DNA of 34,365 nucleotides from positions 1 through 34,365 of the IMG/VR virus record IMGVR_UViG_3300004092_000126; one strand, 5' to 3'. This DNA comes from a virus. Below the pieces are notes generated by a model. It saw only the letters and a program-made list of their open reading frames with translations. It ran no database searches and was not told where the DNA came from. The position numbers and the translations under genes were made by a program. This document shows, piece after piece, positions 1 through 34,365 of the stretch. The first letter of the stretch is position 1, and each line of letters begins with the position of its first letter.

Positions 1-377
1 CCACATAAAAAAGAAAAAGGATCTGTTCTATTCTTTTCTTCTAATTCTATTGCATTATCAATACGTTCAAACCATTCATCATACTTTTCTTGTCGTTGTT
101 TTGCTTTAACATCCCATTCTCTACTGATCTTATCAGTCATATTATTCAAATAAGTCTCAATACAATGCTCTATAATACTGATCTGATCAACATGGTTGTC
201 TTTTGTTAAAGGAAACTGATTTCTTGATAATGACCAAATGCTTCTAATATGAGATGATGTTGCATCACTTAATGCATTCTTGCGTGACTTAACTAGCATC
301 TCATCATAAAGAATGCTTTTCAAATCTGGGGAAGGCCAACCTTGTTCTGGTCTTATCTTAAATTTATTTAATTTCAT
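1..377 (-). CDS. hypothetical protein, partial (C-terminus beyond left edge)
   Basis: Open for 125 codons from ATG at 375-377 to the left edge of the window without a stop. The start MKLNKFKIRPEQGWPSPDLK follows an AAAGGTGATTG ribosome site that lies inside the end of the preceding gene, so the two genes overlap by 14 bases and are probably translationally coupled. The visible part is charged and helix-rich, with several Trp residues (IRSIWSLSRNQ, SREWDVKAKQRQ) and a Glu/Lys-rich stretch near the edge. No catalytic motif or membrane segment is visible and I do not recognise the family. It is the last visible gene of the leftward accessory run. Confidence 0.7.
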   Translation of the reverse strand, partial: MKLNKFKIRPEQGWPSPDLKSILYDEMLVKSRKNALSDATSSHIRSIWSLSRNQFPLTKDNHVDQISIIEHCIETYLNNMTDKISREWDVKAKQRQEKYDEWFERIDNAIELEEKNRTDPFSFLC

Positions 378-588
378 CAATCACCTTTTCTAAATTCCAA
401 AAAAAATTAAGAACTCTATCTTTTAAAGAAAGGTAATTATATTCCTTTGCGTAAATACCCCAAAATGCTAAATCCGCAGGGTGGCATCCATCTAACACTT
501 TTTTCAATTCTTCATCACTTTTAATAGGTCTAATGGATAATTTCAAACGTTTCAATTGATTATTCACTTCTTTTTCTCTTTCATCCAT
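364..588 (-). CDS. small hypothetical protein, paralogue of the 916-1134 product
   Basis: A 74-residue charged protein. The core RLKLSIRPIKSDEELKKVL matches RLKVRPIKSDAELKRALLQC in the gene two positions upstream. Both share the layout: N-terminal charged helix, the RPIKSD.ELK motif, a Trp-containing middle and a hydrophobic LSL...IL.FF end. The ribosome site (AAGGGGAT, 8 bases before ATG) lies in a 37-base repeat that also precedes the gene at 604-900. Function unknown; the size suggests a small host-takeover or regulatory protein, which is inference only. Confidence 0.75.
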   Translation of the reverse strand: MDEREKEVNNQLKRLKLSIRPIKSDEELKKVLDGCHPADLAFWGIYAKEYNYLSLKDRVLNFFWNLEKVIDEIK

Positions 589-618
589 ACTAAATCCCCT
601 TTTTTAAATATAAAAAAA
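582..618. repeat. 37-bp direct repeat, left copy
   Basis: Matches 894-930 at 36 of 37 bases. It spans the ribosome site and start (ATGGATG) of one gene and the last codons plus stop of the previous one. A shorter related stretch (CATCCATACT) also begins at 1130. Confidence 0.85.
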
Positions 619-900
619 TCTAAAAATCCTATTCCATTTATTTTGTCTTTTTCTTTCCAATCTTACATACTCTAAATAATGCTTAATACTTTCTTCAACG
701 ATCTCACTATAAAGAGGAGGTCTATCATTCTTATCCCAACAATATCCTTTGAGACAGCTTATTATATTAAGATTATTAATAGCTTCTCCACCAACATGAA
801 GAACCCAACCTGGTGGTTTCATCATACAAAAACAAGGAACATGCTCTACCTTAGATTTAATCTCTTCCGCTGATTCATCTTCTATTATCTTTCCATCCAT
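604..900 (-). CDS. small hypothetical protein with Cys pair and FFYI tail
   Basis: A 98-residue protein starting MDGKIIEDESAEEIKSK, with ATG at 898-900 behind an AAGGTGAT ribosome site. Residues 22-32 carry CFCMMKPPGW, followed by two further Cys (SCLKGYC), which could bind a metal or simply be chance. The C-terminus RIFRFFYI is nearly the same as the LKFFYI end of the next gene upstream, because a 37-base duplicated segment covers the gene ends and the next starts. No known family is recognised. Confidence 0.7.
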   Translation of the reverse strand: MDGKIIEDESAEEIKSKVEHVPCFCMMKPPGWVLHVGGEAINNLNIISCLKGYCWDKNDRPPLYSEIVEESIKHYLEYVRLERKRQNKWNRIFRFFYI

Positions 901-930
901 ACTAAATCACCTTTTTTAAATATAAAAAAA
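894..930. repeat. 37-bp direct repeat, right copy
   Basis: Second copy of the repeat at 582-618, with one difference (A at 909 versus C at 597). It covers the start of the 604-900 gene and the FFYI end of the 916-1134 gene. Confidence 0.85.
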
Positions 931-1134
931 CTTTAGAATCTTCTCTTGTAAAGAAAGTTCTTTTGCTTTTTTTTCATAACTATCCCAAAGTGCTGCATTC
1001 CTTTGATCACATTGAAGTAACGCTCTTTTCAATTCTGCATCACTCTTAATAGGCCTAACCTTCAATCTCAAAAGTCTCAACTTCTCACTATATTCTTTGT
1101 CTAGATCATTTAGTTCTTTTTCTATTGCATCCAT
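916..1134 (-). CDS. small hypothetical protein, paralogue of the 364-588 product
   Basis: A 72-residue charged protein starting MDAIEKELNDLDKEYSEKL. I place the start at ATG 1132-1134 rather than an in-frame TTG two codons upstream, because the AAGAGA ribosome site directly abuts that TTG but is well spaced from the ATG. The motif LRLKVRPIKSDAELKRALL aligns with the paralogue at 364-588. The likely origin is duplication of a small gene cassette together with the gene between them. Function unknown. Confidence 0.7.
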   Translation of the reverse strand: MDAIEKELNDLDKEYSEKLRLLRLKVRPIKSDAELKRALLQCDQRNAALWDSYEKKAKELSLQEKILKFFYI

Positions 1135-1136
1135 AC

Positions 1137-1385
1137 TCAATCTCTTAGGGTTTCAAAATCACATTCTATCTCTCGTATTCTATAAAAAATAGCCTCAGAG
1201 GCAAACCTATATACACCCAACTCTGATCTATCAGTCTTTTCATTACTGCATTGTGTAATCTGAACAATATTTATCTCAATGGTCCCACCATCAGGCATTT
1301 CCATAACCGTCGTATAAGTAGGATTATGAATTTCTGGATATACAACATAGGAATAAAATCTGCTTTTCTTAATTTCATCAGACAT
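1137..1385 (-). CDS. small hypothetical protein
   Basis: An 82-residue protein starting MSDEIKKSRFYSYVVYPEIH. ATG 1383-1385 is preferred over an upstream in-frame ATG because an AGAGGT ribosome site sits just before it. The sequence looks like a small beta-rich fold (NPTYTTVMEMPDGGTIEINIVQ) followed by a helix with FYRIREIECDFETLR. Its stop lies just before the next start, as expected in an operon. No family recognised. Confidence 0.7.
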   Translation of the reverse strand: MSDEIKKSRFYSYVVYPEIHNPTYTTVMEMPDGGTIEINIVQITQCSNEKTDRSELGVYRFASEAIFYRIREIECDFETLRD

Positions 1386-1387
1386 AA

Positions 1388-1573
1388 TTATACCTCTTCG
1401 CATAAGTCGCTTAATCGAGATGTAAGAACACCAATAGCATAAATAAGCATAGCCTTGGTAGAGACTGGCTCATCACAATTATGCAGCAGTACATTCACCA
1501 TTATGAAACTCTCATTAATATCTTTTACTACTGTCTCTGCTTGAATTCTTTTACTTATATGAAGCTTTTCCAT
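1388..1573 (-). CDS. small hypothetical protein
   Basis: A 61-residue, mostly helical protein starting MEKLHISKRIQAETVVKDIN, with ATG at 1571-1573 behind an AGAGGA ribosome site. Upstream in-frame ATGs would add a very basic extension without a better ribosome site. It contains the hydrophobic stretch KAMLIYAIGVLTSRL near the end, more like an amphipathic helix than a membrane span. It overlaps the preceding gene by 23 bases. Function unknown. Confidence 0.6.
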   Translation of the reverse strand: MEKLHISKRIQAETVVKDINESFIMVNVLLHNCDEPVSTKAMLIYAIGVLTSRLSDLCEEV

Positions 1574-1763
1574 GATCATCCTCTTTCTTTTGTTTTTCAT
1601 TCTCATACATCATTCTTTTACGCAAAACATCTATAGTCACCGCCAATAAATCTTGCCTATCAACAATATCCTCAAAGCCTATAAGAATAATGTCATAAAC
1701 AACAGTGCGCCCTTGCTCATCATCATATTCACCATCAATGCTATACATTCTTCTTGATTCCAT
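1551..1763 (-). CDS. small hypothetical protein
   Basis: A 70-residue protein starting MESRRMYSIDGEYDDEQGRT from ATG 1761-1763, behind a GAGAGA purine run; a TTG two codons upstream is the alternative. The middle (VVYDIILIGFEDIVDRQDLL) alternates hydrophobic and acidic residues, and the tail is very charged (NEKQKKEDDHGK). It starts 2 bases beyond the preceding stop and overlaps the next gene. No family recognised. Confidence 0.65.
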   Translation of the reverse strand: MESRRMYSIDGEYDDEQGRTVVYDIILIGFEDIVDRQDLLAVTIDVLRKRMMYENEKQKKEDDHGKASYK

Positions 1764-1765
1764 TA

Positions 1766-2266
1766 TCAATCTCTCTCGAACTTAATAGATATTGGTTCTC
1801 TCAACCCTTTTTCAGCTAACTCTTTTCTGTTATCCCTATCTTCTTCATAAACCTTCTTCCAGTCCTCATGATAAACTCTAAGCGTATAGTGCAATGTACG
1901 CTCATTACATTCATTGTATTTGTATATAGCCATCTTCTCACGACGAGAACCAATACGTTGCTTAGCTCTTGAATGTAGCTCCTTCAAATCAGCTTCCCGA
2001 GCCAACATGTCATAATAAGTACTCTCTGGTACTCCAAACTCATCAAGAAAATCGAAGAAGTTAATAGAAGTATCTTTAAGCGACCATAATTCTAGCTTCT
2101 CCATGATCCAATTCTGCCTATCACCTATATCCTGAAAGTAACCAAGTACTTTAGATGCTTCTGCATATGGACTCCGTTTTGTTGGTGAAATACCTGAAGC
2201 CTTGTTATTCTTTTTGATTGCCTTTGACGCTCTCTTAGTCAGTTTTTTTTCTTTAATTTCTTCCAT
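1766..2266 (-). CDS. HTH-like protein, possible terminase small subunit
   Basis: A 166-residue protein with a basic N-terminus (KKLTKRASKAIKKNNK). Next comes a helical segment with FFDFLDEFGVPESTYYDML that resembles a helix-turn-helix, then a long charged helical region (ADLKELHSRAKQRIGSRREK) and a compact end with HYTLRVYHEDWKKVYEE. The order of DNA-binding helices then oligomerisation helices resembles small terminase subunits of P22-like phages, which recognise DNA for packaging. It is far from the large subunit in this window, though a circular genome could bring the ends closer. The ribosome site AAAGAGAG supports the start. The role is inference from layout, not from a decisive motif. 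Confidence 0.45.
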   Translation of the reverse strand: MEEIKEKKLTKRASKAIKKNNKASGISPTKRSPYAEASKVLGYFQDIGDRQNWIMEKLELWSLKDTSINFFDFLDEFGVPESTYYDMLAREADLKELHSRAKQRIGSRREKMAIYKYNECNERTLHYTLRVYHEDWKKVYEEDRDNRKELAEKGLREPISIKFERD

Positions 2267-2278
2267 AATTTTCTCTCT

Positions 2279-2755
2279 TTATATTTTTGTAATAATAAAT
2301 TCAGTTCTTGGATTGTCTTCAGGACAATATATCTTTTGAGAGCATATTGAACTAATAATACAATCGTCTTGTATAATACCACTATCAACACAAACATCTT
2401 CTACCATTTTGATAAGATTGGATATATCTGGTTTATAATTGTGATATTTTTGACGCAGAAGCAGAGCTTTCTTATTTCTATTGATGGGAAGCATAAAGAA
2501 AAAATTGATATCGAAATGCAAAAGACCAGTTAATGATTCTTCACCATACTTTTCATGCTGACCTTTTAAAGAAATTCCCATAATAAGCTTCTGACTTTTC
2601 TGGGAATCATATACTCGACTTCCGGATACCCGGGGTCTTTTTAGGGGAATGGGAGGCTGATTAATAACATAACTGAACGATTTGCCCGGTTTCTGCTTCA
2701 GGAAACAGGGGCTTGGTAAAAATATTTCACTCTTAAGAACAGAAATAACTCTCAT
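2279..2755 (-). CDS. RusA-like Holliday junction resolvase / endonuclease
   Basis: A 158-residue protein of the RusA family, dimeric Mg-dependent nucleases that cut Holliday junctions during recombination or before packaging. Family features visible: a beta-rich N-terminal half with PPIPLKRPR at 34-42, the signature KPDISNLIK at 108-116, and acidic residues at 130-131 (IIQDDCII), followed by K141 in SQKIYCPED. Asp110, Lys116 and Asp130/131 match the acidic and Lys positions of the family. The second Asp of the usual DxD is Ser112 here. The roughly 28-residue N-terminal extension is longer than in E. coli RusA. The ribosome site AAGAAGGAAG supports the start. Confidence 0.8.
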   Translation of the reverse strand: MRVISVLKSEIFLPSPCFLKQKPGKSFSYVINQPPIPLKRPRVSGSRVYDSQKSQKLIMGISLKGQHEKYGEESLTGLLHFDINFFFMLPINRNKKALLLRQKYHNYKPDISNLIKMVEDVCVDSGIIQDDCIISSICSQKIYCPEDNPRTEFIITKI

Positions 2756-2783
2756 ATTCTTCCTTCTTTATGAAATTAATAAA

Positions 2784-3137
2784 TCAAAAATCTAAATCTG
2801 GCAGCAGTCGCATTAACGAGAAAAAATAAATTCTATGAGTTCTTTTTCCTAAAAGCATAATCATTGGTAAAGTCGTCTTGGTAACACGAAAATAGTCATG
2901 TATTTCTCCTGGTATAAGAGGATTTAAGAAACCCTCCAAAAGCTCAAGAGGTTCTCCAGGATGAAGGTTTTTATCCTCAATGTTCAAATCTATATCATTC
3001 AGAGCTTTTAATAAATCTTCTTTAATATCTTTAAACTTTATTGTCGGAAGAAGAGATAATTCATGCTCTTCTTCTTCTTTTATTTGCTTCCTGACAGACC
3101 GAAGATCTTTCAATATTCCGTCTATATCTATAGCCAT
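2784..3137 (-). CDS. hypothetical protein, paralogue of the 3148-3492 product
   Basis: A 117-residue protein starting MAIDIDGILKDLRSVRKQIK from ATG 3135-3137, preceded by AAGGGAATAAT, the same leader found before its upstream neighbour. Shared blocks with that neighbour: IKFKDIKEDLLKALND, LELLEGFL, TLPMIMLLGKRTH and the ending LLPDLDF. The fold looks alpha then beta, with an N-terminal helical hairpin and a C-terminal strand pair. No catalytic signature is visible; the function is unknown. A longer in-frame reading starting upstream would overlap the paralogue and lacks support. Confidence 0.75.
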   Translation of the reverse strand: MAIDIDGILKDLRSVRKQIKEEEEHELSLLPTIKFKDIKEDLLKALNDIDLNIEDKNLHPGEPLELLEGFLNPLIPGEIHDYFRVTKTTLPMIMLLGKRTHRIYFFSLMRLLPDLDF

Positions 3138-3147
3138 ATTATTCCCT

Positions 3148-3492
3148 TTAAATATCAAGCTCAGGTAAAAGAGCTTTAACACAGAAAAAATATGCCTGAC
3201 CACTTTTCTCACCCTTAACCATTACCATAGGAACAGTATGCCTTGGGACATTCATTTTACTAATATCTTCTCTAGCAGGATCATTAGATAATTTAGTGAA
3301 AAAATCGAGATCAATAAATCCATTTAAAAGTTCTACCGATTCATTTATATCATTTAACTCAAGACTATTATTAAGAGCCTTAACTATATCTTCTTTAATC
3401 TCATCAAATATTACAACTTTATGCTGTAGTTCCGGCAATGATTTCAGTTTCGATCGAAGCTCATTCAATATTTCATCTATACCAGCATCCAT
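3148..3492 (-). CDS. hypothetical protein, paralogue of the 2784-3137 product
   Basis: A 114-residue protein starting MDAGIDEILNELRSKLKSLP from ATG 3490-3492, behind AAAAGGAATAAT. It aligns along its length with the next gene downstream: DEIKEDIVKALNN, VELLNGFIDL, HTVPMVMVKGEKSG and the ending ALLPELDI. The pair is separated by only 10 bases, so a tandem duplication followed by divergence is the simplest reading. Unknown function; small size and pairing would suit subunits of a hetero-oligomer. Confidence 0.75.
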   Translation of the reverse strand: MDAGIDEILNELRSKLKSLPELQHKVVIFDEIKEDIVKALNNSLELNDINESVELLNGFIDLDFFTKLSNDPAREDISKMNVPRHTVPMVMVKGEKSGQAYFFCVKALLPELDI

Positions 3493-3537
3493 ATTATTCC
3501 TTTTCATTATTGTTTAAATTATAACATCAAAACATGA

Positions 3538-4437
3538 TCAATAAAACGACCCGGTATTATCTTGCAGCTGGTTTTCATTTCCAGGAATTCTTAATATAAG
3601 AAGCTTTATATGGTGCAAGGCATCCTGCAAACATCGATCCTGGGCCGTTGGTCCATCTGGTCCCTTGTTTATCTCAACACGAAGTTTCTCTGCCACAGCA
3701 GAGGAGAATTTACCCCATAAATCAGCACTCCAATTATGATTTACCCAATCAATGAGATCTTTGTCCTGCTGACTCCAAGCCTTCTTAATAGGTTCCAGTT
3801 TTTGGCCAATAGTCATTTGTTCTACTTTACTATCACATAGAAACTCTGTTGGTATTAATACAGGATTAGTATCCATCCAATTACGCAACGCACACCAGTC
3901 CCTTTCATGCATTTCTCTTAAATGAGGGAACCAGCTGAACATTTTCTTCTTTTGCTCTGAAAGCAAGAATCGCCAAGAAGGGTTAACTGCATTGTTAACT
4001 GGGCCTCTATTAGCTTCAAACTGGTATGCTTTCTTGAAGTTATTCTCAATAAACTTATCACGACTTTCACCATCTGAGTCTGATTCCCATGGGGCAACAT
4101 ACTCAACTTCTTTTTTAATTTCAACTGTCATGTTTTTAGGTGAAATTTGTGAATCATAAGGCAACCACTCGTTTTCAACACCCAATTCTTTCTTCAAGCG
4201 AAAAGCCAAAGCCCAATCCATCGGCAAGCTATAACTTTTTGCATAATCGGTACAAAGACGAATCAACTCTTCCCATCTTCCTTGTGAGGTAAGATTCTGC
4301 CTGGTTACTTTCAATTGCAGCATTCCGGTACCAAACTTCAACGTAGCTTCATCAAAAGCCATTAGATTGCATTTACCCACAACGGAAAGAGGAATCACAT
4401 CTATTTCTATAATATCTTTTCTTATCTTTTCTTGCAT
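3538..4437 (-). CDS. hypothetical protein, first gene of left accessory operon
   Basis: A 299-residue soluble protein starting MQEKIRKDIIEIDVIPLSVV. The first hundred residues look like a mixed alpha/beta domain (GTGMLQLKVTRQNLTSQGRW). Then comes an acidic linker (VAPWESDSDGESRDKF) and a Trp-rich helical region with MFSWFPHLREMHERDWCALR and LIDWVNHNWSADLWGKF. No nuclease, helicase or HTH signature is visible. It is the first gene after the long non-coding region, so it should be made early from the leftward promoters proposed there. Ribosome site AGCAGGTTAAA. Confidence 0.75.
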   Translation of the reverse strand: MQEKIRKDIIEIDVIPLSVVGKCNLMAFDEATLKFGTGMLQLKVTRQNLTSQGRWEELIRLCTDYAKSYSLPMDWALAFRLKKELGVENEWLPYDSQISPKNMTVEIKKEVEYVAPWESDSDGESRDKFIENNFKKAYQFEANRGPVNNAVNPSWRFLLSEQKKKMFSWFPHLREMHERDWCALRNWMDTNPVLIPTEFLCDSKVEQMTIGQKLEPIKKAWSQQDKDLIDWVNHNWSADLWGKFSSAVAEKLRVEINKGPDGPTAQDRCLQDALHHIKLLILRIPGNENQLQDNTGSFY

Positions 4438-4478
4438 TTTAACCTGCTTAATTAAGTCTTTTTCGTTCTCTATTTACC

Positions 4479-4507
4479 ACTTTATCATTCAGCTCCGGAA
4501 TAGTCAA
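4479..4507 (-). promoter_or_regulatory. candidate sigma70 promoter, proximal
   Basis: Read on the minus strand: -35 TTGACT (4502-4507), 17-base spacer, -10 TAAAGT (4479-4484), about 42 bases before the ATG of the 3538-4437 gene. The -35 is strong and the -10 is weak (4 of 6). Confidence 0.4.
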
Positions 4508-4655
4508 GCATTGGGCGGAAAATGCCTTTAAATTCAGTATTTAGGAAATAAAACAGAATATTGAAGAGTAAAAAGAAGCAAGAGTGTAAAACAAGGGTTT
4601 GATATCTTAACCAGATCTTTGAATTTTATGTTGAATTTAAATTAAGAGAAAAGAA

Positions 4656-4684
4656 AATATAATTTTAATAGAAAGACTCGACAA
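4656..4684 (-). promoter_or_regulatory. candidate sigma70 promoter, distal
   Basis: Read on the minus strand: -35 TTGTCG (4679-4684), 17-base spacer, -10 TATATT (4656-4661). It drives leftward toward the accessory operon with a leader of about 210 bases. The -35 lies inside the inverted repeat at 4673-4689, which suggests control by a repressor. Confidence 0.4.
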
Positions 4685-4689
4685 GTCTT
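4673..4689. promoter_or_regulatory. inverted repeat, candidate operator
   Basis: Arms AAGACT and AGTCTT (perfect 6 bp) around the centre CGACA. It covers the -35 box of the distal leftward promoter. The HTH protein encoded at 6159-6647 is the nearest candidate ligand, but that link is inference. Confidence 0.4.
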
Positions 4690-5315
4690 AAAATCTTTCG
4701 TTGTATTGTAAATTTGTTCGTGTTTGTTGATTTGCTGTCATATCCATCCCGTTTAAGCTTCCCCCCAGGATGATATTGTCTCCCTGAAAAGCTAAAATAG
4801 AAAAATCAGTGTTCCGAGAACGTGTTGAAGAAAAAGCATTTTTTTGGATGTTTTTTGAAATGCAAATGCATTTCCGTCTACGCTAGGCACTCGCTATGTA
4901 TGCATTATGCGTGCTTGCTACGCGCAGCCATGACACACGCTACTTACAAGTAAGAAAGATATATTATATTAATATTAATATTTAAATAAAATAAAATGGC
5001 GTTGGCTTGTAATGGCCCGCCATTTATTTTAGAGGAGCTCTCTCGCTCGGGAACGCCTCGCTCAAGAGCTATCTTATATCAGTTTTTGGGTCTTGTCAAG
5101 TTATTTAAATTCAGGGTGAGTTTATTAAAATTCTATATTCTTTGCAGTTGTAATTATTTGATTCTAAAAGAAGAAGACCCCCAGGAGAGAGGGTCCGCAA
5201 CGAAAAAAAGTGAAAGCGTCTTATAAGAGAGTAGCGACTAAAAAACAGTTAGAAGGCAATTATTTAGTCGCACCCCTAAACAATATATAAAAACGAACAT
5301 TCCAAGATATTAAAC

Positions 5316-5342
5316 CCCCTGCACAGGGCGATGTCCAAGGGG
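5316..5342 (-). terminator. hairpin after the 5375-6647 operon
   Basis: On the minus strand CCCCT pairs with AGGGG, with inner pairs (GGACA/UGUGC) interrupted by a bulge and a mismatch. It is followed by a weak T-containing stretch (GTTTAATATCTT) 33 bases beyond the stop of the last gene. A weak intrinsic terminator is the likely role. Confidence 0.4.
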
Positions 5343-5374
5343 CTAAGCAAATAAACAGAATTATATTATACAGT

Positions 5375-5755
5375 TTATATTTCATCTTCGCTATAATTTA
5401 TTCTTTTAAGTTTTGCACGCATATCAGCAACAAATAATCCTAAAAGACGACTTCTTGCATATTCATTAGCTATATCAACCCAATCCTCATCATTACAGTT
5501 GGTATCCTCAAGGAAGTTAACAGTTTGCTGATTCAACAAGCTCACTTCCTCCCAATCTGTATCTTTAGGATCTTCATGGGGGTTCTTTCTTTTAAAGAAT
5601 TCCTTAAGAGATTCTGGAGTTGATAATTTTCCATACTCAATCATCTTACTTAAATCTTTTTTTACAACATCTTCTGATGTCTTTGATTCAATAGCCATTA
5701 TTTCTATCAAAAACTCTTTTAACTTGATTCGTCGTTCTTTTTGTAATTCAGTCAT
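5375..5755 (-). CDS. hypothetical protein
   Basis: A 126-residue, highly charged, helical protein starting MTELQKERRIKLKEFLIEIM. The middle is acidic (NPHEDPKDTDWEEVSLLNQQ) and the end is SRLLGLFVADMRAKLKR. No membrane segment, Cys cluster or HTH signature. Its ATG overlaps the preceding stop as ATGA, so it is translationally coupled to the HTH-containing operon upstream. It could be a partner of the regulator; function unknown. Confidence 0.7.
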   Translation of the reverse strand: MTELQKERRIKLKEFLIEIMAIESKTSEDVVKKDLSKMIEYGKLSTPESLKEFFKRKNPHEDPKDTDWEEVSLLNQQTVNFLEDTNCNDEDWVDIANEYARSRLLGLFVADMRAKLKRINYSEDEI

Positions 5756-6159
5756 TTTAGTTCCATATCTTTTTTAACATCTTCGATCATCATTTTCATA
5801 TTTTCTATAAATGTTTCAGTAACATAAGTGGGATGTAACAAGAATTGATAAAACTCGCTCATATCCCAACCATTTGCTTCTCCATATCTATCCAGTAATT
5901 GACTGATATAACTTGCTTTTGACATAGTGAGCATTGTTTTAATTGAATAATTACATCGCTCTCTTCTTTTTGTCGGAATGCCTGCTTTTTCTTCTTTTTC
6001 TAATATTTTTTCTCGAGCTTTGCCTCCATAAGGTATGCTTTCTTCATTGGTTATCCCCATCTTTATTATCATGACATCCAAAAAGGTATTCAAAAGGGTT
6101 TCTCGTTCTCTTACTTTGTTATTTACGTAAGCTATCTTATCTAAAAAATCTTTTTTCAT
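5752..6159 (-). CDS. hypothetical protein
   Basis: A 135-residue, basic, helical protein starting MKKDFLDKIAYVNNKVRERE. It contains GGKAREKILEKEEKAG, TKRRERCNYSIKTMLTMSKA and DRYGEANGWDMSEFYQFLLH. The start overlaps the stop of the HTH gene as TAATG. The middle could be a small helical DNA- or protein-binding domain, but I see no diagnostic motif. Cotranscription with a likely regulator suggests a role in control or early takeover. Confidence 0.7.
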   Translation of the reverse strand: MKKDFLDKIAYVNNKVRERETLLNTFLDVMIIKMGITNEESIPYGGKAREKILEKEEKAGIPTKRRERCNYSIKTMLTMSKASYISQLLDRYGEANGWDMSEFYQFLLHPTYVTETFIENMKMMIEDVKKDMELK

Positions 6160-6647
6160 TATTTATCCCATTCATCATGGTTTTCTATCTTATCTATCAT
6201 CTTTCTAACTACTTTGATCCCAAACAGGTACTGTTTTACCTTATCGATAACATAATCTCCTGAATCTTCTGGGGTTATAATAAATCCTACCAATTGCTCT
6301 GGAGTAACGTCAATATCATGAGACCATTCTTGGTAAGATCTCTTGAACTTAGAAAATACCTCTAAAATCTCATCCCTGAGGTTTTCTTTAATTGGCTTGG
6401 TCAATACAGGGGCGCTTTCTTTTCGTTGCACTTGCTCTCTTTTCTTTTGAATTTTATTAATATATTCAATTATCTTGTTACATGTTATTCGGGATGGGTC
6501 ATTACTTCCTTTCAAAAAATTAATAAGTGTATGTTGGGTAATACCAATGTTCTTTGCATGCTTAACTAAAGTGGCAACCTCTATCTTTAAACATTCACAT
6601 AAAGCCGAATGAAGCTCTTTGTGGTCTTTGAAAAAACTATCTGACAT
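6159..6647 (-). CDS. HTH DNA-binding protein, repressor-like
   Basis: A 162-residue protein whose first half resembles a lambda-repressor-like helix-turn-helix: LVKHAKNIGITQHTLINFLK at about 27-46, then GSNDPSRITCNKIIEYINKI. A basic linker (KKREQVQRK) leads to a second helical region (SKFKRSYQEWSHDIDVTPEQ), perhaps for dimerisation. No LexA-type Ser/Lys self-cleavage pair is evident. The start is ATG 6645-6647, with AAGAGGAG five bases before it; an in-frame GTG overlaps that ribosome site and is unlikely. It diverges from the zinc-ribbon gene across a palindrome-rich spacer, the usual place for such a regulator and its operators. Confidence 0.7.
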   Translation of the reverse strand: MSDSFFKDHKELHSALCECLKIEVATLVKHAKNIGITQHTLINFLKGSNDPSRITCNKIIEYINKIQKKREQVQRKESAPVLTKPIKENLRDEILEVFSKFKRSYQEWSHDIDVTPEQLVGFIITPEDSGDYVIDKVKQYLFGIKVVRKMIDKIENHDEWDK

Positions 6648-6667
6648 AGGCACTCCTCTTTGTATGA

Positions 6668-6711
6668 ATTACATAAAACAACATGTTGACTTCTATAATA
6701 AACTATGTAAT
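6668..6711. promoter_or_regulatory. nested palindromes, candidate operators
   Basis: Outer arms ATTACATA (6668-6675) and TATGTAAT (6704-6711) form a perfect 8-bp inverted repeat. Inside lies the perfect 10-bp palindrome CAACATGTTG (6679-6688), which overlaps the -35 of the rightward promoter. The outer right arm overlaps its -10. This fits binding by a dimeric HTH repressor, probably the adjacent gene product. Confidence 0.5.
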
Positions 6712-6714
6712 AAT
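6686..6714 (+). promoter_or_regulatory. candidate sigma70 promoter for the rightward operon
   Basis: -35 TTGACT (6686-6691), 17-base spacer, -10 AATAAT (6709-6714), 37 bases before the zinc-ribbon gene ATG. It is one mismatch from consensus in each box. Confidence 0.55.
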
Positions 6715-6739
6715 ATAAGTATATTAATTTATTAACCAA
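6710..6739 (-). promoter_or_regulatory. candidate promoter for the HTH operon
   Basis: On the minus strand: -35 TTGGTT (6734-6739), 18-base spacer, -10 TATTAT (6710-6715). Its -10 lies on top of the -10 of the rightward promoter, so the two could exclude each other. The -35 is weak. Confidence 0.3.
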
Positions 6740-6751
6740 TCGGGAGCTCAC

Positions 6752-7570
6752 ATGGAAAGAACTTATAATTGCTGCATATGCCAAATCAACTATCAAATCA
6801 AAGAAGAATTCGTAGTACCTTATTGCCATGAAATATGTGGAAAATCTTTCTGGGATAGGACATCAGTAAGATACATTAATGGAGTTCTTACAGCTTTTGA
6901 TGCTGAAATGAAAAAACAAGCCGAAGCAAAAGAACAAGTATACAACTGCTCATTTTTGGGATGTGGAAAAGAAGTTAGATCTTTTGAAAAAAACCCAAGC
7001 CCATTCTGCTCAAATATCTGTGAAGAAGAATGTAAAAGTGTTTTCAGCAAAGATACATATGAAGCTAGTGTAGCTTGTCACAATGCAAGAATTAATAAGC
7101 CAAAACTTACTGGTTACAAATGGAATTGCAATAATTGTCACAAGACATTTTCAAGTGAAAAAAAGATGAAAGAACCATACTGCAGTGATAAATGTAAAGA
7201 TATATTCATTGATAAGCACCCAGTAGCATTCTTAACTAAATCTTATGAAGATTTTTATTTAGAGCTTACTAAACAAGAGAAAATGGCATCAATGCTCGCT
7301 GAGAGCAACAAAGAATTTATAAAATATCAAACAGAAGAAGTTGAAAGACTTATTGATCTTGATATTAGAGGCCTTGAGGATGCAGAGGAACGTGACAATC
7401 ATTTAATAAGAGAATATGAGAATTTTAAAATTGAAAATCCCGCTCACTGCATTGATACAATATATTGCGAATCTTGCAGGAGTACGTTAGATTATGGTTA
7501 TATCGATGATAGAATTATTATAACATGCTCTCCTGATTGCTCGGATGTATTTTTAGAAACATTATTTTGA
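6752..7570 (+). CDS. protein with four zinc-ribbon / treble-clef-like modules
   Basis: A 272-residue protein with four Cys4 modules of nearly constant spacing: C7/C10...C25/C29, C66/C71...C86/C90, C126/C129...C144/C148 and C239/C242...C259/C263. Each has C-x2(4)-C, 14-16 residues, then C-x3-C inside PYC or PFC(S)xxC. The second half resembles small zinc fingers of the YacG type, where the pattern is PFCSxxC. Between modules 3 and 4 lies a charged helical spacer of about 90 residues (MLAESNKEFIKYQTEEVERL). Zinc binding is strongly suggested. The targets (DNA, RNA or protein) are unknown. It is first in a rightward operon with the ERF recombinase; ribosome site GGGAG. Confidence 0.75.
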   Translation: MERTYNCCICQINYQIKEEFVVPYCHEICGKSFWDRTSVRYINGVLTAFDAEMKKQAEAKEQVYNCSFLGCGKEVRSFEKNPSPFCSNICEEECKSVFSKDTYEASVACHNARINKPKLTGYKWNCNNCHKTFSSEKKMKEPYCSDKCKDIFIDKHPVAFLTKSYEDFYLELTKQEKMASMLAESNKEFIKYQTEEVERLIDLDIRGLEDAEERDNHLIREYENFKIENPAHCIDTIYCESCRSTLDYGYIDDRIIITCSPDCSDVFLETLF

Positions 7571-7580
7571 CGATGAAGTG

Positions 7581-7610
7581 GGGTGTCCCTAGTCCCTTTA
7601 TGGGGCACCC
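7581..7610 (+). terminator. intergenic hairpin (attenuator or weak terminator)
   Basis: GGGTGTCCC (7581-7589) pairs with GGGGCACCC (7602-7610), including one GU pair on the plus strand, with a 12-base loop. It is followed by TTCTAAAAAAGG, not a U tract. It lies between the zinc-ribbon gene and the small membrane protein gene, so it may reduce readthrough or protect the upstream mRNA. Confidence 0.4.
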
Positions 7611-7628
7611 TTCTAAAAAAGGATAAAG

Positions 7629-7916
7629 ATGCAAGAAGACAAAAACATAAAAATAGAAACGCTTCCAGAAAGAAAGCCGGTTAAAAAAGAAAAACCAGCT
7701 ATTATAAAACCAACAATTGGCAATAAGTCAGAACCTCTAGAAGATGCCTTAAAACTTGATATATCATACATTAAATCTGAAGGACCTTTACAATCAGTTG
7801 TAGATATTATCATGGTTATCGGATCATCATATGGATTCATAAATGTATGCTATTTAATATATTGCTTCATAGCTAACATTTTATCTGACTTTGTATCATT
7901 CGTAATACCGTTTTAA
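7629..7916 (+). CDS. small membrane protein
   Basis: A 95-residue protein. The N-terminal half is highly charged and soluble (MQEDKNIKIETLPERKPVKK). The C-terminal 40 residues are hydrophobic (SVVDIIMVIGSSYGFINVCY, then LIYCFIANILSDFVSFVIPF) and could form one or two membrane spans, leaving the charged domain in the cytoplasm. The ribosome site AAAGGATAAAG is good. It sits between the zinc-ribbon and ERF genes. A holin-like role is possible but the location is early-type rather than lysis-type; membrane anchoring of a partner is equally possible. Confidence 0.65.
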   Translation: MQEDKNIKIETLPERKPVKKEKPAIIKPTIGNKSEPLEDALKLDISYIKSEGPLQSVVDIIMVIGSSYGFINVCYLIYCFIANILSDFVSFVIPF

Positions 7917-7954
7917 TTAATAGAATCATTCATCGTACATTCTAAGGTAATTTA

Positions 7955-8581
7955 ATGGACATCAACAAAAACATATCTTTCAGTTTATCATATCAAGTAG
8001 ATTTGCTTTTCACCGCTATAGCAGGAGCACAATCTGAGTTCCCTGCTGTAAGAAAGACAGATCAAGGTCATAGGCACAAGTACGCTAATATCAATTCAGT
8101 CATAGAAGCAACTCGTCCTATTCTTGCAAAGCATGGACTTTCAATTATTCAACCACCTTCTCGTGATGTAGATGGAAGTCCAATATTAATAACTGTCTTA
8201 AGTCATATATCTGGTCAGCATTGCATTTCAAGTATGGGGATCATCCATGATCCATCAGATATTCAAAGCCTTGGTTCTGGTATTACCTACACAAGAAGAT
8301 ACGCTATGCTTTCAATTTTGGGGCTAGAACAAGAGGATGATGATGGAAACTATGCTAAGAAGAAAGTCATAGATAAAAAAGAAGCAGGTGAAAAAGTGCT
8401 TGTAAACCAAAGTCAGCTAAATAAATTGATGGAAAAAATAAATTCTAGCAAAGATCCTGTAGCTATGTTAGAAAAAGTAGCTCACAAAACTCACTTAAAT
8501 TTAGGTGAACTTTGGAGAATGACAGACAAGCAATTTGAATGGGTAATGAAAAATATAGATATTGATCTAGCAAATAAGTAA
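7955..8581 (+). CDS. erf: ERF family single-strand annealing protein
   Basis: A 208-residue homologue of the ERF superfamily (P22 Erf-like), ring-forming proteins that anneal single-stranded DNA for phage recombination and genome circularisation. The core spans about 29-132. Signatures seen: FPAVRKTDQGHRHKYANINS at 29-48, the IEATRPILAKHGLSI helix, then SLGSGITYTRRYAMLSILGL at 105-124 followed by the acidic QEDDDGN. The C-terminal 70 residues are a smaller charged region (QLNKLMEKINSSK, LWRMTDKQFEWVM), perhaps for protein partners. Last gene of the rightward operon, followed by a strong terminator. It would pair functionally with the RusA-like nuclease at 2279-2755. Confidence 0.9.
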   Translation: MDINKNISFSLSYQVDLLFTAIAGAQSEFPAVRKTDQGHRHKYANINSVIEATRPILAKHGLSIIQPPSRDVDGSPILITVLSHISGQHCISSMGIIHDPSDIQSLGSGITYTRRYAMLSILGLEQEDDDGNYAKKKVIDKKEAGEKVLVNQSQLNKLMEKINSSKDPVAMLEKVAHKTHLNLGELWRMTDKQFEWVMKNIDIDLANK

Positions 8582-8624
8582 TAAAACATACATGACAGAA
8601 TTCCAGAGCTCCCACTTTGGAAAA

Positions 8625-8655
8625 ACCCCCAGTTATCTAGTTGATCGCTGGGGGT
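8625..8655. terminator. bidirectional intrinsic terminator
   Basis: ACCCCCAG (8625-8632) and CTGGGGGT (8648-8655) form a perfect 8-bp stem with a 15-base loop. The plus strand continues AACTTTTTAA; on the minus strand the stem runs straight into TTTTTCC. It separates the ERF operon from the convergent end of the glycine-rich adhesin genes and probably stops both. Confidence 0.85.
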
Positions 8656-8661
8656 AACTTT

Positions 8662-9573
8662 TTAAAAATATTCTGTAATTAAAACCAAACCATTTGCCCC
8701 GTTTCCGCCGGCGCCAGAACTGACAATAGCCGTTACACCGCCAGATCCGGCTCCGCCTGCCCCTCCCGGGTAGCCTCCATTTCCGCCATTTGAAGCGGTG
8801 TTGGCAGTATGAATAAATCCACCGCCCGCGCCGCCAGAACCACCAAATAATACGTTACTTGGTACGGTATAAAGACCCGCATTTCCGTTGCCGCCGGTGG
8901 TATTAGATCCGGCACCTCCAGCTGCTACAACGTAGCCATTAATGTCAAAAACTATTGCACCACCGGCACCACCGATTGAATCAGCTGCCGTAGCTGCTCC
9001 ACCACCACCACCACCCCCACCAGCTATAGCGAGACCAACAAATGAACTTGAAACATTGTTTGATCCAGCGGTACCGGTAAGATTGCTTCCTGTGCCGCCT
9101 ATTCCTGATGTTCCTTGATTTATCGGACTGACCGGGGCATCAAGACCAAGAAATGAATGTAAGGGAAAAAGTGATGAAGTATTTCCTGAAGTTGTTCCGC
9201 CGCCACTACCAGCACCGCCACCAAGAACAACAATATTTCCTACAGATGTATTGCCGCCTGGGCTTCCATTTATGCCGTTAGTTGCATCAGTAGATTGGGC
9301 TGCACCACCATTCCCCCCGGCTCCAATAGTTACCGTTTCTGAAGAATGAAAAAATGTTGCCGGAAAGCTGACTGCATAAAAGGAACCGCCATTGCCACCA
9401 CCGCCTCCGCTCGCAGCATTCAGAGTTCCCTTACGGCCCGACCCCCCACCGCCGCCGCCAGACCATAAAGCGATACTGACAACGCGAGTTCTATTATTTT
9501 TTGTCCATGTACCACTATTGGTAAATGTTGTTGTTATAACGCCACCATTATTAATTGCATTATTTGTTGCCAT
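8662..9573 (-). CDS. glycine-rich phage adhesin / fibre-tip protein, copy 1
   Basis: A 303-residue protein, one of three tandem paralogues. The N-terminus MATNNAINNGGVITTTFTNS is followed by GTWTKNNRTRVVSIALWSGG, the start typical of the Gly-rich domain found in phage fibres, then GGGGGGSGRKG. Long Gly-rich blocks alternate with less biased segments around residues 120-180 (LFPLHSFLGLDAPVSP) and the protein ends GLVLITEYF. Gly-rich motifs in T-even gp38 adhesins pack as polyglycine-II helices with variable loops that bind receptors; a similar fold is inferred. Last in the adhesin trio; ribosome site AAGGAG. GC content is well above the genome average because of Gly codons. Confidence 0.7.
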   Translation of the reverse strand: MATNNAINNGGVITTTFTNSGTWTKNNRTRVVSIALWSGGGGGGSGRKGTLNAASGGGGGNGGSFYAVSFPATFFHSSETVTIGAGGNGGAAQSTDATNGINGSPGGNTSVGNIVVLGGGAGSGGGTTSGNTSSLFPLHSFLGLDAPVSPINQGTSGIGGTGSNLTGTAGSNNVSSSFVGLAIAGGGGGGGGAATAADSIGGAGGAIVFDINGYVVAAGGAGSNTTGGNGNAGLYTVPSNVLFGGSGGAGGGFIHTANTASNGGNGGYPGGAGGAGSGGVTAIVSSGAGGNGANGLVLITEYF

Positions 9574-9581
9574 ACATCTCC

Positions 9582-10511
9582 TTAAAAGTATTCAGTTACG
9601 ATTACTAGGCCCGCACCACCTTGTCCACCGGCGCCAGAATTAGATACAGCACTGATACCACCACTGCCGCCACCGCCGCCGCCACCGGGTAAGCCACCAG
9701 TGCCTCCAGCGCTCGCGGTCGCCGTCCCGAATGCGTATCCTCCGCCCGCCGCACCACTACCTGCAGCCAGTCTTCCTGCAGCTACACCATAAATACCCGG
9801 ATTTCCATTGCCACCCTGAGTATTAGTGCCCCCAGTGCCGCCAGCAACAAGAGCGAATCCAAAAAGGGTATCATTATAAATGGTTGCTCCATTGCCACCA
9901 AGACCATCAGCAGCTGCTTGGGCACCCCCGCCGCCGCCTCCACCACCTGGGGTGAACCACATAGGTACGGTAGTTGGTTGTGGAACTGAAGCACCTGCGT
10001 TACCATTCGTTGCAGTACCATTTCCTCCCGACCCGCTAGTATTGCTATTGGGATAAGGGTTGCAAGGAGAATCAATTGCTAGATAAGAAATTCGTGCAGC
10101 GTTTATTGAGTTATTAGTAGAATTTGTAGTAGTGCCTCCGGTTCCGGGGCTTGGTGCACCTTCTACAGTAAGATTACCAAAAGATGAATTTCCTCCGACG
10201 GATCCACTAATACCATTGGTAGCATTGGTTGTTTGGGCATTGCCACCACCACCACCAGAACCTACAACTACTCCAACAGTAGATCCAAAAAAAGATGCGG
10301 GAAACGTTGCACATAAGAAGTCTGAACCACCACCACCACCACCACCACCTGATGAGCCTGCAGTGCCTTTGCGACCAGATCCGCCGCCCGCGCCGCCACC
10401 CCACATTTGAATATTAACAACTTTGGTTCTAGGGTTTTTAGTCCAGGTATTATTGGAGGTGTAAACTGTCATTACTACACCGCCATTATTTATCGCATTA
10501 TTTGTACTCAT
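9582..10511 (-). CDS. glycine-rich phage adhesin / fibre-tip protein, copy 2
   Basis: A 309-residue paralogue of its two neighbours. The N-terminus (MSTNNAINNGGVVMTVYTSN, then TWTKNPRTKVVNIQMWGGGA) and C-terminus (GAGGQGGAGLVIVTEYF) match copy 3 closely. Near 9690-9760 the DNA is almost identical to copy 3 around 10635-10705, pointing to recent duplication or gene conversion. The segment from about residue 120 to 190 (NAARISYLAIDSPCNPYPNS, PTTVPMWFTP) differs strongly. Likely displayed on the tail for receptor binding. Ribosome site AAGGAAAAACT. Confidence 0.7.
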   Translation of the reverse strand: MSTNNAINNGGVVMTVYTSNNTWTKNPRTKVVNIQMWGGGAGGGSGRKGTAGSSGGGGGGGGSDFLCATFPASFFGSTVGVVVGSGGGGGNAQTTNATNGISGSVGGNSSFGNLTVEGAPSPGTGGTTTNSTNNSINAARISYLAIDSPCNPYPNSNTSGSGGNGTATNGNAGASVPQPTTVPMWFTPGGGGGGGGAQAAADGLGGNGATIYNDTLFGFALVAGGTGGTNTQGGNGNPGIYGVAAGRLAAGSGAAGGGYAFGTATASAGGTGGLPGGGGGGGSGGISAVSNSGAGGQGGAGLVIVTEYF

Positions 10512-10520
10512 AGTTTTTCC

Positions 10521-11450
10521 TTAAAAATATTCTGTTACGATGACCAGGCCTGCACCGCCTTGTCCACCTGCGCCAGAGCTTGATACAGCACTGACACCGC
10601 CAGATCCGCCTCCGCCACCACCTCCCGGCTGACCACCAGTGCCTCCAGCGCTCGCGGTCGTCGTCCCAAAGGCGTATCCTCCGCCCGCCGCACCACTGCC
10701 TGCCCACAATCCATTACCGGTAGACCCATAAATACCCGGTTGCCCATTGCCACCTTGAGTGTTGGTGCCCCCAATTCCACCTGCAACCACTAAAACGCTC
10801 GCATCAGAATAAATAGCGCCACCACTTCCACCAAGACCATCTGCAGCCGATCTTCCGCCCCCACCGCCGCCTCCACCGGTTGGTATAAACCATGGCGTTG
10901 TAGGACCTTCAGGATCAACGTTATTATTTCCATTAGTTCCTGTGGTTGTTGTACCATTCCCTCCTTGTCCTGAAGCCCCACTCGTAGGGAAAAGGCCAGG
11001 AGGTGCCGTAAGGCCTAAAAAGTTCAGTGTTGGAGATTGAGTTTGGGCGGCAGATGTTCCTGCTATTCCAGCGGATCCCACAACAGGTAAAGAAACTTTA
11101 ATATTACTAAAAGAAGATCCTGTGTTCGTATTTAAACCTGGATTGCCATTGGTAGCATCAGTTGATTGAGCATTACCACCTGCCCCTCCAGAGCCAACAA
11201 CTACTGTTTCTGTAGAATTGAAGTATATTGCAGGAAATATAGCTGACATAAAATTACCACCACCTCCGCCTCCTCCTCCTCCTGACGAATTGGCTGTTCC
11301 CTTTCTGCCCGACCCACCACCTCCCCCACCGGACCAAATTTGGACATTCACTATTCTCGTTCGAGAATTCTTAGTCCATGAAGTGGTACCCGGTGTGGAA
11401 AAAACAGTAGTTATAACACCACCATTATTTATAACATTAATTGTACTCAC
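10521..11450 (-). CDS. glycine-rich phage adhesin / fibre-tip protein, copy 3 (GTG start)
   Basis: A 309-residue paralogue and first of the trio to be transcribed. It starts with GTG (11448-11450, read as Met in MSTINVINNGG), which overlaps the TGA of the small membrane gene upstream as GTGA, behind an AGGAAAAAT ribosome site. It has the same conserved ends and a divergent middle (QSPTLNFLGLTAPPGLFPTS, NNNVDPEGPTTPWFIP). The Gly-rich blocks (GGGGGGGGGNFMSAIF, PTGGGGGGGGRSAADGLGGS) support a polyglycine-II type fold. Either a receptor-binding subunit or an alternative tip to the other two copies. Confidence 0.7.
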   Translation of the reverse strand: MSTINVINNGGVITTVFSTPGTTSWTKNSRTRIVNVQIWSGGGGGGSGRKGTANSSGGGGGGGGGNFMSAIFPAIYFNSTETVVVGSGGAGGNAQSTDATNGNPGLNTNTGSSFSNIKVSLPVVGSAGIAGTSAAQTQSPTLNFLGLTAPPGLFPTSGASGQGGNGTTTTGTNGNNNVDPEGPTTPWFIPTGGGGGGGGRSAADGLGGSGGAIYSDASVLVVAGGIGGTNTQGGNGQPGIYGSTGNGLWAGSGAAGGGYAFGTTTASAGGTGGQPGGGGGGGSGGVSAVSSSGAGGQGGAGLVIVTEYF

Positions 11451-11596
11451 ATTTTTCCTATTCTAGTTTCATCTTTGATTACTGACTCAGATATGTGATC
11501 TAACTTACTACCATGTATCAACCAAATGCGAGAAGCTATACCGACGATAATAAAAACACATAAAGTAGCTAACTTAATAATTGATCCCGTGTCCAT
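11447..11596 (-). CDS. 49-residue single-span membrane protein
   Basis: Short frame of 49 codons plus stop: MDTGSIIKLATLCVFIIVGI, then ASRIWLIHGSKLDHISES, ending ETRIGKM. Residues 6-27 form one hydrophobic span, followed by a charged tail. The ribosome site AAAGGAG lies 3 bases before the ATG (11594-11596). The stop overlaps the GTG of adhesin copy 3 by 4 bases (GTGA), and the gene begins 8 bases after the exported protein upstream. This tight coupling supports a real gene. A lysis accessory (spanin- or holin-like) is possible, but the size and position alone cannot show it. Confidence 0.65.
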   Translation of the reverse strand: MDTGSIIKLATLCVFIIVGIASRIWLIHGSKLDHISESVIKDETRIGKM

Positions 11597-11604
11597 ACGC
11601 TCCT

Positions 11605-11895
11605 TTATTGAGTAAAAAATGATTGAATTGATATTGGCTCATCCAAATTAATAGTGTCTTTATTTTGCATAATATAGTTATCAACCGGATTTGAATATCT
11701 ACTGAGACTCCAACTATCGAGTTTAGTTTTATTGTTTATTTGGGTATCAGTAAAATCAAAATCATAGATGAGACTGTACATTTGCGATGTTGTTCGTTCT
11801 TTATCAAAAATATGTTGTTCAAGCACGGAGCTGTATTCGCAATAGCTTAATGAAGAAAATATAAATAACGGAATTGTTACTAGTAATATTTTCAT
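11605..11895 (-). CDS. small exported protein with Sec signal peptide
   Basis: A 96-residue protein with a clear signal peptide, MKILLVTIPLFIFSSLSYC, whose cleavage is probably near residue 19. The Cys is preceded by Tyr, so it is a poor lipobox. The mature part is small and polar (YSSVLEQHIFDKERTTSQMY, NYIMQNKDTINLDEPISIQS). The ribosome site AAAGGAG is strong. It is directly followed by the 49-residue membrane protein and then the adhesins. An exported product in a late operon could be an outer spanin, a superinfection-exclusion protein or another envelope factor. Function unknown. Confidence 0.7.
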   Translation of the reverse strand: MKILLVTIPLFIFSSLSYCEYSSVLEQHIFDKERTTSQMYSLIYDFDFTDTQINNKTKLDSWSLSRYSNPVDNYIMQNKDTINLDEPISIQSFFTQ

Positions 11896-11976
11896 GTTCT
11901 CTCCTTTGGGTTTACAAAACTCTTACTTCTTTTATAATTACATTGAATCGGACAGATTTCCGAATTTCTTTTGGGG

Positions 11977-12012
11977 GACTGGATAGCATAATCACTCTAT
12001 CCAGTCTTTTTT
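11977..12012 (+). terminator. strong hairpin with plus-strand T tract
   Basis: GACTGGATAG (11977-11986) and CTATCCAGTC (11997-12006) form a perfect 10-bp stem, followed on the plus strand by TTTTTT. It sits directly after the stop of the minus-strand gene at 12011, where the minus-strand hairpin is followed by CCCCCAAAAG instead of a U tract. It would stop rightward (antisense) transcription; on the minus strand it may only protect the mRNA end. Confidence 0.65.
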
Positions 12013-12745
12013 ATACAACGGTTATATTACCAATACTTTGTACCACTACAAAATCTGTATTAGCTATATTGCACACAAACCGAATCGTGTCATAGATCGC
12101 CGTAGACGAAAGAGAACCGCTTACCCCTGTCGTTGTATTGTAAGTTCCAAAATGCATCGTCTGGCCGGCTGCTTGTGTGATTGTCCACCCTGTGGCATTA
12201 TTCATACCTGCTACTGTGAATGTATCACCAACTGCTGCAGTACCTGGTAAAGAGAATGATATAGTGCCCGCATTATTAGCAAAGTAACCATTGCTTTTCA
12301 CTAATGCTTGCGATGCACCCGTTATCACTGTCCATACAAGGCCGCCACTATCAGCTTCTAGATTCAAAGTATTAGCGCCAGTAGTAAAGGTTATCGTGCC
12401 ACCAGTACTGGTTAATGTAGCAAATGCAGGGTCAGCTGCTGTAGCGCCTATAAGCACTTGCCCATTCGATCCCACTGCCGTTACCGCAACTGCTGAAGTT
12501 CCTTCACCAATTAATACACCATGCGTTGTAAGTGAAGTGTCTCCTGTCCCACCTGATGCTACCGGGAGTGTTCCAGTAAATCCTACCGTTACTGTATTAC
12601 CAGCTCCTGATGTTGCAATATTAGGGCCACCATGAACGAATATGGTACCACTACCATTAGGCGCTATCGCACCACCAGAGTCTGGTGTTAATGTAGTTAC
12701 AGCTCCAATTGAGGAAGCTGTAACCTTAGTTCCTATTTGAGACAT
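12011..12745 (-). CDS. phage tail fibre / adhesin-like structural protein
   Basis: A 244-residue Ala/Gly/Thr/Ser-rich protein starting MSQIGTKVTASSIGAVTTLT. It contains LPVASGGTGDTSLTTHGVLI at about 60-80 and GSNGQVLIGATAADPAFATL, a linker type common in tail-fibre and spike proteins. The C-terminal half (SQALVKSNGYFANNAGTISF, VGDTFTVAGMNNATGWTITQ) resembles a beta-sandwich tip domain. Highly repetitive beta-strand composition and location among fibres support a virion surface protein. It is 2 bases from its upstream neighbour. Ribosome site GGAGACT. Confidence 0.7.
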   Translation of the reverse strand: MSQIGTKVTASSIGAVTTLTPDSGGAIAPNGSGTIFVHGGPNIATSGAGNTVTVGFTGTLPVASGGTGDTSLTTHGVLIGEGTSAVAVTAVGSNGQVLIGATAADPAFATLTSTGGTITFTTGANTLNLEADSGGLVWTVITGASQALVKSNGYFANNAGTISFSLPGTAAVGDTFTVAGMNNATGWTITQAAGQTMHFGTYNTTTGVSGSLSSTAIYDTIRFVCNIANTDFVVVQSIGNITVV

Positions 12746-12747
12746 AG

Positions 12748-13089
12748 TTAGTCTCCACTGCTATAGAATACAGAAATATAAACAGATCCAGTTGTTGGTG
12801 TCCCAATAAAACTCTTAACATTCATAACAGTGCCTCTAGTTATGAACCAACCATCATTATTAACTCTATTGGATGCTACATCCATCACAAAATATGATTG
12901 TGGTAATAACGGGAAATGATCGATTACACCATCAAAACTAAACATCAAAGTTGCATCTGTTAAATTCTGAACTAGCATTTGGCGACCACCATTATCCAAT
13001 TCAGATCCAATAGGTGCATAAGATGATGAAATTCCACCAAATGCTAAAGTTCGTACAGGGTCTGTTCTCAAGGCTATCGAATATGCCAT
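12748..13089 (-). CDS. small putative virion protein
   Basis: A 113-residue protein starting MAYSIALRTDPVRTLAFGGI. Predominantly beta in character (QMLVQNLTDATLMFSFDGVI, GWFITRGTVMNVKSF, GSVYISVFYSSGD). The pattern, a short jelly-roll-like domain that mentions no enzyme motif and sits between fibre genes, suggests a fibre-associated or head/tail decoration protein. Ribosome site AAAGGAT. Confidence 0.6.
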   Translation of the reverse strand: MAYSIALRTDPVRTLAFGGISSSYAPIGSELDNGGRQMLVQNLTDATLMFSFDGVIDHFPLLPQSYFVMDVASNRVNNDGWFITRGTVMNVKSFIGTPTTGSVYISVFYSSGD

Positions 13090-13104
13090 AATAGATCCTT
13101 TGAA

Positions 13105-14931
13105 TTAAGCAACAGTTACTATAGCAGTCCATGTAAGAGCAGCAGCTACTTTAATATAAGCTCTATCATTTACCCCAGTACCATCAGTTCTTAAATATAA
13201 AGTCCCTTGTGGTGCAGCATGGCCAGGTGCGCCCATACCAACTTGAACTGCTGCAGTTTGGGCACTTTGAGTTAATAATATACCAGAAGCCATACCAAGA
13301 GCTCCTGAAGTAATATTTAAACCATTAGTCCCTGTAGTAACTTGAATACCAGAAGCAGCATTAGAAGCATTAAGAACAATAGCATCAGCAGCAGCTTCTG
13401 CAGCCGAAACTGATACACTTCCTAAAACTGAATTAAGAGTAATATCTTTTGCTGCAGCATTTGCTGTTAATGTTATACCGCCAAGAGTTGAAGAAACATT
13501 AACTGATGTAGCCAATGTACCCTGGACTGATTCAACCAATACAGTTTCATTCGCACCGCCGTTAGCTATTAAAGAAGCTGCTCCAGCACCATTCAAGCTA
13601 CCAGTCGCTATCACGCTTCCCAAAGTAGAAGTTAATGTAACATTCTTCGCAGCTGCTGCAGTTGATAATGTTACACCACCAAGAGCTGAAGAAATATTAA
13701 CTGATGTAGCAGTTGTACCTTGAGTTGAATGAACAACTGCAGTTTCATTTGCACCGCCATTAGCTATTAAAGAAGCTGCTCCTGCACCATTTAATCCACC
13801 AGTTGCTATCACACTACCCAAAGTAGATGTCAATGTGACATTCTTTGCAGCTGCAGATGCTAATAATGTTACTCCACCCAAGGTTGAAGTAATATTAATT
13901 GAAGTAGGCGTAGTCCCTTCAGTTGAATTAATCAATATTGTTTCAGCTGCTCCACCATCAGTTATTAAACTAATAGCGCCGGCGCCATCTAGTCCACCAG
14001 TTGCTACCACACTGCCCAAAGTAGAAGTTAAATTAACATCCTTCCCAGCAGCAGCAGTAATTAAAGTTACTCCACCAACATCAGCAGCAAGAAATATACT
14101 AGCTTGATCAGTTCCTTGCTGGTTATTAATGAAAATAGTCTCATCCATTCCACCACCAGTTTGCAATGTAATAGCATCTGCAGTATCTTCATTTGATTTT
14201 ATTATTACACTGCCACCATTACCAAAAAGAGTGAGGTCTTGACCAGCGCCAGTCACTTCAAACTTACTTGCAATAACAGAGTCTAATTCTATACCACCAG
14301 CAATTGATAAAATAGATATACTTGCTGGGGTTATGCCCTGTGTTGATTGTATTAAAACATTTTCAGAAGGACCAGCATCTGCTTTTATTACCACACAATC
14401 AGCTACATCATCATTTGAAAAAACAGTAACAATACCATCAGTAGAATTAATTGAAAGATCTCCAGCAGAGATTAATTCAAAAACAGCAGCAGAATTAATT
14501 TGCATATCAAGAGTTGAAGACATAATGATACCACCATTGGTAGCATTAATTCTTATAGCATCTGCTACAGCTTCTCCTGCAACTATATTTACTGAAGACA
14601 ACTGACTATCAATATCAATATCAGAAACTGCTCCGGTGGTTTGCAAAAGAAATACATTTCCTGCAGCAGCTGAATCTAATGTTATAACACCAGTTGCGGT
14701 TAGATCAGTAAATACTCCTGCACCACCTCCTGCTGGATTAGTAACCCATTGAGCTTCGCCACTATCAAATCCTGTAAGTACATAACTTGCGAAGGTTAAA
14801 GTATTAATCCAGACCTGTCCTACTTCAGCAAAGTCTTGAGTTGTTGGATTTACCTTTGAAACGATTGGTGCTGGAAAAACACTAACGAGAGGTCCACCCA
14901 AACCATATGAATTCATCGACGGATTAGCCAT
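13105..14931 (-). CDS. long tail fibre protein with 66-residue tandem repeats
   Basis: A 608-residue fibre. The N-terminal 70 residues (PTTQDFAEVGQVWINTLTFA, SYVLTGFDSGEAQWVT) resemble virion-anchoring domains seen at fibre N-termini. The shaft is rich in Ala, Thr, Ser and Gly, and includes about three and a half copies of a 66-residue unit with NVTLTSTLGSVIATGGLNGA, ANGGANETAVVHSTQGTTAT and SVNISSALGGVTL; the DNA period is exactly 198 bases. The C-terminal region (GAPGHAAPQGTLYLRTDGTG, AYIKVAAALTWTAIV) is a common tip or trimerisation end. Beta-helical trimeric shaft is inferred. Ribosome site AGGAG. Confidence 0.8.
   Translation of the reverse strand: MANPSMNSYGLGGPLVSVFPAPIVSKVNPTTQDFAEVGQVWINTLTFASYVLTGFDSGEAQWVTNPAGGGAGVFTDLTATGVITLDSAAAGNVFLLQTTGAVSDIDIDSQLSSVNIVAGEAVADAIRINATNGGIIMSSTLDMQINSAAVFELISAGDLSINSTDGIVTVFSNDDVADCVVIKADAGPSENVLIQSTQGITPASISILSIAGGIELDSVIASKFEVTGAGQDLTLFGNGGSVIIKSNEDTADAITLQTGGGMDETIFINNQQGTDQASIFLAADVGGVTLITAAAGKDVNLTSTLGSVVATGGLDGAGAISLITDGGAAETILINSTEGTTPTSINITSTLGGVTLLASAAAKNVTLTSTLGSVIATGGLNGAGAASLIANGGANETAVVHSTQGTTATSVNISSALGGVTLSTAAAAKNVTLTSTLGSVIATGSLNGAGAASLIANGGANETVLVESVQGTLATSVNVSSTLGGITLTANAAAKDITLNSVLGSVSVSAAEAAADAIVLNASNAASGIQVTTGTNGLNITSGALGMASGILLTQSAQTAAVQVGMGAPGHAAPQGTLYLRTDGTGVNDRAYIKVAAALTWTAIVTVA
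13418..14100 (-). repeat. 198-bp imperfect tandem repeats inside the tail fibre gene
   Basis: Equivalent positions recur at 13418, 13616, 13814 and 14012, exactly 198 bases apart (66 codons). The last copy is partial and more diverged. Adjacent copies are most alike between 13616 and 13814. Length changes by unit gain or loss would keep the reading frame. Confidence 0.85.
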
Positions 14932-14964
14932 AAAAGCTCCTAAAATGTAAAAGATGTTACTTAA

Positions 14965-14982
14965 TATCAGTATATATTGATA
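14965..14982. promoter_or_regulatory. palindrome overlapping a -35 box, candidate operator
   Basis: TATCA-G-TATATA-T-TGATA is an 18-base palindrome with one mismatched pair. Its right half is the -35 of the rightward promoter. Ribbon-helix-helix proteins commonly bind such short palindromes and repress their own genes; the adjacent gene encodes one. Confidence 0.45.
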
Positions 14983-15004
14983 GTTTTTTTATAAGCAATA
15001 TAAT
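14977..15004 (+). promoter_or_regulatory. near-consensus sigma70 promoter for the RHH gene
   Basis: -35 TTGATA (14977-14982), 16-base spacer, -10 TATAAT (14999-15004), a perfect -10, 40 bases before the ATG at 15045. One of the best promoter matches in the window. Confidence 0.6.
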
Positions 15005-15044
15005 TATTGAAAGTTACGGCACAATTTAATTCAGAAAGAAACCT

Positions 15045-15200
15045 ATGGAAAAAAAGAGAGTAGAGATACGCCTTCCAAGACCATTACACAATATTATTGT
15101 TGAAGTATGTTCCAAAAGAAATATCTCTATCAATAGATTAATTCTTCGTGCTATCATCGAAAAATTAATAAGAGATAGAGATATAAAAGAATTAAAGTAA
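15045..15200 (+). CDS. small ribbon-helix-helix (Arc/CopG-like) DNA-binding protein
   Basis: A 51-codon frame: MEKKRVEIRLPRPLHNIIVE, then VCSKRNISINRLILRAIIEK, ending LIRDRDIKELK. The beta-strand RVEIRLP, helix LHNIIVEVCSKRN, turn ISIN and second helix RLILRAIIEKLI match the ribbon-helix-helix fold of Arc and CopG repressors, which bind DNA as dimers through the strand. It is read on the plus strand between two minus-strand late genes and has its own promoter with a palindrome. The ribosome site (AGAAAG) is modest. It could repress itself and the fibre gene that starts 114 bases away on the other strand. Confidence 0.75.
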   Translation: MEKKRVEIRLPRPLHNIIVEVCSKRNISINRLILRAIIEKLIRDRDIKELK

Positions 15201-15205
15201 GAAAC

Positions 15206-16696
15206 TCAGTCTAATATATATTCCAAAGGTTTTCCGGACTCATTAGAGTCTAATATATATTCTCGTTTCTTTGATTTACCTTTAACTTCTTTTTCTGCCT
15301 TAACCAATTTATGTAAATGCTTAACTGCAGCACCAGAATCCTGATGTAATGCATCTTTCAGAACATTTGCTACTTCTTTTCTGACTGCTGGATGCTTTAA
15401 GTAACTATATACTCTATTTAATCCTATAGCTCCTCCTGAAAAAGCTGCAGCTCCTGCAATATAAGGCGCTTGATCTTCTATTGTTTTATGTCCTAAAATC
15501 ATAGGTCCTAATATTGTTCCAGTAACCAGTCCTGATGCTAACTTATTGTTCTTAAGGAAATTTACTACTTCCTGAGCGGATTGAATACTGCTATACATTT
15601 GATTATTATGTAAAAGTCTTTTGGCAAAAGGAGCTGCTTTGCCATTACCTTTAGAGGCTGTCTTTATTACACCTTTAACTTCTTTTAAAAATTCACCAAG
15701 TTGTGCTCTGCTTCTTGAAAAGAAAGGTAATTCCTTAGCAACATCATTACCTCTTTGTACAAACTCCATAAATTCAGAGAATGGAAGTTTATCATTATTA
15801 AAATATGGTTCCCATTGTGGCATAACATCCTTAATCAAATACTTATTGGATGGTATAGCCACCCCTCCTGCCTCAGTTATCTGTTTATAAAATTTATGAA
15901 AACTTTCCTTCAATTTATCAGGAAGATCCATATCAATACCTTTTTCAGCAGCATCTACTCTTAAAGCATCATAATCTTCTTTATTAATTTTCTTAAAAGA
16001 TGGCCCCAGTCCATACATTATTCCAAGAGTAGTTCCCAATTCAATGGCATCACCACCTTTTTCAGAACCAGATATCTTATGTCCTAGATATCGAGCAACC
16101 TTAGGGCCTACAGATAATAAAAGATCTTTCTTAGCATTCAATTTAAATGCTGGGCTTAAAGGGAAAAGGAGCGATCCAAGAGAACTAGCAGCATCATAAA
16201 GATACTTTTCCCCTATGCCCTTAGGTTCCATAAACCCTTCTGGCAACTTCTCTTTAAATTGATTTTTGATGGCTTCTTCTTCAGGTAATGCTTCTGTTGC
16301 TTGCCTAGCTAATGTTTGAAAGGGCATACCTGTAGTTTTAGCAATAGATTCTCTTGAGAGTTTGTTTTGTTCTTTTTGCTCAGGAGATTCTCCAAGATCT
16401 TGTAAGTAATCTTGTATATCACTTCCTGTTTCTATAGCCCATTGAGCTCCTGCTGCTAAGTTTTTAGGCATAGCGCCGAATCCAGCTACAATATTAGATG
16501 CAACATTAGCCGGTATACGTCCTAAGTCTGAGAACTCATATTCTTTTTTCTTATTATCTGCCTTCTTTTTCTTGGGAGCAATATTAGTTGGCTCTTCATC
16601 ATCTCCAATTAATCTGAACTTACTTTTATTACCAGAATCCTGAGTAGATTCTATTGGCTCACCTTCTTCAATAACTCGCCATGATTTTGATGCCAT
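15206..16696 (-). CDS. putative internal virion / ejection protein
   Basis: A 496-residue protein. The N-terminus is charged and low-complexity (MASKSWRVIEEGEPIESTQD, KKKKADNKKKEYEFSD). Gly/Ala-rich hydrophobic segments follow (NVASNIVAGFGAMPKNLAAG, YDAASSLGSLLFPLSPAF) and recur near residues 390-430 (LASGLVTGTILGPMILGH, AGAAAFSGGAIGLN). The end duplicates EYILD across 13 residues, matching a 15-base direct repeat (15209-15223 and 15248-15262). Membrane-active stretches between charged regions, next to three similar genes, fit proteins packaged in podovirus heads and ejected with DNA, such as P22 gp7/gp16/gp20. That role is inference. Confidence 0.55.
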   Translation of the reverse strand: MASKSWRVIEEGEPIESTQDSGNKSKFRLIGDDEEPTNIAPKKKKADNKKKEYEFSDLGRIPANVASNIVAGFGAMPKNLAAGAQWAIETGSDIQDYLQDLGESPEQKEQNKLSRESIAKTTGMPFQTLARQATEALPEEEAIKNQFKEKLPEGFMEPKGIGEKYLYDAASSLGSLLFPLSPAFKLNAKKDLLLSVGPKVARYLGHKISGSEKGGDAIELGTTLGIMYGLGPSFKKINKEDYDALRVDAAEKGIDMDLPDKLKESFHKFYKQITEAGGVAIPSNKYLIKDVMPQWEPYFNNDKLPFSEFMEFVQRGNDVAKELPFFSRSRAQLGEFLKEVKGVIKTASKGNGKAAPFAKRLLHNNQMYSSIQSAQEVVNFLKNNKLASGLVTGTILGPMILGHKTIEDQAPYIAGAAAFSGGAIGLNRVYSYLKHPAVRKEVANVLKDALHQDSGAAVKHLHKLVKAEKEVKGKSKKREYILDSNESGKPLEYILD

Positions 16697-16705
16697 AATG
16701 TATCC

Positions 16706-18091
16706 TTACTGAAGTGGTTTCCAACTTTTACCATCACTTACAAAATATAAACCAAGTTCATCCATAGCAATTTTTACACCAGGATTCTTTGCTGCGGGCT
16801 TTTCAGATTCTAATTCTTTTATAGCACCTTCATATTCTTGGAGGCTCTTAACTCCCATTTTAGGCCCAAGATATACAACTTTTTCTCCATTTTCTGGATT
16901 TGTCATAACACTTCCAACCTTGGCACCTTTAGGAATAGCTATTCCTTCTTCTCCGGTATTAGAAAAATCATTAATAACTTTTGCTTGTTCTCCATCTAAT
17001 TTATCCCATTTATCTTTAACATTATCAAAAGCTATATCATTAATAAACAAGGGAGGTTGATTATTTTCTTTTATAGCTTTTCTTCTAAGTCTTCTTATTT
17101 CATCTTCAATCAACATATCTTTATCATTATTTAAAGTACCAATTTTAGAAAAGAACCCTATTGTCTCCTTGGTCATTTCAGGAGTAATGCTTCCTTTTTC
17201 AATAGCGTTTCTTAAAGCTATTCCTCCTTTGCTATTCGGGTCTTTATTTATCATATCAGACATAAGTTTTGACAAAACTTGGGTATGAGAAGAAGCTCCA
17301 AATTTCCCAAGACCAAAAGCATTAAGTAATTGCTGTTCTAATCCAGTGCTAGCCTCAGGACTTTGAGCTAATTTGTTAATTATTGACAGCTGCTTATTTG
17401 CTTTCCTTGCTTCTTGTCCTCGCTTTATAAGTGAATCACTTTCCTTTCTATCAAAGATTCTTTGATCCTTTTCTTCTTGCAACGTAAAGTCTTTTGCCTT
17501 TTCTTCATGTCGCTTTAAGCTTTCTTTCTTTCTTTCAGCAAATTCTTCTTCTCTTTCTTTAGCACGCTTATCTACTTGTTCTTTTTGGTATTCAAAAACT
17601 TTTTCTTGGTGCTTTTGTGTATCAGAATGCTTTTTCTCATCAAACCATTGCCTTCTTAGGCCTTCAATGTCTTTTACTCCAAGATGACCAGTTTGCGCAG
17701 CTTCTGCTGCTACTTCAGGCCAACTCTTATCAAAGAATTCATCCTTACCAACACTTTTTTCGCCTTCTAAAGCATTTACACCCTGAGCTTGTTGTTGCTC
17801 TGCATCTAAAGGACTAGTGTTTTGATTTTTTGCCTGACCCCCAAATATACTAGCATAAGCCGCTCCCTGCCTTGCCCTTTCTTGTTCCTTTGCTTGCATT
17901 AGAGCTTGTTGTTGCTGAAAGTCTTGCTCCATAGCTCTTTGTCGATTCTTAAGGTTTTGCTGTTCGCTCAAATATTGTGCCAAAGAACTTCCAAGTTCAT
18001 GACCAAAGCCTTGCCCCTCAGCTGAGGGGGCAAGTAGTTGCTGGAACAAGCTTTTTAAAGGCTTTCTAGGTTCTTTATATATTACTGCCAT
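16706..18091 (-). CDS. coiled-coil putative internal virion protein
   Basis: A 461-residue protein starting MAVIYKEPRKPLKSLFQQLL. Residues about 45-75 are Gln-rich (NRQRAMEQDFQQQQALMQAK). A long charged coiled coil follows around 150-220 (QEKVFEYQKEQVDKRAKERE, KESLKRHEEKAKDFTLQEEK). The C-terminal half is more globular, and ends with a small domain (KIAMDELGLYFVSDGKSWKP). No enzyme motif. It is in a row of four similar minus-strand genes, each with AAGGA-type ribosome sites, where ejection proteins would be expected. Alternative: a head-fibre or assembly factor. Confidence 0.5.
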   Translation of the reverse strand: MAVIYKEPRKPLKSLFQQLLAPSAEGQGFGHELGSSLAQYLSEQQNLKNRQRAMEQDFQQQQALMQAKEQERARQGAAYASIFGGQAKNQNTSPLDAEQQQAQGVNALEGEKSVGKDEFFDKSWPEVAAEAAQTGHLGVKDIEGLRRQWFDEKKHSDTQKHQEKVFEYQKEQVDKRAKEREEEFAERKKESLKRHEEKAKDFTLQEEKDQRIFDRKESDSLIKRGQEARKANKQLSIINKLAQSPEASTGLEQQLLNAFGLGKFGASSHTQVLSKLMSDMINKDPNSKGGIALRNAIEKGSITPEMTKETIGFFSKIGTLNNDKDMLIEDEIRRLRRKAIKENNQPPLFINDIAFDNVKDKWDKLDGEQAKVINDFSNTGEEGIAIPKGAKVGSVMTNPENGEKVVYLGPKMGVKSLQEYEGAIKELESEKPAAKNPGVKIAMDELGLYFVSDGKSWKPLQ

Positions 18092-18108
18092 GAATATCCT
18101 TTTTTATT

Positions 18109-18879
18109 TTAATGACCTTCTGTTCTAGGAGTATAAATGCTGTCAGTACCATTTCCTGTAGTATATTTCTGTATTCCAGTAGTAGCAGCATTTCTTGCAG
18201 TTTGTTGACCTTGAGTTGCTCTTTCATCTTCGGCATACAATTGGCCTAAATAGTTAAGCAATTGCATATAATTCTGAGGGCTTGCAATGTTTCCTGCTTG
18301 ATCGATTTGCTGTTGGTTTTGTGCAAGTTGTTGTTGTCTCAAACCAAACATCTGATTTTCTAATCCTAACCTTTGCTGACCACCTTCAAGGCCTCCCAAT
18401 GCATTAAGTCTATTCATATTAGCCCCTCCTCTTTGAAGAGCGAACTGATGACGCATAGCATTTAATCTTGTTCCTAAATCAGTTCCTGCTCCTGCTAAAG
18501 CTTCTGGTAATGCGCTAGAACGACTCAATCCCAAACCTGCAAAACGTTCCATTATATCTGGTATGGTTCTATCTCTAAAGTTCTGTCGTTCTTGATTTTC
18601 TATATCCTGAAAACCTCTAGGATCATAGGCAACATTTTGATTTCTTAATTGTTGTCTTAAATAATCAATATTCGGATTGTTTTGAATTCCTTGAACTTGT
18701 TGATTCATTTGTTGCTGCTCTGGATATAGACTATTCAATAAATAATCCAATCCTCCACCCAAAGCACCTCCTAAACCTACACCAGCTGCGCCTCCCATAG
18801 GATTTCCTGCAGATCCTATTAATCCTGCCAATCCCCCTAAAGCGGGACCTACCCTACTTCCAATTTGATATCCTGCCAT
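18109..18879 (-). CDS. putative DNA ejection protein with Gly-rich N-terminus
   Basis: A 256-residue protein. The N-terminus is Gly/Ala-rich and moderately hydrophobic (GPALGGLAGLIGSAGNPMGG, then AAGVGLGGALGGGLDYLLNS), like membrane-active segments. The rest is Gln/Asn-rich and helical (PEQQQMNQQVQGIQNNPNID, FGLRQQQLAQNQQQIDQAGN) with a conserved-looking middle DRTIPDIMERFAGLGLSRSS. Similar composition is found in podovirus ejection proteins and in other phage DNA-pilot proteins. No catalytic motif. Position among head and tail genes supports a virion role. Confidence 0.5.
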   Translation of the reverse strand: MAGYQIGSRVGPALGGLAGLIGSAGNPMGGAAGVGLGGALGGGLDYLLNSLYPEQQQMNQQVQGIQNNPNIDYLRQQLRNQNVAYDPRGFQDIENQERQNFRDRTIPDIMERFAGLGLSRSSALPEALAGAGTDLGTRLNAMRHQFALQRGGANMNRLNALGGLEGGQQRLGLENQMFGLRQQQLAQNQQQIDQAGNIASPQNYMQLLNYLGQLYAEDERATQGQQTARNAATTGIQKYTTGNGTDSIYTPRTEGH

Positions 18880-18888
18880 GGATTCTTC

Positions 18889-19818
18889 CTAACGGTTTCG
18901 TAATGAATTTAAAAAATTATTCGGTAAGTTGTTATAATTTACTGGAGCATTGTAGTTACTTTTTAGACCATTATTTAATATATCTTCCAAGGATACCCCA
19001 GCTTGATTGTTTAAATAATTAAACGCACCCCGTTCTGCACCCCGTTGTTCTCTATTTATTCTACTTGGTGTTCTTTGATTCATTAAAGAATTAATTTGAG
19101 AATTGTTTTGATAAGGGTTATTACCTAATGCTTGGCCTATGAATTTGTTTGTATTTGATACTAGTCTTCCAGCACCTTTACCTATACCGGTTACCCCTGA
19201 AGTAAATTGTCCTAAAACTTTTTCAAGATCTCTTAAGGCAGTTCTAGGAGTCCTTTCACTTTCTTGTAGATTACGCATTAAGTATGGATGTAATTCATCG
19301 CGAAGATTGTATCTATATTCCAAATCTTCTGGAGTTTCTTTAGGAAATGCTTCTATTTGAGCTTCTATTCCTTCTCTCCATTCTTTTTGTTTTCGAGCTT
19401 TAATAGCTGCTGCTTCTTGAGGTGACATACCACTTTGTATATTATTAGCTTCTTCAGCATCAAGAACTTTATCATTTTCCCTACCATTCCACCAATTAGA
19501 AAATTTATTTAAACCTGCTTTTCCTAATTCCCATACTCCTTTTGTTACTGCAGGTGCAGCAACTGTTGCAATTTCTTGCCAAGGAATCCCAAATCCTGCA
19601 GGAGTTTCTTCACGCCTATTCATCATTTGATTTTGTGCTTGTCTAGGTCGCTTAGGAATATTAGAACTATTTAAGAACTTATCTAAGCTCTTTGCATTAA
19701 CACCTTGAACGCCATTCCTTTTTATTTCACCCGCCATTTTCTCTTGTAATCCTGGATAAAGATTAGCTTTTTGGAGCTTCTTTAAGAGAACTAAGTCTCG
19801 TTTTGTCATTTTAGCCAT
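18889..19818 (-). CDS. putative internal virion protein
   Basis: A 309-residue basic protein starting MAKMTKRDLVLLKKLQKANL. It combines a basic N-terminal domain (AGEIKRNGVQGVNAKSLDKF) with a hydrophobic AATVAAPAVTKGVWELGKAG-like region near 85-100, a charged helical middle (EAAAIKARKQKEWREGIEAQ) and an Asn-rich C-terminus (NQAGVSLEDILNNGLKSNYN). First of the four-gene ejection-type block after the tail-hub side of the operon; the plus-strand gene 19899-20471 lies just upstream of it. Function inferred from position and composition only. Confidence 0.5.
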   Translation of the reverse strand: MAKMTKRDLVLLKKLQKANLYPGLQEKMAGEIKRNGVQGVNAKSLDKFLNSSNIPKRPRQAQNQMMNRREETPAGFGIPWQEIATVAAPAVTKGVWELGKAGLNKFSNWWNGRENDKVLDAEEANNIQSGMSPQEAAAIKARKQKEWREGIEAQIEAFPKETPEDLEYRYNLRDELHPYLMRNLQESERTPRTALRDLEKVLGQFTSGVTGIGKGAGRLVSNTNKFIGQALGNNPYQNNSQINSLMNQRTPSRINREQRGAERGAFNYLNNQAGVSLEDILNNGLKSNYNAPVNYNNLPNNFLNSLRNR

Positions 19819-19858
19819 TTTATTACTCCTATGATCTGTTATGAATATACTTAATTAT

Positions 19859-19864
19859 TATAAT
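19859..19864 (+). promoter_or_regulatory. candidate -10 element for the 19899 gene
   Basis: TATAAT at 19859-19864, 34 bases before the ATG on the plus strand. The matching -35 position (CTGTTA, 19836-19841) is poor. Another TATAAT at 19877-19882 is too close to the start to be likely. Confidence 0.35.
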
Positions 19865-19898
19865 ACAAATTTTCCATATAATAATTGAAAGGATTTTT

Positions 19899-20471
19899 AT
19901 GCCAGATTTTCCGGGAAATCCAGGAGAAGGAATCTTCATTCCTCAAGATTATAATTTCGACGTAACAGATCTTGAAGGAAAAGATTTAGGTTCTTTAGAG
20001 TTTAAAGAATTCATAATTCGTATTACGCAAGCTATCAATATTATGTCCATAACAATAAATCAAAAGAAAAGTGGAATAAATGACCTTGAAGAGCTTCCTG
20101 CTTGCTCTACATTATTTCCTGATACAACATTGTCTTCAGAAACTTCTCAGTATCCAGAACCAAGACAAATATTTAACAAAACAATTAACTTCTGTGATGG
20201 AACTGTTGTTGATAGCTTGCCTAATAATGGAGCAACAAGTGTGCCGCATGGCATCGATATACCGGCCGATGGAGCAATAACATTTACTAGTATTTATGCT
20301 ACTGCTAGCCAAGTAAATACTTCCTTTATACCAATTCCTTATTCATCAGTAACAAGTTTATCAGATAACATACAAATAGATGTTGATAATACGAATGTTA
20401 CCATAACAACAGGAAGCGATAGAACTAACTATACCTTTTGCTATGTTTTTCTTGAATACATTAAACAGTAG
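19899..20471 (+). CDS. putative virion / fibre protein on the opposite strand
   Basis: A 190-residue protein starting MPDFPGNPGEGIFIPQDYNF behind an AAAGGATTTTT ribosome site. The C-terminal 110 residues (NFCDGTVVDSLPNNGATSVP, HGIDIPADGAITFTSIYATA, TNVTITTGSDRTNYTFCYVF, LEYIKQ) look like a compact beta-sandwich of the kind found in phage tail and head fibre proteins. N-terminal part contains a helical segment (FKEFIIRITQAINIMSITIN). It is the only structural-type gene on the plus strand within the late region and ends in its own hairpin. Separate control, or recent insertion or inversion, is implied. Confidence 0.6.
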   Translation: MPDFPGNPGEGIFIPQDYNFDVTDLEGKDLGSLEFKEFIIRITQAINIMSITINQKKSGINDLEELPACSTLFPDTTLSSETSQYPEPRQIFNKTINFCDGTVVDSLPNNGATSVPHGIDIPADGAITFTSIYATASQVNTSFIPIPYSSVTSLSDNIQIDVDNTNVTITTGSDRTNYTFCYVFLEYIKQ

Positions 20472-20516
20472 TATAATAAAACAAGATCCTTTTTTATCAT
20501 CTTTTCTTCTCTTTTG

Positions 20517-20540
20517 TACGCCGTCCTTCGGGATGGCGTA
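20517..20540 (+). terminator. UUCG-loop hairpin after the 19899-20471 gene
   Basis: TACGCCGTCC, loop TTCG, GGATGGCGTA. All ten pairs form on the plus strand counting one GU pair; on the minus strand that pair becomes a C/A mismatch. The C(UUCG)G loop is exceptionally stable as plus-strand RNA. It is followed by TAATATTT, a weak U tract. Confidence 0.65.
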
Positions 20541-20545
20541 TAATA

Positions 20546-20586
20546 TTTCATGCCATAGATGTGTGACGTACACCTATGACATGAAA
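20546..20586 (-). terminator. long hairpin after the tail-hub gene
   Basis: Arms TTTCATG..CATAG (20546-20558) and CTATG..CATGAAA (20574-20586) with an inner GTGT/ACAC stem. The one imperfect pair is C/A on the plus strand but U/G on the minus strand, so the structure favours minus-strand RNA. It follows the stop of the 20598-22805 gene by 11 bases. Confidence 0.55.
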
Positions 20587-20597
20587 AGAGAGAGTAT

Positions 20598-22805
20598 CTA
20601 GAATTTATTGCACTCAGACGTATTAAAAATAATACCGTTAAGTTGAAAATCAGAGAATGCAATTTGGGTATTCGTTATTTGATCAGGACTAAATGACAAA
20701 CCAATCTGTACTACTTCACCATAAGAATTTAAAAAGACATTATGCCAAAACCTATCTTGAGTTGCTTCAAGTGGTATTGCTGTATAAGGAGTTGTTTCAA
20801 GAACATATTCTGTTCCTACAGGGACATTTGATTCATTTGAGGAAGAAGTATAATCTGTTACAGTAATCTGCCCTGCTGATGTTCTATCAACCAGAAAACT
20901 AACTCTATTAAGGGATATTATAGAACCAACTGTGTTATAGAAATTATACTGTTTCGAATCAAGTTCTATTTCAGAAACTCGAGATATAACTCCACCTCCT
21001 GTATAAACTCCATCAACGAATAAGAATCCAACATCAATATCAAAAACATTGCCGCTTACTGTATTAACTTTCCATATTCTATTATTGATAATATTCAAAT
21101 CTCCTAAATTCCCTCCAGTGGCCTGAATGTTATTGATATAAACATAGCTATTGTTAGGTAAATTATGATTGAAACAACTAAATGCTATAATATTACCCAC
21201 AACTATTATATTGTTTATACTTAATGAAATAGCATTATTTGACCTATCCCTACTAATAATTGATGTGAATCCTTGCTGATTGCCAGTTACTACAGATTGG
21301 AACTTGTCTTGAGTATCTCCAGATCCCCATGTTATTTCAGCTTCTAGCCAAGGAATATCAAGATCATCCCATGTTATAGTTTCTTGAACATTGAATAATC
21401 CAAATGCAGTAAACGAATCATCATTATATGACCAGTTCTTATTAATATAGTCATATACCAATACCCTATTGGGATAAATGGTATTGAACTCAGTTTGTGC
21501 ATCAGCAGAATTATATGACCAATATGCTAACTCATTATAATAATCTCTTACACCAGCAACTCTTTGAGGACCTGCATTAACATTAGAGACTTCAAAAATA
21601 GCATTTGGTATCACTTCATCAATACGTTGAACATTGAGTCCATTGCAAGCATGTATTCCTGTTGATCCGAATCCTAAAGCAGACCTATCAAAAGGAATAA
21701 TGGAATTAGTTGATTCAACGCCAAGTTCATCATTAAGTTTTTGTATAGTATATGGAAATGATGTATTACCAATAAAAACAACTTCCCATGTTGAATTTTC
21801 AAAGAAAACTATCAATCTGTCCTTCAGGAATGAACATGATATAATTGCTTCTTTTGTTGCAGCTTCAATAAAACCACCTTTACCGACATCAGGAAATTGT
21901 CGCCAGGAATCAACTGAAACAGGAGATCCTCTTTTTGACCAGCGAATTCTATTAGTATAGGTGACTAAACCAATACCATCAATATTCTCAGTAACATTCA
22001 TTAATAAAAGACGGTCCTTAAATGGAACTATAATTCGAGCGGTAACAATAAAGTCAGTATTATTAAAAGGAGTAGTGGCCAATGTCCCCAATTGCGTAAA
22101 ATTAGTACCATCCCAATAACGAAATCCATCTGCTGCAATATTATTGGTTATAAAAAGCAAAAAATCAGAAGAAGCGATGCCACGATAATTAGTAGTCCAG
22201 AAAAAGTCTGCATCGCTTCCGGACCATTGATTATTTCCTGTTCCACCAAGAACTCTATTCCAGCCAGAAGTGTAGCTAAACATATAGCTATAGGCAGTAT
22301 CAAAGCCAAATAATTGTTCATCTGATATATTATTAACTTCATAACTTCCAAACCCCATAACTGGATATAATGGATAAAAGAAAACATCTGTATTTATTGC
22401 AGCACCATTTATTATAAGTTGACCAGTAGTCGTATCAAAAGTATGAAGGGTTGAAGCTCCTGTTGTTAAAAGATTGGAAGGATTTCCAAGTGTTACAACG
22501 GTAAATATCTCATCACCTATTGAAAAATTCTGACCTGTTATGATTACTGGAGGGGTTATGGTAACATTTATAATCCCCATGTCATCAGTTGTGCCAATAT
22601 TCTGTCTAAATCGACTAAATAATTGATCCTGAGGAGCAGATTTGCTTTCATTCATCAAAGTAGTACCAAATCTTTTTCTTACTGTTCCACGCCATGTATA
22701 TATGTTTCTCATATTGGCGAAAGCATCATCCATTATAAGCCATGGCTTAACATTACCCTGCTGCCCAGCTTTTATTGGAGCTATAAGAAATTTATCTAAC
22801 TTCAT
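20598..22805 (-). CDS. tail hub / nozzle protein, P22 gp10-like
   Basis: A 735-residue structural protein. The N-terminus (NVKPWLIMDDAFANMRNIYT, then WRGTVRKRFGTTLM) and central repeats typical of a beta-propeller (RLLLMNVTENIDGIGLVTYT, SPVSVDSWRQFPDVGKGGFI, ATKEAIISCSFLKDRLIVFF, ENSTWEVVFIGN) match the style of podovirus tail hub or DNA stabilisation proteins such as P22 gp10. In such phages this forms the hexameric tube below the portal. The following genes encode two smaller tail proteins and an adaptor, as expected. The C-terminal 250 residues are less typical and may carry a decoration or fibre-attachment domain. Ribosome site AGGAG. Confidence 0.65.
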   Translation of the reverse strand: MKLDKFLIAPIKAGQQGNVKPWLIMDDAFANMRNIYTWRGTVRKRFGTTLMNESKSAPQDQLFSRFRQNIGTTDDMGIINVTITPPVIITGQNFSIGDEIFTVVTLGNPSNLLTTGASTLHTFDTTTGQLIINGAAINTDVFFYPLYPVMGFGSYEVNNISDEQLFGFDTAYSYMFSYTSGWNRVLGGTGNNQWSGSDADFFWTTNYRGIASSDFLLFITNNIAADGFRYWDGTNFTQLGTLATTPFNNTDFIVTARIIVPFKDRLLLMNVTENIDGIGLVTYTNRIRWSKRGSPVSVDSWRQFPDVGKGGFIEAATKEAIISCSFLKDRLIVFFENSTWEVVFIGNTSFPYTIQKLNDELGVESTNSIIPFDRSALGFGSTGIHACNGLNVQRIDEVIPNAIFEVSNVNAGPQRVAGVRDYYNELAYWSYNSADAQTEFNTIYPNRVLVYDYINKNWSYNDDSFTAFGLFNVQETITWDDLDIPWLEAEITWGSGDTQDKFQSVVTGNQQGFTSIISRDRSNNAISLSINNIIVVGNIIAFSCFNHNLPNNSYVYINNIQATGGNLGDLNIINNRIWKVNTVSGNVFDIDVGFLFVDGVYTGGGVISRVSEIELDSKQYNFYNTVGSIISLNRVSFLVDRTSAGQITVTDYTSSSNESNVPVGTEYVLETTPYTAIPLEATQDRFWHNVFLNSYGEVVQIGLSFSPDQITNTQIAFSDFQLNGIIFNTSECNKF

Positions 22806-22814
22806 ATCAAACTC

Positions 22815-23474
22815 CTAAAGTAATCCGATTGCTATAAAATAAAATGAAGCAAGGGAACCATCTGGAATTGGATTAGGATTCCAAATTTGAAAACCAAGGC
22901 TATCAGAAACTCCAGTTGAGTTAATTAGAATAGAAGTTGGATCAGCAAAATCAATATTTACAGAATAAGAAACAAATACTAAGGGATTAGTTCCTACCCT
23001 AAATACCGGAACAGTTGGATCATTAGTAGAAAATGTTATCCTTGAAGTTCCACTAGGAAGAAATCCTCCTAGTTGTATAGGCCCATATTTAATTAATATT
23101 GATTGCCCGAAAAGAAAATACCCTCTTTGATTAGCAACAGTATCATTACGAGTAACCCCAAAGGCAATAGTAGAAAAAAGATTGCCAGGATAATTAGCAC
23201 CATAAACTAATACTGGAACAGTATTAGGAATTAGGCCAAAATTTCTTGTAAACATTGCCGCAACATTAGGAACAATAGGAGTAGGAAAAGTGTTAGGAAT
23301 AACTGTCATTTGTAAGAAATTATGCTTTCCAGCATTGTCTACATCTTCAAATCCCACATGATTAACATCAATAAAAGCACTAATAGATTGGAAGTTATTT
23401 AAAAAAGGACGCTGTGATTGAGCTAATCTATCATCTTTTTTGGGAACAAGATAATTCAATTCTATATCTGGCAT
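22815..23474 (-). CDS. tail/fibre-associated protein, paralogue of the 23476 gene product
   Basis: A 219-residue protein. The N-terminus contains SISAFIDVNHVGFEDVDNAG and KHNFLQM, and matches the next gene upstream (INTVFGRNHGPFNTAFAGMH, NFIQM) in order and spacing. Later come GQSILIKYGPIQLGGF and a hydrophobic ending FYFIAIGLL. These features, a His-containing HNF(L/I)QM motif, an ILIKYG/VLIKWG strand and a tail-domain ending, are seen in phage fibre-attachment or baseplate-like proteins. Likely on the tail near the hub. Ribosome site AGGAACATAAT. Confidence 0.6.
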   Translation of the reverse strand: MPDIELNYLVPKKDDRLAQSQRPFLNNFQSISAFIDVNHVGFEDVDNAGKHNFLQMTVIPNTFPTPIVPNVAAMFTRNFGLIPNTVPVLVYGANYPGNLFSTIAFGVTRNDTVANQRGYFLFGQSILIKYGPIQLGGFLPSGTSRITFSTNDPTVPVFRVGTNPLVFVSYSVNIDFADPTSILINSTGVSDSLGFQIWNPNPIPDGSLASFYFIAIGLL

Positions 23475-23475
23475 A

Positions 23476-24057
23476 TTATGTTCCTATTGCAAAGAATGGA
23501 ACATTTATAGTAGCAGCAGTTGCAAGTTTAGTAATAGAAAATTGTAGTGCAGTTGTATTTTGAAGTAATGTATAAATCTGAACAACAAGAGTGCCAGTCT
23601 GCTGAGTAAAAACAATCGGAGGAGTATTGAAGGGGGGAATTGCTCCTACAGGAAATGGAAGATTATAATTTCCTGCATTCATTCCAACATCAAGAATTGT
23701 TCCCCATTTTATAAGAACATTCCCAATAAAAAAGAATCCAGGATCAGTAGCAATTGTATTACCTAGACTTTGAGTAATATTTACAACATTTCCATCACTT
23801 TGCCTTCTGAACATAAGTTCTATGAGTCCTGAAAATTCACCTAATTGTGTGAACAATGCTCCTTCATTATCAGCAGTAGTTGGCGGGTCAACTTGAACAG
23901 GCATCTGTATAAAATTATGCATTCCTGCAAAGGCTGTATTGAATGGACCATGATTTCTACCAAAAACAGTATTTATCTGACTATAATTTTCTTGAATATT
24001 CCCTGCTGATACTTTTATTGAATCAGTATTTAATGGAATGTTTGGATTATATGCCAT
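23476..24057 (-). CDS. tail/fibre-associated protein, paralogue of the 22815 gene product
   Basis: A 193-residue protein starting MAYNPNIPLNTDSIKVSAGN. It carries GPFNTAFAGMHNFIQM, GNVLIKWGTILDVGMNAGNY and FPVGAIPPFNTPPIVFTQQT, ending NVPFFAIGT. The phrase LIKWG plus a Pro-rich IPPFNTPPIV strand is common in the C-terminal domains of phage tail fibres. The next gene is a diverged copy one base away, so this is a tandem duplication. Role inferred as a tail surface or fibre-adaptor subunit. Ribosome site AGAGGATGAAGT. Confidence 0.6.
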   Translation of the reverse strand: MAYNPNIPLNTDSIKVSAGNIQENYSQINTVFGRNHGPFNTAFAGMHNFIQMPVQVDPPTTADNEGALFTQLGEFSGLIELMFRRQSDGNVVNITQSLGNTIATDPGFFFIGNVLIKWGTILDVGMNAGNYNLPFPVGAIPPFNTPPIVFTQQTGTLVVQIYTLLQNTTALQFSITKLATAATINVPFFAIGT

Positions 24058-24070
24058 ACTTCATCCTCTT

Positions 24071-25129
24071 TTAATAATTTCCATACCACCAACCAAATGG
24101 ACTTGCACCCAATCCTGATTGATCTGTATATATTGTACTCGCTCTTTGATCACCTTGCTGAGATAATGTTCTTCTTAACACCAATTGTTGCTGCTTCATA
24201 AATTCTGGCATCAAAATGTTAAGAGTTTCCATATCTGTTCTATCTTCTAATACTTTTTTTGCAGCGCCATATGCAATATATTGCCACCATTGCTGTAAAT
24301 CTGGGCTATCACCTGCATCTAATAATTCTGTAGGTCTAACATTACATTCTATTTTAACGTCGTACTGCATGTCAGGAACAGGTCTTAAAAAGAATGTATC
24401 GTTATAGTACAAAATAGTAATCGGTCTTGCTGGTGCATAAGAAGCATACTGTGCATATATAGGAACCCCTTCTCCTGGTGCAGTTTCAAAAGAAAGAACA
24501 TATGCCCCTGTAACCAAATTAATAGAATTAAGAGGCAGTGGGTTAACAGGAACAGCTACTGGAACTGGTGCTGTTGGAATTGGTCCGTTCGTTGAATAAA
24601 GACCTTCTATAGGTATCTGAACACCTGTTATATCATTTATCCATGGAGCAGAAGCCAAACCTGTAGCAGATCCTGTAGAATCTATGGAAGTAAATAAAGT
24701 ATTACTAGGAATTATAGGATTGTTCATCAATATATCAGAGAAAACAGTAGTTACTCCGTCACCTGTTGCAACCTGTAAACGAAACTTAATAAGAGGCCAC
24801 TTATTGAAAAAATCTTCCCTAGATTGGGTAAAATTCATCTTATATCCTGAGACATAAACAGGATCCGCTGAAGTCAAAATAGCATTGTTAAAATTATAAA
24901 GCGGATCCGCTGCATTTACTGTGTTCGAAGAATAAGAATCTATATTAGGCTGAGTATAAAATACAAATGTTTTACGCAGATCAAATAAACTTAGATGCGA
25001 TGGAAAATCATAAAGTATAAATGTATTAATATACTCATCAATTGTTGCATCTGGCATTTGTTGAGGAGATGGAGTCCTTGTAAGATTCCTAACTTTCAAA
25101 CGTATCGCTGCTAATGATGAATCTGCCAT
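24071..25129 (-). CDS. head-to-tail adaptor protein
   Basis: A 352-residue protein. N-terminal helices LAAIRLKVRNLTRTPSPQQM and DATIDEYINTFILYDFPSHL, SLFDLRKTFVFYTQPN resemble adaptor proteins that sit below the portal. A middle beta domain (QVATGDGVTTVFSDILMNNP through TGAYVLSFETAPGEGVPI) is an insert. The C-terminal part (TFFLRPVPDMQYDVKIECNV, WWQYIAYGAAKKVLEDRTDM, FMKQQQLVLRRTLSQ) completes the adaptor fold: a strand pair then long helices. Its place between capsid and hub genes fits. Ribosome site AAAGGAATTTT. Confidence 0.65.
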   Translation of the reverse strand: MADSSLAAIRLKVRNLTRTPSPQQMPDATIDEYINTFILYDFPSHLSLFDLRKTFVFYTQPNIDSYSSNTVNAADPLYNFNNAILTSADPVYVSGYKMNFTQSREDFFNKWPLIKFRLQVATGDGVTTVFSDILMNNPIIPSNTLFTSIDSTGSATGLASAPWINDITGVQIPIEGLYSTNGPIPTAPVPVAVPVNPLPLNSINLVTGAYVLSFETAPGEGVPIYAQYASYAPARPITILYYNDTFFLRPVPDMQYDVKIECNVRPTELLDAGDSPDLQQWWQYIAYGAAKKVLEDRTDMETLNILMPEFMKQQQLVLRRTLSQQGDQRASTIYTDQSGLGASPFGWWYGNY

Positions 25130-25145
25130 AAAATTCCTTTATATT

Positions 25146-25586
25146 TTATACACGTTCCACAGTTACAATAGAAGAAACTGGTAAAGATGTTTCCTCTGCA
25201 AAACCTAATGGAACAAAACTGAATCTTTGAACTTTAGAACCAACTCGCATCTTAACTTTATTTTCTTCATTCATATAATGCTCATGAACCGTATAGCAAC
25301 AGTTGTTATTAATATGTTCTGCAACCATATAAGGGACTGAATATACTTGTCCATCCAAAAATTCAAACTTCTGGGTTCCAACATCTTTATATCTATGAAA
25401 TATAAATTTAATTGAGCCACCATTCAATTCATGATTCCTGAATCTTCCGGTAACTATTTTAAGATCTTTCTTCATCTCTGATTCATATCTTGCTTTTGCT
25501 TGAGCATCGATTGCTTTAGGCTTAGAAGAATCAGATTTTTTTGTTGAAGTTTCTTTTACTACTTCTTTATTCAATTCTACAGACAT
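25146..25586 (-). CDS. conserved-type phage structural or assembly protein
   Basis: A 146-residue protein. The first 40 residues are charged and Lys/Ser-rich (KEVVKETSTKKSDSSKPKAI). The rest is a compact beta-rich domain: VTGRFRNHELNGGSIKFIFH, QKFEFLDGQVYSVPYMVAEH, INNNCCYTVHEHYM, GSKVQRFSFVPLGF. The combination of a GQVYSVPYMVAEH-like helix and a final QRFSF strand is familiar from proteins next to the capsid gene in related phages, but the function is not established. It follows a hairpin that may lower its expression relative to the capsid gene. Confidence 0.55.
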   Translation of the reverse strand: MSVELNKEVVKETSTKKSDSSKPKAIDAQAKARYESEMKKDLKIVTGRFRNHELNGGSIKFIFHRYKDVGTQKFEFLDGQVYSVPYMVAEHINNNCCYTVHEHYMNEENKVKMRVGSKVQRFSFVPLGFAEETSLPVSSIVTVERV

Positions 25587-25607
25587 TTTTTTCTCTCTAT
25601 TTTAGAA

Positions 25608-25631
25608 AGGGGACAGAATTAACCATCCCCT
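25608..25631 (-). terminator. hairpin between capsid-side gene and 25146-25586
   Basis: On the minus strand AGGGGA (25626-25631) pairs with TCCCCT (25608-25613) around a 12-base loop, followed by TTCTAAAAT. A short T run only, so partial termination or attenuation after the abundant capsid-region mRNA is the likely effect. Confidence 0.5.
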
Positions 25632-25647
25632 CATTGTTTAACTATTC

Positions 25648-26697
25648 CTAATCAGGAGTAACAATATTATTACTATATGAAGTGCCAGCAATCCATGACA
25701 TTTGATTTGTATTTGCGCCACCAGGAGAAAATATTCCTCCTGCTAATGTAACACCAATAACACCTGTATTTGTCATTGAATCATTTAAGATATTAATATT
25801 AGGATTTATACCTAAAGCTTGTGCTGTATTAATACCAATCGGCACAACCATAGCAGGACTATATCGACCCCTTGATGCAGCTAATGGAAATACAAATGGA
25901 TCAAAAGAAGAACTATTAATATTCAATGTTATAGTTAGTTCATTTAAAGCATCATTAACATCAAGAATTGTACCTTCCATTTGATCAATTTGTGTCATTC
26001 CAAAATCTGAAGGCATATAAACACGTACTCTTTGACCTACCAAATATCCTGAAGGTACTGTCAATGTCAATACCGTAGTATTACCAACACTGTCTACATC
26101 ACAAATAAATCTGTCAGTTGGGTAGAACAATGGATTAAATTGAACAATTCTATAAGTACCTACTGTTGAGGTTCCACCAATTGCTTGTTCAATTACTGCT
26201 GCAATTGAAAAACTTGTATCTTCAGTAATGTTATTAATTGCCCAGTCATATCCTGATATATTCAACGTACCAATTGTTCCAGTTATCCTTACAATGCTAC
26301 CATCTGTTAAACCAGCAGTAGAATTTGTTGATATTAAAGGGCTTGTTCCATCTGCAACAGCAGTAATAGTTACTGGACCACCTAATGGATTTCCTGATGA
26401 ATCAAATGGAGTAAATCCTTCATTTTCATCAATTTGACCCATTGTTATAGGATGATTACCATCTGTATTGCTTCCAAGTTTTATCCAAATAACTCCACGA
26501 CCAACATCCATATTATCTTGATAATAATACTCAACTCCTAAATCAGTAGCTGATGTATTATCATATGCTGCTGTTTCATTGATTACTCTAATCCAGCTAA
26601 ATCCTGAAGGTAGAACTATATTTTGCGCTTGTCCATTAGAAACGAATCTACCTTGACTTATAACTGTACTACCTTGTCCTAAAAACTCTGTAGCCAT
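25648..26697 (-). CDS. putative virion structural protein (capsid-associated)
   Basis: A 349-residue protein starting MATEFLGQGSTVISQGRFVS. Dominated by beta-strand patterns and small residues: LPSGFSWIRVINETAAYDNT, GGPVTITAVADGTSPLISTN, STAGLTDGSIVRITGTIG, LTVPSGYLVGQRVRVYMPSD, NINILNDSMTNTGVIGVTLA. The segment from about 110 to 165 resembles an Ig-like or decoration domain inserted in a structural protein. It directly follows the major capsid gene. A head decoration, head-closure or major tail component are the alternatives. Ribosome site AAAGGTATTGAT. Confidence 0.55.
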   Translation of the reverse strand: MATEFLGQGSTVISQGRFVSNGQAQNIVLPSGFSWIRVINETAAYDNTSATDLGVEYYYQDNMDVGRGVIWIKLGSNTDGNHPITMGQIDENEGFTPFDSSGNPLGGPVTITAVADGTSPLISTNSTAGLTDGSIVRITGTIGTLNISGYDWAINNITEDTSFSIAAVIEQAIGGTSTVGTYRIVQFNPLFYPTDRFICDVDSVGNTTVLTLTVPSGYLVGQRVRVYMPSDFGMTQIDQMEGTILDVNDALNELTITLNINSSSFDPFVFPLAASRGRYSPAMVVPIGINTAQALGINPNINILNDSMTNTGVIGVTLAGGIFSPGGANTNQMSWIAGTSYSNNIVTPD

Positions 26698-26722
26698 ATC
26701 AATACCTTTCTAAATTAAATTA

Positions 26723-27676
26723 TTAACGAGGTAACGTACTTCTCATGTTCACAAGCCATTCATCATTTAAAATTCGAGTTGCCTGTGCAAACTTATATCC
26801 AATTGTAACGTTTTGCGCTAATGGATCGGAATATTGTGCCGGCCTATAAATAAATTGAGCCGTTGCCCCGTCTTGAGCAATAACACCATATGCTTCTCTA
26901 CCTACAACGAAAGTACAATAAACATCAGCACCAAATACTCTAGAAGAAGTAGGTACTATGGCACCTATTGAAGAAACTAAGAATCGAACGTTACCAACTG
27001 CGCCCCATTCTGAATCCAATACATTTTGCTGAGAAGGATATTGGCTTTGGTGAATGAATGTACTTATATCTGAAAGATCAGTGGTTAAATCAGTGTGAGC
27101 TAAGCCAAAATAAGCATTCCTGACAGGGGCTGTGCCAAATTTTAGGTCGCCTGTTATCCCACTTAAGAACATATAAGCATTGTTACCAAGAAGTTTTTTA
27201 GTAACATTCGCAACGTCACTTGAAGTTAAGTCAGATGGAACATCACCATTGCTACCACCTGTACAATCATAAACACTCGTTGTTCCAAGTAACATATTTC
27301 GAGTAAGTTCATCTTCAGTTTGACGAAGACTAACACCTAGACGAAGAGCTGCTTCGTTAAGAACTTGTTCCTGGTTTTGCAACACAACTTGCTCATTCAA
27401 GGCAATATATGTTCCATACCAGCTGATTGTAGCATCGATATCCATACTGGTGAGGGATTGTGCTGGAGATTGAACGCCACTATTTCCCAATGGAACGAGA
27501 GCAGTGTTTAATGGATTATAACGTCTGAATCGCATAGTTGTACCGCCATTACGAGGCATGCGATATTTTTCAGAAGGTATATTCATGATCATGTTTGGAG
27601 TCGGAACCGATAGAAGCTTCGCGTTAAATGTTTGTTGTACGGGCGCGGCCAGTACACTCGTTGTTGTTATAGCCAT
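26723..27676 (-). CDS. major capsid protein, N4-gp56 family (HK97-like fold)
   Basis: A 317-residue capsid protein. The sequence MPRNGGTTMRFRRYNPLNTA at 39-58, PAQSLTSMDIDATISWYGTY and IALNEQVVLQNQEQVLNEAA, LRLGVSLRQTEDELTRNMLL fit the N4-gp56 family of HK97-type major capsid proteins: an N-arm, E-loop region and spine helix with TxDxLTRN. The C-terminal part contains YGVIAQDGATAQFIYRPAQY and GYKFAQATRILNDEWLVNMR, as expected for the A and P domains. Length is near the family's lower range. It follows the scaffold candidate with a small Cys-rich gene and a strong hairpin in between. Ribosome site AAAGGC. Confidence 0.85.
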   Translation of the reverse strand: MAITTTSVLAAPVQQTFNAKLLSVPTPNMIMNIPSEKYRMPRNGGTTMRFRRYNPLNTALVPLGNSGVQSPAQSLTSMDIDATISWYGTYIALNEQVVLQNQEQVLNEAALRLGVSLRQTEDELTRNMLLGTTSVYDCTGGSNGDVPSDLTSSDVANVTKKLLGNNAYMFLSGITGDLKFGTAPVRNAYFGLAHTDLTTDLSDISTFIHQSQYPSQQNVLDSEWGAVGNVRFLVSSIGAIVPTSSRVFGADVYCTFVVGREAYGVIAQDGATAQFIYRPAQYSDPLAQNVTIGYKFAQATRILNDEWLVNMRSTLPR

Positions 27677-27767
27677 GTGAGCCTTTAATATTTTAAAAAT
27701 AATATTTAAGTTTTGACTACAAGTCGGACGAGTTCTTGAACTGGGCTTTTGCGTCCATGAAAATAGA

Positions 27768-27803
27768 TTAAGGTAGACGAAGCCTTAGTTGCGTCTACCT
27801 TAA
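27768..27803 (-). terminator. perfect 12-bp hairpin upstream of the capsid gene
   Basis: TTAAGGTAGACG (27768-27779) and CGTCTACCTTAA (27792-27803) pair perfectly with a 12-base loop. On the minus strand it is followed by TCTATTTTC, a weak U tract. It is 36 bases past the stop of the Cys-rich gene and 92 bases before the capsid start. It may terminate part of the upstream transcript or act as a stabilising 5' stem-loop for the capsid mRNA. Confidence 0.7.
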
Positions 27804-27832
27804 TAATAGTCTGAAAAAAAGTTTTAGTTCAA
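27803..27832 (-). promoter_or_regulatory. candidate promoter for the capsid gene
   Basis: On the minus strand: -35 TTGAAC (27827-27832), 18-base spacer, -10 TATTAT (27803-27808). Start of transcription would fall inside the 12-bp hairpin, so this and a terminator role for the hairpin are partly exclusive. Confidence 0.35.
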
Positions 27833-27839
27833 GATAATT

Positions 27840-28034
27840 TTATTCCCATATCTTTTCCCAAATAAGTGACTTACATTCACACTGGCACATTACCCAGTTT
27901 GGGGTATATGACTTTAAGTAAAAATCAGAGAATTTTTTAGGAACATTAAATTCTCTTTCCTCTTTAATACAACTACTTTCATTACAGGCTTTACACTTAT
28001 TGATATGTGTATGGCAAGGACATTCTTTAGCCAC
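27840..28034 (-). CDS. small Cys-rich putative zinc-binding protein (GTG start)
   Basis: A 64-residue protein with ten Cys/His ligands: C5, C7, H8, H10, C14, C17, C22, and C50, C52, C54. The N-terminal CPCHTHINKCKACN block and the C-terminal CQCECK block could form one or two zinc sites. It starts at GTG 28032-28034, which overlaps the stop of the scaffold gene by 8 bases behind a GGAG ribosome site. Lying between scaffold and capsid genes is unusual for a zinc protein; a role in assembly or as an inhibitor of a host factor cannot be told apart. Confidence 0.6.
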   Translation of the reverse strand: MAKECPCHTHINKCKACNESSCIKEEREFNVPKKFSDFYLKSYTPNWVMCQCECKSLIWEKIWE

Positions 28035-28803
28035 CAGATTTCTCCAACATTTCTCGGTACAACTTATCTTTTAACTCTTGGGTCAATCCATTAGCAAACA
28101 TATTAGCACTATTAAGGGGACTAGAACCTTTTTGCGGATTTATAGAGTTTGTTGAACGAGGTTTGGTAGTATTCTTTTGAACCAACTCATAATCCTGGGA
28201 AGGAGCATCATGAGATCCACCATAAATACCCAAATCTTTAATAGCTTGATAAGTTTCCACAGCTTTTTCACGTAAATCAGGATTATAGTGCAATGATCGA
28301 GCAAGTCCCGGACGCATTGATTGTAACTTTTTAATATTTTCTTCATTAAGAACATCATAAAAGTCAGAATATTTACGAGTTAACTCATTTTCTATAGATT
28401 TCTCCTGAGTAAAGCGTTCATTTTCCTGAACTTTCTTCTCAAGTTTGTTAATTCGGTTTTGTTCTTTCTTCCAAGCATTCTTAAGTTCTTTTCCTGTTAA
28501 CAAATCATCATCATCAATGGATGAAACATCAAACTCAGGTTCCTGCGGCTGCTGTTGCTGCTGTGCTTGATACCCTGCTTGAATATCTTGTAACATTCTT
28601 GAGTACTCATCACGCTCACGTTGGTATTGATCAGCCAAATCTGCTTTCTGACGTAACTTCTTCCAACTTTCCTTAGGAGATTCTGTTTCCTGTGTTTGCT
28701 TTGCTTCTTGGCCAGGTTCTGTTTGCTCTTGAGTTTCTTCTGGTTGCTCGACTGTTTGCTCAATTATCAATTGTTCTTGTTCATTATCATTGTATAATTC
28801 CAT
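28027..28803 (-). CDS. scaffolding protein candidate
   Basis: A 258-residue, acidic and Gln-rich, mostly coiled-coil protein: IEQTVEQPEETQEQTEPGQE, YQAQQQQQPQEPEFDVSSID, ELKNAWKKEQNRINKLEKKV, EKSIENELTRKYSDFYDVLN. The C-terminal end (NGLTQELKDKLYREMLEKSG) is a charged helix, as in scaffolds that bind the capsid through their C-terminus. Composition, length and a place just before the major capsid gene match podovirus scaffolds. No protease domain is seen. It overlaps the upstream gene by 17 bases. Confidence 0.7.
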   Translation of the reverse strand: MELYNDNEQEQLIIEQTVEQPEETQEQTEPGQEAKQTQETESPKESWKKLRQKADLADQYQRERDEYSRMLQDIQAGYQAQQQQQPQEPEFDVSSIDDDDLLTGKELKNAWKKEQNRINKLEKKVQENERFTQEKSIENELTRKYSDFYDVLNEENIKKLQSMRPGLARSLHYNPDLREKAVETYQAIKDLGIYGGSHDAPSQDYELVQKNTTKPRSTNSINPQKGSSPLNSANMFANGLTQELKDKLYREMLEKSGG

Positions 28804-29377
28804 GAGATCCCTCTTTTAGTATTTGCATAGTTATTCCACCTTCTAAAACATCTTCATTATTAAGCTTTTTAGCCATCGTCATCAAAGTACCATCATCAAA
28901 ATCAAAAACAAACTGGGAAAGGTCTTTCAGTTCTTTGGAAAGACCTAGAATATTGTCCTTAATGTAAAAACAAAATTCGCGATCAGGGATGACCCATAAC
29001 AGAACCATTCTGTCTTCTTTTTTTTGATAATGGTACACGGCTTGATCATAGTTTGGTGTTGGGCAACTAGATCTATGAAGAAAAAAGTTTCTTAGAACAT
29101 TGACCATAGCTCTTTCACGCTTAGTCAAAACAACTAAGAAAAAATCTCCCTTATAAATCTTTTCACCCTCTTGATAGGTTTTAAAAAGCTCTGCCATATA
29201 GTTCTTGGTCATTTCTGCACCAAGCTCTTGAGCATTCAATGAATCAGTATCCTTTTGTTGAGCTTCTTGAGCCAATTTACCCATCTTATCACGGTGCTCT
29301 GGAATATAATCTGGCTTAAATTCATTCTTTAAATGAAACTTTTCATGTTCTGAAATTTCTTTTCTTTCTTTATTCAT
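28787..29377 (-). CDS. conserved-type head-region protein of unknown function
   Basis: A 196-residue protein starting MNKERKEISEHEKFHLKNEF. ATG 29375-29377 overlaps the upstream TGA as ATGA, which decides the start. The centre is IYKGDFFLVVLTKRERAMVN, VLRNFFLHRSSCPTPNYDQA, and YHYQKKEDRMVLLWVIPDRE. The pattern of a beta-sheet core with a CPTPNYDQ loop is familiar from genes placed between portal and scaffold in related phages, but its function is not established. The tail includes DFDDGTLMTMAKKLNNEDVL. Confidence 0.6.
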   Translation of the reverse strand: MNKERKEISEHEKFHLKNEFKPDYIPEHRDKMGKLAQEAQQKDTDSLNAQELGAEMTKNYMAELFKTYQEGEKIYKGDFFLVVLTKRERAMVNVLRNFFLHRSSCPTPNYDQAVYHYQKKEDRMVLLWVIPDREFCFYIKDNILGLSKELKDLSQFVFDFDDGTLMTMAKKLNNEDVLEGGITMQILKEGSHGIIQ

Positions 29378-29826
29378 ATTGTTTCTACTTCTGTGCAAAT
29401 GCCATTCACATATCCAGAGCAATATAATGCTATCTTGTTACGTGGAAAATATTTATCCGTAATGAACTCTAAAACAATAATATCGTGGATCTTATCCCAT
29501 TTAATACAAAAAAATATTGGATCTTTAGCATAAACATAATTGAACAAATAAGGACTATGTTCTATTATTTCTCCATTATCAATTATTGAACCCATACAAA
29601 AATGCATAGTACAATAACCCATTTCTTGATGTGCAAATAACAAAACTGAATAAACATAATCGAAGATATCATCTTTATTTTGAAAGGTATCTTCAGGATA
29701 ATACCGAACGGTAATAGAAGACTGAGTAAAATTAGAAGACTCATTGTTATCAATACAAACAACTTCATCAGCATAAACAGTGAATACATTCAACAATAAA
29801 AGTAAGGCCAATTTTTTAAAATTCAT
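29374..29826 (-). CDS. exported protein with Sec signal peptide
   Basis: A 150-residue protein whose N-terminus MNFKKLALLLLLNVFTVYAD is a textbook Sec signal peptide with likely cleavage after VYA at residue 19. The mature part has five Cys (C24, in MGYCTMHFCMG, FFCIKWD, YCSGYVNGICTEV) and beta-rich stretches (SITVRYYPEDTFQNKDDIFD, HDIIVLEFITDKYFPRNK), consistent with a disulphide-bonded envelope protein. It is embedded in the head-assembly genes and coupled by ATGA to the next. A superinfection-exclusion or other lysogenic-conversion-type (moron) role is possible; no family recognised. Confidence 0.7.
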   Translation of the reverse strand: MNFKKLALLLLLNVFTVYADEVVCIDNNESSNFTQSSITVRYYPEDTFQNKDDIFDYVYSVLLFAHQEMGYCTMHFCMGSIIDNGEIIEHSPYLFNYVYAKDPIFFCIKWDKIHDIIVLEFITDKYFPRNKIALYCSGYVNGICTEVETI

Positions 29827-29852
29827 TTTCTTCTCTTCTGTAATTTGGTTAA

Positions 29853-30143
29853 CTATTTTTTCTTTTTACCAGTTGCTTTTCTTGCTTCACTTAAAGCAAT
29901 AGCAACAGCTTGTTTTCTATTTGCTGCTACTGGTCCACGCTTAGAACCAGAATGCAACTTGCCTTCCTTGTATTCTCCCATAACTTTTTCCATCTTATGT
30001 TCGAACTTCTTTTTCTTTGCAGCTGACTTAGGCATTTTAGTTTTCTTATGTTCGCACTTATACCCTTTATGTTCTTTACATTCGCCTTCCATCATATGTT
30101 CTTTCTTTTCATGCGCCATGCTTTCTTCATACTTTTTTTTCAT
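29853..30143 (-). CDS. DUF6496-like small basic protein
   Basis: A 96-residue, extremely basic protein starting MKKKYEESMAHEKKEHMMEG from ATG 30141-30143, which overlaps the upstream stop as ATGA. The middle is Lys/His-rich (ECKEHKGYKCEHKKTKMPKS). The C-terminal segment MGEYKEGKLHSGSKRGPVAA, then NRKQAVAIALSEARKA, is a recognisable module of small phage and bacterial proteins (DUF6496 as I recall). It could condense or bind DNA. Next to the portal genes, it may be a packaged or packaging-related protein; this is inference. Confidence 0.65.
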   Translation of the reverse strand: MKKKYEESMAHEKKEHMMEGECKEHKGYKCEHKKTKMPKSAAKKKKFEHKMEKVMGEYKEGKLHSGSKRGPVAANRKQAVAIALSEARKATGKKKK

Positions 30144-30328
30144 AAATAATCCCATTGGCTAAAGTCTTGATAAAGTGGTGAAATTGAATTAGAAACCTTT
30201 TCTAATTTATCAACTGGTTCTTTCTTTTGATTAGGAAGTTTGTAAACTCCCCTCAAAGGAACAGGAACTCCTATAATAGAGAAAGCTATTTTAGTAGCTT
30301 TTCCTCGTGTTCGTATTGCGGTAGGCAT
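30140..30328 (-). CDS. small hypothetical basic protein
   Basis: A 62-residue protein starting MPTAIRTRGKATKIAFSIIG behind an AGGATATTT ribosome site. It contains VPVPLRGVYKLPNQKKEPVD and ends PLYQDFSQWDYL. The stop overlaps the next start (ATGA), so it belongs to the same run of small basic genes after the portal. No family recognised. Confidence 0.65.
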   Translation of the reverse strand: MPTAIRTRGKATKIAFSIIGVPVPLRGVYKLPNQKKEPVDKLEKVSNSISPLYQDFSQWDYL

Positions 30329-30343
30329 AAATATCCTAAGTTA

Positions 30344-30370
30344 TCCCTCCGAGTTATACGCCCGGAGGGA
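30344..30370 (-). other. intercistronic hairpin
   Basis: TCCCTCCG (30344-30351) and CGGAGGGA (30363-30370) form an 8-bp stem with an 11-base loop. It sits 13 bases beyond the stop of the His-rich gene and 15 bases before the next start, with no T run. It may stabilise or process the mRNA between the two cistrons. Confidence 0.45.
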
Positions 30371-30382
30371 GAATAATACTTA

Positions 30383-30610
30383 CTAATATTTTTTCTTAGA
30401 AAGCTGCGCTTTCGCTGTACGAACCGCATTATCGATCTGCATATCAATCCCAGCCATATCATCTGACACTGGTGCATTGATATAATCATAAGTTGGGTAT
30501 GCGTTATTCATGTACTCCATTGGAAGATTGGAAGGGGCACTTCTATCTTCTCGGATCATGCCACCCATACCACGTTTATGTTCGTGACCATGGCCATGTT
30601 TCTTTGCCAT
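30383..30610 (-). CDS. small His-rich protein
   Basis: A 75-residue protein starting MAKKHGHGHEHKRGMGGMIR. Five His in the first ten residues suggest metal binding or a nucleic-acid-binding tail. The rest (MEYMNNAYPTYDYINAPVSD, NAVRTAKAQLSKKKY) has a helix near the C-terminus. Strong AAAGGAG ribosome site. It is next after the portal gene and could be a minor virion protein. Confidence 0.65.
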   Translation of the reverse strand: MAKKHGHGHEHKRGMGGMIREDRSAPSNLPMEYMNNAYPTYDYINAPVSDDMAGIDMQIDNAVRTAKAQLSKKKY

Positions 30611-30680
30611 TTTGGCTCCTTTATTTGAAAAATAATAATATATATATTAATATTAACGTGGTAAAATCCCATATTTTTTG

Positions 30681-30716
30681 GACTGAATGAGCGTCAACTT
30701 GTTCAGTCTTTTTTTT
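30681..30716 (+). terminator. hairpin with plus-strand T tract after portal gene
   Basis: GACTGAA (30681-30687) and TTCAGTC (30702-30708) form a 7-bp stem (plus flanking GU pairs), followed on the plus strand by eight T. It lies just beyond the portal stop. On the minus strand it is followed by CCAAAAAATATGG, not by U. It resembles the hairpin at 11977-12012 in sequence and orientation. Confidence 0.6.
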
Positions 30717-30728
30717 GCTAGCACACTT

Positions 30729-32903
30729 TTACATCATACCATTTTGTGGTGGCTGTTGCATTGATTGCTCTTGAGGTTGTTGTTGCTGTTGCATCTGCTG
30801 CATCATAGCTTGCTCCTGTTGCTGTCTCATAGCCATTTGCTGCTTCTGTTGTTGAGCTTGTCGCTCCATCATAGCTTCTTGTTCAGACTGCTTACGAGCC
30901 ATATCTTCCTCATACTCTTGTTTAATACTTTGCTGTAAGGCCATGAGTTCTTTCAACTGCCTTAAATCAATATCTCCCAACTCTTTCAGCATCTTAATCT
31001 TATTAAGTAATGCTTCTTCTTCTTTGCTATTTGCTTCAGCAACATTCTGTATAGCCTGAGACCTGCGCTCAACAGCCATTTGTTCGTTTTCATTAATACG
31101 ACTCATGCGTTCTTGTGCAAGACCCATATCTGCTGCTGCACGTGCTTGAGCCATCTGCATAGTTGCTTGTTCTTGCTGTTGAGCCATTTGAGATTGCTGC
31201 TGCATTTGTTGTTCAGCTTGCTGTTGTTTTTGTTTAATGGCTTGAATGAGCTTATCTTTGTTTTGCAATGTTGCAGCTTCAATCAACAAGTCTGGTGGAA
31301 TCTCAACCCCAACTTCACGTAGATGTAACAACTGAGCAAACTGTATTTGTCTTTGAGTTGCAGTATCAAATCCTTCTTCTACTGCCGCATCATAAGAACC
31401 AAAGTTCTTCGAATAAAATCTATCTGAAGGCTCTCCTTCGATGATACGTTTTATCTTACCTGGAACAAAATTGTTTTGAATAACTTTTATCATGATCTTG
31501 CCAAGAATCTTTTGCGATAAATCTAATTGATCAAAAAGACGCTGCAAGGTAACAAGACCTGCTCCTTGTCTTAACATAGAAAGAATTCCAGCCTTATCAT
31601 CAGTTGCTGCACCTAAAAGTTCTTCATTTACCCCTGAAATTTGCATTATCTCCTCAGATAATTGCCTGGAGATTTCTAACATCGAAGGAGGTATTTGCGC
31701 TGGCTGTATTGGAACTATATCTGTCATTGGAGCATCACCCTTAACCCATATAACTTGCCCTTGTCCTGTTTTGTATAAAGACTTAGGATCAACTACGGAG
31801 TCTTCTCTTGCTAGATAACCACTATTTACTTGTGATTCAAGAATATCTAATTCTATTATTCGCCGTCTATTCATAAGAAATTGAGCATCCCGAAGTCCGC
31901 GAACCATTCCCTGCACTCGCCAACGGAAGTCGGTAATCTCAGGAGTATAATAACCAAGAACCGGCACAAAGGGGTAAGAATCTATACCAAGGGGATTTGG
32001 CCCATCATACATAACCTGCTCCTCAATAACGATAGCTAAGTTAACAGTCGGAATAGATTGTTCAATCATCGTAACTTGATTATACATCTTCAGATAACTC
32101 GAAAGATCTGAATCACTTCCTGTCCACTCCATAGTTTCACCAGTTGTGGTATCAACAATCATCTTCTGCATGCGATAATCACGATAAAAAAACTCATCAT
32201 ATGTTAGAAGATTCTTTTGCCCATAATCAAAAGACTCAGGCATGTAATTGAATTTACCATCACGACCACCATTGATAGGAAGGTCTTTAATCTGCTCAGC
32301 CTTATCAGGAACAAGGCTTATTGCTTCTTGTCGAGTAATAAAACTTCGCTTCCAGATCGCATTACAATCAGATAAATCTTGTTTCTTAAAGAATGGATCT
32401 ATCAAAAAAGTATTATAAGAACAATTGCTCACACGGATATTTCCTGAGATTGGATCATTTTGATAATCCATCCATACCTGTAGAAGATTCATACCAGTTA
32501 TCATTGCACCAGTGAAAGCTTCTGATATAGTTTCAGGAATAGAATCTTGCCTATTGCACCACATTAATACTTTAGTGAATTGGTCCGCGGTCATTTGGTC
32601 TGCATTCTCAACAGGAACCACTATGGTGGACTTTCTATTTTTTCGCTGGTAACCGCAAGGCATCTCTACTATTCGTCGAATGTGATTGAAATTATACTGC
32701 CTACGGCCATAAGCCATACCATTACCATAAATATCATTCCATATTGTTTGGTCACCTGCATAGAATCGAGTATCCACATCTGCTTCTGCTTGATATTGTT
32801 GATTTATAGAAAGACAATTAAGTCGAAAGTCTTCCATACGAGAAAGAATCTCACGATCCTTAGTGGTATAAAAGACTGTGTTAGAACTATTAAAGAACGA
32901 CAT
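30729..32903 (-). CDS. portal protein, P22 gp1-like
   Basis: A 724-residue portal. The sequence FRLNCLSINQQYQAEADVDT, RFYAGDQTIWNDIYGNGMAY, GRRQYNFNHIRRIVEMPCGY, QRKNRKSTIVVPVENADQMT at the start is characteristic of P22-type portals, which form the dodecameric DNA gate and bind the terminase. It continues with SEAFTGAMITGMNLLQVWMD and the core strand YPFVPVLGYYTPEITDFRWR, VQGMVRGLRDAQFLMNRRRI. The last 200 residues are an extended Gln/Met-rich coiled coil (TMQMAQARAAADMGLAQERM), comparable to the long C-terminal barrel of P22. Ribosome site GAAGGAAG. Confidence 0.9.
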   Translation of the reverse strand: MSFFNSSNTVFYTTKDREILSRMEDFRLNCLSINQQYQAEADVDTRFYAGDQTIWNDIYGNGMAYGRRQYNFNHIRRIVEMPCGYQRKNRKSTIVVPVENADQMTADQFTKVLMWCNRQDSIPETISEAFTGAMITGMNLLQVWMDYQNDPISGNIRVSNCSYNTFLIDPFFKKQDLSDCNAIWKRSFITRQEAISLVPDKAEQIKDLPINGGRDGKFNYMPESFDYGQKNLLTYDEFFYRDYRMQKMIVDTTTGETMEWTGSDSDLSSYLKMYNQVTMIEQSIPTVNLAIVIEEQVMYDGPNPLGIDSYPFVPVLGYYTPEITDFRWRVQGMVRGLRDAQFLMNRRRIIELDILESQVNSGYLAREDSVVDPKSLYKTGQGQVIWVKGDAPMTDIVPIQPAQIPPSMLEISRQLSEEIMQISGVNEELLGAATDDKAGILSMLRQGAGLVTLQRLFDQLDLSQKILGKIMIKVIQNNFVPGKIKRIIEGEPSDRFYSKNFGSYDAAVEEGFDTATQRQIQFAQLLHLREVGVEIPPDLLIEAATLQNKDKLIQAIKQKQQQAEQQMQQQSQMAQQQEQATMQMAQARAAADMGLAQERMSRINENEQMAVERRSQAIQNVAEANSKEEEALLNKIKMLKELGDIDLRQLKELMALQQSIKQEYEEDMARKQSEQEAMMERQAQQQKQQMAMRQQQEQAMMQQMQQQQQPQEQSMQQPPQNGMM

Positions 32904-32981
32904 TAAACTTCCTTCATTTTAATTATCTCTTAAGGTTATTACTCCAATAGTATATAACTTCCAGGTAATTTAGTACCAGTA

Positions 32982-34307
32982 CTACCTAAAAAACGTGGGG
33001 ATATTAGTTGAAGGACCGTTTAAAGCCTCAGCTTTAATTCTATCAATGTCAGCAATAGTCATTCGATCTGATGTGCGAGGAAGAGAAATGCATAAATATC
33101 TAAGAGCATCGCAAGCATGGGAGAATTCATTATGAAGTGGATTCTTACTGTAAACTTTTTTCTTGTGGTCAAACTCTTGACGATAGTTTTCAATTGCCTT
33201 TATCAGTTGCTTACATTTAACTGCATCAATATAAATATGGCTTAAAGTGGATCGAACAACCTCTATTCCATCCATGATAGGTATGTTACGTGCTATGGTA
33301 AAATTAATACCCAGATTTCGTGCTTTGTCTATTCTCGTCATTCCTGAAGTAAACTCACGTACAGCGATGTCATGAGGGGCCAGATGCTTTCCATAGGAAT
33401 AAGGCTTGTCATTTATCACTTTTATGTAATATTCTAAGCCTTCTTTGGATTTCTCAAAGAAATCTATGATGCGTACTGATACTCCAATCTGCTGAAAGAA
33501 AATGATAGACGTAGAATCTCTCACTCCGATATCCCAAGCTGTGTGGACCTTATGGGAAGCATCCCAAGGAACATTACCGATCTGGTTATTCAAATGCATC
33601 TTATCAATATATTTATTATAGAATGAGCCCTCTACTCCGAGCGTAAAGTCGCAAAAGTACTCTTGTTGTATCATATCTTCGGAACAATCAATACGTTCTA
33701 AAGCAAGAGCCTCATCAGTAATATGCTTCGTATCATCAACAGTCAACTTAGAAGCAAACCATATCTCAGGATTGTTTAAAGCAATGTTGTATAATTCAAA
33801 TAAAGAATTCTTACCACGTGGTGTTGATAAAAAGCACGCAAATCCATCATTAGCTGCCAAAATCGGCCTCGAAAATACATATGCGTTAGGGTCTTGAAGG
33901 GCATACTCAGAGAAGATCATGCCTATAGGATTCGTACCTATGATAGAATTATTGTAGTTATCGCTACCAATTATTTGTATAACTGAACCATTTATCAAAC
34001 GAATCCTCATAAGTTGCTCATTGCGATCTGCTACAAGCTGATGAGGAAGATAATCAAGAACCTTCATCCCATCGTTGTTTATTGCATCCCATAATATTCT
34101 TCGACCAGAAGAGAAAGTAGGGAACACGTAGAAGTATGTTCCCACTTTGCGTAGCGCCGCGCAAATCATCATGTTAAAACCAACAATATCTTTACCACTT
34201 CGCCTAGGCCATATTGCTATGAGTCTCTTAAATCCTTTTTCCTCAAAGGCTTCAAGTAAAGGCTTCTGGTAATCTCGTGGTTTGAACTTATCTAAAACTA
34301 TGCGCAT
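32982..34307 (-). CDS. terL: terminase large subunit (TerL)
   Basis: A 441-residue packaging motor. ATPase domain: Walker A WPRRSGKD at 33-40, Walker B GMIFSE at 129-134 with Glu134 as catalytic Glu (Ser133 replaces the usual Asp, as in several phage TerL), and the coupling motif STPRGKN at 161-167. Nuclease domain: Asp259 in AWDIGVRDST, Asp313 in LAPHDIAVREF and Asp400 in FSHACDALRYL, the RNase H-like metal ligands. The end NIPTFFR is short. First complete gene of the late operon, followed by the portal after 78 bases. The ribosome site AAAGAAAAC is modest. Confidence 0.95.
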   Translation of the reverse strand: MRIVLDKFKPRDYQKPLLEAFEEKGFKRLIAIWPRRSGKDIVGFNMMICAALRKVGTYFYVFPTFSSGRRILWDAINNDGMKVLDYLPHQLVADRNEQLMRIRLINGSVIQIIGSDNYNNSIIGTNPIGMIFSEYALQDPNAYVFSRPILAANDGFACFLSTPRGKNSLFELYNIALNNPEIWFASKLTVDDTKHITDEALALERIDCSEDMIQQEYFCDFTLGVEGSFYNKYIDKMHLNNQIGNVPWDASHKVHTAWDIGVRDSTSIIFFQQIGVSVRIIDFFEKSKEGLEYYIKVINDKPYSYGKHLAPHDIAVREFTSGMTRIDKARNLGINFTIARNIPIMDGIEVVRSTLSHIYIDAVKCKQLIKAIENYRQEFDHKKKVYSKNPLHNEFSHACDALRYLCISLPRTSDRMTIADIDRIKAEALNGPSTNIPTFFR

Positions 34308-34320
34308 TTGTTTTCTTTCT

Positions 34321-34365
34321 TTATTCTTTAAACAGTTTCCATATTATTGGAAGCCTTCGAGCACA
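34321..34365 (-). CDS. partial C-terminal end of the gene upstream of terL
   Basis: The minus strand is open from the right edge for 14 codons (CARRLPIIWKLFKE) to a TAA at 34321-34323, which is 13 bases before the terL ATG. This spacing fits the end of a preceding cistron; too little is visible to name it, although a small terminase subunit often lies here. Confidence 0.3.
   Translation of the reverse strand, partial: CARRLPIIWKLFKE

Follow-up and report, generated by a model that had tools for sequence, protein, structure and literature searches.

Three tandem glycine-rich genes with a shared leader as a candidate tip-adhesin array in a short-tailed-phage-like genome

The fibre protein gp24 of the cyanophage Pam3 contains a TNF-like domain that resembles ALK and sends its strands out as glycine-rich rods, and it joins a conserved glycine-rich stem to a hypervariable distal tip (PMC9608196). 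Glycine-rich rods also display variable loops in the T-even gp38 adhesins (Salmonella phage S16, PDB ID: 6F45), and the mycobacteriophage Bxb1 has a tail-tip component of 267 residues, gp33, named the tail wing brush (PDB ID: 9D93). Here we describe three glycine-rich genes from a 34,365-base IMG/VR virus record (the window, that is, the whole stretch of DNA that was analyzed), which carries terminase, portal, and major capsid genes and is short-tailed-phage-like. We consider it probable that these genes form a leader-tagged, plug-in array of receptor-binding tip adhesins of a short-tailed phage.

The three genes, c3 (10521..11450, 309 aa, with a GTG start), c2 (9582..10511, 309 aa), and c1 (8662..9573, 303 aa), are intact open reading frames arranged head to tail on the minus strand as the last genes of the late operon, with c3 first and c1 last in transcription. 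The gaps between them are 8-9 nt, and the AGGA-type ribosome sites of c2 and c1 overlap or abut the stop codon of the preceding gene. An intrinsic terminator lies 3' of c1 at the late operon end (8621..8654, minus strand; CCCCCAG, a 15-nt loop, CTGGGGG, and TTTTT); it was read by eye, and its loop exceeds the length allowed in the terminator scan. Upstream, also on the minus strand, are a tail-fibre-like gene of 244 aa (12011..12745) and a small conserved tail protein of 113 aa (12748..13089), which have homologues in 13 and 18, respectively, of 21 relatives. The interval separating the tip genes from the fibre genes contains an ORF of 96 aa (11605-11895) whose start resembles a signal peptide; it has no convincing family match and no homologue in the relatives compared. 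An ERF gene, identified by a Pfam ERF match, adjoins the tip genes. With silent-site divergence between the copies saturated and all three frames open, we reject the possibility that the triple is an assembly artefact.

A preliminary description of this DNA, made from the letters alone, had recognized three tandem paralogues of 303-309 aa with a common N-terminus, a GGGGGGSGRKGT block, and a G.GLV.(I/V)TEYF C-terminus, and the alignment bears this out. Pairwise protein identity is 53-65% (65% for c2 and c3), and each copy has a glycine content of 29% and ten glycine-rich motifs. All three begin with a similar leader, MSTINVINNGG in c3 (11418..11450), MSTNNAINNGG in c2 (10479..10511), and MATNNAINNGG in c1 (9541..9573; all on the minus strand). 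The hypervariable center described at about residues 115-205 was likewise found: across the three copies, 22 of 91 positions are invariant in residues 115-205 of c2 (9897..10169, minus strand) versus 112 of 218 elsewhere (Fisher p=9.4e-6).

Family searches place the copies among tail proteins. Pfam Gly_rich_2 (PF21722), a model that names only a glycine-rich domain, matched c1 (33.9 bits) and c3 (26.6 bits) above its cut-off of 24.3 and c2 below it (13.7 bits), and it matched 22 of 24 family members at E<=1. In PHROGs the copies match tail families, c3 falling in PHROG 863 (tail). A profile of the three copies searched against the PDB retrieved Bxb1 gp33 (E=1.7e-5), the match covering only the first glycine-rich part. 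AlphaFold2 modeling of c2 as a single chain, with 23 relatives in the alignment, gave a pLDDT of 81.3 and a pTM of 0.83, with residues 1-9 and 134-156 (the latter within the variable center) below a pLDDT of 50. In this model the leader is disordered and is followed by strands and extended non-helical rods, the only helix being residues 72-74. Foldseek analysis of the model identified Bxb1 gp33 (9d93, E=1.8e-10), Pam3 fibre gp24 (7ypx, E=4.8e-5), and ALK (E=0.018), with low whole-chain TM scores of 0.36-0.42 to the solved structures, and in a viral library phage glycine-rich proteins at TM 0.69-0.80 were among the top five; glycine-rich sequence can inflate such scores. Given that the whole-chain TM is only 0.36-0.42, we read the match to Bxb1 gp33 and Pam3 gp24 as probable shared architecture and not close kinship. 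The copies are thus predicted to have a TNF-like base carrying glycine-rich rods. The earlier proposal of glycine-rich rods presenting variable segments on a tip adhesin therefore appears right in kind, as judged from Gly_rich_2, the model, Foldseek, and the published Pam3 structure (PMC9608196). The particular likeness to T-even gp38 did not survive: Pfam at E<=1 gave only Gly_rich_2, 6F45 was absent from the PDB-sequence and Foldseek matches, and kinship with gp38 is rejected, leaving a likeness by analogy. A partner like gp37 of the T-even long tail fibre was not found among the structural genes scanned. The features that bear on a polyglycine II lattice are the ten motifs of each copy and the extended rods of the model, and such a lattice is possible.

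Silent sites distinguish constraint on the protein from sharing of DNA. Whole-gene dS is 2.6 for c1/c2, 1.4 for c1/c3, and 1.3 for c2/c3, with dN of 0.3-0.5; silent sites are thus saturated or close to it, which leaves selection on the protein as what keeps the ends constant. Over the first 60 alignment columns, c2 and c3 are identical at 6 of 26 four-fold sites, about the expectation from codon usage, and constancy of the 5' ends at the DNA level is rejected. One 3' tract departs from this pattern. In alignment columns 236-277, 21 of 25 four-fold sites are identical between c2 and c3, the best 25-site run in a permutation test that covered the three copy pairs (p=0.0014). The tract corresponds to 9696..9821 in c2 and 10635..10760 in c3 (both minus strand) and is also seen in a repeat, 9579-9764 versus 10518-10703, with 85% identity over 186 nt. 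The preliminary description had called the c2 and c3 DNA nearly identical here, which overstates the resemblance (the longest exact run is 28 nt), although the match does exceed the background of these genes. The tract suggests past gene conversion at the conserved end, and, this tract excepted, the constant ends reflect mainly protein-level constraint. A four-fold-site scan of the three pairs gave no sign of loop swapping in the center between the tandem copies.

A search of viral contigs with c2 alone found no relatives, and an alignment of all three copies did find them. Relatives were further collected through the major capsid protein (21 uncultured genomes, whose genes were compared) and with an alignment of the 113-aa protein, which retrieved 70 loci. 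Among 50,697 phage records the tip proteins had no match and the capsid and portal only distant ones, and neither c3 nor the head of a relative retrieved anything from cultured phages. In the relatives, a variable slot sits downstream of the 113-aa and 244-aa landmark genes, and its content differs from locus to locus. In loci L129-L136 the slot contains a single glycine-rich gene, which begins MATNN[AS]IN, and in L171 and L158 two glycine-rich genes in tandem, the L158 pair with a different leader. In many others, including G001, G003, G021, and G045, it is occupied by genes of ~220 aa that start with MAKxN[AS]INN or similar; these have weak Pfam C1q matches (2 of 10 members, best E=2e-4) and resemble C1q/TNF folds by Foldseek on a moderate model (pLDDT 73). 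Leader-bearing genes occurred singly in 22 surveyed loci, in a run of two in 10, in a run of three in 6, and not at all in 42, as counted with a loose pattern that some other tail genes also fit; of 1,982 ORFs with a length of 120 aa or more, 59 conform to a similar pattern. Because the fold of C1q is also that of TNF, both head types may have the same base, one of them with its loops lengthened into rods.

Two further features of these loci concern the C1q-like tip genes. One locus (L165:13040-15214) has three tandem C1q-like genes of 239 aa with a shared leader of a second type, M-A/G-K-Q-G-F-K.... A small conserved protein, MKIQIDGKDLFELTETQKKVIKNDI... (MKIxID...QKKVIK), is encoded at L161:14592-14924 and has homologues in about 24 loci; its neighbors are C1q-like tip genes, and neither the window nor the loci whose glycine-rich tips bear the leader have it. 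It is possibly a tip assembly factor or chaperone, and its association with C1q-like genes as opposed to glycine-rich ones is no more than suggestive (p=0.06).

The capsid search produced two other observations. The major capsid family was present in 8 of 234 Chlamydiota genomes (L208, L210, L222-L236) versus 3 of 380 and 1 of 295 in two other phyla; without seeds the counts are 7 of 233 versus 2 of 673 (p=0.0015), the control phyla having been picked because they held a match. This is a hint that Chlamydiota are the hosts; the matches lie on contigs of 6-41 kb where checked, which leaves room for binning error. Several relatives have the major capsid gene in pieces (L210:3821-5895, L211:10001-11373, G129, G185, G217, and G237), in some cases with ORFs between the pieces, and these splits are likely introns or similar insertions.

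Replacement of the head can be followed between close relatives with a single copy, the only ones in which it was observed. L134 and L129 have neighboring genes of 174 aa (99% amino acid identity, dS 0.19) and 559 aa (99%, dS 0.12), whereas their glycine-rich heads share 51% amino acid identity with a dS of 2.7. The codons of the leader are identical at 30 of 30 nt; along the DNA, each 30-nt block matches at 27-30 positions as far as codon 10, and then at 12-23 until the start of the next gene. L134 and L133 show the same downstream contrast (dS 0.18 for the 559-aa gene, 2.3 for the head). In these alignments, the leader is the upstream edge of the replaced cassette. Since the leader DNA is kept while the body changes, what these relatives exchange is the entire body behind an unvarying leader, and no shuffling of loops from one tandem copy to another is visible. 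Upstream of the head, L134 and L129 also diverge in two fibre genes (51% and 79% identity), so the head is not the sole variable part. The same triple was not found in any near relative.

The tandem copies have also arisen or been homogenized locally. In a tree, c1, c2, and c3 of the window form one clade (100/100), the L171 pair is likewise a clade, and the L158 pair groups at 97/68, so that an old orthologous trio maintained across phages is unsupported for the glycine-rich copies. Tandem C1q-like copies tend to group by phage as well (11 label changes versus a shuffled mean of 18.6, with 0 of 200 shuffles as low). Duplication or homogenization within lineages has therefore been repeated, on two head types.

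In the reading we favor, each protein would consist of a short disordered leader of ~10 residues (M-A/S-x-x-N-A-I-N-N-x) and one head of ~295 residues, in which a TNF-like β base is predicted to extend its strands as some ten glycine-rich rods; the outer end would carry variable turns and a single long variable excursion (residues 115-205). As a constant docking tag, the leader would place any head onto the tail, and the head would set the receptor. Relatives put either glycine-rich or C1q/TNF-like heads behind the same leader in the same slot, often as two or three tandem paralogues, and from this the window phage would co-express a few tip heads that are not identical; in the course of time, the whole of a head would be replaced behind its leader. 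We infer docking by the leader, trimers, receptor binding, and co-display of three specificities on one virion. The wider generalization, that a leader shared across head folds docks any head, that one to three tandem heads put several on each virion for several receptors, and that heads are exchanged whole, is possible but rather doubtful.

Another hypothesis is that the three paralogues form a heterotrimer, one subunit each, making a single asymmetric tip. C1q assembles from three different chains, the C1q/TNF heads have a trimeric type of fold, several relatives have runs of three, and each window copy is intact, with dN far lower than dS. Such a mixed tip would fit the tandem arrays seen across relatives; a fixed 1:1:1 trimer, however, leaves unexplained that relatives have one or two copies more often than three, and copies tend to cluster by phage and not by position, and we regard it as unlikely. 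A structural brush or low-specificity carbohydrate binder, as is possible for Bxb1 gp33, would account for gp33 being the best solved match and for the separate large fibre proteins of a G-x-N-P-L-A-Y-x-G-V type that many relatives have beside the slot. Head replacement between near-identical flanking genes is nevertheless typical of specificity determinants, and we give a brush or low-specificity role only a small chance.

A further reading makes the extra copies chiefly a source of loops for swapping by recombination, with help from the ERF annealase; the preliminary description had raised it alongside a mixed fibre tip. The adjoining ERF gene and the shared c2/c3 tract agree with some recombination, but the one tract that can be detected between copies lies in the conserved 3' end, the center and 5' ends show saturated divergence, and relatives replace whole heads. 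The proposal finds little support, and we consider it very improbable. From the silent-site comparison along the copies that the preliminary description called for, one 3' c2/c3 tract emerged, and conservation of the 5' ends in DNA did not.

If the tip-adhesin array is as we propose, a very short peptide suffices for receptor-binding heads of quite different kinds to replace one another, and tandem head genes give small phages several specificities at the same time. L134 and L129 are a natural pair with one head replaced between near-identical flanks, which makes the question directly testable.

Among described systems, Bxb1 gp33 is the best match by both sequence profile and fold. Pam3 gp24 resembles the copies in having a TNF-like base, glycine-rich rods, and variable distal tips, features that are predicted for the copies. 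It differs in having an N-terminal helical docking shaft, where the copies have only a disordered leader of ~10 residues, and in its dedicated chaperone, gp25, none having been recognized among the scanned genes of the window (some small ORFs lay outside the scan). The window also has three tandem copies, unlike Pam3 gp24. The C1q/TNF-like tip proteins of the relatives occupy the same slot, have the same leader, and also occur in tandems of 2-3, as ~220-aa C1q-like jelly rolls without glycine rods. Each copy is a new representative of the TNF-like, glycine-rich type of tip, to which a leader-tagged array of tandem, exchangeable heads adds a variation.
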